Positions 1 through 64,000 of a stretch of DNA of 64,000 nucleotides are shown piece after piece (the first letter of the stretch is position 1; each line of letters opens with the position of its first letter). The position numbers were made by a program, and so were the translations under genes. The stretch lies in contig NZ_PJAQ01000012.1 in NCBI RefSeq assembly GCF_002836775.1, positions 62,001 to 126,000 of the forward strand. The letters are read 5' to 3'. The stretch comes from Colwellia sp. 12G3 (GTDB taxonomy: Bacteria > Pseudomonadota > Gammaproteobacteria > Enterobacterales > Alteromonadaceae). The notes beneath the pieces are model-generated. The model was not told the DNA's origin, searched no databases, and worked only from the letters and a program-made list of their open reading frames with translations.

Positions 1-46
1 CTAGCATTATAGATATTATTTCTTATATATTTGCTTCAGCGTTGCA

Positions 47-1426
47 ATGGCTACAGACTCCCCTAATCAAACACATTACACACGACAAATTCAGCACTTG
101 TTAGCAAAAGTCTACGGGAAAAGTGCCGTTAAAGACTCTTTGTTAGATCGCGCTATCGGATATTTTGAGCAGGAAGAGTTTCGTCCGTCAGATGAAAAAA
201 CATCCACAGATGAGTCCCAACTCGAACAAATGCAACGCACTGAACGTCACTCTTGTTTACAGTCTATTTCGCTAACGATTCTTGAATTAGCAGAAGGGGA
301 TAGTTATGCTGAAAATAACCGAAAGTCAGCACAATTTCTGGGTACTATTCAATTATTAAGCCCTACTGAAGGCAAACGGATAGCCACGAGTAATGAGCAG
401 AATAAATCGATTTATAAAGCCGTCTTATGTTTACGTTTACTAGACCGTTTAATTATTGATGGTCAGGTTGTTGAGCCTTATATCAATAAATTTTTAACCG
501 AGATTACTCCTGAGCAATATATTGATTTTGCTAGTCATGATAGTGATGGGCATCAACGTTTTATTGAGCAAGTAAAAGTGCCCCTTATCATGGCTGCACT
601 ATTACAAGATATAGGTAATTATCATCCTAAAGCGCAAACTATGCTTTGTGGTGCTGATGGTAAATTAGATGCTTTTCGTACGCTTGAAGTTAAACAACGA
701 AAAGAGCTATTACAAATCAATTATCGTGAAACCCTGAAATTTTTAAGTGAAGGTATTGGTATGCCAACCTTTGTTGGTAACACTAAAGCTGAGCGTGATA
801 AATTTATCGTCGATGAGCAAGGTAAATTTTCCTTTATTAAACAGCTTTTAAAAACGAGTGTAAATCCGAAGAATACTATTGGTAACATATTAAAGGTTCC
901 GCAAATTTATACGTCAATAATCTTGTCGACCAAAGCAAGTTATAACTACAAGTTATTGCCCCAAGTCTTCCAGGTGCTAAATAAAAATGCAGAGCTTGGT
1001 GCCTGTGCAAAAAGTGTCGTTGATGCCTTATATCAAATTACTGGTATGTTCCCTCAAGGTTTCGGTGTTGTGTATATGCCATTAGGAGAATTTGGCGAGC
1101 AAACCGATTGTTATGAGTATGCTATTGTAAATAGCCTTTACCCCGATAAAGCAGAGCATCCGCATTGTCGAATGACAACACGACAACTAACGTTTATCGG
1201 CTATGGGCAAAATTTGAAAATATCAAATAACAGTAATCTTTATTTCACTCAAACGGCAAAAAAATTAGCCGCCTTGAGTAAAGAGCGTTTGAATGAAATC
1301 TTAGAGTTATTAAGTTCAAATTCTCATGAACGGAAAAAATTAGATTTATTGCCTCGCTGCTGGGATGCCAATGAGTTTTTCTCCATAAAAACCAATCAAA
1401 ACCTTTGGAATAAAGTTGTTTCATAA
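47..1426 (+). CDS. Conserved hypothetical protein, possible degenerate HD-domain protein
   Basis: A 459-residue soluble protein without signal peptide or membrane segment. I do not recognise it firmly. Around residues 178-200 the stretch ALLQDIGNYHP resembles the HLHDIGK core of HD/HD-GYP phosphohydrolases with the first metal-binding His replaced by Gln. Around residue 335 the segment MFPQGFGVVYMPLGEFG resembles the YPxGTxVxLxxGExG element that follows HD-GYP domains. This suggests an HD-GYP relative that has lost catalysis, but that is inference. The ATG at 47 is the first start after an in-frame stop at positions 2-4; there is no clear Shine-Dalgarno sequence. It converges on argE, and a weak GGGTGT/ACACCC hairpin lies between them near 1468-1495. 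Confidence 0.7.
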   Translation: MATDSPNQTHYTRQIQHLLAKVYGKSAVKDSLLDRAIGYFEQEEFRPSDEKTSTDESQLEQMQRTERHSCLQSISLTILELAEGDSYAENNRKSAQFLGTIQLLSPTEGKRIATSNEQNKSIYKAVLCLRLLDRLIIDGQVVEPYINKFLTEITPEQYIDFASHDSDGHQRFIEQVKVPLIMAALLQDIGNYHPKAQTMLCGADGKLDAFRTLEVKQRKELLQINYRETLKFLSEGIGMPTFVGNTKAERDKFIVDEQGKFSFIKQLLKTSVNPKNTIGNILKVPQIYTSIILSTKASYNYKLLPQVFQVLNKNAELGACAKSVVDALYQITGMFPQGFGVVYMPLGEFGEQTDCYEYAIVNSLYPDKAEHPHCRMTTRQLTFIGYGQNLKISNNSNLYFTQTAKKLAALSKERLNEILELLSSNSHERKKLDLLPRCWDANEFFSIKTNQNLWNKVVS

Positions 1427-1516
1427 GGTTATTCAATAGTTGTATCAGTGAATATACATTTATTTAGGGTGTCATAACTTAAAGATCAACACCCAGGTAC
1501 TATGTAGTTAAAAGAA

Positions 1517-2665
1517 TTATAAACAGTAATGCTGGATCATTTTTGTTAATAGCAGCTCAGTTTTATCAATTTCGCTATGTGCCAAAAATTCATTAGGTTG
1601 ATGAGCTTGCTCAATAGAGCCAGGACCTAGCACGATAGTTTGACAACCTAGTTGTTGGATATAGGGTGCTTCAGTCGCGTAATTAACAGCACAACAACTA
1701 TGGCCACTAATCTCTTCGGCAATATCAATAAGCGTACTTGGTTTCTTTTGCTCAAAACTCGGTGAACTCGGATGTAATTCTGTGAAGGTGATTCGACCGG
1801 GGTAAAGTTCCGCCAATGGTTTTAAGGCTTCGCTCAGCCAATTAATTAATTCATCATCACTCATGCCAGGCAGTGAACGTAAATCAATATCTAAATTACA
1901 ATGTCCGCAAATTCTATTGGCATTATCTCCGCCAGAAATTGCCCCCATGTTTAGCGTAGGAGCTGGAACATCAAAGGCTTGGTTTTTGTAATTGAGCTGA
2001 AATTTTTCTTTTAATTCTATCAACTGGCCAATGACTTTATACATGATCTCTATAGCATTAACACCAAGATTTGGCTGACTTGAATGGCCAGATTTACCTT
2101 CGACACTAATACGGTGAGACATGTGCCCTTTATGCATAACCACGGGCACTAAATTGGTTGGTTCACCAATAATGGCGACATCAGGTTTTATTGCTTGGCT
2201 TTTGGCAAAAAAACGTGCGCCAGCCATAGTGGTTTCTTCATCTGCAGTAGCAAGAATATATAACGGTTTTTTAAGCTGAGTCGCGGGTAAATTTTTACAA
2301 ACTTGTAAAATAAAAGCGAAAAAACCTTTCATATCACACGTACCTAAACCAAAAAATTTATCATTTTGATTAAGGACTTTATGGGGGTCTGATTGCCAAC
2401 GGTTTTCATCAAAAGGTACTGTGTCACTGTGGCCTGCCAATAATAAGCCACCTTCACCATTACCTAACTTGGCAAGTAAGTTAAATTTGTTGCTGGTCTC
2501 AGGAACTGCTTGAATTTCAATACTAAAACCAAGTTGCTCAAACCAAGTAGCTAATACTTGTATCACTTCTTTATTTCCTTGGTCCCAACTTGGTTGTGTT
2601 GAGCTGATGGAAGAACAAGCGATTAACTGGCTTAAGCTTTGACTGAAATTAGGCAGTTGTGTCAT
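1517..2665 (-). CDS. argE: Acetylornithine deacetylase ArgE
   Basis: Removes the acetyl group from N-acetylornithine to give ornithine in the linear (non-recycling) arginine pathway; cytoplasmic M20-family metallohydrolase. With the start used here it is 382 residues, as in E. coli ArgE (383). Visible metal and active-site residues: H79 and D81 in AGHSDTVPF, D111, the E143-E144 pair in ADEETTMAGA, E168 in GEPT, and the late His in GPGSIEQAHQP. The frame stays open 22 codons upstream to 2731, but ATG at 2665 has an AGG-type ribosome site eight bases upstream and matches the family N-terminus. It is transcribed divergently from argC, the classical argE/argCB arrangement, sharing about 125 bp of control region. 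Confidence 0.96.
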   Translation of the reverse strand: MTQLPNFSQSLSQLIACSSISSTQPSWDQGNKEVIQVLATWFEQLGFSIEIQAVPETSNKFNLLAKLGNGEGGLLLAGHSDTVPFDENRWQSDPHKVLNQNDKFFGLGTCDMKGFFAFILQVCKNLPATQLKKPLYILATADEETTMAGARFFAKSQAIKPDVAIIGEPTNLVPVVMHKGHMSHRISVEGKSGHSSQPNLGVNAIEIMYKVIGQLIELKEKFQLNYKNQAFDVPAPTLNMGAISGGDNANRICGHCNLDIDLRSLPGMSDDELINWLSEALKPLAELYPGRITFTELHPSSPSFEQKKPSTLIDIAEEISGHSCCAVNYATEAPYIQQLGCQTIVLGPGSIEQAHQPNEFLAHSEIDKTELLLTKMIQHYCL

Positions 2666-2699
2666 ATAGAACCTATAAATTATTGAATAAATACGTAAA

Positions 2700-2726
2700 T
2701 AGTTATGCTGTTTAGTTGCATAACTA
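2700..2726. promoter_or_regulatory. Inverted repeat in the argE-argC divergent control region
   Basis: TAGTTATGC at 2700-2708 is matched perfectly by GCATAACTA at 2718-2726 with a 9-base spacer, midway between the divergent argE and argC starts. The position suits an operator acting on both promoters. It does not match the ArgR box well. A lone TGAAT half-site at 2684-2688 is the nearest thing to an ARG box. Function is inferred from position and symmetry only. Confidence 0.45.
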
Positions 2727-2789
2727 CCCATGCGATGTTACCTTAGCTTTATAGTGTAAATAACCTGCTTTAATAAGGCTACTTCAAAA

Positions 2790-3842
2790 ATGACAAAGGC
2801 TATACCCGATTCGAATAACAGTATGCAAAAAGTGGCAGTTATTGGCGCCAGTGGCTACGCAGGAGCAGAGCTTGTTGGCTTATTGTGCCAACATAGTCAT
2901 GTACAACTTTGTCATTTAGTTGTTTCTGAAAATAGTAGTTCAGAAGGTAAGTTGTTTAGTGAATTACATGGTCGATTTCAAAGCATATGTGACTTACCGC
3001 TAGAAGCGTTTTCATCAGCATGGTTTGATAAAAATTCAACTGAATTAGATGTGGTCTTCTTCGCTACACCTCATGAATTCAGTGCTGAATGGGCCCAAGC
3101 GTTTGTTGATGCTGGCGTTAAAGTTTTTGATCTTTCCGGTGGCTTTAGATTAAAAAACGCTCATGATTACCCTAAGTACTATGGCTTTGAACATGCAAAT
3201 ATTGATGCCTTAGCTGCTGCGAAATATGGCTTAGCTGAATGGCAGCAAGATGATATTGCTAGTACAAATTTAGTAGCTGTACCAGGTTGTTACCCAACGG
3301 CAAGTTTACTTTGTTTGAAACCGCTTACCAGTAACAATTTAGTGGTAGAAAACTCATTGGTTGTGGTTAATGGTATAAGCGGCGTGAGTGGAGCCGGCAG
3401 AAACGCCTCATTATCGACTAACTTTAATGAAGTAAGTTTAAAAGCTTATAACGTATTGCAGCATAGACATCAGCCCGAAATTTCTCAAGAAGCTGCTATC
3501 GAGGTTATATTTAATCCGCATTTAGCACCTTACAAAAGAGGGCTTTTAGCAACAGTAACCTTACAACTTAAGGCAGGAGTTACTCATGCTCAAGTACAGC
3601 AGGCTTTTGAACAGGCATATAGTGATAAACCTTTAGTACGATTAGTAGCAAGTTGGCCAGAAATTGGCAATGTCGCTTATACGCCATTTGCCGATTTGCA
3701 CTGGAAATTTGATGAAGAAAAGCAAGTTGTAGTGGTAAGTTGTGCCATAGATAACTTACTTAAAGGTGCGGCTTCACAAGCCGTGCAATGTTTTAATATT
3801 TCTCTTGGTTTGGCCAGTGAATTCTCGTTAATCAATACATAG
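2790..3842 (+). CDS. argC: N-acetyl-gamma-glutamyl-phosphate reductase ArgC
   Basis: NADPH-dependent reduction of N-acetylglutamyl phosphate to the semialdehyde, third step of arginine synthesis. 350 residues against 334 in E. coli. The Rossmann motif VIGASGYAGAE (about 17-27) and the catalytic Cys167 in VAVPGCYPTA are present, as is HRHQPEI in the substrate site. The start at 2790 has AAGG eleven bases upstream. A second ATG at 2823 would give a protein closer to the E. coli length but has no ribosome site. First gene of the argCBFGH(A) series, 31 bp before argB. Confidence 0.96.
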   Translation: MTKAIPDSNNSMQKVAVIGASGYAGAELVGLLCQHSHVQLCHLVVSENSSSEGKLFSELHGRFQSICDLPLEAFSSAWFDKNSTELDVVFFATPHEFSAEWAQAFVDAGVKVFDLSGGFRLKNAHDYPKYYGFEHANIDALAAAKYGLAEWQQDDIASTNLVAVPGCYPTASLLCLKPLTSNNLVVENSLVVVNGISGVSGAGRNASLSTNFNEVSLKAYNVLQHRHQPEISQEAAIEVIFNPHLAPYKRGLLATVTLQLKAGVTHAQVQQAFEQAYSDKPLVRLVASWPEIGNVAYTPFADLHWKFDEEKQVVVVSCAIDNLLKGAASQAVQCFNISLGLASEFSLINT

Positions 3843-3873
3843 AAAATTAGCAATAAGACCGAATTAAGGAAGA

Positions 3874-4710
<837 letters not shown>

Positions 4711-4766
4711 GCTTGCATGCGAAGCGATTATCAAAAGCTTTAAAGAAATATTGAGAGAAAATACTT

Positions 4767-5708
4767 ATGTCGACAAGTACAGCATTACAACACTTAAACA
4801 ATTTTTTAGCTGATGATCAGTTAAATAAAGACGAATTATTAGCGTTAATCGAATTAGCGATTAACATTAAGAAAAATCCTGCGGACTATAGCCAAGTATT
4901 AGCGGGTAAGTCAGTGGCAATGATTTTTGAAAAACCTTCTTTAAGAACACATGTTAGCTTTGATATGGGCATTAATAAGTTAGGTGGTCATGCGTTATAT
5001 TTAGGTCAACAAAATGGCAAATTAGGTGAGCGTGAGCGAGTTAGTGATTACGCAAAAAACTTATCTTGTTTTGCTGATGTTATTGTTGCTAGAGTTTTTA
5101 GCCATGAATCTATTCAAGGTTTAGCTGAGCACGCAAGTATTCCCGTTATTAATGCCTTGTGTGATGTTTATCACCCTTGTCAGGCATTGGCTGATTTTGT
5201 CACGCTATCAGAGAGCTACCCAGATTTAAGCCAAGTAAAATTAGCCTATGTGGGAGATGGTAATAATGTTTCTAATTCATTAATGATCATGGCGGCAACG
5301 TTAGGTGTAGATTTCACCTTAGTATCCCCACAAGGACATGAAGCACAAGCAGACATCGTAGCAAAAACTAAAAAACTTGCACAAGCGTCAGGCAGTAAGC
5401 TAATACTTACCAATGATATCGACACCATTGGTAAACAAGATGTCATTTATACCGATACTTGGATTTCTATGGGTGATGAAGATTCAACTAAGAAAGCTGA
5501 GATTTTAGCTAAGTTTGCACCTTATCAAGTCAATCATGACTTGATGGAAAAAGCGCAAGCGAGCATGGTATTACACTGCCAACCTGCGCATTTGGAAGAA
5601 GAAATAACGACGGAACTATTTGATAGTGAATTATCAAAAGTATTCCAACAAGCAGAAAATAGAATGTGGGCACAAAATGCCGTATTAGTAGCCCTATTTA
5701 CTAATTAA
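4767..5708 (+). CDS. argF: Ornithine carbamoyltransferase ArgF
   Basis: Joins ornithine and carbamoyl phosphate to citrulline. 313 residues, shorter than E. coli ArgF (334) and of the Shewanella/Vibrio type. The carbamoyl-phosphate loop is FEKPSLRTHVSF (SLRT at 58-61), HPCQAL lies at 136-141, and the ornithine-site Cys is in HCQPAH, where E. coli-type enzymes have HCLPA. GDGNNVSNSL is the second-domain motif. The gene follows the TAAC tract. Its stop codon region forms the left arm of a long inverted repeat, so argG may be partly uncoupled from it. Confidence 0.94.
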   Translation: MSTSTALQHLNNFLADDQLNKDELLALIELAINIKKNPADYSQVLAGKSVAMIFEKPSLRTHVSFDMGINKLGGHALYLGQQNGKLGERERVSDYAKNLSCFADVIVARVFSHESIQGLAEHASIPVINALCDVYHPCQALADFVTLSESYPDLSQVKLAYVGDGNNVSNSLMIMAATLGVDFTLVSPQGHEAQADIVAKTKKLAQASGSKLILTNDIDTIGKQDVIYTDTWISMGDEDSTKKAEILAKFAPYQVNHDLMEKAQASMVLHCQPAHLEEEITTELFDSELSKVFQQAENRMWAQNAVLVALFTN

Positions 5709-5825
5709 TCATTGTTCTAACTATTTTATGCAATAGCGGCGTCAAAAGTGCTCACATACAACAGTATGCTCCGTGCTTTTTTCTTGCTCTAGCATTAAAT
5801 AGCATAACGAACATTGATTAATTAG
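5701..5825. repeat. 125-bp inverted-repeat element between argF and argG
   Basis: CTAATTAATCATTGTTC at 5701-5717 pairs with GAACATTGATTAATTAG at 5809-5825 over 17 bp with one mismatch. Inside, TTATGC (5726-5731) pairs with GCATAA (5802-5807). At the centre a hairpin has AAAAGTGC/GTGCTTTT (with two G-T pairs), CATAC/GTATG and the loop AACA, followed by a T run. The left arm includes the end of argF. The layout fits a small non-autonomous element or extragenic repeat. The hairpin and T run could also attenuate transcription into argG. Confidence 0.6.
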
Positions 5826-5938
5826 GAAGAGTTTGAACAAATTAGCTAAGAAACTTATTCGCAGTAACAACCAAATAATTTAGGCTAAGTTGGTAATAAT
5901 ACTAACTAGTCCTATCCAAAAATTTAAGAGAGAAGAAA

Positions 5939-7195
5939 ATGGCTTTAACTAAGAAAACAATCAAAAAAGTAGTGTTAGCATACTCAGGTGGATTAGATAC
6001 GTCAGCGATCATTCCATGGTTAAAAGAAAACTATGATGGCTGTGAAGTCATTGCATTTTGTGCTGATGTTGGTCAAGGTGATGAAGAACTTGAAGGTGTT
6101 AAAGAAAAAGCCATTGCTTCAGGTGCTTCTGAATGTTACGTAGTTGATCTTAAAGAAGAATATGTAAAAGAATATATTTACCCAATTTTAAAAACAGGTT
6201 CAGTTTACGAAGGTCAATATTTGTTAGGTACGTCAATGGCACGTCCTATTATTGCTAAAGCACACATAGAGCTTGCCCTTAAAGTTGGTGCTGACGCAGT
6301 GTGTCATGGTTGTACCGGTAAAGGTAACGACCAAGTACGTTTTGAATCATGTTTTGCAGCGCTAGCACCAGAGCTTACCGTAATTGCGCCATGGCGTGAG
6401 TGGGATATGGTTTCGCGTGAAGACTTACTTGATTACTTAGCTGAGCGTAATATTCCTTGTGCGGCTTCATTAACTAAAATCTACAGTCGTGATGCAAACG
6501 CTTGGCATATTTCTCATGAAGGCGGTGAGTTAGAAGATCCATGGTGCGAGCCATCAAAAGAAGTATGGACCATGACTGTTGATCCAATGGATGCGCCAGA
6601 TGTACCTGAAAAAGTGCAATTAAGTTTTCTTGAAGGTGAATTAGTTGCTATTGACGGCAAAGACTTTTCACCAAGTGGTGCAGGTGCTTATGAAGCGCTA
6701 ATGTATTTAAACGAGAAAGGCGCAGCACACGGTGTTGGTAGAATTGATATTGTTGAAAACCGTTTAGTCGGCATGAAGTCTCGTGGTTGTTATGAAACAC
6801 CTGGAGGCACTATTTTAATGGCTGCCTACAAAGGTTTAGAAACGCTTATTCTTGACAAAGAGTCACTTAAATACCGTGAATCGGTAGGACTTGAATTCTC
6901 TCATGTTATTTATGATGGTCGTTGGTTTACACCACTTGCTAAAGCACAGTTAGCTTCAGCTGCATCGTTTGCTGAAAAGCTAACAGGTGATGTTGTTGTT
7001 AAGTTATACAAAGGTATGGCGCAAGTGATTCAACGTCGTTCGCCAAATAGCTTGTATTCTGAAGCATTTGCAACGTTTGGTGCAGATGATGTTTATGACC
7101 AAAAACACGCGGAAGGTTTTATCCGTTTGTTTAGTTTATCAAGCCGTATCACTGCGCTTTCTCAAAAAGACTCTCTAAAAGATAAGGCGAAATAA
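5939..7195 (+). CDS. argG: Argininosuccinate synthase ArgG
   Basis: ATP-dependent condensation of citrulline and aspartate to argininosuccinate. 418 residues, of the ~400-residue class rather than the longer E. coli form (447). The PP-loop ATP motif AYSGGLDTS is at 14-22, and the citrulline/aspartate-binding segments [14 protein letters not shown] and [19 protein letters not shown] are visible. A purine-rich ribosome site lies just upstream of ATG 5939. It has a 230-bp leader containing the inverted-repeat element after argF, and ends only two bases before argH. Confidence 0.96.
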
Positions 7196-7197
7196 CC

Positions 7198-9135
7198 ATG
7201 GCTTTATGGGGCGGAAGATTTAAAGAAAAAGCGAGTTTACAATTTAAGAAATTCAATGACTCGCTACCGGTAGACTACCGTATGGCTGTGCAAGATATTG
7301 TTGGCTCAATCGCTTGGGCGCAGGCTATCCATGAAGTGGGTGTAATAAACGATGATGAATTAGTCCGTTTAACTGCAGCACTGCAAGAATTAAAAGCGTC
7401 TGTAGAAGAAAATCCTAAGCAAATATTGTTATCTGATGCAGAAGATATCCATAGTTGGGTTGAAATCCAGTTAATTGAAAAAACCGGTGATTTAGGTAAA
7501 AAGCTCCATACGGGCCGCAGTCGTAACGACCAAGTAGCGACTGATTTAAAGCTCTGGTGTAAAGAAACTGGAGGTGAATTACTGTTTGCCTTAGTGAATT
7601 TACAGCAAGCAATGATGAATTTAGCTGAACGTGAAAAAGACACGGTATTACCAGGTTATACCCATTTACAAAGAGCACAGCCGATAACTTTCGGTCATTG
7701 GTGTTTAGCATATGTGGAAATGTTCAATCGTGATATTGGTCGTTTAAAGGATGCACTTTATCGTTTAGATGTTTCACCACTTGGCTCTGGTGCCTTAGCG
7801 GGTACAGCATATCCAATTGACAGAAATGCCTTGGCTAGCCGTTTAGGTTTTAGAACGGCGACCATGAACAGTCTTGATGCCGTTTCTGATAGAGACCACG
7901 TTATTGAATTATTGGCCTCAGCCAGTATTTCAATGATGCATTTATCGCGTTTTGCAGAAGATTTAATTTTCTACAACTCAGGTGAAGCTGGTTTTGTTGA
8001 AATGAGTGACTTAGTTAGTTCTGGTTCATCATTGATGCCACAGAAGAAAAACCCTGATGCGTGTGAATTAATTCGTGGTAAATCAGGGCGTGTTTTTGGT
8101 GCGTTAACGGGCATGTTAACCACAATGAAAGCGTTAGCGCTTGCGTACAATAAAGATATGCAAGAAGACAAAGAAGGTTTATTTGACGCGCTTGATACGT
8201 GGCAAGAATGTATGGAAATGGCAGTGTTAGTTGCGGATGGTTTGAAAGTGAACCGTTCACGTACGTTAGCCGCAGCACAGCAAGGTTATGCTAACGCAAC
8301 TGAACTGGCCGACTATTTAGTGGGTAAAGATATTCCGTTCCGTGAAGCACATCATATTGTGGGCGAAGTCGTATTAGCTGCTATTGATAAAGGCGTGCCT
8401 TTAGAGGACTTAACCATAAGCCAACTGCAAGAGTTCAGTGACAAAATTGAGCAAGATGTCTATCAACACCTTTCAATTGAATCGACGCTGAATAAGCGTG
8501 AAGCACTGGGTGGTACGTCACGTTCACAAGTTCAAAAAGCGTTGGCAACTACGCAATCGGGCAATGAAGCTATTTTAAATGAGCAAGTTGTTGGTGCGCC
8601 AGGTAAACAAAGAATTCAAGTGGCGCTTAAACAGGTTAAGCAACGTTTAAATGCTCAGCGAGCCGCGGCTATGTCGGTTCGTAGAGCAAGAATGTCAGAT
8701 GTTGACAGTATTTTTAAATTGACTACTTTTTGGGCTGATAAAGGAGAGATTCTCCCACGTACTCGTGACAATATAATTCACGACATCCAAAACTTCGTGG
8801 TTGCGGAGCTTGATGGTAACGTTGTTGGTACTGCATCACTGTATATATACCAAACAGGTTTAGCGGAAATACGTTCGGTTGTTGTGCAAGATAATGCACA
8901 AAAACAGGGACAAGGTGAAGCGCTGGTACAGTATTTATTAGAATTTGCTCATCAAATGGAATTAGAACAAATTATTGTTTTAACTTATATTCCACAGTAT
9001 TTTGAACAGCTTGGTTTTAACTTAATCGATAAGAACTCGCTAGCCGATAATATTATTGAAGACAGCGAACCAAGCCCACATAAAGATCCTGCTGATGAAG
9101 TGGCGATGGAATATATTCTTGGTCAAAGTAAGTAA
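7198..9135 (+). CDS. argH: ArgH(A): argininosuccinate lyase fused to a GNAT acetyltransferase domain
   Basis: Residues 1 to about 460 are argininosuccinate lyase, which splits argininosuccinate into arginine and fumarate. It carries SRNDQVATD (108-116), [10 protein letters not shown] (153-162) and the fumarase/lyase signature [11 protein letters not shown] (276-286). A linker leads to a GNAT domain at about 492-645 starting [15 protein letters not shown], with the acetyl-CoA loop [14 protein letters not shown]. The added domain resembles the C-terminal half of N-acetylglutamate synthase. Fused argH(A) genes of this kind were described in Moritella, where the fusion supplies acetylglutamate synthase activity. 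The frame is continuous, so this is a real fusion. A full argA follows, so the domain may be redundant or differently regulated. Confidence 0.93.
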
Positions 9136-9167
9136 TATTCACTGTAAATAGTTAAGTTATATTAAGA

Positions 9168-10487
9168 ATGGAAAACATGAATAATAGCGAGCAGAATTAC
9201 GTAAAATGGTTTAGAAATGCAGCACCCTATATTAATGCGCATCGTGGAAAAACGGTGGTGCTTATGTTTGGTGGTGAAGCTGTGACGCATCCAAATTTTG
9301 CTAATATTATTCATGATATTTCATTATTGCGTAGTTTAGGTGTGAAATTAGTAGTGGTGCATGGCGCACGACCACAAATTGAAGATCGCATGCAGCAAAG
9401 AGGTCTTGAAGAGAACGTTGTAAACAATATTCGAGTTACGGACGCACAAACTTTAGTTGCTGTTAAAGATGCGACCGGCTCCTTACGCCTTCATATTGAA
9501 GCCTTGCTCTCTACCGGTTTAGTTAACTCACCGATGCACGGCTCACAAATTCGTGTAAGTACCGGCAACTTTGTTATTGCGAAACCCATGGGCGTTCGTA
9601 ATGGTATTGATTATAAATATACAGGTAGTGTCAGAAGAATTGATTCCGATGGCATTAACATGCAGTTAGATTACGGTTCAATTGTTTTACTTTCACCAAT
9701 TGGTTACTCACCAACAGGTGAAGTGTTTAACCTCGCCTTAGAGGATGTTGCCACACAAACAGCTATTTCGCTGAAAGCAGATAAGCTGATTGCTTTTACG
9801 GAAGACGAAGGGCTTATTGATAAGTCTGGAAAGTTAATTCGTAGCTGTAGTGTTCGCACGGTAAAAACCTTACTTGATGAAAATGACTGCCATGTTCGTC
9901 AGTTATTACTTCGCTCTATCATTCAAAGTGGTGAAAATGGTGTTGAGCGTTGTCATTGTGTCAGCTATCAAAGTGATACTGCACTGTTACAAGAGTTGTT
10001 TACCCGTGACGGCGCAGGAACTTTGATTGCCAAAGATCATAAAGAATTAATTGCTACCGCTACAATAGATGATGTGGCCGGCATCTTAGAGCTGATACAG
10101 CCACTTGAAGAAGAAGGGGTTTTAGTGAAGCGATCTCGTGAATTACTCGAGATGGAAATAGAATATTTCACTGTTCTTAAAAAAGAAGATGTGATCATAG
10201 CTTGCGCTGCCTTATATCCCTACCCGGAAGCTAACTCAGGAGAAGTTGCTTGCGTAGTTATTGATCCTGATTATCGTAAAGGTAATCGAGGTGAAAGAAT
10301 TATAAGTGCTTTAGAGCTTAGCGCAAAAAAGAAGGGATTAACGTCTTTATTTCTCTTAACAACAGTGAGTGGCCATTGGTTTAGAGAACAAGGCTTTATC
10401 GAAACATCTCTGGAAAGGTTACCTGAAGGGAAAAAGAAGATGTATAACTTCCAGCGGAATTCGAAAGTCTTTATCAAAGATATATAA
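9168..10487 (+). CDS. argA: N-acetylglutamate synthase ArgA
   Basis: First enzyme of arginine synthesis, acetylating glutamate with acetyl-CoA; normally feedback-inhibited by arginine. 439 residues, close to E. coli ArgA (443) end to end. Amino-acid-kinase-like regulatory domain at about 1-285 (GKTVVLMFGGEA, LVVVHGARPQI, SVRRIDSDGI), then a GNAT domain at about 295-439 (VKRSRELLEMEIEYF, VVIDPDYRKGNRGERI, HWFREQGF). Two starts are possible, 9168 and 9177; neither has a strong ribosome site. It lies 32 bp after argH(A), in the same direction and probably cotranscribed. Confidence 0.95.
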   Translation: MENMNNSEQNYVKWFRNAAPYINAHRGKTVVLMFGGEAVTHPNFANIIHDISLLRSLGVKLVVVHGARPQIEDRMQQRGLEENVVNNIRVTDAQTLVAVKDATGSLRLHIEALLSTGLVNSPMHGSQIRVSTGNFVIAKPMGVRNGIDYKYTGSVRRIDSDGINMQLDYGSIVLLSPIGYSPTGEVFNLALEDVATQTAISLKADKLIAFTEDEGLIDKSGKLIRSCSVRTVKTLLDENDCHVRQLLLRSIIQSGENGVERCHCVSYQSDTALLQELFTRDGAGTLIAKDHKELIATATIDDVAGILELIQPLEEEGVLVKRSRELLEMEIEYFTVLKKEDVIIACAALYPYPEANSGEVACVVIDPDYRKGNRGERIISALELSAKKKGLTSLFLLTTVSGHWFREQGFIETSLERLPEGKKKMYNFQRNSKVFIKDI

Positions 10488-10514
10488 TAAATCCATTGGG
10501 CTTCTGTGTGTTGC

Positions 10515-10719
10515 TAAGTAACCTGAACTTCGGATAAGCGAATTTGCCCAATAACGCTATTTAAGCGCCTGTCAGCGTTATTTTTACTCCCAATAACCAG
10601 TTATTGGTTTGTAAAAATATCTTAATAGACACTTAAATTTCGTCACTGGAACTTTAAGTTAATTTGTTCACCTAACTTCAATAAGTTACAAAACTCTTAT
10701 CCAAACCTCAGGTTAAGTA
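10515..10719. repeat. Family 1 extragenic element, copy A
   Basis: The left end TAAGTAACCTGAACTTCGG (from 10515) is an imperfect inverted copy of the right end CTTATCCAAACCTCAGG...TTAAGTA (10696-10719). The same ends occur at 22780-23019 and 54958-55017. The interior holds a 9-bp perfect hairpin, AATAACGCT (10550-10558) with AGCGTTATT (10574-10582), running into a T tract. That hairpin could end argA transcription. There is no coding capacity, so it is MITE-like. Confidence 0.75.
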
Positions 10720-10736
10720 GATACACTGTAAATAAC

Positions 10737-10769
10737 AAAGCCGTTAGCTCAAAAGCTAACGGCTTTTTT
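10737..10769. terminator. Bidirectional terminator between argA and mrcA
   Basis: AAAGCCGTTAGCT (10737-10749) and AGCTAACGGCTTT (10754-10766) form a perfect 13-bp stem with loop CAAA. On the + strand the stem runs into six T residues, a strong factor-independent terminator for the arg operon. Read the other way it follows the mrcA stop codon by 16 bases with a weaker T run. Confidence 0.92.
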
Positions 10770-10784
10770 CTTATTCAGTGATCG

Positions 10785-13370
10785 TTAGAACAGTTCTTCT
10801 TCTTTTTCTTTACTGCCAGATAATATCTCACTGCTGTTATCTTCAGCAACATACTCTGTTGGCACATTGCCAAGACGGAAGTACTCAAATTGACTCGTTG
10901 TATCAGTCTTGGTGGTCAATTTCCCTGTCGCTTTATCAATGCGGACAGATACAATATCAACAGGCGGCTGGAAATCTTCAGCTTCAATATCAGCTAATGC
11001 GATGCGCATAAAGTCTATCCAGGCAGGTTGTGCAGATTTAGCACCAAATTCCGTACCTGTTGTTTGATTCTTTCCTAAGTTATTATTATAAACCGATTGT
11101 CCAAGCATATGGCGAGGGTCATCAAAGCCTATCCAAGAGGTGGTGATTAAACGGCGGCTAAATCCAGAAAACCAAGCATCTTTAGCTTCATTTGTTGTAC
11201 CTGTTTTACCGGCAATATCTCGGCGTGCAAGTGTTCTAGCGCGCCATCCGGTGCCTTGCCAACCTGGTTTTACAGACCAATCGGAACCCCAAATAGCACT
11301 GTTAAGTGCTTGAGTGATTAAAAAAGCATTTTGGGCGCTTATCACACGAACTGCTTGTTTAATTGCTATCACTGACTCGTCAGCTTGAATGACTAATTCT
11401 TCATTATTAACCTCGATCCCATCGGTCAACATCGTATCCGTATGAAGTATTGCTATATCCTGTACTGGTTCTTCAAGTTCAATAATTTCAACACAAGGAT
11501 CGCAAGCGAGGGCTGGATTGGCTTGATAAATAATCTCTCCATCACTATTTTCAATACGTTCAATTAAATAGGGTTCAACTAAGAAACCACCATTGGCAAA
11601 AGCAGCAAAACCGGTAGCAACTTCTAATGGGGTTAAGGAAGCAGCACCAAGTGCTAATGTTTCGCTACGAGGTAAATCACTCTTATTAAAGCCAAAGGTG
11701 GTTAAGTGATTTATGGTATTACTGAGACCAATACTTTGAAGTAAGCGTACTGCTATAACATTTTTAGACCGTGCTAAAGCTTCGCGAACTCTAATAGGTC
11801 CTGCATAATTTTCTGGGGAATTCCTAGGTCGCCAAACGGCACCTGAACTTCTATCCCATTGGTTTATCGGGGCATCATTAACTAACGAAGCAAGGGTAAA
11901 GCCATGTTCAAGAGCAGCAGAGTAGATGAAAGGTTTTATATTTGAGCCAACTTGTCGTTTAGCTTGGGTAACCCGATTAAACTGACTTTGTTCGAAACTA
12001 AAACCGCCAACAGCTGCTTTAATGGCTCCATCATCTGTAGATAAAGACACAATGGCAGCACTGGCAGTTGGAAGTTGTCCTAGACGGTAATTACTGTCGG
12101 GCATTTTACTAACTAAAATAATATCGCCATATCGTAGGATGTCACTTGCTAACTTGGGGGGATTACCTTGCTTTTGATCATTAATATAAGGACGAGCCCA
12201 AGCTAGCCCTTGCCACTTAATGTTCGTAATTTTTTTACTGTGAAGTTGAATGCTAACAGATTGTTCTTCAACGGCAAGAACAACAGCAGGCTCAAGCATT
12301 TGGTAATAATCAATCTCTGAAAGGGCTTTTGTTATTTCTTCTTGTGATAACGGTAATGCGTTAGCATTAGGTACATTTGTAGAAACTGTTGATTGAGGCC
12401 TAAGTGAAATCAGAGGACCACGGTAACCATGACGCTGATCATAATTCAATAAATTATTCACCAGGGCTTGTTCAGCTGCAGTCTGTAATTTTGCTGTTAC
12501 TGTGGTAAATACTTTGTAGCCTTCAGTATAGGCTTTTTCTTTTCCGTAACGTTTAAGTATTTCATTATGAGCCATTTCTGCAACATAGGGAGCATTCAAC
12601 TCAATTTCTGCGCCATGTTTTTTACCTGTTATCGGCTCATTTTTGGCTGTCTGGTATTGTAGGTCAGAGATGTAGCCGCTAATTAACATACGTTGTAAAA
12701 CTACAGAACGGCGAGCTTTAGCACGCTCAGGAGAGCGGATAGGATTAAGTGTTGAAGGTGCTTTAGGCAGCCCCGCTAATACCGCAATTTGAGCCAGATT
12801 AAGGTCGCTAATCTCTTTGCCGTAATAGACTTGTGCAGCTGCACCAAAGCCGAAAGCCCTATGACCGAGTTCAATTTTATTGATGTACAACATCAAAATT
12901 TCATCTTTGCTAAGTAAGCTTTCAATATGAAAGGATAAGAATATTTCTCGTATTTTACGTGTATAAGTTACTTCACGAGTAAGGAAGAAGTTACGTGCAA
13001 CCTGCATGGTAATAGTACTAGCACCACCTTTGTCCTGTCCCATGAGTTTACCTAGTACCGCTCGTCCCATGCCTATTGGGTCAACACCAAAATGCATATA
13101 AAAACGGTCATCTTCAGTAGCTAATAACGCATCGATGAGTTGTTGAGGCACTTGCTCTAATGTTAACGGTGTACGCTTTTTTTCACCAAACTGGGAAATT
13201 AGCAATCCGTCCTGGCTATAAACTTGCAATGGTGTTTGCCAATGCAAGTCTTTTAATGATTCAACACTAGGTAATTCTGAACGCATTGATAGATATAAAC
13301 TATAAATGCCAATTGATGTCAAAATAAACAGTATCAGACTGACTTTTAATAAATATTTGATTGAAAACAC
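10785..13370 (-). CDS. mrcA: Penicillin-binding protein 1A, bifunctional murein synthase
   Basis: Inner-membrane glycosyltransferase and DD-transpeptidase that polymerises and cross-links peptidoglycan. 861 residues against 850 in E. coli. One N-terminal membrane anchor (about 5-27), GT51 glycosyltransferase with ATEDDRFYMHFGVD and GGASTITMQVARNFFL (about 85-135), then a transpeptidase with SNIK (SxxK nucleophile), SKN (SxN) and KTGTT. Translation starts at GTG (13370) without a clear ribosome site, but the N-terminus aligns with the E. coli protein. It is divergent from pilM, the usual arrangement in gammaproteobacteria. Confidence 0.95.
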   Translation of the reverse strand: MFSIKYLLKVSLILFILTSIGIYSLYLSMRSELPSVESLKDLHWQTPLQVYSQDGLLISQFGEKKRTPLTLEQVPQQLIDALLATEDDRFYMHFGVDPIGMGRAVLGKLMGQDKGGASTITMQVARNFFLTREVTYTRKIREIFLSFHIESLLSKDEILMLYINKIELGHRAFGFGAAAQVYYGKEISDLNLAQIAVLAGLPKAPSTLNPIRSPERAKARRSVVLQRMLISGYISDLQYQTAKNEPITGKKHGAEIELNAPYVAEMAHNEILKRYGKEKAYTEGYKVFTTVTAKLQTAAEQALVNNLLNYDQRHGYRGPLISLRPQSTVSTNVPNANALPLSQEEITKALSEIDYYQMLEPAVVLAVEEQSVSIQLHSKKITNIKWQGLAWARPYINDQKQGNPPKLASDILRYGDIILVSKMPDSNYRLGQLPTASAAIVSLSTDDGAIKAAVGGFSFEQSQFNRVTQAKRQVGSNIKPFIYSAALEHGFTLASLVNDAPINQWDRSSGAVWRPRNSPENYAGPIRVREALARSKNVIAVRLLQSIGLSNTINHLTTFGFNKSDLPRSETLALGAASLTPLEVATGFAAFANGGFLVEPYLIERIENSDGEIIYQANPALACDPCVEIIELEEPVQDIAILHTDTMLTDGIEVNNEELVIQADESVIAIKQAVRVISAQNAFLITQALNSAIWGSDWSVKPGWQGTGWRARTLARRDIAGKTGTTNEAKDAWFSGFSRRLITTSWIGFDDPRHMLGQSVYNNNLGKNQTTGTEFGAKSAQPAWIDFMRIALADIEAEDFQPPVDIVSVRIDKATGKLTTKTDTTSQFEYFRLGNVPTEYVAEDNSSEILSGSKEKEEELF

Positions 13371-13496
13371 AGCAAAAGACCAATAAGTGGATTAAAATGT
13401 AAGATATTACTAGTATATCGTGTAAAAGCATGTAATAAATGTATTTATGCGTATTTTGCGTCTAAAATAATTACAAAAATAAAATTGTAGGTCTTT

Positions 13497-14576
13497 ATGC
13501 TAGACAAACTGTGGAAAAAGAAAAACTCAATGATGGTGGGGATTGATATTGGTTCCCATTCTGCGAAAGCGGTATTGTTAAGTCAGGGAAGTGAAGGCTT
13601 CGTAATAGAAGACTTCGCTATTGAACCAATGCCACGAGGTTCAGTAGTAGATCGCGAAATTCAAGATATTGAAGCCGTTGGTGCGGTAATAGCTAAAATA
13701 CGAAAGAAAATCTCACCTAAGGCTACCGACGCTGCGGCTGCTGTGTCAGGGCAAACTGTTATCACTAAAGTGATCTATATGGATGTTGCTTTGACTGAGG
13801 ATGAACTTGCTAGTCAAATAGAGATTGAAGCAGATAGCCTCATTCCATTCCCACTTGACGAAGTCAGCTTAGACTTTGAAACCTTAGATGTTAATGAGTC
13901 TGACCCAAGTAAAGTCAATGTATTGCTTAGTGCGGCTCGGACTGAATCAATTGAGGCACGTGTTGCAGCATTAGACGCAGGAGATTTCCACGCCAAAGTA
14001 ATTGATGTTGAATCTTATGCCGTTGGCAGAGCTTATGAACTATGCTTAACACAACTACCAGAAGATGCGAAAGATAAAGTAGTAGCAATTGTTGATATTG
14101 GCTCAACGGTTACACTTTTCTCAGCGACGAATGCAGGTAAACATATCTATAGTCGTGACCAAATGTTTGGGGGAGAGCAATATACTCGTTCTATTGTGTC
14201 TTATTACAATAAATCATTTGAGCAAGCGGAAGAGGCAAAAACCACTAACGACTTACCACCCAATTATACCTTTGAAGTATTGGCACCTTTCCATACTGTT
14301 TTAATGCAGCAAATACGCCGCGCGATTCAAATGTTTTTGACTACTAGTGGTCAAGAAAAAGTTGATTATTTGTTGATTTCTGGTGGTACGGCCGCATTAG
14401 AGGGGATTGAAAGCTTACTTACTGATGAATTAGGCATACATACCGTTATTGCTAATCCATTCAATGATATGTCTTATGGTGACTCAATTGAACCAGGCGA
14501 ACTTGAAATTGTTGCAGCTCAATTAATGGTGGCAACAGGTTTAGCCTTAAGGAGTTTTACGCCATGGCACATATAA
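13497..14576 (+). CDS. pilM: Type IV pilus assembly protein PilM
   Basis: Actin-like cytoplasmic ATPase-fold protein that binds the N-terminus of PilN and anchors the pilus alignment complex. 359 residues. Actin-fold signatures: MVGIDIGSHSAKAV near residue 13, AIVDIGSTVTLF near 197 and LLISGGTAALEG near 295. TAGG lies upstream of the ATG. First gene of a tight pilMNOPQ operon; its end overlaps pilN by 13 bases, suggesting translational coupling. Confidence 0.95.
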   Translation: MLDKLWKKKNSMMVGIDIGSHSAKAVLLSQGSEGFVIEDFAIEPMPRGSVVDREIQDIEAVGAVIAKIRKKISPKATDAAAAVSGQTVITKVIYMDVALTEDELASQIEIEADSLIPFPLDEVSLDFETLDVNESDPSKVNVLLSAARTESIEARVAALDAGDFHAKVIDVESYAVGRAYELCLTQLPEDAKDKVVAIVDIGSTVTLFSATNAGKHIYSRDQMFGGEQYTRSIVSYYNKSFEQAEEAKTTNDLPPNYTFEVLAPFHTVLMQQIRRAIQMFLTTSGQEKVDYLLISGGTAALEGIESLLTDELGIHTVIANPFNDMSYGDSIEPGELEIVAAQLMVATGLALRSFTPWHI

Positions 14577-15133
14577 ATCTACTCCCTTGGCGCGAAGCTG
14601 CATTAAAGGCACAGCAAAAAGAATACTTTACCATTCTAGCTGCGGTTGTCTTACTGACTTTAGCACTGGTTCTATCTACAAACTTTTATTTTCAAGCGCG
14701 TATTGATGGCCAAAATAGTAAAAACCAATACCTGAAAAATGAAATTGCACAACTTGACATTCAAATTGATGAAATAAAAACCTTAAATGATAAAAAAGCG
14801 GCATTACAAAAACGAATTAATGTTGTGGAACAATTACAGCGTAGTCGAAATGTAGGTACGCAAGTACTTGACGAAATAGCTAAAATTATACCAAACGGTA
14901 TTTATATCATTGAGTTAGAAAAACAAGGCAATACTATACAGTTGTCAGGGAAAAGTGAATCGAATAATCATTTAGCTAATATGATTCGTGCGGTGGAGTT
15001 ATCTGATTTATTTATTGATGCTACCCCTGAGTCGATCACTGCGGATGACGGTTCACCTAAACTACTTAGTAGCTTCAAAATGAAAGTTAAAATTAAAGGT
15101 TTAGTAAATGATGCTAAGAAAGGGAGCAAATAA
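14564..15133 (+). CDS. pilN: Type IV pilus assembly protein PilN
   Basis: Bitopic inner-membrane protein. The N-terminal INLLPWREA motif (residues 4-12) is the conserved PilM-binding segment, followed by one membrane helix (about 23-45) and a coiled-coil plus ferredoxin-like periplasmic part that pairs with PilO. 189 residues. AGGAG lies nine bases upstream of the ATG, inside pilM. Its stop overlaps the pilO start by one base. Confidence 0.94.
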   Translation: MAHINLLPWREAALKAQQKEYFTILAAVVLLTLALVLSTNFYFQARIDGQNSKNQYLKNEIAQLDIQIDEIKTLNDKKAALQKRINVVEQLQRSRNVGTQVLDEIAKIIPNGIYIIELEKQGNTIQLSGKSESNNHLANMIRAVELSDLFIDATPESITADDGSPKLLSSFKMKVKIKGLVNDAKKGSK

Positions 15134-15729
15134 TGAAATTTGATGCATCCCAATTTGACAATCTTGAACTTGATAATATAGGGCAGTGGCCAGCAGCAGC
15201 AAAACTACTCTTGGCTGTTTTTCTTGCAGGTACTGTCGCATTTCTAGGTTATATGGGCTTGATTAGCGACCAGATGAAAAACCTTGAACGTGCTTTCACT
15301 GAAGAAAGCACTTTAAAAGCATCTTATCGTAGTAAATATCATGTTGCGGCTAATTTAGAGTTGTTTCGTGCTCAGATGGTTGAGGCAGAAGATACCTTTG
15401 CTAATCAATTACGAAGTTTGCCTAATAGTCATGAAATTCCAGGGTTATTAGATGATATTACTTTTGTTGGTACAACCAGTGGCCTAGATTTTGTAAAATT
15501 AGAATGGCAACCAGAAATTAGTAAAGAAATTTACATCGAGTTACCGATTGATATTGAAGTCATAGGTCCGTATCACTCCTTTGGGCAGTTTGTAAGCAAA
15601 ATTGCAGGCTTACCAAGAATTGTGACCTTGCATGACTTTAAAATAAGTATTTCACAAGGCGATAGTGAAACTTTACATTTAAAGTTGCAAGCTAAAACCT
15701 ACCGCTATCAAGAGGAGGCAACCAAATGA
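15133..15729 (+). CDS. pilO: Type IV pilus assembly protein PilO
   Basis: Inner-membrane partner of PilN in the alignment subcomplex. 198 residues with an N-terminal cytoplasmic stretch, one membrane helix (about 25-45), a coiled-coil segment and a ferredoxin-like C-terminal domain (ELPIDIEVIGPYHSFGQFV). Ribosome site AAGGGAG precedes the start. It overlaps pilN by one base and pilP by four (ATGA). Confidence 0.93.
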   Translation: MKFDASQFDNLELDNIGQWPAAAKLLLAVFLAGTVAFLGYMGLISDQMKNLERAFTEESTLKASYRSKYHVAANLELFRAQMVEAEDTFANQLRSLPNSHEIPGLLDDITFVGTTSGLDFVKLEWQPEISKEIYIELPIDIEVIGPYHSFGQFVSKIAGLPRIVTLHDFKISISQGDSETLHLKLQAKTYRYQEEATK

Positions 15730-16283
15730 TAAATCATAATTTAACTTATAATACGTCGAAAATATTTAGCGTAATAGCGTTAACTTTGGTGTCAGGTTGT
15801 TTTGACGATACGACTGAAATAAAAACACATATGGCACAAGTCAAAGCAACAACAACTAATTATATTGACCCAATGCCTGAGGTAAACCCATTTAATCACA
15901 TCGCTTATTCAGCAGATGATTTGCGTAGCCCATTTGTATTACCTAGACCGGAAGCTATTCAGCAAAAAATGCAACAAATGGCAGGGTGTTTAAGTCCTGA
16001 TACTAATCGTCGTAAACAACCGTTAGAAAAATATGCCTTAAGTGACTTAACTATGCGCGGCACCTTAGGTGATGCAAGTATGCTCTGGGCTCTATTAGAA
16101 GCTTCAGATTTAAGCCTACATAGAGTTGCTTTAGGAAATTATCTTGGCTTGTATAATGGCCGAATTACACAAGTGAGTGCAAAGACAGTGAAAATAATTG
16201 AATTAGCTCCAGATGGTGCAGGATGTTGGGTAGAGCGTGAAGCTACATTGAATATAGTGCAATCTGAAGAGTCAAATAAGTAA
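15726..16283 (+). CDS. pilP: Type IV pilus lipoprotein PilP
   Basis: Periplasmic lipoprotein linking the PilNO complex to the PilQ secretin. 185 residues. The signal peptide ends in LVSGC (lipobox, Cys near residue 26). The conserved PilP core starts at RSPFVLPRP, with LSDLTMRGTLGD and the beta-domain that contacts PilQ. A strong AGGAG ribosome site lies within the end of pilO. Confidence 0.93.
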   Translation: MINHNLTYNTSKIFSVIALTLVSGCFDDTTEIKTHMAQVKATTTNYIDPMPEVNPFNHIAYSADDLRSPFVLPRPEAIQQKMQQMAGCLSPDTNRRKQPLEKYALSDLTMRGTLGDASMLWALLEASDLSLHRVALGNYLGLYNGRITQVSAKTVKIIELAPDGAGCWVEREATLNIVQSEESNK

Positions 16284-16294
16284 AGGAATTAATA

Positions 16295-18388
16295 ATGCTA
16301 TTTAATCAAACGAAAAATTATAAAAGCTTTACTGCTATTAAAGAGCTCTGGCTAACCACTGTGTTTTTATTGTCTACAGTCTTGCTGTCATTTTCAGTAA
16401 ATGCTGCTGATGAAGGTGACTCTGTAAATAACAATGAACTGGTTGGCATCTCATATAACACCATTCAAAGTGACCAAATTGTGCTTGTTTTCAGCTTTGC
16501 ACAAAATATCACTAGCCTTCCTGAAGTTAAAACATCCATGACACCTGCTTTTGTTGAAGTGATTTTTGATGCTAATGCTTTTGCTAAAGACCAAAAGGAG
16601 ACGCTAGTTAACCATGCTGGCGTTAAAGCAATTAATTTAGATGCTTCTACAGGAAAAGTTGTCGCGTTAATTAGTTTAGAGAAACTTGGCGTTTTTGATG
16701 TTTCATTAAATAACGACAAAGAATTTTCTATCACTTTTAACTATGGAGAATCAGCTGAAGTTGTTGAAACATTGAGCCCAGCAGGTGATGAGTTTATTAA
16801 CCATATAGAATCAATAGACTTTAGGTTAAATAGTGATAATGAAGGACAAATATTAGTTTACCTAAAAGATAACATGCTCGCTGCAGATGTTAATGATAAA
16901 TTAGGTAAATTAAATGTTGAATTCCATAACACTGAAATTATTGAAGATTTACTCTATAAATTAGATGTGACTGATTTTGGCACACTGGTTACTAGTATTG
17001 AGACTTTTAAAGAAGGTCGAAACGCACGCTTAGTTATCGAAGCAGATAGTGATTTTATTTTTACCCAGAAACAAGAAGAAAATTTATTTATTCTAACGGT
17101 AAAAGAAAAGCCTAAAAAAGAGCCTACTTACATCGGTGATACTGACGACTTTAATGGACGCAGTATTTCACTAAGCTTTCAGGATATTCCAGTTCGTACC
17201 GTTTTACAGATTATTGCTGATTACAATGAATTTAATTTAATTATCAGCGATACAGTAACAGGCAATATCACTCTTCGTCTAGATGGTGTTCCTTGGGACC
17301 AAGCATTAAGTATTATCTTAAAAGTGAAAGGCTTAGATAAGCGAATGCAGGGTAATATCTTAATGGTAGCTCCTGCCGATGAATTAGCGGCTCGTGAAGC
17401 ACAAACCTTACAAGCAAAGCAACAAGTCGAAGAGTTGGCTCCTTTATATTCTGAGTATGTTCAAATTAATTACGCTAAAGCTGCTGAATTTTCTGAGTTA
17501 ATCAAAAATGAAGATACTAGCATATTATCTATTCGTGGCAGTGTGTCAGTTGATGAACGTACCAATACACTACTGATACGTGATACAGCGAAAAGTATTG
17601 AAGATATTAAAAGAATGGTTACGATTCTTGATGTTGCTGTTCGTCAAGTTGTTATTGAAGCTAGAATGGTTACCGTTAAAGATAACATGAATGAAGAACT
17701 TGGTATTCGTTGGGGGGTCACTAATACTGATGGAGAAGGTACAGTTTCTGGTTCTTTAGAAGGGGTTGACACCGCACGCGGTGGTGATGTGCCTTCATTA
17801 GTCGATAGATTAAATGTTAACTTACCGGTTGCAACGCCAGCAGGTACTATTGCATTTCAAGTTGCTAGGTTAGCTAATGGAACTATTTTGGACCTTGAGT
17901 TATCAGCCTTAGAAAAAGAGAATAAAGGAGAGGTTATTGCTAGCCCGCGTATTACTACAGCAAACCAAAAGGAAGCTTATATTGAACAGGGTGTTGAAAT
18001 CCCATACCAAGAAGCAGCTTCAAGTGGTGCTACTGCAACACAATTTAAAAAAGCCGTCTTAAGTTTAACGGTAACGCCACATATTACCCCTGATGATAAA
18101 ATTATTTTAGACTTGGTCGTGACACAAGATACAGTATCTGAAGTGAAAAGCGGCCTCGCACCTGCGATTGATACTCAGCGTATTGGCACACAGGTTTTAG
18201 TTAATAATGGTGAGACTATAGTGCTAGGTGGTATATATCAACAAGCGATCATTAGCACAGTATCTAAGATTCCGGTTTTAGGTGATATTCCTTATCTGGG
18301 TTGGTTATTTAGAACTTCAAGCCAGTTAAATGAGAAAAAAGAACTGTTAATTTTCGTTACACCACGAATTGTAACTGAACACTTTTAA
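16295..18388 (+). CDS. pilQ: Type IV pilus secretin PilQ
   Basis: Outer-membrane ring through which the pilus passes. 697 residues. Signal peptide to about residue 38, AMIN domains (about 48-260) for peptidoglycan binding, an STN/N0 domain beginning ISLSFQDIPVRTVLQIIADYN near 288, an N1 domain, and the C-terminal secretin gate with VIASPRITTANQKEAYIEQG and VLGDIPYLGWLFR. Last gene of the pil operon, followed by a strong terminator. Confidence 0.95.
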   Translation: MLFNQTKNYKSFTAIKELWLTTVFLLSTVLLSFSVNAADEGDSVNNNELVGISYNTIQSDQIVLVFSFAQNITSLPEVKTSMTPAFVEVIFDANAFAKDQKETLVNHAGVKAINLDASTGKVVALISLEKLGVFDVSLNNDKEFSITFNYGESAEVVETLSPAGDEFINHIESIDFRLNSDNEGQILVYLKDNMLAADVNDKLGKLNVEFHNTEIIEDLLYKLDVTDFGTLVTSIETFKEGRNARLVIEADSDFIFTQKQEENLFILTVKEKPKKEPTYIGDTDDFNGRSISLSFQDIPVRTVLQIIADYNEFNLIISDTVTGNITLRLDGVPWDQALSIILKVKGLDKRMQGNILMVAPADELAAREAQTLQAKQQVEELAPLYSEYVQINYAKAAEFSELIKNEDTSILSIRGSVSVDERTNTLLIRDTAKSIEDIKRMVTILDVAVRQVVIEARMVTVKDNMNEELGIRWGVTNTDGEGTVSGSLEGVDTARGGDVPSLVDRLNVNLPVATPAGTIAFQVARLANGTILDLELSALEKENKGEVIASPRITTANQKEAYIEQGVEIPYQEAASSGATATQFKKAVLSLTVTPHITPDDKIILDLVVTQDTVSEVKSGLAPAIDTQRIGTQVLVNNGETIVLGGIYQQAIISTVSKIPVLGDIPYLGWLFRTSSQLNEKKELLIFVTPRIVTEHF

Positions 18389-18402
18389 ATATTTGTATTG
18401 TG

Positions 18403-18450
18403 AAAATCCATTAAATGACGTGTTGTTTCGTCATTTAATGGATTTTTTAT
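18403..18450 (+). terminator. Terminator after pilQ
   Basis: AAAATCCATTAAATGACG (18403-18420) pairs perfectly over 18 bp with 18429-18446, with loop TGTTGTTT, and the stem runs into a T-rich tail. It lies 15 bases after the pilQ stop and separates the pil operon from aroK. Confidence 0.92.
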
Positions 18451-18557
18451 TTTAATAAGTGGGTTTTTAACAAAGATAATACTATTGTTGCTTGCAATTT
18501 ATGCATAACAATTGCGATAATTACGCCCTTGAAATTTCCGGGGGAGACCTCTTTTGC

Positions 18558-18594
18558 GTCAAAAGTACTATTTTATAGTATTTCAACTTTTGAC
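18558..18594. promoter_or_regulatory. Inverted repeat upstream of aroK
   Basis: GTCAAAAGT (18558-18566) and ACTTTTGAC (18586-18594) are perfect inverted copies, with ACTA/TAGT continuing the pairing inwards. It lies 36 bp before the aroK start and has no T tail, so an operator or a leader hairpin is more likely than a terminator. Function unknown. Confidence 0.45.
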
Positions 18595-18629
18595 TGTTCT
18601 GTTAACACAACGAGTATTAAGTAAATCTA

Positions 18630-19148
18630 ATGGCAGAAAAACGTAATATATTCCTTATAGGCCCTATGGGTGCTGGTAAAAGCACTATCGGTAGAGAAAT
18701 TGCAGACCGATTACATCTTGAGTTTTTTGACTCTGACCAAGAAATAGAGCGTCGTACAGGAGCAGACATTGCTTGGGTTTTTGATCTTGAAGGTGAAGAA
18801 GGTTTCCGCAGAAGAGAAGAAACGGTGATTGAAGACTTGAGTGAAAAACATGGTATTGTTTTAGCTACAGGTGGTGGTTCTGTAATCAGCACCAATGTTC
18901 GTAATCATTTGTCTGCTCGCGGTATCGTTGTTTACCTTGAAACAACTATCGATAAGCAAGTTGCTCGTACGCAACGTGACCGCCGCCGCCCACTTTTACA
19001 AACATCTGAAGAGCCACGTACAGTGTTGGAAAACTTGGCTGTTGAGCGTAATCCGTTTTATGAAGATATCGCTGATATTATCGTACAAACAGACGATCAA
19101 AGTGCAAAAGTTGTTGCTCATAAAATTATTGAGCGTCTCGACTTTTAA
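18630..19148 (+). CDS. aroK: Shikimate kinase AroK
   Basis: Phosphorylates shikimate at the 3-position in chorismate synthesis. 172 residues (E. coli 173). Walker [10 protein letters not shown] at 11-19, shikimate-binding [11 protein letters not shown] near 32, the LID region RDRRRPLL, and the GGGSV motif. There is only a weak purine-rich site before the ATG. aroK-aroB-damX-dam is the usual gammaproteobacterial order. Confidence 0.96.
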
Positions 19149-19182
19149 TTTAACCCGCGTTGGAATCTAGTAGTATCCTAAT

Positions 19183-20247
19183 ATGGCAATTCTTAATCTT
19201 GATTTAGGTACGCGTAGTTACCCTATCTATATTGATTCAGGTCTGATAAATAAAACAGACCTGCTTTCAGCACATATTCGTGCAAAACGTGTATGCATTG
19301 TAACAAACGATATTGTTGCTCCTTTATACCTAGATTCATTAAAAGTGAAGTTAACAGACTTTACTGTAGATGAAGTCATACTTCCTGATGGTGAAGCTGA
19401 AAAAAGCTTAGCTAATTTTGAGGTTATTATGTCCCACTTACTTACAAATGAGCACGGTAGAGATACTACCTTAATTGCTTTAGGTGGCGGTGTTATAGGT
19501 GATATAACCGGCTTCGCAGCAGCATGTTATCAGCGTGGTATTGATTTTATACAAATTCCAACAACCCTACTTTCACAAGTAGATTCATCAGTTGGTGGAA
19601 AAACCGCGGTAAACCATCCTTTAGGTAAAAACATGGTAGGCGCTTTTTATCAGCCTAAAGCTGTTTTTATTGATATTGATAGCCTTACAACTCTGCCGAC
19701 TCGTGAGTTTAATGCAGGAATGGCAGAAGTTATTAAGTATGGTATTTTAGGTGATAAGTCATTTTTCGTTTGGCTTGAAGATAATATCTCAGCGATTAAA
19801 ACTGGTGATAAAATAGTATTAGCCCAGATGATTGAGCGATGCTGTCAATGCAAAGCTGACATTGTTGCGAGTGACGAGACTGAAGCAGGTATCAGAGCAT
19901 TATTGAATTTAGGCCATACCTTTGGCCACGCTATAGAAGCTGAGCAGGGTTACGGTAATTGGTTACATGGTGAAGCTGTTGCTACTGGCATGGTACTTGC
20001 TGCTAAGTTAGCAGTAGCAATGAATTTGCTTGAAGTGTCAGAACTTCGTCGTATGGAAAAATTGATAGCAGCGTTTGATTTACCTGTAATTGCTCCTAAA
20101 GGTATGGGGTTCGCTGAATTTATTCGCCATATGCGTCGAGACAAAAAAAATATAGCCGGTAAGCTTAGGTTTATAATACCAACAGCTATTGGTCAATCTG
20201 AAATTCGTGACGATGTCACTCAGGATACGCTTCAACAAATTCTATAA
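19183..20247 (+). CDS. aroB: 3-dehydroquinate synthase AroB
   Basis: Second step of the shikimate pathway, NAD- and metal-dependent cyclisation of DAHP to 3-dehydroquinate. 354 residues. The NAD-binding [13 protein letters not shown] and [20 protein letters not shown] segments and the metal-ligand region [11 protein letters not shown] are present. It starts 34 bp after aroK in the same direction. Confidence 0.96.
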
Positions 20248-20253
20248 TTATCT

Positions 20254-20280
20254 TTCTCGTCGGTGAGTAACTGACGAGAA
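20254..20280 (+). other. Hairpin between aroB and damX
   Basis: TTCTCGTC (20254-20261) and GACGAGAA (20273-20280) form an 8-bp stem, extended inside by GT/AC around loop GAGTA. No T run follows at once, so it is more likely an RNA-processing or stability hairpin or a weak attenuator than a full terminator. Confidence 0.5.
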
Positions 20281-20307
20281 GAATTTTAAGCATAGAAAGG
20301 ATTAAGC

Positions 20308-21720
20308 ATGTCAGCAGCCGCAAACTCTTCTTCGGCATACCAAACACAACAAAAGCTAACAGAGAGTGATTCAATGTTGGCCGATGGAAGTTTGGGGATC
20401 AGTGTAACTTCACGGATCGATTACAACTTACGTTTCACTAAACAAGCTGTGTTAGTCGTAGGTAATAATACTGACCAATATACACAACTGGCTAGCCAGT
20501 TTCTTGTTAATCTATCCAATGTAAAGCCTATTGCCAGCCAAGTTGATAACCACATTAATGTGGCGTTTGTCTCAGCTTCTTCAAAGTTAAATGATATCCA
20601 AATACGTTGTCGATTAATTGAGCAATTATTTGTAAATACCTTATTTGATCCTGAACAATCTCTCGCTGTAAGTGTTTTACAATTCGGTAAGCAGCATGGT
20701 GAGGCTATTTCAATTGTTATAGACCATGCACATGCACTTTCTTTGCAAATTAAATATGAATTGTGCCAGTTAGTAAGTTTAGCCAAAAAAAATAAGCTTA
20801 CAATTAACGTTATATTTTTTGGGCTAATTGAAGCTGCACAGCAACTTGCGATCAATAAAAGTTTGTTTAAAAATAAAATTGCTGTTATTGATGCTGGAAC
20901 TGGCCAGGTAATGAGTTTAGATGATAAACAATTTATACTAAAAAAGGATGTGGATCCTTTATCGTTATTACAAAAGGTAAGTTTACTTGGCGCTATGGTA
21001 CTTCTAGCTATTGCACTCATCTGGGTCTATCTGTTAATTGCAGAGGATGTAAATGTGCAAGCTTTCAACATTACGGAAAAAACTGTTCTGGAAAAGAGTA
21101 GTGAACATAGTTTATTACCAAGTAAATTGAACGACACCTCAGGTAATACATCGACCAGACAAATGCAGAAGAAACATAAAACTGAACCCGCGGAAAGTTC
21201 AAATAATGTTAGTAAATTGCCAGTATACGTCTTGGCAAGCAGTGAAGAAATTAATCAAGCTCTAATGACTATCTACTTAGCTAATCCTATTGAGAAAATA
21301 TCCGCAGAAGTTGATGATGTTATGCAAGCCCTAGTTGTTGCAGATGATAAAATCGATATCCATGTTGATAATGCAGCAAGTAAAGAAATAGCTAACCAAA
21401 TTAAAGTAGCTGAAATTACAAATAACTATTATCTAACTAAAGCAAAAGAATATGAAAATGGATATGTCGTCCAAATTGCTGGCTTTACAGATGAAACATT
21501 GTTGCAACGATTCTTAGCGCTTTACCCAGAAGAGAATTTTTATAACTATCAAAGAAAGCTTAATGATAAAAGCTTTACGGTTATCACCTCAAAGGTTTTT
21601 CAAAATAAAGCGGAAGCTAAAGCCACAATTCAGTTGTTACCAATACAACTTATCGAGCGCAAACCTTGGGTTAAGTCTATTTCATCCGTTATCAATGAAA
21701 TTAATACCTTTACGCGATAA
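20308..21720 (+). CDS. damX: DamX-like SPOR-domain cell-division protein
   Basis: 470 residues. The N-terminal cytoplasmic region (to about 225) resembles the AAA-like fold seen in DamX homologues but lacks an obvious Walker A. A membrane helix follows at about 230-250 (LLGAMVLLAIALIWVYLLI), then a low-complexity periplasmic linker and a C-terminal SPOR domain (about 385-465, YVVQIAGFTDETLLQRFLALYP). SPOR domains bind septal peptidoglycan lacking stem peptides, so the protein should localise to the division site. Position between aroB and dam supports the name. AAGG precedes the ATG. Confidence 0.88.
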   Translation: MSAAANSSSAYQTQQKLTESDSMLADGSLGISVTSRIDYNLRFTKQAVLVVGNNTDQYTQLASQFLVNLSNVKPIASQVDNHINVAFVSASSKLNDIQIRCRLIEQLFVNTLFDPEQSLAVSVLQFGKQHGEAISIVIDHAHALSLQIKYELCQLVSLAKKNKLTINVIFFGLIEAAQQLAINKSLFKNKIAVIDAGTGQVMSLDDKQFILKKDVDPLSLLQKVSLLGAMVLLAIALIWVYLLIAEDVNVQAFNITEKTVLEKSSEHSLLPSKLNDTSGNTSTRQMQKKHKTEPAESSNNVSKLPVYVLASSEEINQALMTIYLANPIEKISAEVDDVMQALVVADDKIDIHVDNAASKEIANQIKVAEITNNYYLTKAKEYENGYVVQIAGFTDETLLQRFLALYPEENFYNYQRKLNDKSFTVITSKVFQNKAEAKATIQLLPIQLIERKPWVKSISSVINEINTFTR

Positions 21721-21949
21721 TTCAAGCTACAATCCGCTCTGAATTTATTAAGTGAAGCTACTGCTTAAATCGGTAGCAAGAATAATAAAGATCGAACTTA
21801 GTTGAGGAAGGCTCTTACTAATACTTATTTTTATAAGATTAGACTTCTACACAGGGTTCCTGCACAGATCTATGCAAAATATAATAACTGCTATTATTCT
21901 CCTGAAAATAACGCCAGCATAAGTTGCAGTATTGGCAATAAGGCCTAGA

Positions 21950-22786
21950 GTGAGTAAAGATACATTGCAACCCAATATGCGATCTGCCTTAAAATGGGCC
22001 GGTGGAAAGAAACGAGTTATTGGTGATATCATGAAAGTTTTACCTGTTAAAGGTAAAAAAAGATTAGTAGAACCTTTCGTGGGTGGTGGCTCTGTTTTCT
22101 TGAATATAGACTTTGATGAATATTTATTAATAGATATGAATAAAGATCTTATTTCTCTGTTTAATATCATTAAAAATCAATCTGCTGAATTTATATTGGA
22201 TGCTGAAAAATACTTTAATGGTGATAATAATCATTCTGAAAAGTATTATGATTTACGTAAACAGTTTAATGAATCTAATGACTCATACGAACGCTCAGTG
22301 CTATTCTTATATTTAAATCGACATGGTTATAATGGCCTTTGCCGTTACAATAAAAGTGGTGGCTATAATGTACCATTTGGAAGATATAAACATCCTTACT
22401 TTCCAAAAGCTGAAATAGAGTTTTTCTCACAGAAAGCGCAAAGAGCAACGTTTATCCAAGGTGATTTTGAAACAGCATTTTCTCAAATTAAAAGTGATGA
22501 TGTTATTTATTGTGATCCACCATACTCGCCAATTAACAGAACAGCTAATTTCACCGCCTATGCAGGGAACTCATTTACGGATCAGGATCAGATACGATTA
22601 GTCGCTTGTGCTGAAAAAGCAAAAAAGCAGGGTGTGCCGACGCTTATTTCCAATCATCACGTAGAGTTTACTCGCGAACTTTATAAAAATGCCGATAAAA
22701 GAGAGCTTTTCCAAGTGCAGCGCTCAATTAGTCCGAAGGCTAAAGGACGAGTAAAAGTTAAAGAAGTATTAGCGCTTTATAAGTAA
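21950..22786 (+). CDS. dam: DNA adenine methyltransferase Dam
   Basis: Methylates adenine in GATC, used for mismatch-repair strand choice and replication timing. With this start, 278 residues; E. coli Dam has 278. Motifs: KWAGGK (15-20), EPFVGGGS (41-48, AdoMet binding), YLNRHGYNGLCRYN, and catalytic DPPY (189-192). The frame stays open to a TTG at 21932, but GTG 21950 has AAGG six bases upstream, so I prefer it. The C-terminal LALYK ends at a stop supplied by the terminal repeat of the family 1 element. E. coli Dam runs about ten residues further at this point. Confidence 0.94.
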   Translation: MSKDTLQPNMRSALKWAGGKKRVIGDIMKVLPVKGKKRLVEPFVGGGSVFLNIDFDEYLLIDMNKDLISLFNIIKNQSAEFILDAEKYFNGDNNHSEKYYDLRKQFNESNDSYERSVLFLYLNRHGYNGLCRYNKSGGYNVPFGRYKHPYFPKAEIEFFSQKAQRATFIQGDFETAFSQIKSDDVIYCDPPYSPINRTANFTAYAGNSFTDQDQIRLVACAEKAKKQGVPTLISNHHVEFTRELYKNADKRELFQVQRSISPKAKGRVKVKEVLALYK

Positions 22787-23019
22787 CCTGAACTCTGGAC
22801 AAGCAGCACTTGCTCAACATTCCCTTTTATCCCATTCTCAGCGTTAAAACGTCGATAAATAGCCAGCTATTCATAAACGTTTTGCCTTGATAATAGAATA
22901 GAATGAAACATTGATAGTGGATATAGCAACCTTGACCTTGTTATATCTTTGTTTTATAAGATAAATCAGTCTCTTCGCTTAAATATCAAGCACTCATTAT
23001 CCAGAGTTCAGGTTAAGTA
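22780..23019. repeat. Family 1 extragenic element, copy B, fused to the end of dam
   Basis: A 240-bp non-coding element with ends TAAGTAACCTGAACTCTGG (from 22780) and CCAGAGTTCAGGTTAAGTA (23001-23019). These are inverted copies apart from a two-base difference near the tips. The dam stop TAA at 22784-22786 lies inside the left end. The interior has a weak hairpin, AAAACGT with ACGTTTT. It fills almost all of the dam to BNR-protein gap. Confidence 0.82.
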
Positions 23020-23094
23020 ATATTTATATAGCTAAGTTAAAAGCATCAAGCTAATCTGCCACTAATTTTGGTGATATTACCTTATTTGAGATAC

Positions 23095-24189
23095 TTAACG
23101 CGTTTTTACAGCTATAAATGATAAAACCCCCACTTTACCTTCAGCGCCAGCCGCAAGAAATACACTGTCATCACTGGCTAAACTGTAAAAGCCCTGATCA
23201 AATTTACCCGTTTTACTTGGTTGGTTACTAACAAGTGCTTGCCAAGTATTACCCGCATCATATGATATATCTGTGGCCGTTTTACCCGTAGTCAGACAAA
23301 TCCAAGCTTGGCACGACATTGCCGTTCTCAATCCGATACTGCCAGTTTTTACTGATTGCCATTGACCATTAGATAACCGAGCCATGTTAGCGTATTCACT
23401 TTGTCTTTGTAGGTAATCTCCGCCGATAACAAAAGGCTGCTCTAGATGGTTTAATGCGACACCATACCCTCCAGACGTCTGCGTATCTTGATAAAGCGGC
23501 ACTGAGTTACGCTGCCAAGTTTCACCGTAGTCATTACTTTCATAAACGGATGCGGAAAAACCACCCGTAGCAATCCATGCTTTGCCATTATTGCCAACAA
23601 TTATACTATTACCACTCGCAGCAAAAGCCGCTTCTTTTGATTGAAGGCTAGGTATATTTTTTTTAGCTATTCGACGGAAAGTTTTACCACCATCAGTTGT
23701 TTTTTTAATGACATAATAACCATCAACAGGGTCACCTATTAACAAACCTTGTTGTTGATTCCAAAAGGCAATAGCATTAAAGAAGCCAAGTTTATCCCTA
23801 TTTTGATAAAGTAATTGCCAATGGTTACCTCCGTCAGTGGTTTTGTATAAAGTTGAAAGTGCACCAGTACCAGCTCCCATTATTATTGCTGTGTGATTAT
23901 CGAAAAGCTCGATATCTCGAAAGTCTCTTTTTAGCGCTATGGAAATGGATTTATCTTGCCATGTATTTCCTGCATCTTGACTGACAAAAATACTGTTATT
24001 GCTACCTGTTACCCAATAGGAGTCTTGTTTTATTGCCGTACCTCGTAAAGAGGCCTTATTTGGGATTGTTGAGTATGCCCATTTGGGTAGCTCACTCACC
24101 CTATTTACCTTGCTAATGCTTGCTGAGAATAAAGTTGATGAAAAAGTCGCAGAAATTAGCAGCGTATATAGAACGATTCTATTAAACAT
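23095..24189 (-). CDS. Exported BNR/YCF48-like beta-propeller protein
   Basis: 364 residues with an N-terminal signal peptide (cleavage near residue 23). At least five Asp-box/BNR-type repeats (SQDAGNTW, TTDGGNHW, TTDGGKTF, SNDYGETW, SYDAGNTW) spaced along the chain indicate a periplasmic beta-propeller of the YCF48/photosystem-stability or sialidase-like class. No catalytic residues can be assigned, so the role is unknown. It is followed on the same strand by the family 1 element, not by another gene. Confidence 0.8.
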   Translation of the reverse strand: MFNRIVLYTLLISATFSSTLFSASISKVNRVSELPKWAYSTIPNKASLRGTAIKQDSYWVTGSNNSIFVSQDAGNTWQDKSISIALKRDFRDIELFDNHTAIIMGAGTGALSTLYKTTDGGNHWQLLYQNRDKLGFFNAIAFWNQQQGLLIGDPVDGYYVIKKTTDGGKTFRRIAKKNIPSLQSKEAAFAASGNSIIVGNNGKAWIATGGFSASVYESNDYGETWQRNSVPLYQDTQTSGGYGVALNHLEQPFVIGGDYLQRQSEYANMARLSNGQWQSVKTGSIGLRTAMSCQAWICLTTGKTATDISYDAGNTWQALVSNQPSKTGKFDQGFYSLASDDSVFLAAGAEGKVGVLSFIAVKTR

Positions 24190-24383
24190 ATTTGTCTTTT
24201 ATTACATTATTGGTAGCAAAAGAATAAATTATTAGCTTTTAATAGCAAGGATTTTGTATACGATTTGTTTTTTGTGACGATGAGAGTACTTAGTATGACA
24301 AGGATAAACCTTTGTCAGAAGAGATTGAAAGTTAGATCCTAGAAATAATACCGAGCTATTCATTTTTACATAAGAGTGCTGGC

Positions 24384-24596
24384 TCAGCTTGGCATAACCA
24401 AACTAACAACCGCTATCAAGCATGTTATAAAAATTAGCACCGCTATGATGCCCGCAATAATAAAATGAGAGAGTTTACCTTGAGAGAAATCTCTTTTACG
24501 GTTACTTTCATTTTGTACGCCAAAGAAAGCCGCCGCAACACTTTTAAAAGTATTGATGATACTGCTTTTGGCGATAAAAGCTAAGGTCGATCTAAT
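24384..24596 (-). CDS. Small DUF2970-like membrane protein, start uncertain
   Basis: An open frame of up to 70 residues containing SVAAAFFGVQNESNRKRDFSQGKLSHFIIAGIIAVLIFITCLIAVVSLVMPS (shown in parts: AAAFFGVQNESNRKRDF, then one membrane helix). This matches the DUF2970 family, small single-helix proteins often beside cytochrome c oxidase assembly genes. No ATG, GTG or TTG occurs in frame after the upstream stop. Candidates are an ATT at 24596 overlapping the previous gene's stop, or an ATC just before NTFKSVAAAFFG. Either a rare start codon is used or the gene has lost its start. Confidence 0.55.
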   Translation of the reverse strand: MRSTLAFIAKSSIINTFKSVAAAFFGVQNESNRKRDFSQGKLSHFIIAGIIAVLIFITCLIAVVSLVMPS

Positions 24597-24903
24597 GGAG
24601 GCTATAATTGATCAACTCCACTAAATCTACAAAATGTAAATGTGTTGATTTGCTCTCACCAGATAACCAAGATATCCAGCTCTTACTGGACATATTGTTT
24701 GTGTGGCATGGATGATTTATATGGTTCATCGGTAAATTCGACTCAACAACCATACATGAACTGAGCAACTGTGCTTGTATGCTTTGACTGTTAGCATGTT
24801 TGTTCAGAATAAAAAGAAAAACCAGCGTAAGGGTGAAAGCAAAAGATAATTGCTTAAACCTTGAAAAATAGAAGTTTGTCATGATCCGTTTTGACATTTT
24901 CAT
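24592..24903 (-). CDS. Small hypothetical protein with one N-terminal membrane segment
   Basis: About 103 residues. A hydrophobic segment (LSFAFTLTLVFLFIL) is followed by a short periplasmic part with two Cys and several His (SSCMVVES, NHINHPCHTNN) and a C-terminal LHFVDLVELINYSLH. I do not recognise it. The frame runs up to a TTG at 24930, but that lies in the hairpin ending the porin gene. A start at ATG 24903, 24897 or 24882 is more likely. Its stop overlaps the beginning of the DUF2970-like frame, suggesting the two are coupled. Confidence 0.45.
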   Translation of the reverse strand: MKMSKRIMTNFYFSRFKQLSFAFTLTLVFLFILNKHANSQSIQAQLLSSCMVVESNLPMNHINHPCHTNNMSSKSWISWLSGESKSTHLHFVDLVELINYSLH

Positions 24904-24915
24904 ATACTTTAAACT

Positions 24916-24950
24916 AAAAGAGGTGAACAATTATAAGCTATGTTCACCTC
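24916..24950 (-). terminator. Terminator after the TorF-type porin gene
   Basis: On the minus strand GAGGTGAACA (24950-24941 complement) and TGTTCACCTC form a perfect 10-bp stem with an 11-base loop, followed by TTTT. It lies 57 bases beyond the stop of the porin-like gene. Confidence 0.85.
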
Positions 24951-25006
24951 AATGTCTTTGATTGTTTTTTCTACTATTAATTATTCATTACTATGAGTAG
25001 TTATGC

Positions 25007-25666
25007 TTATAGATCGATATCAATGCTATAAGCAACATAGAATTTCATATCATCACTACTGCCACCATCATCGTAATCAGTTTTTGATACACCGAAGGTG
25101 AAGTTGTTTTTGCTTAATGAAACACCAAAGTCAGTTGAGTCTGTAGAGAAATCACCACTGTAATTACCAAGGTGAAAATTAACTTCTACTTCATTAGCAA
25201 GGGTTAAGGCATAATCGGCATTAACGTAAACAGAATCTCCAGCATCAATGCCGTCAGTTGAAGCCGATGTTAATACAGCTACACCTACTGTTAAGCCAGT
25301 AAAAGTAAAGCTACCGTAGATTTCAGAAAAATCAGCATCATCAGCATCGGGGTAAGCGTAATAAATGAAACCGACATCATATGACATACTTTCATTGATA
25401 TCTGCACCAAAGCCACCGTACAAATCTAATTCAGTACCACCCCATGCATTTGATACCCAAGTACCAGCATAAAAACCTGAATCATTAGCATAATCAATAC
25501 CACCAGAAACAGCAGCATCACCACCTGTTTGCTCAAGCCCACGCCATAAATAGTTGTTAGTAGCAGCTACGTTAGCTGATAAACCCTCAGTAGCTGATGC
25601 TTGGATAGAGATAGTTGAAGCCGCGAGTAATGCTGTCATAGCGATAGTCGTTATTGCTTTTTTCAT
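25007..25666 (-). CDS. TorF-family putative outer-membrane porin
   Basis: 219 residues. Clear signal peptide (MKKAITTIAMTALLAASTISIQASA), then the family-typical start LSANVAATNNYLWRGLEQTGG and SGGIDYANDSGFYAGTWVSN, with alternating beta-strands to an aromatic-poor C-terminus (FYVAYSIDIDL). This fits the TIGR02001/TorF-like beta-barrel proteins of marine gammaproteobacteria. The mature protein is very acidic, as is usual for halophilic or marine exported proteins. The substrate is unknown. A terminator follows it. Confidence 0.82.
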   Translation of the reverse strand: MKKAITTIAMTALLAASTISIQASATEGLSANVAATNNYLWRGLEQTGGDAAVSGGIDYANDSGFYAGTWVSNAWGGTELDLYGGFGADINESMSYDVGFIYYAYPDADDADFSEIYGSFTFTGLTVGVAVLTSASTDGIDAGDSVYVNADYALTLANEVEVNFHLGNYSGDFSTDSTDFGVSLSKNNFTFGVSKTDYDDGGSSDDMKFYVAYSIDIDL

Positions 25667-25977
25667 AAAATGTCTCGTTATTGTTTGTTATAAAAAGTGT
25701 CTGACGATTAATTTGCAAGCATGATGCCTAGATTATAAATTATGACCGTTATTCTTCATGTTTTTTATATCTATAATAATCAGATGGTTAGTGTTTTGGT
25801 TGATTCTTATTATCGTAATTTTGTTTAGGTATCGGTAAGTTGATGGACCATATTGGTGCGCATTTTTAGTAAATGCTCATAAAAAGTGCAATAGGACGAT
25901 CAATAGCAATAGCTAGGAACTCGCATTTTTAACTAGCATGGGTATAATACCTGCATATTTTTTTAGGAAACTTGCCC
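25667..25977. other. Gene-free region between the porin gene and rpe
   Basis: About 310 bases separating divergent genes. It must hold the leader and promoter of the porin gene on one side and the rpe promoter on the other (consensus -10 TATAAT at 25943-25948). No further repeat or small gene was seen. Confidence 0.6.
25943..25948 (+). promoter_or_regulatory. Candidate -10 box for rpe-trpS
   Basis: A perfect TATAAT lies 29 bp before the rpe start. The -35 position is poor (TCGCAT at 25921-25926, spacer 16), so only the -10 element is convincing. Confidence 0.5.
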
Positions 25978-26652
25978 ATGTCACCATTTTTAATTGCTCC
26001 TTCTATATTATCTGCCGACTTTGCTCGCTTAGGTGATGATGTTGCTAATGTCTTAGCGGCAGGTGCCGACGTTGTTCACTTTGACGTAATGGATAATCAT
26101 TTTGTTCCAAATTTAACGTTTGGCCCTATGATATGTAAATCATTACGTGAATACGGTATTACGGCGCCAATTGATGTGCATTTGATGGTTAAAAACGTGG
26201 ATACGCTTATCCCTGGTTTTGCTGAAGCGGGTGCTGACATTATCACCTTCCACCCTGAAGCCAGTGACCATATCGATAGAAGTTTACAATTAATTAAAGA
26301 CAGTGGTTGTAAGGCTGGTTTAGTACTTAATCCAGCGACACCTTTACACTGTTTAGATTTTGTTATGGATAAACTTGATGTTATTTTATTAATGTCAGTT
26401 AATCCTGGTTTTGGTGGCCAATCTTTTATTCCAACAACATTAGACAAATTACGCTTGGTAAAAGAAAAAATTAAGCAAAGTGGTTATGACATTCGTTTAC
26501 AAGTCGATGGTGGCGTTAAAGCAAATAATATCGCAGAAATTGCTGAAGCAGGTGCAGATATGTTTGTAGCCGGTTCGGCAATATTTTCTCAAGCTGACTA
26601 TAAAGTAGCAATCGATGAGATGCGTAGTGAGTTAGCTAAAGTTTCTCAGTAA
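25978..26652 (+). CDS. rpe: Ribulose-phosphate 3-epimerase Rpe
   Basis: Interconverts ribulose-5-phosphate and xylulose-5-phosphate in the pentose phosphate pathway; TIM barrel. 224 residues. Motifs: [13 protein letters not shown] (4-16), [19 protein letters not shown] with metal ligands His/Asp, HLMV, and [10 protein letters not shown] followed by VDGGV. The frame also has a TTG at 25972, but ATG 25978 gives the family N-terminus and the better spacing from AGGA at 25965. rpe then trpS is the usual order after dam. Confidence 0.95.
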
Positions 26653-26700
26653 GTATGAAGTTAAAATTAGTAAAGCATTCAGAATTTAAAGGGTAAAAAA

Positions 26701-27717
26701 ATGACAAGTAAACCTATTGTATTAAGTGGCTGTCAGCCGTCAGGCGAGTTAACTATTGGTAATTATTTAGGTGCATTGAAACAATGGGTTAATATGCAGT
26801 CAACACATGAGTGTTACTACATGCTTGTTGACCAACATGCAATAACCGTTCGTCCAAAAGCCGCAGATTTACGTAACGCAACGTTAGATGGTTTAGCTTT
26901 GTATTTAGCCTGTGGTGTTGACCCGGAGCAAAGCACTATATTTATTCAATCACATGTTCCTGAACATGCGCAATTGAGCTGGATACTAAGTTGCTATACC
27001 CAGATGGGTGAATTAAATCGCATGACTCAATATAAAGATAAGTCACAAAAGTCTGAAGCGAATATGAATGCTGGTTTATTTACTTATCCAGTATTGATGG
27101 CTGCTGATATTCTTCTTTACGGTGCAGACCGCGTTCCGGTAGGTGATGATCAAAAGCAACATTTAGAGTTAGCTCGAGATATCGCGACGCGTTTTAATAA
27201 CCTTTACGGTGATATTTTCACGGTACCAGATCCGTTTATTCCTGAGCATGGTGCCCGTGTAATGAGCTTGCTTGAGCCGACTAAAAAAATGTCTAAGTCT
27301 GATACTAACCCAGGTAACTTCATTGGTTTATTAGAAGACCCTAAAAAAATTGCTAAGAAAATCAAACGCGCAGTAACTGATTCAGATGAGCAAGCTCGTA
27401 TCTATTATGATCTTGAAGAAAAACCAGGTGTGTCTAACTTACTGTCATTATTATCGTGTGCAACAGGTAAGACTATTGCCGATTTAGTGCCTGATTATGA
27501 AGATAAAATGTATGGTCATTTAAAAGGTGATGTGGCGGATGCGGTAGTGGCTTTGTTAGAGCCCATTCAAGCTAAGTTCCATAAATACCGTGCAGATGAA
27601 GCCTTCTTAGAACAAGTCATGCGTAATGGTGCTGAGAAAGCTTCTGCTCGTGCTAGTAAAGTACTTACTGCGGTATACGATGCAGTAGGCTTTATTCCTC
27701 GTCCATTAATAAAGTGA
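26701..27717 (+). CDS. trpS: Tryptophanyl-tRNA synthetase TrpS
   Basis: Charges tRNA-Trp; class Ic synthetase. 338 residues. The HIGH-like motif is TIGN (18-21) within [17 protein letters not shown] and the second signature is KMSKS (196-200). It lies 48 bp after rpe in the same direction, probably cotranscribed. A family 2 element and then a bidirectional terminator lie downstream. Confidence 0.96.
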
Positions 27718-27733
27718 TTGAGTCTTAGGGGTT

Positions 27734-27895
27734 ATACCAATCACACAAAATAAGTGATCATTTCTACTTGTTAAAAGTAATAATTACTGCGTTATTTATT
27801 TAATAATTAGAACAACTAGTTAGTTAAATAAATGCCTTGTACTTATCACTTTTTCCTACGTATAAAATAGGTCACTTAATTAATGTAATTGGTAT
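27734..27895. repeat. Family 2 extragenic element, copy 1
   Basis: ATACCAAT (27734-27741) and ATTGGTAT (27888-27895) bound 162 bp of non-coding DNA. Read on the minus strand it begins ATACCAATTACATTAA and includes TACGTAGGAAAAAGTGAT. This aligns with the copy at 47817-47975, read on the plus strand (ATACCAATTCCATTAA, then TGCGTAGAAAAAATAAT). The two copies therefore lie in opposite orientation. Typical of small non-autonomous elements; no gene inside. Confidence 0.75.
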
Positions 27896-27949
27896 TATAG
27901 TAAAGCTCAGCATTTAACGCGTTACAATATTGCTAGTACAGCATAATGA

Positions 27950-27986
27950 AAAAGGCTTGTTTTCGAAAGAAAATAAGCCTTTTTTG
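27950..27986. terminator. Bidirectional terminator between trpS and the FHA gene
   Basis: AAAAGGCTTGTTTTC (27950-27964) pairs with GAAAATAAGCCTTTT (27969-27983), 15 bp with one G-T pair, loop GAAA. A runs and T runs on both sides serve both convergent genes. Confidence 0.88.
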
Positions 27987-28012
27987 TCACCTTTATTTAT
28001 AGTGTTTTCTTT

Positions 28013-29080
28013 TTATTCTTGCTGAGCTGCTTTATTTGCTTGTTCGAATAAAGCATTACTTTGCTCTAAAAAGCTAGCAACACTGTTGCTTTGTGCAATT
28101 AAATAGCTAGGTGCCATGATGGTAGCATTGTATTGTGGGTGTGGATTAAACTCTGGTTTTTTACTGTATTGTAATAAATAAGTACCACCGAACAGTAGTG
28201 TGGTAATGCTTAGTGCCACAATAATTCTGCGCTTCGCGCTTACATGAAAACCAATATAGCTATTTAACCAAAACAGACTAAACGCTAGGCCAATAGGAAC
28301 TAGCGTAATAATCAAACCGAGTACTGAATTACTCGCGGAGTTAAAAGCAATAATCTCTTCCAATAGGTCACTGAGCCACAACAGAATAAAAAAGGTAAAG
28401 CTAATACCAAGCTGGGCTAGTATTCGCGGATCATGTTTGGTGAGGTGAGACACTAATGCCACGCCTGCAGGCCATAAAGCAAAGAGTAAGCTCATACTAA
28501 ACGCACTAACAAACAGTTGGCTTATATTTGTTTCTGTCGGTTGGTTCAAATAGGAAATATTACCAGCGATAAGAATAAATAAAGCAATACTGGTAAATAC
28601 CGCAACAGGATGGCGAATTAAATCAATGAGAGATTCAAATGGGCTAAAAGCAATAGTATCGGCAATGCTATGGTTCTTGAAGAGTATTCTTAGCTGGCTT
28701 TTACCTAAAATGATCACATCACCATCATTAATCACCTGTTTATGACCATCTTGTTTTTTGCATTCGCTGTTTTCTAAGGTGGTGCCATTAACTGAATTAT
28801 TATCATGAATACACCAAGCGCCTTGAGAATAGTTTAACGATAAATGTTGAGGACAAATATGAGGGTCCGTTAAAATAATATCATTTTTATAATCTCGACC
28901 AATGGTAATATTATTCTGCTTTAGCCTATGACGATGTAACAACTTATGATTACGGGTGATTTCTTCAATAATAATCTCACCTTGCTCTATCGGTAAGTCA
29001 TCATTTGAAACAGGTATTGTTGGCTCTGTTTCAATGATGCCAACTTTAGCATCTTTCATTATGTCTATCTCTACTTCCAT
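28013..29080 (-). CDS. FHA-domain multispanning membrane protein
   Basis: 355 residues. An N-terminal cytoplasmic FHA domain (about 58-132; ITIGRDYKNDIIL, HLSLNYSQGAWCIHDNNSVNGTTLE) should bind phosphothreonine peptides. About five membrane helices follow (between 160 and 307), then a short polar tail rich in Ala/Gln/Asn. The GGAGG ribosome site lies inside the preceding protease gene, and the frames overlap by ten bases, so the two are translationally coupled. The pair suggests a membrane-linked sensing system joining periplasmic proteolysis to cytoplasmic phospho-signalling, but no kinase gene is nearby. Function unknown. Confidence 0.82.
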   Translation of the reverse strand: MEVEIDIMKDAKVGIIETEPTIPVSNDDLPIEQGEIIIEEITRNHKLLHRHRLKQNNITIGRDYKNDIILTDPHICPQHLSLNYSQGAWCIHDNNSVNGTTLENSECKKQDGHKQVINDGDVIILGKSQLRILFKNHSIADTIAFSPFESLIDLIRHPVAVFTSIALFILIAGNISYLNQPTETNISQLFVSAFSMSLLFALWPAGVALVSHLTKHDPRILAQLGISFTFFILLWLSDLLEEIIAFNSASNSVLGLIITLVPIGLAFSLFWLNSYIGFHVSAKRRIIVALSITTLLFGGTYLLQYSKKPEFNPHPQYNATIMAPSYLIAQSNSVASFLEQSNALFEQANKAAQQE

Positions 29081-30342
29081 GATACCGCCTCCATAAATTT
29101 ACCGGTAAACTCCATGGCATTCTCTTGGCTAACACCAGCCAAAGTAAAGTGGCTTACTAAAGCTTGCTGGTTTTTATCAACACTCGCACCTAAGTACAAA
29201 ACATCAAACAAGCCAGGGAAGTCTTTGTAAGCACGAGTACAGAAAACGCTTTTGTTCGTAATAGTATTACTTGTATTAGCGGTACTTGAAGGCGTAATTA
29301 AATCATTATTACACTGATATTCACTGACATCATCTTTGCCTGCTCTATTACCGGTACCCGCTCGAGATATTTGTTTCTGATATAAATGATAAAATTTATT
29401 ATCACTTAAGTTTTTTGCCTGCATATAGCGAAATTCAATTTCGACACTACCGGTAAAAAAGTGTGATGAAATATAAGTGTTTTCATCTAAAGAACAATTA
29501 GCTATGGCAGCTAAAATAAGCGCATCTTTTTTATCCGCATTGGAATCCCCCCAACAGCGAATAAAGGGCACTTCAATAACAGGGAACATTGCCTTACCGG
29601 CAAGTTCTTTACTTTGCCAAGTATTATTAAGCAGTGCTTTCATCAATTTATTTTGATTTGAAAATAACTGTGCTGCCATTTGTTGCTTTATATCTTCAGG
29701 CGCTTCTTTATTGTAATCGTGAAATAGTTCAATCAACTTCTCGTGCGGAACTAAGAAGCCAATTTGATTACCTGAGGTAGCGACATTGATACCCACTACC
29801 TGTTCAGATTTATTAACGACAGGTCCGCCACTCATGCCTGAATTGATAGAGCCGGTAAAATGAATACGCTCATTGAAAGATTCTTTTTTCAAGCCATTGT
29901 AAGTACCAGGTACCACAATCATGCCTAAATCATGAGGATTACCTAAAGCAAATAATTTCTCACCTTTAATGGGTTTTGTATCAGAAAGCATAAAATAGGG
30001 CATGTCACCGTCAACCTGACGTTTGACTAACGCTAAATCATTAATAACATCGACACTTACCAAGTCCATTTCAGCAGTGTTGCCTTGGTAGTCTAAGTAC
30101 TCAATGCGATACTTCTCAGGATGGCGTGCATAGCTCGAGATCACATGATAATTAGTGGCAATAATACCATCAGGACTTATCTGAAATCCCGAGCCAATCG
30201 ACGACTTTTCACCGCTGGCTTTATCAATTAATTTAATTTGGTAAAGAGAGGGGGTGAGTTGGGCAAATATTTCTTCAGCTTGCTCAGTGGCAAAAGTAGT
30301 ATGACTTAATAGTATAAAAACTAAGGTAAAAAAAGTTCTCAT
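29071..30342 (-). CDS. Periplasmic trypsin-like serine protease (S1C-type)
   Basis: 423 residues with a signal peptide (cleavage near residue 18). The chymotrypsin-fold triad is intact: His66 in TNYHV, Asp102 in NDLALVK and Ser171 in GMSGGPV. There is no PDZ domain. Instead a C-terminal region of about 220 residues, with several Cys, has no match I recognise. It is upstream of and coupled to the FHA membrane protein. Likely a specialised regulated protease and not a DegP-type housekeeping enzyme. Confidence 0.84.
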   Translation of the reverse strand: MRTFFTLVFILLSHTTFATEQAEEIFAQLTPSLYQIKLIDKASGEKSSIGSGFQISPDGIIATNYHVISSYARHPEKYRIEYLDYQGNTAEMDLVSVDVINDLALVKRQVDGDMPYFMLSDTKPIKGEKLFALGNPHDLGMIVVPGTYNGLKKESFNERIHFTGSINSGMSGGPVVNKSEQVVGINVATSGNQIGFLVPHEKLIELFHDYNKEAPEDIKQQMAAQLFSNQNKLMKALLNNTWQSKELAGKAMFPVIEVPFIRCWGDSNADKKDALILAAIANCSLDENTYISSHFFTGSVEIEFRYMQAKNLSDNKFYHLYQKQISRAGTGNRAGKDDVSEYQCNNDLITPSSTANTSNTITNKSVFCTRAYKDFPGLFDVLYLGASVDKNQQALVSHFTLAGVSQENAMEFTGKFMEAVSWK

Positions 30343-30513
30343 TCATCTTCCTATGGATAACCTATTCATCCATTGTGACATTAAATTAGTATTTGTCACC
30401 TATCAATCACATAAATAGTTAAGCTTGATTTGGATCGTAGTGTGTAAGTGAAAAGCCGCGTATGATTTTGGTAATCATTACGTGGATGGCGTATAGCTTT
30501 AGGAGCGGTTTTT

Positions 30514-31380
30514 GTGAAAAAAATATGTAATATTATTAACGCAGTTATGTTGGCAAGTTTAAGTTATTTAGTCGTTGCCAATGTCGTTGTTGCGCAGCAA
30601 ATTGAAGCATTATGTATTGAAGGAAATACAGACTGTACTTTTGTGTTACTAAGTGAATTAACGAGTCAGCCAAGCAGTGGCGTGAATACTACGGCAAATG
30701 ATAGCCTGATTTTGATCAATGAAAGCCGAGCGATAAAGCGCTTCTCTCCTTTTTCTACTTTTAAAGTACCAAACAGCTTAATAGGACTCGACACACAAAT
30801 AATCAAAAATGCTAAACAGCCATTAACCTTTGATAAAGAAAAATATCCGGTGCAAAAGTGGTGGCCATCTGTGTGGAAGCTACCAGAGTATAACCTTAGT
30901 TCAGCCATTAAATTCTCAATGGTGGCGGTCTATCGTCAACTAGCAACGGATATTGGTCAGCAGAATATGCAATCTTATATCACTAGTTTTGCTTACGGCA
31001 ATCAAGATATATCCTCAGGGCTAGACAACTTTTGGCTTAATGGCAGTATGAAAATATCAGCCGTTGAACAAGTACACTTTTTACAGAAAATGCATCAAGG
31101 CCTGTTAGCGGTAAAAGCCAAAAGTGTGGAGACTTTAAAAGAAGTGATGCTTGTTGAATCTAATGAAAATTATAAAATGTATGCAAAAACGGGTGCTGGT
31201 AAAGCCGACCCAGCAGATAAAAATAGTAAAGTCATGCTCGGTTGGTATGTTGGTTTTGTCGAAAATGGGCAAGGAGTGCATTATTTTGCCTTTAACTTTA
31301 CTCGTGACTCTTATGCAAAAATGAAAGCCCTACGTGTTGGCATTGCTCGGAATCATTTGAAAAAGTTAGGTGTTATTTAA
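30514..31380 (+). CDS. Class D (OXA-type) beta-lactamase
   Basis: Periplasmic serine beta-lactamase, 288 residues with a signal peptide to about residue 28. All class D landmarks are present: nucleophile and carboxylatable lysine S81-T-F-K84, S135-M-V137, Y161-G-N163, Trp174 in FWLNGSMKISAVEQ, and K225-T-G227 with GWYVGFVE after it. The start is GTG with AGGAG eight bases upstream. There is no integron or insertion sequence around it, so it looks resident in the chromosome. Actual hydrolysis of any drug cannot be read from sequence. Confidence 0.92.
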   Translation: MKKICNIINAVMLASLSYLVVANVVVAQQIEALCIEGNTDCTFVLLSELTSQPSSGVNTTANDSLILINESRAIKRFSPFSTFKVPNSLIGLDTQIIKNAKQPLTFDKEKYPVQKWWPSVWKLPEYNLSSAIKFSMVAVYRQLATDIGQQNMQSYITSFAYGNQDISSGLDNFWLNGSMKISAVEQVHFLQKMHQGLLAVKAKSVETLKEVMLVESNENYKMYAKTGAGKADPADKNSKVMLGWYVGFVENGQGVHYFAFNFTRDSYAKMKALRVGIARNHLKKLGVI

Positions 31381-31403
31381 TCTTTTTACGTTGCCAAGTA
31401 TCA

Positions 31404-31457
31404 CTTATTTGACCTAGCGCAAATAAGCGAGGTTTATGGTGCGACACTTTGTCGCAC
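31404..31457 (+). other. Two hairpins after the beta-lactamase gene
   Basis: CTTATTTG (31404-31411) pairs with CAAATAAG (31420-31427), and GTGCGACA (31439-31446) pairs with TGTCGCAC (31450-31457) around loop CTT. Neither is followed by a T run, so factor-independent termination is not assured. Confidence 0.5.
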
Positions 31458-31488
31458 ATTGCCAATTTCACTTTGTTTTCAAATGTAA

Positions 31489-31552
31489 TCACTTACAAAA
31501 TAAGGGGATATCAATTCTATAAATAGAATTCCTTTAATATTAATGTAAGTGA
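31489..31552. promoter_or_regulatory. Nested palindromes directly upstream of the TonB receptor
   Basis: Outer arms TCACTTAC (31489-31496) and GTAAGTGA (31545-31552) enclose a perfect inner palindrome AATTCTAT-AA-ATAGAATT (31513-31530). Their centres differ by one base. The right outer arm ends only seven bases before the receptor start and overlaps the ribosome-binding region. It could be an operator for a dimeric metal-responsive repressor or a translational hairpin. It does not read as a clear Fur box. Confidence 0.55.
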
Positions 31553-31559
31553 ATAGTCC

Positions 31560-33737
31560 ATGAATTTTCCTCTTAAACCTCTTGCTGTCGCAGTTAATCT
31601 CATTGTATTGGGTACTAGTGTTTTAGTGTTTCCTAGCTTAGCATTCCAATCTTCAACAAATATGGCCCAAGGCACTATCAAAGATATCGAAGTTATCACT
31701 ATCTCAAATCAGCGTCATAATTCGCTAACAGATAATCAAAGTTATGCACAAGGTAAAACTACTGAAGCTGATTTAGCCAATTGGTTAGCTTCGGTGCCCG
31801 GCGCCAACATTAACAGTAATGGTCCTATTACCGGCATTGCACAATATCGCGGTTTATTTGGTGATAGGGTTGCCACCTCACTTGATGGTCATCCTATTAT
31901 TGGCGCGGGTCCTAACGCTATGGATACACCGTTAAGTTATTCAACACCACTTATCGTTGATTCTATGACGGTTTATCGTGGCATTGCCCCTATATCTGCA
32001 GGTATGAATACACTAGGCGGCAGCATTGATATTAAAATGCGAAAAGCAGAGGTGATGAACACTGACAATGTACAAGCATCAGGTGATTTGCAAGCGGGTT
32101 ACCGCCGTAATAACAACGCCAGTTCACTTTCCGGTGTAACCAATCTAGCTAAAGGTGATGTTGCGATATTACTGTATGGTAATACTCAAGCTGGCAATAG
32201 TATGGAGAGCGGTGATGGCACCGTTATAACACCAACCGACTTTGATAAAACCCAAGCAGGTTTTGATGTCAGACATTCAGTAGAAAATAATACGGCTGGT
32301 TTAAGTTATCACTACACTAAAACGACCGATTCGGGAACGCCAGCGTTACCGATGGACATTGAATACATTGAAAGCCAGCGTATTAATCTTGATGGTAACT
32401 TTCAACTCACTGATTGGCAAGGTGAGTGGTCTTTAGGTTACCTTGATGCTGATCATGGTATGACTAATTTCCTTATGCGTGCGCATGATCCCATGAAGAA
32501 GCGTCGTAACACCGCCGTTGCAGATACGACTGATTTTAAATTTGTATTAAATCGTGAGTTTAGTTTTGGTGAATTAAGTTTTGGACTTGATGGCTACCTA
32601 GCAAGCCACGACTCTGTTATCACTAACCCAAGTAATGAAATGTTTGAGGTGGTTAATTTTAACAATGTCACAGATGACCGTGTTGCCTTATTTACTGAAT
32701 GGCAAAATACTTATCGCCAAACGACTATTCAGTTAGGTGTTAGAGTGAAACACGCTAAATCAAATGCTGATGAAGTTAGCGGTAACATGGCGATGAATAT
32801 GGCAATGGGCGATATGAACTCAAATATGGCTAGCATGACAATGCCAAGTATGGGCGAATTATTAAGTGATCTTGAACATAATTTCAATAATGCTAACCGA
32901 AAAGTATCCGATACAAATGTCGATATGGCACTAAGCACTCAAACCCAGTTGAGTGAATCTTTATCGCTTTATGTCGGAGTTGGCATTAAAAACCGCGCAC
33001 CATCTTATCAAGAGCGTTACTTATGGACACCAATGGAATCGACGGGTGGTTTAGCGGATGGTCATACCTATATTGGCGATATTAACCTTGAGTCTGAAAC
33101 TGCTTTCCAAGGTGATCTTGGCTTAACTTGGCAAAGTAGCGACTTTATGATTGCGCCACATGTTTTTTATCAAAATATTGATAATTATATTCAAGGTACG
33201 CCAATGGAAATGCAAGATGCTTCCGCTAAAATTCTGGCTTCTATGATGGCTAGCGATGATAACGCGCTTAAATTTAGTAACGTTGATGCTAAGTTATATG
33301 GTGCGGATGTTAACTGGTATTACAATATTAACGATATCTTCCAATTATCGGGTATTGCCAGCTACGTCAAAGGTGAACGTGGTGATATTGATGACAACCT
33401 ATATCGTATTGCGCCACTTAATGGCCAAGTAAGCTTTACCTACCATAGTGATAATATCATTGGTAACTTAACTCTAGTCGCGGTTGCAGCACAAAATGAT
33501 GTATCAGAAACGAATACCGAGCAGGCTACCGCCGGTTACGGTTTAGTCAATATCGATCTTGAGTACTTTGTTACGACAGACTTTACCCTTCGTGGCGGTG
33601 TTGATAACTTACTTGATAGGGAATATCAAAATCACTTAGGTGGTTATAATCGCGTTAAAGAGGTTGAAACGCCAGTAATGCATAGATTACCAAGTGAAGG
33701 TTTGAGTGCTTGGGTAGAAGCAACCTATTCTTTCTAG
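31560..33737 (+). CDS. TonB-dependent receptor with Met-rich segment, possibly for copper
   Basis: Outer-membrane active transporter, 725 residues. Signal peptide (to about 29), plug domain (about 45-165, ASVPGANINSNGPITGIAQYRGLFGDRVATSLDGHPI, with GTLGGSID-like NTLGGSIDIK), then a 22-strand-type barrel ending in Phe (VEATYSF). Residues about 412-436 form a loop with many Met (MAMNMAMGDMNSNM...MTMPSM), and more Met lie elsewhere. With the short plug resembling OprC/NosA-like receptors, this suggests copper or another soft-metal ligand. That is inference. A nested palindrome precedes it and a strong terminator follows. Confidence 0.85.
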   Translation: MNFPLKPLAVAVNLIVLGTSVLVFPSLAFQSSTNMAQGTIKDIEVITISNQRHNSLTDNQSYAQGKTTEADLANWLASVPGANINSNGPITGIAQYRGLFGDRVATSLDGHPIIGAGPNAMDTPLSYSTPLIVDSMTVYRGIAPISAGMNTLGGSIDIKMRKAEVMNTDNVQASGDLQAGYRRNNNASSLSGVTNLAKGDVAILLYGNTQAGNSMESGDGTVITPTDFDKTQAGFDVRHSVENNTAGLSYHYTKTTDSGTPALPMDIEYIESQRINLDGNFQLTDWQGEWSLGYLDADHGMTNFLMRAHDPMKKRRNTAVADTTDFKFVLNREFSFGELSFGLDGYLASHDSVITNPSNEMFEVVNFNNVTDDRVALFTEWQNTYRQTTIQLGVRVKHAKSNADEVSGNMAMNMAMGDMNSNMASMTMPSMGELLSDLEHNFNNANRKVSDTNVDMALSTQTQLSESLSLYVGVGIKNRAPSYQERYLWTPMESTGGLADGHTYIGDINLESETAFQGDLGLTWQSSDFMIAPHVFYQNIDNYIQGTPMEMQDASAKILASMMASDDNALKFSNVDAKLYGADVNWYYNINDIFQLSGIASYVKGERGDIDDNLYRIAPLNGQVSFTYHSDNIIGNLTLVAVAAQNDVSETNTEQATAGYGLVNIDLEYFVTTDFTLRGGVDNLLDREYQNHLGGYNRVKEVETPVMHRLPSEGLSAWVEATYSF

Positions 33738-34082
33738 AGAGGACATTAATAAAACGCTACTTTCCAGATGAATCTATTTTAACATTCAATAAAGCCAATA
33801 TCACCAATATCTTTAATAGTGGTGATATTGGCTTTTTACGGATGACTCATCCTTAATGGCTATCGATTGTAGTTCAAATCGCCATGATAGCCTGACTTAA
33901 TTCAGGCGATATTTTAGATCGAACCCTAATGAATGATTTTAGGCTATTATTACTAATAGCGTGTCTTAATATTAATGTTGGCTTTTTGATTGTGTCACTA
34001 TTATCAAGATAATGATAAAAGCATCATTATTACTAACATAACTAGGTGAAAATAAATATTTCCAATGAAAAAGGAAGTCCTT
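33738..34082. other. Gene-free region before the subtilase gene
   Basis: About 345 bases. The first part holds the receptor terminator. The rest has only a loose 7-bp inverted repeat (GGCTATC/GATAGCC near 33858-33891) and AT-rich sequence that should contain the subtilase promoter. No small gene was seen. Confidence 0.5.
33791..33837 (+). terminator. Terminator after the TonB receptor gene
   Basis: AAAGCCAATATCACCA (33791-33806) pairs perfectly over 16 bp with TGGTGATATTGGCTTT (33820-33835), then T residues. Confidence 0.92.
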
Positions 34083-35918
34083 ATGAGTTTATTAAAATTT
34101 ACTGTTTCAGCACTAACCGTTGCTATTTTATCGAGTGTGTCGGCCAATTCAATGGCAGAGCGCTTTATCATTCAAGTTGATAATAATAACAAAGGTGTCG
34201 TTAAAGCTCTGGCTAAAAAATTAGGTGGTGATGTTCACCTTGATGCCAATGGTTTTATCGCTGCAAGTTTTGCAGGAAAGGATCTTGCTCAAGTAAAAGG
34301 ACTTCTTAGTAACCCACAGATTAAATTAATTGAAGTCGATCAAAAACGTCATTTAATGTCACTTTATAATGATGTTGGCAATCTAATAACGGGTCAAGTA
34401 ATACCTTATGCTGTTGAGCAATCAGAAGCTGACCAAGTTGTTTTTAACAAAAATACGGGGATTAAAGTTTGTATTATTGACTCTGGGTTAGATCACACTA
34501 ATCCAGACTTTTATCGCGATAATGACAATATAACAGGATCAAATGATACCGGCACTGGTAATTGGTTTGATCATGGTGGTCCTCACGGCACTCATGTTGC
34601 CGGAACTATTGGTGCTGATGATAATAGCTTTGGAGTTATTGGGATGGCTCCCGGTGTATCAATGCATATTGTTAAAGTATTTAATGAAGATGGTTGGGGT
34701 TACTCCTCTGATCTAGCGCATGCAGCAGAGAAATGTACAATTGCTGGCGCCAATATTATTAGTATGAGCCTTGGTGGCGGTGGGGCAAATAACACTGAAG
34801 AAAATGCATTTAAGGCATTTACTGATGCAGGTGGTTTAGTGGTAGCGGCGGCTGGTAATGACGGCAATAATGCTCGCTCCTATCCTGCTGGCTATGCTTC
34901 CGTGATGATGGTTGGTGCAAATGATGCTGATAATAATATTGCTAATTTTTCACAATATCCAGCTTGTGAAGTAACTTTTGTTGGTCGTGGCAAACCTAGA
35001 ACTATCAGTGATGAAAATATTTGTGTTGAAGTCACCGCAGGTGGAGTTAATACTTTATCAACTTACCCTGCCGGTATGGCTACATCAGCGAGTATGACCG
35101 CTGGCGATGTTCCCTATGAAAGCTCAGCTATGGAAAATTCGGGCTCAGCAGTGGGAGATACTTATTATATGGGCACAGCTGAAGCAATAGATAATGGTGC
35201 TAACGGTAAGATTTGTGTTATCGACCGTGGTGTTATTTCATTCCATGACAAAGTTAAAAATTGTGAAGATTCATATGGTCTTGGTGCCATTATAATTAAT
35301 AACGTAGCGGGTATGCTATATGGCACTTTAGGTGGTACTAACACAACTAGCATTCCTGCTGTTGGCGCAGCTCAAGAAGATGGCGTTGCTATTCGTGCAG
35401 CAGGTACAGCAACTGTTGATGTTGCCGCAAGCGATTATGGCTATATGAGTGGTACTTCCATGGCAACACCTGCGGTTTCAGGGGTTGCTGCTCTAGTTTG
35501 GTCTAATTATCCTGCTTGTACTGGTGCGGAAATTCGTCATGTATTAAAAGCAACTGCACTAGATGGTGGTGCAGCAGGAAAAGATGTGTATTTTGGTTAT
35601 GGTATTGTCAAAGCAAAAGCTGCCAGTGATTATTTAACCGCTGGGGGCTGTGGTGTTATTACGGATCCAAAACCGGATCCTGAGCCTATAGATGCTATTA
35701 CTTTAACAGCTAGCTTTAAGGGAAAGAAAGTGAACTTATCTTGGTCTGGTCTAGCAGGTACTGCTGTTGACATATTTCGAGATAGTATAAACATTTCGAC
35801 CACAGCCAATGATGGCAGTTATAATGACCGTATAAATGAAAATATCAATTCATATACCTATCAGGTGTGTGAAGAAGGAACCGATACTTGTAGTGAACTT
35901 GTTACTGTTTATTTTTAA
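34083..35918 (+). CDS. Secreted subtilisin-like serine protease (S8) with inserted PA-like domain
   Basis: About 611 residues. Signal peptide to about residue 24, inhibitor-I9-like propeptide (about 26-95), then an S8 catalytic domain with Asp133 (IIDSGLDH), His171 (HGTHVAGT), oxyanion Asn259 (AAGNDG) and Ser459 (SGTSMATPAVSG). Between oxyanion Asn and Ser lies a PA-type insert (about 300-440, KICVIDRG, GAIIINN). The C-terminus after a Pro-rich linker (DPKPDPEPI) is an Fn3-like domain of about 75 residues. An earlier in-frame ATG at 34065 exists, but AAGGAAG lies seven bases before ATG 34083. Likely an extracellular scavenging protease. Confidence 0.92.
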   Translation: MSLLKFTVSALTVAILSSVSANSMAERFIIQVDNNNKGVVKALAKKLGGDVHLDANGFIAASFAGKDLAQVKGLLSNPQIKLIEVDQKRHLMSLYNDVGNLITGQVIPYAVEQSEADQVVFNKNTGIKVCIIDSGLDHTNPDFYRDNDNITGSNDTGTGNWFDHGGPHGTHVAGTIGADDNSFGVIGMAPGVSMHIVKVFNEDGWGYSSDLAHAAEKCTIAGANIISMSLGGGGANNTEENAFKAFTDAGGLVVAAAGNDGNNARSYPAGYASVMMVGANDADNNIANFSQYPACEVTFVGRGKPRTISDENICVEVTAGGVNTLSTYPAGMATSASMTAGDVPYESSAMENSGSAVGDTYYMGTAEAIDNGANGKICVIDRGVISFHDKVKNCEDSYGLGAIIINNVAGMLYGTLGGTNTTSIPAVGAAQEDGVAIRAAGTATVDVAASDYGYMSGTSMATPAVSGVAALVWSNYPACTGAEIRHVLKATALDGGAAGKDVYFGYGIVKAKAASDYLTAGGCGVITDPKPDPEPIDAITLTASFKGKKVNLSWSGLAGTAVDIFRDSINISTTANDGSYNDRINENINSYTYQVCEEGTDTCSELVTVYF

Positions 35919-35959
35919 GCAATGCAAAAGTAATTAGTCATCCTTAATCAGATGAAAAA

Positions 35960-36012
35960 AAAGAGAATGAGCCAAGACTTTAGGTCTTGGCTTTTTTATG
36001 GTCATTCTCTTT
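35960..36012. terminator. Terminator after the subtilase gene
   Basis: AGCCAAGAC (35970-35978) pairs with GTCTTGGCT (35984-35992), loop TTTAG, then TTTTT. An outer pair AAAGAGAATGA (35960-35970) and TCATTCTCTTT (36002-36012) lengthens the structure. Confidence 0.88.
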
Positions 36013-36100
36013 ATCAGAGGGTAACGATAGCGTTTCTAATCACAGTTTAATCCTATATATTGAAACTGATTAACGATAAAGCATTAGGAAGGCGTGCGTC

Positions 36101-36508
36101 ATGATTAATTTTACCCACCAACAAGTTGAGCAATACTTACTTAATCAACCTGAAACCACGTTAGACTTTCCCTTTGGTGATGAAGTTAAAGTATTCAAAG
36201 TGAAAAATAAAATGTTTGCTACGCTAGCGATCGGAAAAATGGGTAAGGGTGATAATGAATTTTCTTCTTCAGGAGAGGCTGATTGGTGGATGAACTTAAA
36301 GTGCGATCCTGATGAAGCCGTTATGCTACGCGATATATTTCCTTCAATCATTCCTGGCTATCACATGAATAAGCGTTTATGGAATACCGTCATTTTAGAT
36401 GGATCAATCCCCAAAGGTGAGATTGAGCGCATGATAGATAGTTCGTTTAGGTTAGTGGTGAGTAAAATGACCAAGAAAGAGCAGCAATCGATCATTATTC
36501 ATCTTTAG
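36101..36508 (+). CDS. MmcQ/YjbR family protein
   Basis: 135 residues, small cytoplasmic CyaY-like fold of the MmcQ/YjbR family (start MINFTHQQVEQYLLNQPETTLDFPFGDEVKVFKVKNKMFA in parts; ending HMNKRLWNTVILDG, ERMIDSSFRLVVSKMTKK). Family members are proposed to bind DNA, but no function is established here. Ribosome site AGGAAGG precedes the ATG. Its 3' end recurs as decayed fragments at 37034, 38203, 41322 and 44639, so this is the only intact copy in view. Confidence 0.88.
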   Translation: MINFTHQQVEQYLLNQPETTLDFPFGDEVKVFKVKNKMFATLAIGKMGKGDNEFSSSGEADWWMNLKCDPDEAVMLRDIFPSIIPGYHMNKRLWNTVILDGSIPKGEIERMIDSSFRLVVSKMTKKEQQSIIIHL

Positions 36509-36600
36509 TCATCATAATTGTAATAGACACAACGGGCATAGATAATGTCAGCTGATCTGACAAAAAAGCCGCTAACTTCTTTTTAATGAGGCTGTACACA

Positions 36601-37032
36601 ATGAAAACGACACTGGTTTTTTTACTGTTACTCACCTGTATTAGCTGTAGTGATGAGGCTGAATTTTACTCGATTGAAAGTTTCAATGACCAATTTACCC
36701 ATGGGTTATTTCTTACAAAATTAATGAATAATAATATCCCGTATCAGTTCGACTACCACATGGGGGAGGATTATGTTTTAGTGCACTTTAGTTTCAAAGA
36801 ACGTTTAATTCAACTGCGTAAAGATAGCTTAACAGAATCAAAATCACTTTCGTTAATACACCTGAAAAATGTGTGTAGTCAGAAAAACTTATCTCAAAAA
36901 CTAAAAGAATCTAATGTATTTCATATGACCTTGAGTAAAAGAGGTATCCCTGTTATTAGAGTGACGAATAACGACCACAGTAGTAAAAATGTATCTGCCA
37001 TTTTAAGTGCATATGATTGGCGCTGTGATTAA
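36601..37032 (+). CDS. Putative small lipoprotein, unknown function
   Basis: 143 residues starting MKTTLVFLLLLTCISCSDEA. This is a short hydrophobic signal with a Cys suited to lipidation at the SC junction, followed by a soluble acidic/basic domain with no match I recognise. An earlier ATG at 36586 overlaps the ribosome site GAGG, which serves ATG 36601 with nine-base spacing. A yjbR 3' fragment begins two bases after its stop. Confidence 0.65.
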   Translation: MKTTLVFLLLLTCISCSDEAEFYSIESFNDQFTHGLFLTKLMNNNIPYQFDYHMGEDYVLVHFSFKERLIQLRKDSLTESKSLSLIHLKNVCSQKNLSQKLKESNVFHMTLSKRGIPVIRVTNNDHSSKNVSAILSAYDWRCD

Positions 37033-37033
37033 T

Positions 37034-37075
37034 ATGACCAAGAAAGATCTGCGGTCAAATTTGGTGCATTTATAA
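37034..37075 (+). pseudogene. yjbR 3'-end remnant 1
   Basis: ATG at 37034 opens 13 codons reading MTKKDLRSNLVHL then stop, aligning with the last residues MTKKEQQSIIIHL of the intact YjbR protein at 36101. No upstream part of the gene remains. It follows the small lipoprotein gene at once. Confidence 0.75.
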
Positions 37076-37298
37076 CGAATCAATAAGTTACCTTAAAGCT
37101 GCATTGAAAGCAGCAGATAAGACAAGCTCATTTTGGTGGCATGAAGCCGACATAAATTAAATATTTTTATGATGTTTATAGAACAATAACCTAAAGTTTG
37201 TTTGCATTTTTTTCAATGTTATCGCATATTTCTTTACTAATATCTCGTCACTAACTCACTTTTTAGATGACAATAGCTAATTCAAAATAGGATGAAGC

Positions 37299-38186
37299 AT
37301 GCCAAATAATAATATCCCAGAAGAAGCATTTGATTGGTACGATGACTATGCACATGGTGGCATGGATCGTCGAACATTTATGAAAAAGTTAAGTGGCTTA
37401 GTCGTACTTGGCTATTCTATGTCTGTTTTAACCTCAGCATTTCTACCTAATTATGCATTAGCAGAGCAAGTATCATTTAACGACTCCGATATAAAGGCAA
37501 GCTACCAGAACTTTCCTTCACCACAAGGCTATGGAGAAGGCAGGGGCTATTTAGTTGTCCCTAATGAAAATACGAAGAAAATGCCTGTAGTATTAGTTAT
37601 CCATGAAAACAGAGGGCTAAATCCCTATATTAAAGATGTAGCACGTCGATTAGCTAAAGCGGGATTTATTGCTTTTGCCCCTGATGCCTTATTTTCTTTA
37701 GGTGGCTACCCAGGCAATGATGATGAAGGTCGAGCAATGCAAAAAACACTTGAACGAGAAAAAATTGAACACGACTTTGTTGCAGCCGCGAACTTTATAA
37801 AATCTCATCCACGTTCTAATGGAAAATTAGGCTGTATTGGATTTTGTTTTGGTGGATACATAGTCAATTATTTAGCGGCAGTTGACAGTAATCTCATTGA
37901 TGCTGGCGTACCCTTTTATGGGACACCAGCAACAAAAGCGCTAAGAAAAAATATTAAAGCACCGTTAATGATTCAATTAGGTGAATTAGATAAACGGGTG
38001 AACGCTTCTTGGTCTGAATATGAAGCTGATTTAACTGCAAATAATGTTGATTATGTTATGCACATGTACAAAAATGCGAATCACGGTTTTCATAACGACT
38101 CAACGGGGCGATACGATAAAAAAAATGCTGAATTAGCTTGGTCAAGATCTATAGCATTTTTTGAGTCAAAGCTGATCTTGAAATAG
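37299..38186 (+). CDS. Tat-exported dienelactone hydrolase family protein
   Basis: 295 residues. The N-terminus carries a twin-arginine motif (DRRTFMKK, RR at 24-25) followed by a hydrophobic stretch, so export by Tat is likely. The alpha/beta-hydrolase core has the DLH triad: Cys183 in GFCFGGY, Asp231 in GELDKRV and His262 in ANHGFH, with Glu103 in HENRG. This is the carboxymethylenebutenolidase family; the actual ester or lactone substrate is unknown. A longer yjbR fragment lies just after it. Confidence 0.88.
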   Translation: MPNNNIPEEAFDWYDDYAHGGMDRRTFMKKLSGLVVLGYSMSVLTSAFLPNYALAEQVSFNDSDIKASYQNFPSPQGYGEGRGYLVVPNENTKKMPVVLVIHENRGLNPYIKDVARRLAKAGFIAFAPDALFSLGGYPGNDDEGRAMQKTLEREKIEHDFVAAANFIKSHPRSNGKLGCIGFCFGGYIVNYLAAVDSNLIDAGVPFYGTPATKALRKNIKAPLMIQLGELDKRVNASWSEYEADLTANNVDYVMHMYKNANHGFHNDSTGRYDKKNAELAWSRSIAFFESKLILK

Positions 38187-38202
38187 TAGTGCTAACGATT
38201 AC

Positions 38203-38343
38203 ATGAATAAATCGACTTGGAACAGCGTCATATTAGACGGCTCAATTCCTCAAGGTGAAATAGAGCGCATGATAGATAATTCATTTAAGTTGGTGGTCAG
38301 TAAAATGACCAAGAAAGATCAGCAGTTAACTTCTGCTAGGTGA
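38203..38343 (+). pseudogene. yjbR 3'-end remnant 2
   Basis: 46 codons and a stop, starting MNKSTWNSVILDGSIPQGE and continuing ERMIDNSFKLVVSKMTKKDQQ. It aligns almost residue for residue with the C-terminal third of the intact YjbR-family protein. The first two-thirds is missing and no ribosome site is present. A truncated duplicate. Confidence 0.88.
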
Positions 38344-38350
38344 GTATTGG

Positions 38351-41179
38351 TTATCTAGATAACAACCAATCACCAATATCTTGTAAAGACTTGGGCTTAC
38401 ACAACCAAAATCCTTGCAGTTCATCACACTTAAGCTCTTTCATAAGTTGATACGTTTCAGTATCTTCGACACCTTCAGTGACAACCTTATATCCTAGGCC
38501 ATGCGCCATATCAATTGATGCTTTAACGATAATACGTGAACTTTCACTGTTAGTTATATCTAAAATCAAAGAACGATCAAGCTTAATTTCTGAAGCAGGA
38601 AGTTGCTTCAGATAAGATAATGAAGAATAGCCAGCACCAAAATCATCAATAGAAATTTTTAAGCCAAGTGACGTCAATTGATTCAACGCTATCAATCCAG
38701 CTTCAGGCTCATCCATCGCGGCTGTTTCTGTCAATTCAAGAAAGATTTTCGAAGGATCAACTTGGTATTTTTCAAAGATTACTTCAATTTGATCTTTTAG
38801 CCGATTACTTAATAAGTCTTTCGCTGAAATGTTGATAGACATATTACCTGAATAACCAATGCTTCGGAGCCATACGAGATCTTTTGCTGCACGCTCAATG
38901 ACCCATAAGGTCAGCTTTTTGATAACACCGGTTTGTTCTGCCAAAGGCACAAAGTCAGCAGGTGAAACAAATCCTTGTTTGGGATGGTGCCAACGAATCA
39001 AGGCTTCTAAACCGACTATGGTATTGTCCTTTAAATTTAGTTTCGGCTGATAATGCAATGTTGGTTCATCATTCTTGAGCGCCTCTCTTAAATCAGACAT
39101 AAGAGTTAACCGACTTTCATTATAAATATCTAACGCATTATCATAATAACGAATGTGATCGGTCGATTTATGCGAACTTTCCATAGCCACTAGCGCATTA
39201 CGAATTAATTGCGCAGCATCAAGACCATGCTCAGGATAAAGCGCACCACCAATTAAGGGCTCAAGCTCTATGGAAAGCAAATCCATTTCAATAGGTAATG
39301 AAAGTTTTTTGGTAAAACTATGGTACTGTTCTCGGTTTTTCGCAAAGATACTTTGCCTTATTAATACCCCAAAAGTATCGCCAGTTAACTGAAATATAGC
39401 ATCCGTAGCTCCTTGTGATCTTTGTGTTGTAATCACTCCAGGCATACGGCTGAGAGACAGATTAAGACGTTCTGAAATCGTACGGAAAATACGCTCTACA
39501 CTTGAAATACCTAATGTTCTAGTGATCTCATTTATACGCGTGACTCTTGCAACAAAAATAACAAAATGCTGATCCTTGTGCTTGCTGAATATTTTGTTGG
39601 CAAGTAATTCAAAACGGTTTCGGTTGGCCAAATTGGTAATGGGATCGCGCATCATCGCTTCTGATAACTGGCTCTGAATTGCGAGTCGCTGCTGCTCTTT
39701 TTGTATGTTTGCAGCTTGGGCAATAATTTTTTCTTCTCTTTCTCGATACAATCGGTCAGCCAAAGCTAATGTTAAGATTAATGCCTCTAAACCTGATCCT
39801 AATTGCATCGCATATTCGGTAAAAAAATTGTTCTGTAGAATACCTGATGATCGCCCTGCAGTTGCTGCGAAACCTACAGTCAAAGGTATCCAAGCGATGG
39901 TAAAAAATACCCCCGCTCGCCTTTTAGCCCACCACGAGATAGGACCAGCAAAAAACAATACAATAAATAACACCAATGCAGAAATGGCCGATATGCGAAC
40001 TGCAGTGTTGTAATCTAATACGACGGCAGCAACCATATTAAAGTATTCGAAATAGATCATGCCACGAATAGCCATATCCAACACACGACTATGTTGCTTG
40101 GTTTGTAAGAATTCGCGCGCAAATAGTAAGGAGAATAATGCAAGGAAAGGCATTGAAGAGAGTAATAGTTGGCTATTAAGTGCAGGCGAGTCAGGGAAAA
40201 ATAATTGCTGCCCATAACCTCTAAAGGTAAAGAAAAATAGAATGTAACCGGTCGTTGCTAATGAATAGTACAGATAAAGTTTTTCACGTAAGGTAAAAAA
40301 TATAGCCAAGTTAATCAGAATGATGACGGAAAGGGCGCCGTAGTAGAAGAAATGGAATTTTTGTTCTTTAGCCGCAAATTCGAAAAAATCATTCTCTTGC
40401 CATATTCTGACTGGCAGGATCATAGAGCCTTTGGTCTGTACTCGAGCATATAGATCTACGCTTTCACCTGCTTGCAATTGCAAACGAAATAACATGTTAG
40501 GGTGTTCAATATCGCGAGGATAAAAAGGCTTGCTGTCACCAATATCTAAGGACCGCACTGATCCATTCTGCTTGATTGCATAAAAGGTGACATCATCTAG
40601 CAGTGGATATGCTATTTCAAAGACAATATTTGTCGTCTTCATTTCCGCATTATTAATGTTTAAACGTAACCATAACTGTGAGTGACTAAATCCAAGAGAT
40701 ACGTTGCCTTCTTCAGTTTTTGTCCAGTGCACGTTAGGCAATTTGATTATGCTTTCAAAGCTATGCCCTTTATTTGCATCTTCAAAATATTCAAACTTGA
40801 TATTAGCGTCGGAGAATATGGTTTTATTGAGAGAATTAACTGGCAGGCTAGCACTTGAAGCACTAGCGTACAATAAAGTAAAAATAGCTAGGAGCCAAGT
40901 CAGTACACTTAACTTAATACAGGTAAGTTGAGGTTTATACCCGTTATCATTCAAGATACAGGTTTCAGAGTGCTTGAGAAATTTCAATTCAAGGCGCTGT
41001 GATGAAATAATGGTTATTCCCTTATAAATGACAGTAACGATGGAGTGATGTTGCTCAAGTGCTTCTTTGATGGGTAACAGGTTATACACGAAGCTATCTT
41101 TATCCTTAATACAACAAACATAACACAATAGTGCCAACATGACATAAGTGTATCTAGTATAATGAGTATAGGAAGGCAC
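38351..41179 (-). CDS. 7TM-sensor cyclic-di-GMP phosphodiesterase with degenerate GGDEF
   Basis: Up to 942 residues. A periplasmic 7TMR-DISMED2-type domain (about 115-250) follows a signal-like helix (about 88-108), then seven membrane helices (about 265-465), a coiled coil, a GGDEF domain (about 500-665) whose active site is TGDTF instead of GGDEF, and a C-terminal EAL domain (about 685-935). The EAL residues look complete: EALIRW, NISAKDL, ELTET, IDDFGAGYSS, KLDRS, EGVED, ELQGF. Likely net c-di-GMP hydrolysis controlled by a periplasmic ligand. The first ~85 residues do not look like family sequence; the real start is probably further in, perhaps a TTG near 40987 or 40954. Confidence 0.85.
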   Translation of the reverse strand: MPSYTHYTRYTYVMLALLCYVCCIKDKDSFVYNLLPIKEALEQHHSIVTVIYKGITIISSQRLELKFLKHSETCILNDNGYKPQLTCIKLSVLTWLLAIFTLLYASASSASLPVNSLNKTIFSDANIKFEYFEDANKGHSFESIIKLPNVHWTKTEEGNVSLGFSHSQLWLRLNINNAEMKTTNIVFEIAYPLLDDVTFYAIKQNGSVRSLDIGDSKPFYPRDIEHPNMLFRLQLQAGESVDLYARVQTKGSMILPVRIWQENDFFEFAAKEQKFHFFYYGALSVIILINLAIFFTLREKLYLYYSLATTGYILFFFTFRGYGQQLFFPDSPALNSQLLLSSMPFLALFSLLFAREFLQTKQHSRVLDMAIRGMIYFEYFNMVAAVVLDYNTAVRISAISALVLFIVLFFAGPISWWAKRRAGVFFTIAWIPLTVGFAATAGRSSGILQNNFFTEYAMQLGSGLEALILTLALADRLYREREEKIIAQAANIQKEQQRLAIQSQLSEAMMRDPITNLANRNRFELLANKIFSKHKDQHFVIFVARVTRINEITRTLGISSVERIFRTISERLNLSLSRMPGVITTQRSQGATDAIFQLTGDTFGVLIRQSIFAKNREQYHSFTKKLSLPIEMDLLSIELEPLIGGALYPEHGLDAAQLIRNALVAMESSHKSTDHIRYYDNALDIYNESRLTLMSDLREALKNDEPTLHYQPKLNLKDNTIVGLEALIRWHHPKQGFVSPADFVPLAEQTGVIKKLTLWVIERAAKDLVWLRSIGYSGNMSINISAKDLLSNRLKDQIEVIFEKYQVDPSKIFLELTETAAMDEPEAGLIALNQLTSLGLKISIDDFGAGYSSLSYLKQLPASEIKLDRSLILDITNSESSRIIVKASIDMAHGLGYKVVTEGVEDTETYQLMKELKCDELQGFWLCKPKSLQDIGDWLLSR

Positions 41180-41321
41180 GCTATCACTGATCTATACAAG
41201 AGTTCTAGATTGAGAAAATACTGATACTGATTACTATAGGTTAATTGTTGGAAATGATTAAAAATTATGGAATAACGTAACCTTTAAGACTCAAGGTCAC
41301 AAACTGCGTTTACCTTAAATT

Positions 41322-41407
41322 ATTGAGCGTATGAAAAATAACTGATAAGTGTTGGTGAGAGAAAAGTGACCAAGAAAGATAAGTAATCTATCTTGGTGTA
41401 TTTGTCA
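41322..41407 (+). pseudogene. yjbR 3'-end remnant 3 with hairpin
   Basis: ATTGAGCGTATG matches the IERM codons of YjbR. After frame damage, GTGACCAAGAAAGAT matches the MTKK region and ends with codons like SILVYL. ACCAAGAAAGAT (41369-41380) pairs with ATCTATCTTGGT (41386-41397) with one mismatch. It may terminate the alpha/beta hydrolase gene, whose stop lies at 41423 on the other strand. Confidence 0.65.
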
Positions 41408-41422
41408 TTTACTAAACAATAT

Positions 41423-42979
41423 TTATTGTTTTTGTGGGGAAAATTCTGGCAATTTGATAGTAATTGATTGTGTCGTTATTTCTCTATCACTTAAGAATAA
41501 TTTAATCACTTCCGTTACTTCTGGCGAAACCATGAAAAGGTTATGCCCCGCATTAATAACGCTAACTTGCGTTAAATTCGATAAGCCTCGAGTCGCCGAT
41601 TTTTGCGAGTCTATATAAGTTCTTCCATCTAATGTCCCGGTCAATAAAAGTGTAGGTATGTCGCTAACAGGGTCCTCACGAAAACTATCACCTAAATCTA
41701 GTCCTTTAACTGCTTTATTTAGTTGTGGCATAGGGAAGTTGAGTGCCAAGCCTAATAATGAAGTTTCTGCTTGTTGGTTCACTAATGCTAATCTTTCCTC
41801 GGTAATACCGGAGGCAATATCCATAGCAAACGACATTGCATTAAATGAAATGGGTTTATTATCAAAATAACCCCGCTTTAGTATTTCTACAAGGGCTGTA
41901 TCTACACCTAGATCTAAGGTTTTATATAGCATCAATAAATGTTTTACGCCCCGTTGTGGATCGGCAATCATTGAAGAGGCAATAATTTGTAAATGCATTT
42001 TTTGAAACAGTATATTAAGCAAAGAGCCATCTTTTTGAGGAATGCTTACTGTCATTGGCGTTTTATCTAGTTTGTTATGTACGCTGTGCATGAGTTTTAC
42101 AATGTCTGGATAAGCCTTAGCCGCATTTTCTTGGGTGTTGATGGCTTGTTGTAATCGAGTAAAATAGGCATCTGTTTCTGCAGGTAGCTTTACTGTTTGA
42201 TTTAGCCCTTCAGCACTAGCAATAACTACTTTATCAATCTTTCCCTTTAACGCTTTCATTGCTGAAAAAGCAAGATGGCTGCCGTAAGATATACCCCACA
42301 AGGTTACTTTTTTCGCTTGTAGATGCTTTCTTAAATCATCTATATCTAAAGCGCTTTGTGTTGTTGTATAACCTAAAATATCAACACCTTCGCTTTGCCA
42401 AAACTTGACACATTCATTGGCTGATTTTTGGTATAACTGGGTTAGCAGAGTATTAGTCAACTTGGATGTTAACGGTAAAGTGTTTGATGAAATACACTGA
42501 GGTATTGTTTTAGAAGATCCCGCACCTCTTTGATCTAGCGCGATGACATCACCAAACTCTCTTAATGCCATAAATAATGGAAAACGAAAGTTTGGGTATT
42601 TAGCCGTATCTATGCCTGATCCGCCAGGGCCACCCGATAAATAAATTATTGGTGAGCCATTTTTATTACCCGTTGCAGGAAAACGAACATACTTAACGGT
42701 GATTAATCGGCTATTAGCGCTATTTCTATTTTCGGGTACTTCAATATAGCCTTCAAAGGCATCTGTAGTTTTGTTATCCATCGTTTTAAATATAATCGCT
42801 TGCTCATTAGGGTATATTTTCTGCGGTTTTTTTCCTCCTATAGCTTGGCTTGATATTATTAGCGTAAGTATTAACAATGAAGTTTGTATTGTGGTATTTA
42901 ATTTATGACTTAGCATGTGAACTACACTCATTCTTGTTGGTAAATAATTGAGTTGATTAAAACGTATAGAAGATAACAA
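41423..42979 (-). CDS. Exported alpha/beta hydrolase, S33/tripeptidyl-peptidase-like
   Basis: Up to 518 residues. Signal segment SLLILTLIISSQAIG, oxyanion-type GGPGGSG (116-122), DQRGAGSS, nucleophile Ser231 in WGISYGS, and a C-terminal TAP-like part with Asp (TGTLDGRT) and His (NAGHNLF). The family includes proline iminopeptidase-like and tripeptidyl aminopeptidases; the substrate is not clear. The start may be ATG 42931 or 42916, which place the signal peptide closer to the N-terminus. It is divergent from the LytTR gene. Confidence 0.84.
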   Translation of the reverse strand: MLSSIRFNQLNYLPTRMSVVHMLSHKLNTTIQTSLLILTLIISSQAIGGKKPQKIYPNEQAIIFKTMDNKTTDAFEGYIEVPENRNSANSRLITVKYVRFPATGNKNGSPIIYLSGGPGGSGIDTAKYPNFRFPLFMALREFGDVIALDQRGAGSSKTIPQCISSNTLPLTSKLTNTLLTQLYQKSANECVKFWQSEGVDILGYTTTQSALDIDDLRKHLQAKKVTLWGISYGSHLAFSAMKALKGKIDKVVIASAEGLNQTVKLPAETDAYFTRLQQAINTQENAAKAYPDIVKLMHSVHNKLDKTPMTVSIPQKDGSLLNILFQKMHLQIIASSMIADPQRGVKHLLMLYKTLDLGVDTALVEILKRGYFDNKPISFNAMSFAMDIASGITEERLALVNQQAETSLLGLALNFPMPQLNKAVKGLDLGDSFREDPVSDIPTLLLTGTLDGRTYIDSQKSATRGLSNLTQVSVINAGHNLFMVSPEVTEVIKLFLSDREITTQSITIKLPEFSPQKQ

Positions 42980-43068
42980 CGCATGTGTTATTCTTTTAAA
43001 GCTACTGATTTTATGGATGAAAATGACAAGCGGTATGAAAAAATCGATGAACGGTAATAGAGAATAGT

Positions 43069-44604
43069 ATGAATATAAACGGATACATAGCTTGTGTACT
43101 TTTGATGTTGAGTTGTTTTATTCACTCATCGGCTTTTGCTCAAGCGCTGATCGCAATGGCCGATGAATCTCTTATTGTTTGTCCAGCTAAAGCCGATCAA
43201 AAAGGGCCGCCTGAATTTACAGAGCCTGAATGTCAGCAACGCCATTTGTATAATGTCGATCCACAAAATATTGAAATTTGGATGAAGGGAAATTTACTTG
43301 TTACGGACGCTTATTTGAAAAGGCAGCAACCGTCAGCCTTGTTTGTCTTTGCTAAAATGTCGAGCGAGGTTTATTTAAATGGTGAGAGGTTAGGGAACAA
43401 TGGTACGCCTAGCTTTTTTAAGGAGGAAGAGTTTTCAGGAAATATGGATACTCGATTCTATATCCCGCCAAGCATCATTAAACAGGGAGTCAATGAGGTT
43501 ATTATTCATGCGTCAAGCCATCATGGCTTTCTGACCCTTGCCACACCAATCCATTTCATCGGTATTTCAGAATATGGACAAACGAGTGAATTCTTTAAGC
43601 GGGATTTACTGATATTACTTAGTTTATTGGGTGCAATGTTACTGGGTTGTACTTATTTAATAACCTTAGTTTTTAGTGCTGAAGATAAAGAAAATCCGAT
43701 TCTTATTTTATTAATGTTAGCTGCAGCTAGTGGGCAATTATTTACAGAAATTAGCCGAGTTCTTTTTAACTATAGTTACCCAATGCATGATATTCGTTTA
43801 ATCGCTATCGTCTTTTTATCATTAGTTTTTGGCTTAAGTTTTTTATTATTCACTATTAAAAAGTTTGCTCGTTCTCGCAAAAAACTTTGGTTAACACTAG
43901 CCGTGCCACTCACCTTATTCTTATCCTTAATGATCACTGGCTTTGATGGGAAGTCAGCGATAGCTATATTGGTTCCTGCATTGTTTAGTGTGGTTATAAG
44001 TGGCCTTAGTTGCCGGAAAAAAGCCTCACAAGAATCGATCTCCTATTTTATTGCCTACAGTTTATTTTGCGTAACTATCGTGTTTACTTTTGGCCAATTT
44101 AATTCTATGTATTTTTATTATATCGTTACGGGCATGATGGCATTTTTTGTTATTAAAATAGTGAATAAATCTGTCCAAGAGAAAAAACTAAGAAAAGAAG
44201 AAGATAAGCAATTGGTCAAATTACAATTAAAGGTTGATCAACTAGCACAACAAAAATCACCGACAAAACTGCAACTCACCAGCGCGGGTAAAATTGAATT
44301 AATACCAGTTAATGACATCGCTTACTGCAAAGCCGCAGGCGATTATGTTGAGATTTTCCTCACTAATCAAAGCCAATCATTATTTAGCGGCACATTAAAA
44401 AGCATTGAGGAATTACTTCCGTCAACATTCTTGAAAGTACATCGTTCTTACATCGTAAATTTAGAGGAAGTACTCTCTATTTCGTCATCTAAAAAAGGCG
44501 CACTGAGTAGTGGTATACTGGTGTTAAAAATGGGAGATGACATACCTGTGAGTCGCCGGATATTACCCCATGTACGTGGTGTGATTAAAGGAAAAGTGCT
44601 TTAG
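43069..44604 (+). CDS. Membrane-bound LytTR transcriptional regulator
   Basis: 511 residues. Signal peptide (to about 25), a periplasmic sensor region with four Cys (about 26-175), about seven membrane helices (between 183 and 380), a short coiled coil, and a C-terminal LytTR DNA-binding domain (about 405-508; AYCKAAGDYVEIFL, FLKVHRSYIVNLEEV, IPVSRR). A one-protein sensor-regulator that could act on nearby promoters, including the divergent hydrolase 90 bp away. Signal unknown. Confidence 0.84.
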   Translation: MNINGYIACVLLMLSCFIHSSAFAQALIAMADESLIVCPAKADQKGPPEFTEPECQQRHLYNVDPQNIEIWMKGNLLVTDAYLKRQQPSALFVFAKMSSEVYLNGERLGNNGTPSFFKEEEFSGNMDTRFYIPPSIIKQGVNEVIIHASSHHGFLTLATPIHFIGISEYGQTSEFFKRDLLILLSLLGAMLLGCTYLITLVFSAEDKENPILILLMLAAASGQLFTEISRVLFNYSYPMHDIRLIAIVFLSLVFGLSFLLFTIKKFARSRKKLWLTLAVPLTLFLSLMITGFDGKSAIAILVPALFSVVISGLSCRKKASQESISYFIAYSLFCVTIVFTFGQFNSMYFYYIVTGMMAFFVIKIVNKSVQEKKLRKEEDKQLVKLQLKVDQLAQQKSPTKLQLTSAGKIELIPVNDIAYCKAAGDYVEIFLTNQSQSLFSGTLKSIEELLPSTFLKVHRSYIVNLEEVLSISSSKKGALSSGILVLKMGDDIPVSRRILPHVRGVIKGKVL

Positions 44605-44638
44605 TTTAAAATACATGTAGCTTGTTATTAGCAAAGTT

Positions 44639-44725
44639 ATTGAGCGGATGATAGATACCTCATAACCTTAGTGAAGAGTAAAATGACCAAGAAAGATACA
44701 GTATCTTTCTTGGTACATATGTCGT
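44639..44725 (+). pseudogene. yjbR 3'-end remnant 4
   Basis: ATTGAGCGGATGATAGAT encodes IERMID as in the intact YjbR protein and is then disrupted. The AAAATGACCAAGAAAGAT segment and a following VSFLVHM-like reading match the end of the gene. It lies between the convergent LytTR and speA genes. Confidence 0.72.
44686..44714. terminator. Perfect hairpin between the LytTR gene and speA
   Basis: ACCAAGAAAGATA (44686-44698) and TATCTTTCTTGGT (44702-44714) pair perfectly over 13 bp with loop CAG. T runs on either side are short, but the position between two convergent genes favours a bidirectional terminator. The left arm derives from the yjbR MTKK codons. Confidence 0.7.
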
Positions 44726-44731
44726 TCTTAT

Positions 44732-46663
44732 TTATTGTTTTAAATAGGTGTAGCCATTCAAACAAGCTTCGTAAAAATCAATCAAGTTTACCCCTTCCCT
44801 CGGTTTTATTTTTCCGCGTGCTATTTGTGCATCAATTTCTTTTTTTATCATTTGCGCCATGATTGCTGGCGTATATTGCATGGTAGATAATACATTATCG
44901 ACCGATGAACCGTTGACGACTTCTTCAATATAAAAGTCTTTCGGATCATCGTCGTAGCTGACAATATGTACTTCATTTAAACGACCAAATAAGTTATGCA
45001 TATCCCCCATTACGTCTTGATAAGCGCCGGTTAAAAATATACCAATAAAGTAATCTTCCTCTTCTTTAAGTGTATGCATAGGAATATTATTTGCCACGCT
45101 GTCTTGACCTATGAATTTATCTATTTTTCCGTCACTATCACAGGTTATATCTACCAAACTACAGAGTTTAGTTGGTTTTTCGTTTAAACGAGAAATAGGC
45201 ACTACGGGCAGTATTTGGTCGATTGCCCAAGAATCTGCGGCCGATTGGAAAACAGAAAAGTTAGCTAAATACTGTGATGACAACATCTCAGAAATATCAT
45301 TGAGTTCTTCTGGGATAAACTCATGTAAATGCATCTGTTGTTCAATGGTATTGAGAATGCGCCAGTATAGTGTTTCGACCTTGGCTAACTCGTCTAAACT
45401 CAATATTCCGAGTTTAAATGCTTGCATGGCCTGCGACTTTAATTGTGTAACATCGTTATAGATTTCTTGATGACTATTATTTTTTTCGGCCTCAATAAGA
45501 CCTTTTTCTAAGTCACGAATGTTGGTGACTATAATGTGTTCGCCCGTTGCTTTACCTGTTGAGTATTGCGTACCACTGGGGTGGATTTCTCCAATAATAT
45601 TAGTGATAACACAAGAGTGATGAGCCGTCATCGCACGGCCACTCTCACTGACTAAGTGGGGGTGAGGAACAGATTCTAAGTCACAATTTTGCTTAAAACC
45701 GTAAACTATATCCGACACATATTCAGCGAGGTTATAGTTACACGATGAATCGTTGGTAGATTGAGAACCATCGTAATCAATCGCTAAACCACCACCCACA
45801 TCAACGTATTCGAGCGGCACACCTAATTTGATTAATTTACTGTAAACTAACGATGCTTCTTGAACGGCTTCTTTAATGGCACGAATATCGGTTAATTGGC
45901 TGCCAATATGAAAATGTAGAAGTTTAACACAGTCGCTTAAGCCAGCATCTTCTAAATAAGCCACCGCATTAAGAATTTCGGCAATGCTTAAACCAAATTT
46001 AGCGCGTTCACCACTTGAATGTTCCCATTTGCCACGACCTTTCACCATCATTTTTACACGTAGACCAATAATGGGTTTTATATCCAGTGTTTTGGCAAGC
46101 TCAACGAGTTTTATCAGTTCACTAAATTTCTCGATAACAATAATAATATTTCGGTCAATCTTTAAACCTAATAAAGCTAGGCGTAAATATTCTTCATCTT
46201 TATAACCATTTAAAATAGTTAATGAGTTCTTGTTAGTGTTATAAGCTAGTGCGGCAATGAGTTCAGGTTTTGAACCGGCTTCTAAACCGTAATTATAACG
46301 GCTACCCGCTTCAACGATTTCTTCAATAACCTCGCGCATTTGGTTTACTTTTACCGGAAAAACACCAAAGTATTGCCCTTCATAATTGGCTTCTTCTATG
46401 GTATTACGGAATGTTTTGTTCAATAGCTCAACTTGAGACCGTAAAATATCATGGAAGCGAATTACGGCAGGAAACTGTATACCCTCGCTTTGCATTTCCT
46501 TGACGACTTCTTTTAAATTGATCTTTAAGTTGGGTTGGTCATAACGTGGAATCACATGAATGTCGCCGTTTTCACCAATGTCAAAATAGCCATTGCCCCA
46601 GCGCTTTACTTGATAGATGTTTTCAGCGTCTTCAATTGACCACTGTGTTAAAGAAGTTTTCAA
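44732..46663 (-). CDS. speA: Biosynthetic arginine decarboxylase SpeA
   Basis: PLP enzyme converting arginine to agmatine. 643 residues with the start chosen. PLP lysine 105 in FPVKVNQ, GLEAGSKPEL, HFHIGSQL, DVGGGLAIDYDG, SESGRAMTAHH, and the catalytic-Cys region DITCDSDG. The frame is open to 46750, but that would overlap speB by 77 bases with unrelated residues. TTG 46663 has AGAG eight bases upstream and gives MKTSLTQWSIEDA, which matches the Shewanella-type N-terminus. It follows speB by ten bases. Confidence 0.93.
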   Translation of the reverse strand: MKTSLTQWSIEDAENIYQVKRWGNGYFDIGENGDIHVIPRYDQPNLKINLKEVVKEMQSEGIQFPAVIRFHDILRSQVELLNKTFRNTIEEANYEGQYFGVFPVKVNQMREVIEEIVEAGSRYNYGLEAGSKPELIAALAYNTNKNSLTILNGYKDEEYLRLALLGLKIDRNIIIVIEKFSELIKLVELAKTLDIKPIIGLRVKMMVKGRGKWEHSSGERAKFGLSIAEILNAVAYLEDAGLSDCVKLLHFHIGSQLTDIRAIKEAVQEASLVYSKLIKLGVPLEYVDVGGGLAIDYDGSQSTNDSSCNYNLAEYVSDIVYGFKQNCDLESVPHPHLVSESGRAMTAHHSCVITNIIGEIHPSGTQYSTGKATGEHIIVTNIRDLEKGLIEAEKNNSHQEIYNDVTQLKSQAMQAFKLGILSLDELAKVETLYWRILNTIEQQMHLHEFIPEELNDISEMLSSQYLANFSVFQSAADSWAIDQILPVVPISRLNEKPTKLCSLVDITCDSDGKIDKFIGQDSVANNIPMHTLKEEEDYFIGIFLTGAYQDVMGDMHNLFGRLNEVHIVSYDDDPKDFYIEEVVNGSSVDNVLSTMQYTPAIMAQMIKKEIDAQIARGKIKPREGVNLIDFYEACLNGYTYLKQ

Positions 46664-46673
46664 GGTGGAATCT

Positions 46674-47630
46674 CTACTTATGGTGTAAACAAATAATGAG
46701 TTCGCGTACAACTTTGGCGGCGAAAACATCACTATTGCCCGTTGTGTCAATCTCTGGTGAAAGCTCTACGACATCACACCCGACAAAGTTTTTATTTTTT
46801 AGTATTTTGCAAAGGCTAACAAAAGAATGAAAATCTTCACCACCAGGTTCTGGGGTGCCTGTTCCAGGGAAAAAGCTAGGGTCGAAGTAATCAAGATCTA
46901 ACGTTAAATAAATAGGACGCTGATCGTCAATTTCGGCCACGGTTCTTAAAAATTCATCACGACTATTCTTTAAGGTTTTATTAGCACGCATCCATTGATA
47001 TTCATCTTTAGTACCTGAGCGTATACCATACTGAATCAGTTGATGTTGTTCGGTGAAATGGTCGGTCACGCGTTTGATAATAGAGGCATGAGAATGATGA
47101 AAGCCTAAGTAGCCATCACGTAAATCAGCATGGGCGTCTAAGTGTAATAAAACCAGATCATCATAAGCCTTTAAATAAGTGGTAATGGGCGCATATGAAA
47201 TGGAGTGTTCACCACCTAAGGTTAACGTTTTTATATGGTGATTAACCAATAGTTCAGGGCTAAATTGTGCAAAGTAATCATCCGTTGCCGTTTGCCATTG
47301 TTGTTCAATATCTTTGTGTTCATTACTGGTCGGCGTGATTTTAGTGGATAGATTACCTAAATCGTAAAAGCAAATATCATCAATATCTTCATCTAAATAG
47401 GGCGAGTATGATTCTATGCCGTCAGATACTGCACGTAATGCATTAGGCCCTGCTTTTGTACCTTTTCTAAAACAGGCGGTACCGTCAAATTCAAAACCTA
47501 ATAGATAAATGGCATTTTCGTACAGACAGTCTGCAGTTTTCGCACAATCATAAATTGTTTCTGGTTGAGTAAAATTGACACTGAGTTCACAAACTTTATG
47601 TGGAAAGTTCGTCATGTTGATCGTATTCAT
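46674..47630 (-). CDS. speB: Agmatinase SpeB
   Basis: Manganese ureohydrolase turning agmatine into putrescine and urea. 318 residues. Metal-binding motifs GGEHSISY, HLDAHADLRD and TLDLDYFDPSFFPGTGTPEPGG are all intact. It is transcribed ahead of speA in a two-gene operon and divergent from the AdoMet decarboxylase/speE pair. Confidence 0.92.
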   Translation of the reverse strand: MNTINMTNFPHKVCELSVNFTQPETIYDCAKTADCLYENAIYLLGFEFDGTACFRKGTKAGPNALRAVSDGIESYSPYLDEDIDDICFYDLGNLSTKITPTSNEHKDIEQQWQTATDDYFAQFSPELLVNHHIKTLTLGGEHSISYAPITTYLKAYDDLVLLHLDAHADLRDGYLGFHHSHASIIKRVTDHFTEQHQLIQYGIRSGTKDEYQWMRANKTLKNSRDEFLRTVAEIDDQRPIYLTLDLDYFDPSFFPGTGTPEPGGEDFHSFVSLCKILKNKNFVGCDVVELSPEIDTTGNSDVFAAKVVRELIICLHHK

Positions 47631-48035
47631 CGCTAATAACTACGTTAAGTGTGGGTAAAATTAAATATCGCATTATGCTGAAAAACGCAATAAAGTATAG
47701 CTTTTTATTTCAAAAAAAAATTATCAATAAATTGATTAAATTTATATTGAAATCTACACTTTTTTTTGTAAAATAGCGCAAATTTTGTGTGTGCTCTATT
47801 TACAGTACACAGCCTCATACCAATTCCATTAAGTTTGTGATCTTGTTGTGCGTAGAAAAAATAATTCAAGGGTAGGCGCTTGATTGACCAATAGCTTGCT
47901 ATTGGGATTGAAAGCAACGCAGACTTGGAATATTTTAGCCCGTATAAGAGGGCAATAATTTAACGAAATTGGTATTCTATTTTCGACTTTATTTTTAGTC
48001 ATAATTTGTTGAAATAGCAACATGATATTTTAGGA
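47631..48035. other. Gene-free divergent region between speB and the AdoMet decarboxylase gene
   Basis: About 400 bases with no gene. The middle is the family 2 element; the remainder is AT-rich and must hold promoters for both polyamine operons. TAGGA at 48031-48035 is the ribosome site of the decarboxylase gene. Confidence 0.6.
47817..47975. repeat. Family 2 extragenic element, copy 2
   Basis: ATACCAATT (47817-47825) and AATTGGTAT (47967-47975) bound 159 bp. The left part aligns with the inverted copy at 27734-27895 (ATACCAATT.CATTAA, then CGTAG-AAAAA). An internal CCAATAGCTTGCTATTGG-type hairpin is present. Non-coding. Confidence 0.75.
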
Positions 48036-49004
48036 ATGCTTGTGTTTTTTGAAGGTTCAGAAAAAAAGGTTGAGATATTAGTTCATCACGAACAACTTTC
48101 ATTGCTTAATGATTTAAGCGATGATTTTTGGTCTGAACTCGTTAATCGTTGTCATGCCCAAATACTGTCGAGTATTCGTAATGAACATTGCAAAGCATTT
48201 TTATTATCAGAATCTAGCTTATTTGTTTGGGATGATTGTTTTCTTATATTAACTTGCGGTGAAACCAATTTAGTCAATTCTGTTGAGTATTTTATTCAAC
48301 AACTTGGCGTAGATAAAATTAAGCATTTAACCTATCAGCGTAAAAACGAGTACTTCTCACATGCTCAACCGAGTTGTTTCGGCGATGATATAAAGCGCTT
48401 AACTCAATATATCCCAGGTAAAGCGCTGCGATTTGGCGCAATGGACAGCCACCATAATTTTGTATTTCATCAAGATAATGATTTTCAGGCATCAATTGAT
48501 GATAAAACATATGAAATATTTGCTTATCAAATTAGTGAGGATGCTTCAAATCACCTGACTCGTCCGGGATTACAAGCCAATGATATTCGTCAATTTTTAA
48601 GGCTTGAACAACTGATCCCCGATTTTCAAATAGATGACTTTGTTTTTCAGCCTTATGGTTATTCTGTTAATGCTATTTTGGCAAAAAAATATCTGACAAT
48701 CCATATTACGCCTCAATCTGATAGCAGTTATGTAAGTTTTGAATCAAACATTAATTTAATTAAATTAGTACCGATTATTTTAGCCGTATTGCAGCCGTCA
48801 TCGTTTGATCTACTGAGTTATAACGAAACTGAATTTGAGGCATTAACCGCTATAAATGTTCCAAATAATTACGTGAGCCAATCGTTGGTTCAGCAAAAAT
48901 TAACCAATGGTTTCTTGGTTAATTTTGCTAACTATATTTTACCTAAACAACAATTTATTCAAGCCACTGAGTTTGATATCGCGGGAGAAAACCATGAACT
49001 CTAA
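48036..49004 (+). CDS. S-adenosylmethionine decarboxylase, eukaryotic type (pyruvoyl)
   Basis: Makes decarboxylated AdoMet, the aminopropyl donor for spermidine. 322 residues. It matches the eukaryotic AdoMetDC family and not bacterial SpeD. Seen: FFEGSEKKVEI (human FFEGTEKLLEV, with both Glu); LLSESSLFV, where Glu59-Ser60 is the expected self-cleavage site giving the pyruvoyl group; Cys74 in LTCGET; Ser210 in QPYGYSVN; His223 in TIHITP; YVSFESN. The human putrescine-site Lys80 is replaced by Leu and the TPE Glu by Gln. ATG 48036 abuts the ribosome site TAGGA, so GTG 48042 (six-base spacing) may be the true start. It overlaps speE by 11 bases. Confidence 0.9.
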   Translation: MLVFFEGSEKKVEILVHHEQLSLLNDLSDDFWSELVNRCHAQILSSIRNEHCKAFLLSESSLFVWDDCFLILTCGETNLVNSVEYFIQQLGVDKIKHLTYQRKNEYFSHAQPSCFGDDIKRLTQYIPGKALRFGAMDSHHNFVFHQDNDFQASIDDKTYEIFAYQISEDASNHLTRPGLQANDIRQFLRLEQLIPDFQIDDFVFQPYGYSVNAILAKKYLTIHITPQSDSSYVSFESNINLIKLVPIILAVLQPSSFDLLSYNETEFEALTAINVPNNYVSQSLVQQKLTNGFLVNFANYILPKQQFIQATEFDIAGENHEL

Positions 49005-49854
49005 CTTATGGATTGAAGAGACGTTTAAAGATTTTTTGGGTCTAAAATTTAAAGTTGAAAAAGTATTATTTTCTGGAAAAAGTGAATTTCAAACGGTTGA
49101 TGTCGTTGAAACAAAAGGCCATGGAAAAATGTTGCTCAATGACGGTTTAATTATGGTCACTGAACGAGATGAATTTGCTTATCACGATATGATTTCCCAC
49201 GTGCCGTTATTTGTTCATCCTTCACCGAAAAATGTTTTGATTATTGGTGGTGGTGACGGCGGTACAGCGAGAGAGGTTTTGCGTCACAGCAATGTTGAAA
49301 AATGCACTATGGTTGAAATTGATAGTATGGTTGTTGATGCTTGTCGTGCGCATATTCCACAAACGGCTAAAGATCTTGATCATGAAAAATTAACGCTAAT
49401 TATTGGTGATGGCGTTGAGTTTGTGAAAAACACGACTGAAAAATTTGATGTCATTATTGTTGATAGTACCGATCCTATTGGTCCAGCGCAGCCCTTATTT
49501 GGGGAGGCTTTTTATCAAGATGTTTATCACTGCTTAAGTGATGACGGTATTGTGGTTTCTCAAGGAGAGTCTTCTTGGTATGCCATGGACATCCAGCAAT
49601 CATTATTAAAAGTATTGAATGTAGTTTTTCCTCAAACCTATTTATACAGTTTTAGTAATTTAACCTATCCGGGCGGTTTGTGGAGTTTTACCTTTGCAAC
49701 CAAAAAACATCATCCAACCAAAGATTTTAATGCGGAACGAGTAGAAAGCAGCGGTTTATCTTTTGACTACTATAATGCAGCGCTTCATAGTGCCGCATTT
49801 GCTTTGCCAAGTTTTGCTATAAAAGGTTTGCAAGGCTTGATTGATAACGACTAA
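48994..49854 (+). CDS. speE: Spermidine synthase SpeE
   Basis: Transfers the aminopropyl group from decarboxylated AdoMet to putrescine. 286 residues. Motifs: LIIGGGDGGTAREVLRH (AdoMet fold), MVEIDSMV, DVIIVDSTDPIGPA, and QGESSWY. The frame is open to 48907, but ATG 48994 has GGGAG seven bases upstream and gives the family N-terminus MNSNLWIEETF. Coupled by overlap to the AdoMet decarboxylase gene. Confidence 0.95.
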   Translation: MNSNLWIEETFKDFLGLKFKVEKVLFSGKSEFQTVDVVETKGHGKMLLNDGLIMVTERDEFAYHDMISHVPLFVHPSPKNVLIIGGGDGGTAREVLRHSNVEKCTMVEIDSMVVDACRAHIPQTAKDLDHEKLTLIIGDGVEFVKNTTEKFDVIIVDSTDPIGPAQPLFGEAFYQDVYHCLSDDGIVVSQGESSWYAMDIQQSLLKVLNVVFPQTYLYSFSNLTYPGGLWSFTFATKKHHPTKDFNAERVESSGLSFDYYNAALHSAAFALPSFAIKGLQGLIDND

Positions 49855-49996
49855 GCGGACGGCCCAATAGTGTTTTCATTGCGACGGTTCTAAGGTGTAG
49901 TCGCGTTGATTACGGTCAGTGATAACAGGTTTAAAGGGGGGAGTTAGCAACATTACCAAAAAGGTTAGTTGTCAATTTTACTCCCTTTATTAACGC

Positions 49997-51769
49997 CTAT
50001 TCGCATGCTAGAACTTTCGTATTTACTTTATTTGAAATCCATACCGTTTGATAAGGTGTTAAGATTAATTCTTGTGTTAACTCCGTTATTTCACGCTTGC
50101 TAATCAGTTCAAACCACGAATCGGTAATAATTAAGTTGAGCTCACTTAATGGCAAGGCTATCGATTGGTCAGAAATATTACTCACACAAAATATGCTTTG
50201 TTTTCGGTCTTGGCTTTGACGCCAAAAACCAAAGAGCTGCAAACCTAAATGAAGGGTAAATTGCGTCGCATTGGGGTGAAAGGCTGGCTGCTTAATACGG
50301 ATGTTTAGTAGAGCCTTTAACCTTGATAGCACTTTTACATGATGTAAGTTTTTGTCAGCAAGTGCTTTTTCTAAAACATCTTCGTGCCAACGACGTCGAT
50401 TAATAGAGCGGTTATGGTGGGTATTTGCTAATTTTTGATAATCGTTTTGCGTGCCTAACAGGCTATGAATATAGAGTCCCGGCACACCTTCAAGGGCAAA
50501 CATAATGGCATGAGCACAAATAAAACGTTCAAAGTTCCATTCATCTTTACCGTTAACAGTACCTTGCATCGCATCATAGAGTGAGATGTTCATTTCATAA
50601 GCTTTCTGCTTACCATTATCAGCCGTGCGCCACGATATTTTACCGCCAAAATTTTCAACCGTATGCACTAATTTATCAAGTTCATCTTCACTTAATAAAC
50701 CTTCAGCGGGACGTAAACCTATACCATCATGTGAGGCAATAAAATTAAAGTACATAGTGCCGTCTTGTGATGGTGGCATACTCATTAACCAACGTTTTAA
50801 ATATAAACAATTACCGGTGAGCAAGGTGTTTAACAGTAAGGGTGGTAATGAAAAGTTATAGATACCATGCGCTTCATTGGCATTGCCAAAATACGTTAGG
50901 TTTTGTGTGTTTGGAATATTGGTTTCGGTAATGATAATGGCTTGAGGCTCTGCCGATTCAATGAGTGTTCTCAATAACCGAACAACCTCATGGGTTTCGG
51001 GTAGATTGATACTCGGTGTTCCCACAACTTTCCATAAAAAGGCGATGGCATCTAATCTAAATATTTTCACGCCCATGTCTAGGTATTGTCTGATGATGGA
51101 GGTAAATGCTTTTAATACTTCAGGATTACGAAAATCAAAGTCGACTTGATCGTGACTAAACGTGCACCAAACCCATTGTTTGCCATTTCCCGTTTCAACT
51201 TCTTTGAGTAATGGAGATGTGCGTGGGCGTATTACCTCAGATAAGTTATCTTCTGGCAGTGCCGTGAAAAAGTAGTCGCTGCCTTGCCCTTCGCCTTTAA
51301 TAAAATTATCAAACCAAGCGCTCCGACTTGAGCAATGGTTAATCACCAGATCAGACATCAAATGGTAGTTTTTACTGATATCTTCAATATCACACCAGGT
51401 TCCCAATGACTCATTGACCGAAGAATAATCAATGATGGAAAAACCGTCATCTGAGCTGTAGGGAAAAAAGGGTAAAATATGGACACTGTTAATGGTATTT
51501 TTAATGGTGCGATCTAAAAAATTCTTTAAGGTTTGTAGAGGCGGTTCATCTGTTTTGATAATACTATCACCGTAGGTAATTAAAATAATATCTTCTTCAG
51601 ACCACTGATTGCTAAAAGGTTTTACCTCGGCGACCTCGCTTGATAATTGCATGATGTTAAGTAGGTCTTGTGCTATTTCGTCCAATGACAGCTCAAGTGG
51701 CACATCGTGATAAATAGTCGCAAGTTGCTGAGTTAACTTATCTTTTAGTTTTTTTACCTGTGTGTTCAT
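49997..51769 (-). CDS. GH13_18 phosphorylase, likely glucosylglycerate phosphorylase
   Basis: 590 residues, sucrose-phosphorylase-like (beta/alpha)8 enzyme. The catalytic nucleophile is Asp240 ([10 protein letters not shown]), the acid/base Glu282 (IITETNIPN) and the transition-state Asp348 ([10 protein letters not shown]). GH13_18 members include sucrose, sucrose-6-phosphate and glucosylglycerate phosphorylases. The operon with glucosylphosphoglycerate synthase, phosphatase and glycerate kinase points to glucosylglycerate plus phosphate giving glucose-1-phosphate and D-glycerate. Last gene of the operon, 24 bases after the synthase. Confidence 0.85.
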
Positions 51770-51793
51770 GTGTGTTCCGCCCTACAAGATTGA

Positions 51794-53026
51794 CTACTTT
51801 ATTGATTGACTAAATTCTTCATTGTCTAACTCAACGGCTTCCTTTAATTGTAGTAAAATGTCAGGAATCGCACTAACAACGCGGTTCCAAGAAGGGATGA
51901 AAGGTGTTTCCATTGGTTGCTCTAAAAAGATACTTCCTGCCGTTAATATGTTTTCAGCGAACATTTCTACCGCTTTTTCTTCGCTATGAATATCTAGCTT
52001 AAGGCCATTCATCATAGCGTCATTTCGATAGGTTTCCACGTAATCTAGCGCGATACGATAATAGGTTGCTTTTAAGGTTCTAAAGGTTTCAGGGGTGAAT
52101 GTTTCACCTTGCGTAGCTAATTTACGAATAAAGGCCTTACTGATATCAATCGACATTTTAGATAATCCACCAGCGGTATTATCTAAGGATAAATCTTGAT
52201 GTTTATGATCATAGGTTGAAGCTATATCTACTTGGCATATACGATTGGGTGAGTAATTACGGTACATTTCAGAGAGGACACCTATTTCTAAGCCCCAATC
52301 ACTTGGAATACGTAGGTCGTTTAATACATCTCGACGAAAAGAAAATTCACCGGCTAAGGGATACAAGAAGCTGTCCATATACTCAAGATAATCACAATGG
52401 CCCACTGTTTTTTTCAAGGCTTTGATTAGTGGAGTAACGAGTAAGCGTGATACGCGGCCATTAATTTTTCCATCGGCAACACGCGCATAAAAACCTTTAG
52501 AAAATTCATAGTTAAACAATGGGTTAGCCACAGGGTAGAGTAACCTATCAAGTAAATCTCTTTCATAAGTCAAAATATCACAGTCGTGCAACGCAATAGA
52601 CTCAGCTTTGCCCGAAGCCAAAATGTATCCCATGCAATACCAAACATTACGACCCTTACCTAGCTCTTTAGGGGCTAAGCCTAGCGCTTTTAATTTTGCA
52701 TCGATTGCCTGTAGCCTTGGGCCATCATTCCACAATACACGATGATGTTGAGGTAATTGGCCAAAAAAGGATAACGCATGTTTATACTGTTCGAGATCCG
52801 CTCTGTCCAAGCCAATAACAATTTCAGATAAGTACTTCACGTCTTTAATTTTATTAATAATATCAGGTAAGGCTTTACCTTCTAATTCAGAGAACAAAGA
52901 CGGTAACATTAGCCCTAATGAGCGTTTCTTAGAGAACTCCAATAGTTCAGCTGCCATATCCGCAGGTTCACGTTGCGCCAAATTGTGTAATGTTGTCACT
53001 GTGCCATTTTGATAAAAATCAGCCAT
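51794..53026 (-). CDS. gpgS: Glucosyl-3-phosphoglycerate synthase-type glycosyltransferase
   Basis: 410 residues, GT81-like retaining glycosyltransferase. The metal/nucleotide motif is Asp148-Cys-Asp150 in ALHDCDI. GRVSRLLVTPLIKAL, GEFSFRRDVL and the late DHKHQ are family-like. Expected reaction: NDP-glucose plus 3-phosphoglycerate to glucosyl-3-phosphoglycerate. It overlaps the phosphatase gene upstream by 8 bases, which fits a two-step synthesis. A mannosyl specificity cannot be excluded from sequence. Confidence 0.82.
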   Translation of the reverse strand: MADFYQNGTVTTLHNLAQREPADMAAELLEFSKKRSLGLMLPSLFSELEGKALPDIINKIKDVKYLSEIVIGLDRADLEQYKHALSFFGQLPQHHRVLWNDGPRLQAIDAKLKALGLAPKELGKGRNVWYCMGYILASGKAESIALHDCDILTYERDLLDRLLYPVANPLFNYEFSKGFYARVADGKINGRVSRLLVTPLIKALKKTVGHCDYLEYMDSFLYPLAGEFSFRRDVLNDLRIPSDWGLEIGVLSEMYRNYSPNRICQVDIASTYDHKHQDLSLDNTAGGLSKMSIDISKAFIRKLATQGETFTPETFRTLKATYYRIALDYVETYRNDAMMNGLKLDIHSEEKAVEMFAENILTAGSIFLEQPMETPFIPSWNRVVSAIPDILLQLKEAVELDNEEFSQSIK

Positions 53027-53882
53027 GATTTTCTCCTGAGTTAATTGAAGGTGAGAGCAGTTGATTAGCTAAAAGTTTTTGAATCGCTTCCGCCCAACCT
53101 TCCGGACCGAATAATTGGGTTTGAGTGGTTTTATACTGACGATATAATGTCGGGAAATCATGAACCGGAGAGCGCACTTGAACCGCTATATCTGCGGCTT
53201 CTAACATAGCGATATCATTTTCACCGTCCCCTAAGGCAATAGTGAATATTGAAAGGTTATCAAAATGCTCGCGGTATCGTTCAGTTAACCAAATAAGCGC
53301 TTGGCCTTTATCGCAAAAATCCCCGATATGAATAAATCGTCCACCTTGCACAACATTGGCTCCTAGGTAAATCAACCTGTCTATAAAGGCTTTCTTCGTC
53401 GAATCATCGCCTAACCAATGCAGCGGCTCAGCAAACTGTCGTTTTTTTGCTCGTTCAGTTTCGTCTAAATTTAATCCTGTTATTTTACATAATGCGGATG
53501 CCGATAAGGTTGAAAAACTCTGGTAGTCACGGCTAAATTCATCGGTGTGTTCAGCCAATAAATTTAACCAATAGTGTCTTGGTAAACTAAATGATTTAAC
53601 CCAATAATTATCAATAACAACCGTATCCGCAGGTTGCGTGTTGAAGGTGTTTATTGGAATGTATATCGCAGCGCCATTTTCTATAATAAAGGGAGTATTT
53701 AAATTGAGCGCTTGGTGAATTATTTCTAATTCTGCGAATGTTTTACTGGTATTTAAAATAACAGGAATATCAGCATTTTTTAATTGCTCAAGTGTTTTGT
53801 CTGCCGCTTTTGATTGGTAAGTGTAATGGTCTAGCAGTGTGCCATCTAGATCACTGAAAATAAGCGTTTTCAGTTTTCTCAT
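53019..53882 (-). CDS. HAD phosphatase of the mannosyl/glucosyl-3-phosphoglycerate phosphatase type
   Basis: 287 residues, Cof/MpgP-type HAD hydrolase. DLDGT (11-15) supplies the nucleophile, followed by NTSKT and the Mg-binding GDGENDIAMLEAAD late in the chain. Expected to dephosphorylate glucosyl-3-phosphoglycerate to glucosylglycerate. The start overlaps the kinase gene by four bases and the stop overlaps the synthase gene by eight, so all three are translationally coupled. Confidence 0.84.
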   Translation of the reverse strand: MRKLKTLIFSDLDGTLLDHYTYQSKAADKTLEQLKNADIPVILNTSKTFAELEIIHQALNLNTPFIIENGAAIYIPINTFNTQPADTVVIDNYWVKSFSLPRHYWLNLLAEHTDEFSRDYQSFSTLSASALCKITGLNLDETERAKKRQFAEPLHWLGDDSTKKAFIDRLIYLGANVVQGGRFIHIGDFCDKGQALIWLTERYREHFDNLSIFTIALGDGENDIAMLEAADIAVQVRSPVHDFPTLYRQYKTTQTQLFGPEGWAEAIQKLLANQLLSPSINSGENHG

Positions 53883-54760
53883 ATACTTTCCGTGATCGAC
53901 ATTTTTGTGATTTTTCGATCGTAATCTAAGTAAAAAATAGCATCAGCAGACTGCGAAATAGTATTGCATCCTTGAACACTCAATCTTTGGAAGTATTGGG
54001 TGAAATTCAAAATTTCCGCTGGCGTCATTATTTTCGAATTGACTAAACCGATGTTTCTGTCTTGTAATTTTTGTTCTTGCTCTAAACGCCATTGATAGAC
54101 ACAATCAAATGAAGGGGCTTGCAGTGCTAACCAGAAATCCATTTTTTCATACAAAGGCTCATAATAAACTTTAAGTTGTTGATTAACATAGTTTCGCCAC
54201 TCTCCTGTTTTATCGTATTGACATTCAAGCTCATTGATTGGCGCTTTTAATTGCTCGGTTGTTTGCGGTTTTACGCCCCAGCACCAGCCTTCTACTATGA
54301 TAATATCTGTCGGCTTTTCAATAAGCGGCCATTGATCTTCAGGGTAAGGTTCGTCGGTCGCTTTGTTGAACTTTTGAATAGCAAAACCTGTTTTTTTCTC
54401 TTTTAACTGAGTCAAAATATGATTAAGTTCAACAACATCATGAGTGCCGGGAACGCCCCTTGTTGCTAATAAAGGATGAATGTCTTGTGCTAACTGTTTG
54501 CGTTTTTCGCTCGTTAAATAAAAATCATCTAATGACATCACCACAACATTAAGTTGATATTGGTTGGTTAAATAGGTGGCGATAAAATCAGTTAATGTTG
54601 ACTTACCGCTGCCTTGACAGCCATTTATGCCAACAAAATAAGGACCGTCATTTTGCGAGAATTGACTAAATATTTGATCTGCAAGTGGCTGGTAATATTG
54701 CGTTACTGCGTGTTTGAAGTCTTCAGGTAAACTGTGTTGTTTAATAAAAGTTGAAAGCAT
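53879..54760 (-). CDS. D-glycerate 3-kinase-like P-loop kinase
   Basis: 293 residues. Walker A GINGCQGSGKST (44-55), SLDDFYL, the glycerate-kinase-like TRGVPGTHD and VEGWCWGV. This matches the plant-type glycerate kinase / YggC-like P-loop family. In this operon it would phosphorylate the glycerate released by the phosphorylase back to 3-phosphoglycerate. First gene of the four-gene operon. Confidence 0.83.
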   Translation of the reverse strand: MLSTFIKQHSLPEDFKHAVTQYYQPLADQIFSQFSQNDGPYFVGINGCQGSGKSTLTDFIATYLTNQYQLNVVVMSLDDFYLTSEKRKQLAQDIHPLLATRGVPGTHDVVELNHILTQLKEKKTGFAIQKFNKATDEPYPEDQWPLIEKPTDIIIVEGWCWGVKPQTTEQLKAPINELECQYDKTGEWRNYVNQQLKVYYEPLYEKMDFWLALQAPSFDCVYQWRLEQEQKLQDRNIGLVNSKIMTPAEILNFTQYFQRLSVQGCNTISQSADAIFYLDYDRKITKMSITESI

Positions 54761-54957
54761 AATTTACACCGTAAATAAAAAATACAAGTTATGGTTATCA
54801 TTTCAAGTCTTATGCCATTTAAGTAGCCATTTAATTTTTACTGGTAATCTATTGTAAAATGGTAATAAATTATATTTTTTTGATATATGGTACTTTTATT
54901 ATATAAAGGAAAAGTGCACCAATTAAAAGGTTTGCTGCATATTGGTGCATTCATTAG

Positions 54958-55017
54958 TAAGTAACCTGGACACTGGATAAGCATCAAGTACCCATTCTCC
55001 AGAGTTCAGACTAGATA
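54958..55017. repeat. Family 1 extragenic element, copy C (internally deleted)
   Basis: 60 bp: left end TAAGTAACCTGGACACTGG joins almost at once to ATCAAGTACCCATTCTCC and AGAGTTCAG, the right-end sequence of copy B. The internal ~180 bp of the longer copies is missing. Confidence 0.7.
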
Positions 55018-55040
55018 AATAACAAGCAGGGTTAACGATA

Positions 55041-55070
55041 AAATGACCGAGTGCAGTGTCTTGGTCATTT
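55041..55070 (-). terminator. Terminator after the pirin gene
   Basis: AAATGACC (55041-55048) pairs with GGTCATTT (55063-55070). On the minus strand the stem follows the pirin stop by about seven bases and ends in TTTT. Confidence 0.78.
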
Positions 55071-55076
55071 AAATCA

Positions 55077-55796
55077 TCAGTGTTGATCAATGGTGTCTAT
55101 GATGAAGATTTCGCAATCCAGCGATGCTGTTATCTTAACGCTTGCCGATTGAGTCACTTCTGCGCCATCGCCTTTATTCATGGTGATACTGCTTGGGCCA
55201 TCTTCAAGAGTAAACATACCATCTGAAGCTAAAATATAGGCTTGATGTTTTATATGATGTTCAACCGTTGTGCCTTTGCGTAACTTACCGCCATATATGC
55301 GGGCTTCTTGGTTAATAAACAATGCGCTACCTTTATCTGCTGAATAACCAGAAACAAGTAACGGCAACTCAGTACTCGCTGCAGTGGAAAATTTTTTATA
55401 TTCCCAACGAGGCTCAATATTTGTTTTATTCGTTTCTATCCATAGCTGATATAAAGTTAAAGGCTTTGTCGTTAGGTTATATTCAGAATGGACAATACCA
55501 GAGCCTGCACTCATTACTTGTACTTCACCTTCTTGGGTTACACCTTTATTACCCTCACTGTCTTTATGCGTAATAGCACCGCTTCTAACAATACTGATTA
55601 TTTCCATATTTCTATGCGGGTGTGAAGGAAAGCCTTTACCTGCTTGAATCCAGTCATCATTGATCACGCGAAGTGTACCAAAGCCCATTCGTTTGGGATT
55701 ATAGTAATTTGCAAAGCTAAAATGATGTGAAGATTTTAACCAACCGTGATTAGCCTTACCTAAATTATTAAATACATACTGTTTTATCATAGTCAT
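55077..55796 (-). CDS. Pirin family protein (YhhW/quercetinase-like bicupin)
   Basis: 239 residues, bicupin. Metal ligands in the N-terminal cupin: His59 and His61 (HPHRNME), His103 and Glu105 (VHSEYN), complete. E. coli YhhW has quercetinase activity, but the natural substrate is unknown. It lies five bases after the hydroquinone reductase gene; together they suggest handling of quinones or phenolics. Confidence 0.9.
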   Translation of the reverse strand: MTMIKQYVFNNLGKANHGWLKSSHHFSFANYYNPKRMGFGTLRVINDDWIQAGKGFPSHPHRNMEIISIVRSGAITHKDSEGNKGVTQEGEVQVMSAGSGIVHSEYNLTTKPLTLYQLWIETNKTNIEPRWEYKKFSTAASTELPLLVSGYSADKGSALFINQEARIYGGKLRKGTTVEHHIKHQAYILASDGMFTLEDGPSSITMNKGDGAEVTQSASVKITASLDCEIFIIDTIDQH

Positions 55797-55801
55797 TCTC
55801 C

Positions 55802-56752
55802 CTAATAAATACGTTCACGATTATGTGGCGCTGTGAAGTTTTGTTTAGCACCTAAAGGTACTATTTGTGTTGGGTTAATCGTGAGATGACTGGCGTAATA
55901 ATGAACCTTGGTATATTCCAAATCAACCGTTTCAGCAACTCCTTTCACTTGATAAAGCTCGTTCACGTAATTACTAATATGATGAAATTCTGACAGTTTT
56001 TGACGGTTACATTTAAAGTGACCGTGATATACCGCATCAAAACGAATAAGCGTGGTAAATAAACGCCAATCGGCCTCTGTTATTTGTTCTCCGACTAAGT
56101 AACGTTGTTTAGATAAGCGCTCTTCTAACCAATCTAGGCTGTCAAATAGTTCATAATAAGCAAGGTTATAGGCTTCCTGAGTAGTCGCAAAGCCAGCTTT
56201 ATAGACGCCGTTATTAATGGTGTCATAAATTCGAGAGTTCACTATTTCTATTTCTTCTCTTAACTCAACAGGAAAATAATCATCCGTGTTACCGGTAAGC
56301 TCGTTAAAGGCGGAGTTAAATAAACGAATGATTTCAATCGATTCATTATTAACAATGGTTTGTGTTTTTTTATCCCATAAAATGGGAACCGTCACTCGGC
56401 CTTCATAGCTTGGGTCGGCCTTTAAATAAAGCTCATAAGCGTAATCTAATTGATAAAGGGGATCGCCATTTTCACCAAAATCCCAACCATTTTCCATCAT
56501 TTTTGCTTCAACGACACTGACCGAAATAATGTCTTCAAGTTGCTTCAATTGACGAAAAATGAGTGTGCGGTGTGCCCATGGACACGCTAATGACACATAT
56601 AAATGATAACGTCCTGCTTCAGGAATAAATTTACTGTCGTCCTTTGATGATATTTGATTTCTAAAGCGACTATCCTGACGAACAAATGTGCCATCACTTT
56701 TATTTGTGTCGTACCATTGGTCGACCCATTTACCGTTAACTAATAATCCCAT
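55802..56752 (-). CDS. Glutathionyl-hydroquinone reductase (Xi-class GST, YqjG-like)
   Basis: 316 residues with the start used. Active Cys57 in SLACPWAHRT, the Xi-class signature, then an all-helical C-terminal domain (RYLVGEQITEADWRLFTTLIRFD). Reduces glutathionyl-hydroquinones to hydroquinones. The frame is open 18 codons upstream, but ATG 56752 with TAGGA gives the family start MGLLVNGKW. Middle gene of doxX-GST-pirin. Confidence 0.92.
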   Translation of the reverse strand: MGLLVNGKWVDQWYDTNKSDGTFVRQDSRFRNQISSKDDSKFIPEAGRYHLYVSLACPWAHRTLIFRQLKQLEDIISVSVVEAKMMENGWDFGENGDPLYQLDYAYELYLKADPSYEGRVTVPILWDKKTQTIVNNESIEIIRLFNSAFNELTGNTDDYFPVELREEIEIVNSRIYDTINNGVYKAGFATTQEAYNLAYYELFDSLDWLEERLSKQRYLVGEQITEADWRLFTTLIRFDAVYHGHFKCNRQKLSEFHHISNYVNELYQVKGVAETVDLEYTKVHYYASHLTINPTQIVPLGAKQNFTAPHNRERIY

Positions 56753-56854
56753 GATAATTCCTACCTGTAAGTGTTGTAATCTCGGTGATGGCTGATAAAA
56801 ATACATACCATAGCCATCAACTAATAAATGTTATGTGCGAATGCTTTTTTATGA

Positions 56855-57310
56855 CTATTTCGATGCTAGTTTTTGGAACAAAATACTGTCTACTGAGTAT
56901 CGTCCGCCACCTTGTATCAATAGGGCTGTCGTTATAGCAATAAGAGCAAGTCCAAACTCATAACCATTGTTACTCATAAATAAACCGTTATTAAGATGAA
57001 CACTAAATATGGCAACAACCATGGTAATAGCGAGAACAAAGCTAGTCGGTCGAGTGAGAAAACCTATTATAAGTAATAAACCACCAAAAAATTCAGCACT
57101 GCCTGCGAGTAAAGCCATGATAAAACCCGGTGATAGCCCAATTGAGTCCATCCATTGCCCCGTTCCTTCTAAACCATAACCGCCAAACCAGGCAAAAAGT
57201 TTTTGTGCACCATGGGCGGTAAAAATAATGCCTGCAATTAAACGTAATGGTAGTGTTGATAATGATTGTTCAGTTTTAGTCATCTTTAAAATGCTGTTGG
57301 TAATGTTCAT
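56855..57310 (-). CDS. DoxX family membrane protein
   Basis: 151 residues, four membrane helices. The family motif GIIFTAHGAQKLFAWFGG is near residue 28. DoxX-like proteins commonly sit with quinone- or thiol-related redox enzymes, as here. GGG ribosome site upstream. First gene of the operon, 125 bp from the divergent LysR gene. Confidence 0.88.
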   Translation of the reverse strand: MNITNSILKMTKTEQSLSTLPLRLIAGIIFTAHGAQKLFAWFGGYGLEGTGQWMDSIGLSPGFIMALLAGSAEFFGGLLLIIGFLTRPTSFVLAITMVVAIFSVHLNNGLFMSNNGYEFGLALIAITTALLIQGGGRYSVDSILFQKLASK

Positions 57311-57396
57311 GTTAATCCCTTTAAGACTTGTTAATTTAGTATGAGGCTATTATGAATGTTGATGTTATTTTGAATAAGCCCTATTATTTGTTTGGT

Positions 57397-57417
57397 TTGT
57401 TCAAAAAATTTGAACAA
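57397..57417. promoter_or_regulatory. Perfect LysR-type palindrome before the regulator gene
   Basis: TTGTTCAAA (57397-57405) and TTTGAACAA (57409-57417) are perfect inverted copies around AAA. The core TTC-N9-GAA contains the T-N11-A form of a LysR box. It lies 18 bp before the LysR start and about 87 bp from doxX, suited to autoregulation and control of the divergent operon. Confidence 0.75.
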
Positions 57418-57434
57418 TAAATGTTTGGACGGAT

Positions 57435-58331
57435 ATGATGACTTCATCCCCTATTACTATTGAAGCACTCGTTGTACTTGATGCCATTGAGTTTCGAGGA
57501 AGTTATGCTGCGGCGGCAGAACAGTTAAATAAAGTGCCTTCAGCGCTTTCTTACATTGTGCAAAAACTTGAAGAGCAGCTTAATGTGACTCTTTTTGAGC
57601 GACAGGGGCGTCGTTCAGTGCTAACTCCTGCGGGCAAACATTTATTAGTTGAAGGTCGAAAAGTATTAAGTGCCATGAATACTTTATCAGAGCAGACGCA
57701 AACCATTGCCAACGGCTGGGAAACTAAAATTAGCATTGCTTGTGATTCTATTTTAGATATTACTCCGGTATTTAGTGTCGTAGGTTGCTTTTTAGAAGAG
57801 CATCAAAATATTGAAATAGATGTTCAAGAAGAAGTGATGAATGGCTCATGGGAAGCCTTAATTGAAGACAAAGTCGATTTAGTGATTGGCGCGCCAGCAC
57901 CAGTTCCTATTCAAAAGGGCATTCGAGCCATTAAAATAGGAGAGCTGCAGCAAGTATTGGTTGTTAACAAAAATCACCAGTTAGCACAAATAAAGCAGCC
58001 AGTTAATACGTTGGAACTCGCTAAATTTCGAAGTGTAGTCGTACACGATTCAGCGCAACATGAAATTCCCAGAACGGTCAATATTATTGAGGGCAGTCGA
58101 CATTTTTATGTCACGTCGCTTAACCAAAAAATAGCGGCAATTACGGCAGGTGTTGGTATAGGATATTTACCTAAAGATCTTATTCAAAGTTTGGTCGAAA
58201 ATGGTGAACTTGTAATTATTGCTTTAGTTGATGAGTTACCGCCGCAAGATTTATTTATCGCATGGAAAATAACCAATAAAGGCAAAGGTCTACTGAGACT
58301 AAGAAACCTTTTATCAAGTCATTTCAGCTAA
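57435..58331 (+). CDS. LysR family transcriptional regulator
   Basis: 298 residues. N-terminal winged helix-turn-helix (about 8-66, FRGSYAAAAEQLNKVPSALSYIVQKLEEQLNVTLFERQGRR) and a periplasmic-binding-like effector domain (about 95-295). Divergent from doxX-GST-pirin, which it probably regulates together with itself. Effector unknown, possibly a quinone or phenolic compound. Confidence 0.93.
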   Translation: MMTSSPITIEALVVLDAIEFRGSYAAAAEQLNKVPSALSYIVQKLEEQLNVTLFERQGRRSVLTPAGKHLLVEGRKVLSAMNTLSEQTQTIANGWETKISIACDSILDITPVFSVVGCFLEEHQNIEIDVQEEVMNGSWEALIEDKVDLVIGAPAPVPIQKGIRAIKIGELQQVLVVNKNHQLAQIKQPVNTLELAKFRSVVVHDSAQHEIPRTVNIIEGSRHFYVTSLNQKIAAITAGVGIGYLPKDLIQSLVENGELVIIALVDELPPQDLFIAWKITNKGKGLLRLRNLLSSHFS

Positions 58332-58647
58332 AGTGTAACCTTAACGATACTTGGTTGGTCACTCGTTTCAGTTATTAGTGAGTAATAAAAACTAAGTATC
58401 TATCTTTTTAAATACCGACTTTTACTCATCGTAATTCTCAAATATTCTCCCGTTTTTTAGCAATCCCCTTCAGTCGACCTGTTTATAAAGTAACACTAAC
58501 TTCGTTTATCAGCTCAAAAAAGAGAATTTATTTTTCCATTATTGAACTATTGTCGAGTTAGCATCGTATAAATAATACAGAAGCATATTTTATTTTATGT
58601 TGAAATGTTTTTAAGGGTAAAGATAAATTCCAAGTGAGGAAATTATT
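58332..58647. other. Gene-free region with candidate promoter
   Basis: 316 bases. A possible promoter is TTGAAC (58542-58547) and TATAAA (58567-58572) with a 19-base spacer, 76 bp before the next gene. No repeat or small gene was seen. Confidence 0.35.
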
Positions 58648-58899
58648 ATGAGTGACAGACCAACTATTCTAGGCATAGCTGATTCAACGCATTATCTAGT
58701 CGGTGGCACTGATTTAAAAAATGATTTTAATGCGTTACCAGCGTTGGGTGATGTTGCAATATGTCATTCATTGTCGGCAGCGAAAACATTACTCAAAGAA
58801 CATAATATATTTTCTGCACAATTAACATTACAAACAGCTTACGATGAAATGTGTGGTTTACCACCATCATCAGCGACTAATGAAACTATCCATTTTTAA
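58648..58899 (+). CDS. Small conserved hypothetical protein
   Basis: 83 residues, soluble, start MSDRPTILGIADSTHYLVGG. I do not recognise the family. GGA is well placed before the ATG. Eleven bases separate it from the DUF3081 gene, so the two and the CIA30 gene form an operon. Confidence 0.72.
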   Translation: MSDRPTILGIADSTHYLVGGTDLKNDFNALPALGDVAICHSLSAAKTLLKEHNIFSAQLTLQTAYDEMCGLPPSSATNETIHF

Positions 58900-58910
58900 G
58901 GAGGTTTACA

Positions 58911-59174
58911 ATGTCTACTATTAATATTTCACATTACCTTTATGTTTTTAATCATCTGCTTGATAAAGGTGTAAATCGCGAGGGTAAACGCCATTGTGGT
59001 GAGCTTTCTGTTTGGCATGATATGGATGGTTACACCTGTTATATCGGTTATAAAGATCTCACTATGAGCTTATATTTTCATAATCGTTTTGCTTATGATT
59101 ATCAGGATGAATCAACGCTTAAAGCCTTTATGTTATTAATTGATAATACTTTTAAAAAATTAAGTGTTCGCTAA
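58911..59174 (+). CDS. DUF3081 family protein
   Basis: 87 residues. DMDGYTCYIGYKDLTMSLYFHNRFAYDYQ matches the DUF3081 pattern (D-x-DGYT, L-x-FHN, DY), here cited as the segments DMDGYT, YFHNRF and YDYQ. Function unknown; confined to gammaproteobacteria as far as I know. Excellent ribosome site GGAGG. Its stop overlaps the next start (TAATG). Confidence 0.82.
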   Translation: MSTINISHYLYVFNHLLDKGVNREGKRHCGELSVWHDMDGYTCYIGYKDLTMSLYFHNRFAYDYQDESTLKAFMLLIDNTFKKLSVR

Positions 59175-59764
59175 TGTTACAGCGATATTTTGTGCCAGTT
59201 CTCGGTATTTTGGTCGTATCAACAACAATTTTTGCCACTGGAGTAAATAGGGTTGTAACTATGAAAAACACTAAGCTGGCGATAACATTTGAACAAGGTG
59301 ATACTTCTGATGAGTGGCAAGCGCTGAATGATGGCGTAATGGGCGGTTTATCTGTGGGTAATGCCAAACATAAAGATCAAGCCTTGGTTTTTTCAGGCAG
59401 GCTCTCAACAGAAAATTATGGTGGTTTTTCTAGTGTCTACAAAAAATTATCATTACTGCCTGAGACAGTTAATTCAATTAGTATTCGTATCAAAGGCGAT
59501 GGCAATCCTTATCAATTAAGAATGCGAAGTAAGGTCATGGATTATAACGTTGCCTATAAAGTAGAATTTAAAACTGAAGTGGATAAAGTTGAAGTTCACC
59601 ATTTCAATTTGACTGATTTTAAAGCCTCTTTTCGAGGTAGAATAATAGATAATGCACCAGTACTTACGGTAAGTGGCATTTCACACGTTGGCTTTTTAAT
59701 TGCTACGAAACAACCCCGTGATTTCAGTTTATTAATTTACGCGCTAGAGTTTTATCGTAGCTAG
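59174..59764 (+). CDS. CIA30-family (complex I intermediate-associated protein 30-like) protein
   Basis: 196 residues. An N-terminal signal or anchor helix (about 5-22) and a CBM11-like beta-sandwich with the family motifs NDGVMGGLS, STENYGGFSS, IRIKGDG and the final FSLLIYALEFY. Mitochondrial CIA30 assists complex I assembly; the bacterial role is unknown. Coupled by a one-base overlap to the DUF3081 gene. Confidence 0.84.
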   Translation: MLQRYFVPVLGILVVSTTIFATGVNRVVTMKNTKLAITFEQGDTSDEWQALNDGVMGGLSVGNAKHKDQALVFSGRLSTENYGGFSSVYKKLSLLPETVNSISIRIKGDGNPYQLRMRSKVMDYNVAYKVEFKTEVDKVEVHHFNLTDFKASFRGRIIDNAPVLTVSGISHVGFLIATKQPRDFSLLIYALEFYRS

Positions 59765-59884
59765 TTAATGGCTGAGCTTGTCTCTTTAAACAGTAAAGCC
59801 AAACCAGTAACTCAGCCATTGACAGTTTTTTATACTAGCGCTTATGCATTTAATCTTTTATGCGCGCAAATTTTAAGGTGTAGT

Positions 59885-60517
59885 CTAAACAGTAAAATTA
59901 TCAGGCTTTGCGTAAGGTAACCGAGACAGTCGTTTAGTCTCATGATAACTATCGAGCCCTGATACGCTGACGGTTGATAAACTTTCAATATCAATATAGC
60001 CATCAGCTTGAATGGCACTTTCCTGACAAATAATATGCGTTATTTCACCGATAATAAATTGTGTATTATTAAGTGAGATAGGTACTATTTCCTTGAGTTT
60101 TACCGCATATTTTAACCGACTCTCTTTCACAAAGGGGGCCTTCACATTGCCAATGTAATGCGCAGATAACCCTAACTGTACAAACTCACTTTGTTCTTTT
60201 TCATAGCGAGCAGAGCTTTGATGAGCTGCTTGATAAAACTCAGTCGAGACTTGATTGATGGTGTAATGTTTTGTGTCGATAATATTGTCTAGGGTATGGC
60301 GAGCGCCGTTATCCGGTCTCATTACAAAAGCAACTAAGGCAGGTGAAGCGCCTAGGTGAACAACTGAACTAAATATGGCGAGATTACTTTGTCCGTCAGA
60401 GTCTTGTGTGCCAATAAGGTTCACGCTCTTAAATCCAGATAAGCTATTTATAAATTTTGCACGATATCTGTTTTCCATTTGTGATAAATCATCAAAATTA
60501 TAGTGTTTATAGTTGAT
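59885..60517 (-). CDS. Flavin reductase-like (FMN-binding split barrel) protein, probable ATC start
   Basis: About 210 residues with this start. RYRAKFINSLSGFKSVNLIGT, LAIFSSVVHLGASPALVAFVMRP, HYTINQV and APFVKESRLKYAVKL match the flavin-reductase-like family. The first ATG in the frame (60556) lies before a perfect ribosome site AAGGAG (60524-60529 complement). Six bases after that site comes ATC (60517), followed by NYKHYNFDDLSQMENRYRA, which is where homologues start. The next ATG (in QMENRY) has no ribosome site. Confidence 0.82.
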   Translation of the reverse strand: MNYKHYNFDDLSQMENRYRAKFINSLSGFKSVNLIGTQDSDGQSNLAIFSSVVHLGASPALVAFVMRPDNGARHTLDNIIDTKHYTINQVSTEFYQAAHQSSARYEKEQSEFVQLGLSAHYIGNVKAPFVKESRLKYAVKLKEIVPISLNNTQFIIGEITHIICQESAIQADGYIDIESLSTVSVSGLDSYHETKRLSRLPYAKPDNFTV

Positions 60518-60714
60518 GGTGTACTCCTTAACGAATGATCGTTTATAGCGGTGCAATACGAAAGTGTTTGTCGAAAGGATCTAAAATCAAAAAATAATTG
60601 TTATTTATACTCAGTTATTCAATTTTGCATGCGCATTAAGTCTCACCTTCCTCATTTCTTGCACATTTAATTGCTACAATTTTTATATCTGATAATTATT
60701 GAAGGTGGTAGGTA

Positions 60715-62961
60715 ATGAGTATGCGCAAAAAGTTTTACTTTTTCATTATGATAGGTTTATTTGTGGGCTGTGGTGGAGAAGAAACTAACAATGAGCAACC
60801 CGAAACAACGGCCCCTGAAATAGTCTCTCCTTCACCACAAACACCTGTACCCGAATCACCTGTAATAGAATCTCCGGTTGAAGAAAACACGTCGCCTAAC
60901 ATACTCTTTATTATTTCAGATGATCAAGGGCTTGATGCTTCAGCTCAATATGACCTCAGCGACGATCTACCTAATACACCGACTTTAAATGAATTAGCAG
61001 CACAAGGTATTACCTTTGACAATATGTGGGCAACACCGGCCTGCTCTACAACGAGAGGGACTATTATCACGGGAAAAATAGCTATTAATAGTGGTATAGA
61101 ATCGGTGCCCGCGCTGTTATCTACCGAGCATGAAATACTGCAACAGTACTTAACGCGTAATACGGTAACATCGCACTATCAGTCGGCTGTGTTTGGTAAA
61201 TGGCATTTAGGCACCGGCAGTGGTAATGATAGCCATCCCAATGATGTCGGTGTTGATTACTATGCAGGTAATTTATCTAATTTATCAGACTATTATGATT
61301 GGCCTTTAACCATCAACGGTGTAACCGAGACCGTAACAGAATACCATTCCACCAAGATTACTGATTTAGCGTCTAATTGGATAACAGCTCAAGAAGAACC
61401 TTGGTTTGCTTGGGTAGCATATTCAGCGCCGCATTCACCTTTTCATTTGCCGCCTTTGTCACTACATAACCGAGATTTATCAGGCACAGATTCAGATATA
61501 AATACTAATAAACGTGATTATTATTTAGCCGCTATTGAAGCGATGGATACCGAAATTGGTCGTCTACTTGATACTTTAGATGCAGAAACTCGCGCAAACA
61601 CGATTATTATTTTTATTGGTGACAATGGTACGCCCAAAGCAGTAATAGATACCGCCGCTTATAGTGCAACGCACAGTAAATTCAGCTTATATCAAGGGGG
61701 GGTGGCCACTCCGTTTGTTGTGTCAGGGAAAGGGGTTTCACGTACAAATGAGAGAGAAAAAGCACTAGTTACTGCGACTGACTTGTATGCGACCATAGCA
61801 AATATTGCCGGCGTAACTGATACTAAAATACATGATAGCCAAAGTTTTAAATCGCTCTTCTCGGAGCCCGAAGCATATGAGCGAAATTATGTTTATACAG
61901 CATATAAATCTGCTGCAGTAACAGGGTGGACAACCCGTTCAAAAAACTACAAGTTGATTGAGTTTGATGATGGCACACAGGAGTTCTATTCATTACAAGA
62001 TGGCTTTGCAGAATCCGATGATTTATTACCGACGACTGACAATGTCTTGCTTGAAGCGATAAATAATTTAGAAAGCTTTGCCTCGGTCACTCAAGGGGAT
62101 GTCTCTGAGGTTATTGAAGGGGCTATCGATATTACCAATGCGATATTAGCCAGCAAAAGCCAAAACTGTGCAGATTATATAGAGCAATTTACTTCAACCG
62201 TGAATGACGTTAATAAAGGTAAAGTCTTTTATGGTGATTTGGTTATTTCGCAAGTAGGCGATAAATGTATTTTTCAAACCAATGCGATTCCAAATCATGA
62301 CTTTAATGATGGTGGCAGCGCTTTTCCTAATGATGTGACCGAACAAAATGATCTGTTTGAAATAACCACTTCTCCTGCTATATCAATATCGTCGACACCT
62401 ATTTCATTGCAGGTGGATAATGCCCTTATGCTTAATGGCGTAAAAGTTGATTTACTGGCGGCTGGTTGTTATGGCATAGGAAATGGAAAAATTGGCTGTA
62501 ATGATATGGCTCAAGCATGGCGTTATGATCCAATGCATGAAGCCAATGGCTTTGCGGTTGATTCACATAATGCCCATGCACAGCCTGATGGTACTTATCA
62601 TTATCACGGTTCCCCCTTAGCCTTATTTGACGATACCGATAATCAAGAGTCGCCCGTGGTTGGTTTTGCCGCGGATGGTTTTCCTATATTTGGCTCTAAT
62701 TTTGACGATGAGGGGACTATCCGCCCAGCGCAATCAAGTTATCGCTTAAAATCAGGTAATCGTCCTAGTGGTGAAGGTGAGCCAGGAGGTAGTTACGACG
62801 GAACGTATCGCGATGATTATGAATATGTTGAAGGGCTTGGGGACTTAGATGAATGCAATGGTATGACAAAAAATAGCGCATATGGCTATTACATTACGCT
62901 AAGTTATCCTTATGTGTTGGCATGTTTTTCAGGAACGCCAGACAGTAGTTTTACCAAGTAG
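60715..62961 (+). CDS. Lipoprotein: sulfatase-like domain fused to YHYH domain
   Basis: 748 residues. Lipobox LFVGC (Cys19), Pro/Glu/Thr-rich linker, then an alkaline-phosphatase/sulfatase domain (about 60-470) with the metal pair D69-D70 (ISDDQG), the active-site motif C110-S-T-T-R114, GKWHLG, APHSPFH and IGDNGTP. The third motif position is Thr, while the formylglycine-directing motif is CxPxR or CxAxR, so activation or activity is uncertain. The C-terminal ~200 residues form a YHYH domain (AHAQPDGTYHYHG, VVGFAADGFPIFGSN). Probably outer-membrane anchored. No sulfatase maturase is nearby. Confidence 0.87.
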   Translation: MSMRKKFYFFIMIGLFVGCGGEETNNEQPETTAPEIVSPSPQTPVPESPVIESPVEENTSPNILFIISDDQGLDASAQYDLSDDLPNTPTLNELAAQGITFDNMWATPACSTTRGTIITGKIAINSGIESVPALLSTEHEILQQYLTRNTVTSHYQSAVFGKWHLGTGSGNDSHPNDVGVDYYAGNLSNLSDYYDWPLTINGVTETVTEYHSTKITDLASNWITAQEEPWFAWVAYSAPHSPFHLPPLSLHNRDLSGTDSDINTNKRDYYLAAIEAMDTEIGRLLDTLDAETRANTIIIFIGDNGTPKAVIDTAAYSATHSKFSLYQGGVATPFVVSGKGVSRTNEREKALVTATDLYATIANIAGVTDTKIHDSQSFKSLFSEPEAYERNYVYTAYKSAAVTGWTTRSKNYKLIEFDDGTQEFYSLQDGFAESDDLLPTTDNVLLEAINNLESFASVTQGDVSEVIEGAIDITNAILASKSQNCADYIEQFTSTVNDVNKGKVFYGDLVISQVGDKCIFQTNAIPNHDFNDGGSAFPNDVTEQNDLFEITTSPAISISSTPISLQVDNALMLNGVKVDLLAAGCYGIGNGKIGCNDMAQAWRYDPMHEANGFAVDSHNAHAQPDGTYHYHGSPLALFDDTDNQESPVVGFAADGFPIFGSNFDDEGTIRPAQSSYRLKSGNRPSGEGEPGGSYDGTYRDDYEYVEGLGDLDECNGMTKNSAYGYYITLSYPYVLACFSGTPDSSFTK

Positions 62962-63022
62962 CGATACAACAGGTGTTGTTATTAGCGTGATAGGTAGATG
63001 AGGGAGAGTTGTGATTTACTTC

Positions 63023-63092
63023 ACACATGAGGCCACTTAACTTTGAATAGATATTTAAAGATAAGTGTCTAAAGGTCAGCGGTCTCATGTGT
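63023..63092. terminator. Extended hairpin between convergent genes
   Basis: ACACATGAGGCC (63023-63034) pairs with GGTCTCATGTGT (63081-63092), and inside ACTTA-A-CTTT pairs with AAAG-A-TAAGT. T-rich sequence follows on the + strand. Probable bidirectional terminator for the sulfatase gene and the lipoprotein gene. Confidence 0.6.
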
Positions 63093-63111
63093 TTTAGATA
63101 AAAGATTAAAA

Positions 63112-63636
63112 TTAATTGTTGCCTAGAAAACTTCTCACGTCGTTAAGTGCCGTGACGGAGAAACCATCATCGTAAAAATAAAGAATAACGCCATTCTTAT
63201 CTAGCAGTACAACGCGTGCATTATTAGGGCTTTCATTACCCGTGAAGGCTTGTACTTTATCACCATCTTCATAAACAGTAACAACCCCTTTCCATAATGG
63301 TTTTGGAATACCAGCACGCATACCGTTATCAATCATAGTACTGAACATTCTTGGAAATAGTCCTTGAATAGTCGGTAGTTCATAGGCTGCAACTTTTGTT
63401 TTAGTCATGTCTAAACCTATTAACCAACGATCAATATCAAACTGTGAGTTTTGTTTGTAACCAATAAGTAATAAGGTGAAGTCTTCCTTAAAATCTTCCG
63501 GCATATTCATGCTGTTTTTTTCAAGTGTTTGACCCGTAATAGATGGAAAAGATTTTCCGGTAATATTTTGGTTTGGGTGATTAGCGCTACAGGCCGTTAG
63601 CAGACTAATGAAAAGACATAAAATAATGATACGCAT
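63112..63636 (-). CDS. Thioredoxin-fold-like lipoprotein
   Basis: 174 residues. Signal with lipobox LLTAC (Cys16), then a domain with DFTLLLIGYKQNSQFDIDRWL, ELPTIQGLFPRMF, VVTVYED and VVLLDKNGVILYFYDDG, resembling AhpC/TSA or ATP10-like thioredoxin folds. There is no CxxC, so a redox role is not supported. Function unknown. Confidence 0.7.
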   Translation of the reverse strand: MRIIILCLFISLLTACSANHPNQNITGKSFPSITGQTLEKNSMNMPEDFKEDFTLLLIGYKQNSQFDIDRWLIGLDMTKTKVAAYELPTIQGLFPRMFSTMIDNGMRAGIPKPLWKGVVTVYEDGDKVQAFTGNESPNNARVVLLDKNGVILYFYDDGFSVTALNDVRSFLGNN

Positions 63637-63873
63637 TTATAGGTTACTCGTTTGTTATTACAGTTATCTAACCTATACGTTAGATTAAAATGTTCAGTTC
63701 ACAATCTTTTATTTTTTCTACTATTTTTGTATTTGCTTATATTTGATTATGTTGGTTTCATTATTTGATCTTTAGGTGTGGTTATAGCGTAATACTAAGA
63801 TGAACCATAACATTTTCAAGCTCAACACTATGCGGTTATGGTCCGATATTCTCTATTTGGAAGGAGTTAAGTG

Positions 63874-64000
63874 ATGAACAAAGTGAACCCTAAAGCGCTG
63901 TTACACAGTAAATGGAGCAAGGTTGAAGTAACTCATAAAGAAAAACACTTTATCATCACAAAGGTTAAATTTGATGAAGATCAAAAAGTTGTTGACTGTG
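63874..64000 (+). CDS. TIGR02450 family small protein, truncated by the window end
   Basis: The visible part reads MNKVNPKALLHSKWSKVEV then THKEKHFIITKVKFDEDQKVVDC. This matches the start of the TIGR02450 (tryptophan-rich, ~70-residue) family. Ribosome site AAGGAG at 63861-63866 has ideal spacing to ATG 63874. The 3' part lies outside the window. Function unknown. Confidence 0.8.
   Translation, partial: MNKVNPKALLHSKWSKVEVTHKEKHFIITKVKFDEDQKVVDC

Follow-up and report, generated by a model that had tools for sequence, protein, structure and literature searches.

A probable glucosylglycerate operon with predicted sigma-54 and NtrC sites in Colwellia sp. 12G3

Four consecutive genes (49997-54760) in a 64,000-nucleotide stretch of Colwellia sp. 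12G3 (contig NZ_PJAQ01000012.1, positions 62,001 to 126,000; hereafter the window) raise the question of which solute they handle and what would switch them on. Their probable role in a Colwellia-like marine bacterium is both to synthesise and to recover glucosylglycerate (GGA), a solute free of nitrogen. We consider it likely, reading from the sequence, that they form one operon for a closed GGA cycle, driven by sigma-54 and NtrC and induced by nitrogen shortage. The gene set itself is known and common. The first-pass annotation had presented a single-operon cycle as notable, a claim that does not hold because such operons have already been described in print and occur commonly among the marine Gammaproteobacteria sampled. 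That earlier reading also overlooked the sigma-54 and NtrC matches upstream.

In the proposed cycle, the synthase (GpgS) would transfer glucose from a nucleotide sugar onto 3-phosphoglycerate, after which the phosphatase (GpgP) would remove the phosphate to give GGA. Phosphorolysis of GGA by the phosphorylase (GGaP) would then yield glucose-1-phosphate and D-glycerate. The kinase (GlyK) would return the glycerate to 3-phosphoglycerate and close the cycle. The operon is probably transcribed from a sigma-54 promoter that phosphorylated NtrC would activate from a site about 130 bp upstream, and a shortage of nitrogen would thus induce the cycle. As a nitrogen-free anionic solute, GGA could balance potassium instead of glutamate, and it could also act as a recoverable carbon store.

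Operon layout and conservation

An open-reading-frame check recovered all four genes on the minus strand at their previously assigned coordinates. Kinase and phosphatase genes overlap by 4 nt, phosphatase and synthase genes overlap by 8 nt, and a gap of 24 nt separates synthase from phosphorylase, bearing out the earlier description of genes that overlap or nearly touch; we predict that they are co-transcribed. Among the best 80 named loci of at least 575 confirmed relatives, the same four genes are collinear in 57, the last three (phosphatase, synthase, phosphorylase) are collinear in all 80, and kinase and phosphatase are fused in 11. A scan of the region for intrinsic terminators found one against 4.3 expected, which is not above chance.

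The recurring neighbours examined at the relatives' loci are all ordinary (two methyltransferases, MoeA, a thiolase, an ABC ATPase, a Cys/Met metabolism enzyme and a dehydrogenase acyltransferase), with no conserved functional neighbour among them. Exceptions are a nucleotidyl transferase gene downstream of the operon in Methylophaga and galU upstream of it in Qingshengfaniella, either of which could supply sugar nucleotide. The description of the host as cold marine agrees with its kinship: among the matches listed, GpgS is 96% identical to that of Colwellia sp. 75C3. In most plasmid records examined, the genes are labelled glycosyl transferase (or hypothetical protein), HAD-IIB family hydrolase and sugar phosphorylase, and the pathway is thus easily overlooked.

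Sigma-54 and NtrC matches before the operon

A predicted sigma-54 promoter, TGGCATAAGACTTGA (54803..54817, minus strand; published consensus, TGGCACnnTTnTTGC, PMC8743547), lies upstream of GlyK, with 57 bp from its first base to the start of that gene. The predicted NtrC enhancer TGCACCAATATGCAGCA (54933..54949, minus strand) lies 132 bp upstream of the sigma-54 site and agrees at 12 of 14 palindrome positions (published box, TGCACCAnnnTGGTGCA, PMC8743547). A possible second NtrC half-site, TGGTGCA, was read from the alignment at hand-counted coordinates (54915..54921, minus strand); it is weak, and as a full site it falls under the scan cut-off.

With score weights and cut-offs that were chosen after the window motif was known, a sigma-54 match precedes 60 of 79 such operons versus 3 of 79 on the reverse strand, and 40 shuffle sets gave a mean of 5.7 and a maximum of 10 of 79. 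NtrC matches, defined as 11 or more of 14 palindrome positions, precede 28 of 79 operons versus none of 79 for the reversed pattern (40 shuffle sets; mean 1.5, maximum 4, of 79). When GpgS sequences were clustered at 90%, the counts were 36/49 versus 2 for sigma-54 and 17/49 versus 0 for NtrC; at 85%, they were 21/32 versus 2/32 and 11/32 versus 0/32. Clustering at 80%, which puts 65 of the 79 loci in one cluster, gave 5/10 versus 0 and 1/10 versus 0. In the alignment, the sigma-54 block stays alike across relatives while the surrounding upstream region diverges. The upstream scan found no sigma-54 match in 19 of the 79 loci, nor in five further upstream regions, those of four other loci (Pseudoalteromonas, two alphaproteobacteria, Psychrobacter) and of ycjM.

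The same genome carries glnA, ntrB, ntrC and a nitrate-type transporter, with ntrB and ntrC above curated cut-offs in a profile search. Sigma-54 and NtrC matches are both present before glnA and before the transporter. The operon likewise has both predicted sites upstream in a genome that encodes NtrC, which makes it a candidate member of the NtrC/sigma-54 regulon. Genome-wide, 12 NtrC-like sites were found, barely above the 7 of a reversed-pattern control. The identical scan of Escherichia coli glnA placed sigma-54 at -99 and NtrC at -221 and -189. Because the promoter matches point to nitrogen limitation, cold is not our best guess at the trigger. Ectoine synthase had no match in the genome, and no control genome was positive in that search either.

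It is somewhat unlikely that the sigma-54 promoter is real and answers to another enhancer-binding protein in most lineages, with NtrC acting only in some (Colwellia, Shewanella). Alteromonas loci, with a sigma-54 match at about -68 and no palindrome of 11 or more, would fit such an arrangement, as would nine loci that carry their NtrC match on the downstream side of the sigma-54 match, at a distance of 104-171 bp. Set against this, the NtrC matches in 11 of the 32 GpgS clusters span Vibrio, Shewanella, Porticoccaceae and Colwelliaceae among others, and a fixed palindrome may miss degenerate NtrC sites.

We think it improbable that the sigma-54 and NtrC matches are non-functional and that a sigma-70 promoter puts the same enzymes mainly under the control of osmotic stress or cold. 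A sigma-70-like match does occur at 54806-54779, although the region holds no more of these than chance predicts (17 versus 18.0 expected), and 51 of the 79 loci scanned, those of Alteromonas included, have no strong NtrC palindrome (11 or more of 14). The excess of sigma-54 matches over the reverse strand and the preservation of the sigma-54 block amid diverging sequence argue against this reading.

For marine Gammaproteobacteria at large, we propose tentatively, at a little under even confidence, that the GGA cycle belongs to a nitrogen-limitation regulon in which NtrC and sigma-54 would shift cells from a nitrogen-containing to a nitrogen-free anionic solute. Synthesis and recovery enzymes would be made together, and the repeated kinase-phosphatase fusion would couple two of the steps.

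Assignment of the four enzymes

The four-step cycle assigned in the first-pass annotation is supported by motifs, a tree, relatives of solved structure, genome context and the lack of any other glycerate kinase among the classes searched. The first gene (53879..54760, minus strand; 293 aa) encodes a predicted P-loop glycerate 3-kinase. Homology to the solved D-glycerate 3-kinases 6ckg (E 2.4e-22) and 7xpc (E 5.8e-21), together with a Walker A motif at residue 47 that is kept in 57 of 57 relatives, places it in the GLYK class; it passes none of the curated NCBIfam models. The genome has a single GLYK-type match. A second glycerate kinase was rejected, as GlxK-type (PF02595) and GckA-type (PF13660) searches gave no match in the genome while the same searches were positive in 5 and 4 of 14 control genomes, respectively. 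The operon kinase is thus the sole glycerate kinase found in the genome among the three classes searched. For operons that lack the kinase, a glycerate kinase is found elsewhere in 20 of 22 searchable genomes (14 GLYK, 6 GlxK). Within the family, from lists matched by eye, GlyK is present in 80 of 82 genomes bearing GpgS versus 40 of 65 without it.

A recycling arm serving mainly the catabolism of imported GGA, as suggested for dark-tolerant Prochlorococcus, seems to us quite improbable here. Excerpts of PMC11631117 describe a putative transporter gene adjoining the Prochlorococcus operon, whereas none was recognised beside the window operon among its open reading frames and profile matches, the neighbours being pirin-like and speE genes, and synthase and phosphatase genes share the operon.

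The GT81-like synthase (51794..53026, minus strand; 410 aa) is matched over residues 3-404 by NF040724 (GpgS_Meth). It fails the cut-offs of the curated GpgS models (NF040724, 353 bits, cut-off 700; PRK13915, 67 bits, cut-off 262) although the former covers nearly its full length. The solved GpgS enzymes 7pdo and 7p5l match it weakly (E about 8e-6). The motif HDCD at residue 147, which we take to be the DxD-type metal and sugar-nucleotide motif, is kept in all 80 of the best 80 named of at least 575 relatives. Judging by context, the protein probably works like GpgS, with formal membership of GT81 GpgS below cut-off; we infer its donor and acceptor, which sequence cannot tell.

The phosphatase (53019..53882, minus strand; 287 aa) is assigned to the HAD-IIB GpgP/MPGP family. 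It scores 436 bits against NF001218, the NCBIfam model for mannosyl-3-phosphoglycerate phosphatase, and so passes its cut-off of 362; it also resembles the PDB entry 3ztw (E 6.9e-25) and carries DLDGT and GDGEND, presumably the HAD motifs. Among relatives, the DxDGT-type motif is kept in 77 of 78 and the GDxxND-type in 78 of 78. The name of the matched phosphatase models and a weak match of the synthase to the solved mannosyl-3-phosphoglycerate synthase 3f1y (E 8e-4) would suit a mannosylglycerate pathway of MpgS/MpgP type. We regard that as very improbable given the GGaP signature of the downstream phosphorylase and a synthase that matches only GpgS models and for which solved GpgS enzymes outscore 3f1y.

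The last gene (49997..51769, minus strand; 590 aa) encodes the predicted GH13_18 GGaP, which matches GH13_18 enzymes. According to excerpts of PMC7178133, strict glucosylglycerate phosphorylases have (T/S)ETN at beta-strand 5 and, at a loop-A position that is Gln in most other enzymes, a conserved Glu. The window protein has ITETN and YEMN (YEIN in E. coli YcjM); all 79 relatives keep ETN, and 78 of them keep YE, the remaining one having a gap. In place of ETN, three annotated sucrose phosphorylases carry PEIH or VEIH, and in place of YE they carry YQ; they are 25-30% identical to the window protein versus 37% for YcjM (571 residues). In a midpoint-rooted tree of 28 rows including those three, YcjM (the only characterised GGaP, flagged as a long branch) and the window clade split from the sucrose phosphorylases at 100/100; grouping with sucrose phosphorylases, tested directly, gave way to grouping with YcjM. 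A sucrose phosphorylase, which would leave the recycling arm absent, was rejected and merits hardly any credence: sucrose_gtfA is the best NCBIfam model, but its 196 bits fall below the cut-off of 334, and the ETN and YE motifs and tree position oppose it.

Comparison with known systems

Excerpts and cited titles associate GGA with a lack of nitrogen in planctomycetes, mycobacteria and cyanobacteria, and Gimesia maris is described as making GGA under nitrogen limitation (PMC5924519). The literature searched gave no description of sigma-54/NtrC control of these genes and no regulatory explanation for GGA in Gammaproteobacteria. The recurrent sigma-54/NtrC promoter match before the whole cycle would supply one, checkable by simple expression tests. 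Colwellia, Shewanella, Alteromonas, Porticoccaceae and others may make GGA under nitrogen stress, and such marine heterotrophs could therefore be a source for the exchange with Prochlorococcus proposed in excerpts of PMC11631117. If the cycle does belong to a nitrogen-limitation regulon, GGA would be a regulated nitrogen-sparing osmolyte and a carbon currency of heterotrophs in nitrogen-poor seawater.

The review of Franceus and Desmet, as excerpted (PMC7178133), reports GGaP genes in the company of those for glycerate kinase, GpgS or GpgP. The window shares this gene company, the (T/S)ETN motif and the loop-A Glu, while the excerpted account of GGaP makes no mention of sigma-54/NtrC control or of kinase-phosphatase fusions. 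The "glucosylglycerate metabolism operon" of Prochlorococcus NATL2A (excerpts of PMC11631117), compared here by description, likewise co-locates synthesis and recycling genes, with recycling to G1P and 3PG; it differs in being cyanobacterial and in its adjacent putative transporter gene, and NtrC is not mentioned for it in those excerpts. E. coli YcjM is a homologous GH13_18 GGaP, whereas its gene lies in a cluster for the uptake and catabolism of sugar that contains neither GpgS nor GpgP genes. In its predicted control, the operon resembles E. coli glnA and glnK, each with a sigma-54 match and NtrC matches upstream of it (90 and 122 bp, scores 12 and 13, for glnA; 69 and 89 bp, scores 10 and 9, for glnK). 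Those sites drive nitrogen assimilation genes, whereas the predicted sites in the window precede a compatible-solute operon.

Operon layout and enzyme assignments

The operon consists of four head-to-tail ORFs on the minus strand. The glycerate kinase ORF (GlyK, 54760-53879) comes first and shares a 4-nt overlap with the phosphatase ORF (GpgP, 53882-53019), which overlaps the synthase ORF (GpgS, 53026-51794) by 8 nt; the GH13 phosphorylase ORF (51769-49997) follows after a 24-nt gap. These coordinates confirm the overlapping or nearly touching arrangement of the four genes described in the first-pass annotation. The upstream neighbor is a pirin-like gene 316 nt away, and the downstream neighbor, speE, is convergent to the phosphorylase gene. 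Polyamine genes adjoin the operon (44732-49854), including speE (spermidine synthase), ORFs that by eye resemble SpeA decarboxylase and agmatinase, and an AdoMet decarboxylase assigned to PF01536 that scores below the TIGR00535 cut-off. The source genome (68 contigs, 5.06 Mb) encodes a GpgS 96% identical to that of Colwellia sp. 75C3, the best named match among the matches listed.

The kinase is similar to the solved D-glycerate 3-kinases 6ckg and 7xpc. The phosphatase scores above the cut-off of the curated mannosyl-3-phosphoglycerate phosphatase model, a family that also acts on glucosyl-3-phosphoglycerate. The synthase matches GpgS_Meth over nearly its whole length at 353 bits, half the curated cut-off of 700, and solved GpgS enzymes are weak matches; we therefore infer its sugar donor and acceptor. 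According to PMC7178133, strict glucosylglycerate phosphorylases (GGaP) can be recognized by two marks, a (T/S)ETN motif and, in loop A, a Glu; the same motifs served to name an enzyme of a marine alphaproteobacterium as GGaP (PMC10608839). The GH13 protein carries both marks (TETN and YEMN), as does Escherichia coli GGaP, YcjM. ETN is present in 79/79 GH13 relatives and YE in 78/79 (one gap), versus 0/3 annotated sucrose phosphorylases for both marks. These three are separated at 100/100 from YcjM plus the clade of the window protein in a 28-row, midpoint-rooted tree, in which YcjM, on a long branch, is the sole characterized phosphorylase and those of Meiothermus and Spirochaeta are absent. 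The protein does match the sucrose phosphorylase model, at 196 bits against a cut-off of 334; score, motifs and tree all argue against that identity, and the earlier assignment as a glucosylglycerate phosphorylase stands. Together with the enzyme matches, the GH13 motifs and tree support the proposed pathway of glucosylglycerate synthesis and recycling, with the activities predicted.

Distribution, gene order and kinase fusion

In the class sample, 50/369 genomes have a GpgS relative (for four of these 50 the match is only weak, E > 1e-9), and in the family sample 82/147 do. Among the best 80 named loci of at least 575 confirmed relatives, phosphatase, synthase and phosphorylase genes are collinear in all 80, and kinase, phosphatase, synthase and phosphorylase genes in 57. 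At relatives' loci L019, L024, L025, L036, L037, L038, L124 and L126, gpgS and the GH13 gene converge, rather than lying one behind the other on one strand. On a Psychrobacter cryohalolentis plasmid, gpgP and gpgS lie near transposase genes (L125:3899-6212), and the 10.6 kb stretch covered there contains no phosphorylase gene. In Qingshengfaniella, galU adjoins gpgP-gpgS (L126:3233-7962), and in Methylophaga a nucleotidyl transferase gene lies downstream of the phosphorylase gene (L077:10051-10905); either product could possibly make sugar nucleotide from recycled glucose-1-phosphate.

An adjacent kinase gene is missing from 23/80 loci. In 22 of these genomes (L109 was left out), the same kinase was found elsewhere in 14, a GlxK-type kinase in six (one of which also had a GLYK match at E 4e-4, left uncounted) and neither in two. 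Searches of the source genome for GlxK- and GckA-type kinases had no match, which leaves the operon kinase as the sole candidate among the searched classes. GlyK is present in 80/82 GpgS-positive family genomes versus 40/65 GpgS-negative genomes (lists compared by eye, counts ignoring relatedness), and the latter figure indicates that the kinase is more widely spread than the cycle.

Eleven of the 80 loci, from several lineages, encode kinase and phosphatase as a single 577-592 aa ORF (L061, L064, L077, L089, L091, L093, L097, L103, L106, L108 and L118). Placed on the GpgS gene tree, the fusion requires five changes, at least four of them on well-supported branches; provided that this tree follows the species, the fusion has arisen or been lost repeatedly. 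At the kinase, eight family genomes have reading frames of 580-603 aa, probably the same fusion.

Predicted sigma-54 and NtrC sites

The first-pass annotation overlooked sigma-54 and NtrC matches upstream of the operon. The predicted NtrC site (54933-54949, minus strand) agrees with 12/14 palindrome positions, and the predicted sigma-54 site (54803-54817, minus strand) lies 132 bp nearer the gene. When the upstream regions of the window operon and five other Colwelliaceae loci are aligned, two blocks stay alike amid divergence, TGCACCAATATGCAGCA and TGGCATAAGACTTGA. PMC8743547 lists TGCACCAnnnTGGTGCA for the NtrC box and TGGCACnnTTnTTGC for the RpoN promoter. For E. coli glnA, a scan of this kind places the NtrC matches at -221 and -189, with the sigma-54 match at -99.

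We scored 350 bp upstream of 79 operons (the window and 78/80 loci, L063 and L088 being without upstream DNA), with cut-offs of at least 10.5 of 12 for sigma-54 and at least 11 of 14 for NtrC, chosen after the window motif was seen. Sigma-54 matches occur in 60/79 on the coding strand versus 3/79 on the reverse strand (40 Markov shuffle sets: mean 5.7, maximum 10 of 79), and NtrC matches in 28/79 versus 0/79 for the reversed pattern (shuffles: mean 1.5, maximum 4 of 79). Both are present at 21/79 operons versus 9/543 other mechanically called ORFs of the same loci, for which the separate counts are 39/543 (sigma-54) and 24/543 (NtrC). When loci are merged at 85% GpgS identity, sigma-54 matches remain in 21/32 clusters versus 2/32 on the reverse strand, and NtrC matches in 11/32 versus 0/32 for the reversed pattern; Fisher values ignore relatedness, for which the reverse-strand and cluster counts allow in part.

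The NtrC match lies 130-159 bp upstream of the sigma-54 match in nine cases (the window, five Colwelliaceae and three Shewanella). In nine other loci, including Marinomonas, Vibrio, Porticoccaceae-like and others (L054, L056, L060, L084, L086, L090, L092, L094 and L095), it lies 104-171 bp downstream, towards the gpgP start, which may reflect another enhancer-binding protein or a second NtrC role. Alteromonas loci have a sigma-54 match near -68 and no NtrC match of at least 11 of 14 within the 350 bp. No sigma-54 match reaching 10.5 was found in that interval at 19/79 loci, nor in five additional upstream regions drawn from four loci outside that set (Pseudoalteromonas L120, two alphaproteobacteria and a Psychrobacter plasmid) or upstream of ycjM; L120 has an NtrC match of 11.

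Across the source genome, 12 places fit the NtrC pattern with at most two mismatches and 7 fit its reverse, which makes the palindrome weak evidence when taken by itself. At four of the 12, a sigma-54 match (read by eye) stands between site and gene start: this operon and the genes for an NMT1-like binding protein (PF13379), a TorF-family porin and a CBS-domain protein. Adjoining the NMT1-like gene are the ATPase and permease genes of a nitrate-type ABC transporter (L150:7111-10439 in the source genome), the first scoring above its model's cut-off and the second below; a gene for an ANTAR response regulator precedes these transporter genes. Upstream of glnA are an NtrC match of 11/14 and a sigma-54 match; one small ORF separates glnA from the ntrB and ntrC genes behind it, both of which score above curated model cut-offs. 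The TorF-family putative porin gene lies within the window (25007-25666), with an NtrC-like palindrome (25844-25860) and a sigma-54-like match upstream, and may be a further member of the nitrogen regulon.

Physiological context and comparison with known systems

Glucosylglycerate, nitrogen-free by its structure, is reportedly tied to nitrogen stress in mycobacteria and in nitrogen-poor cyanobacteria, judging by cited titles. It is described as nitrogen-free, and as made by Gimesia maris under nitrogen limitation, in PMC5924519. The molecule is negatively charged, a charge believed to offset potassium (PMC4390839). A predicted nitrogen-limitation promoter before the complete cycle would fit with glucosylglycerate being made at nitrogen shortage.

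Among the matches listed, titles and abstract openings yielded no report that these genes are under NtrC or sigma-54 control; in texts containing both "glucosylglycerate" and "NtrC", the available portions have the former only in reference lists or in the Gimesia remark. Two features read from sequence appear to be new: the predicted control by nitrogen limitation and the repeated fusion of kinase with phosphatase. The four-gene operon is a known, common gene set, and the first-pass view that a single-operon cycle is notable was not borne out by the literature as far as it was accessible: GGaP genes are often found with glycerate kinase, synthase or phosphatase genes (PMC7178133), and a glucosylglycerate metabolism operon is described in Prochlorococcus, where recycling yields glucose-1-phosphate and 3-phosphoglycerate (PMC11631117), the same products as read for the window operon.
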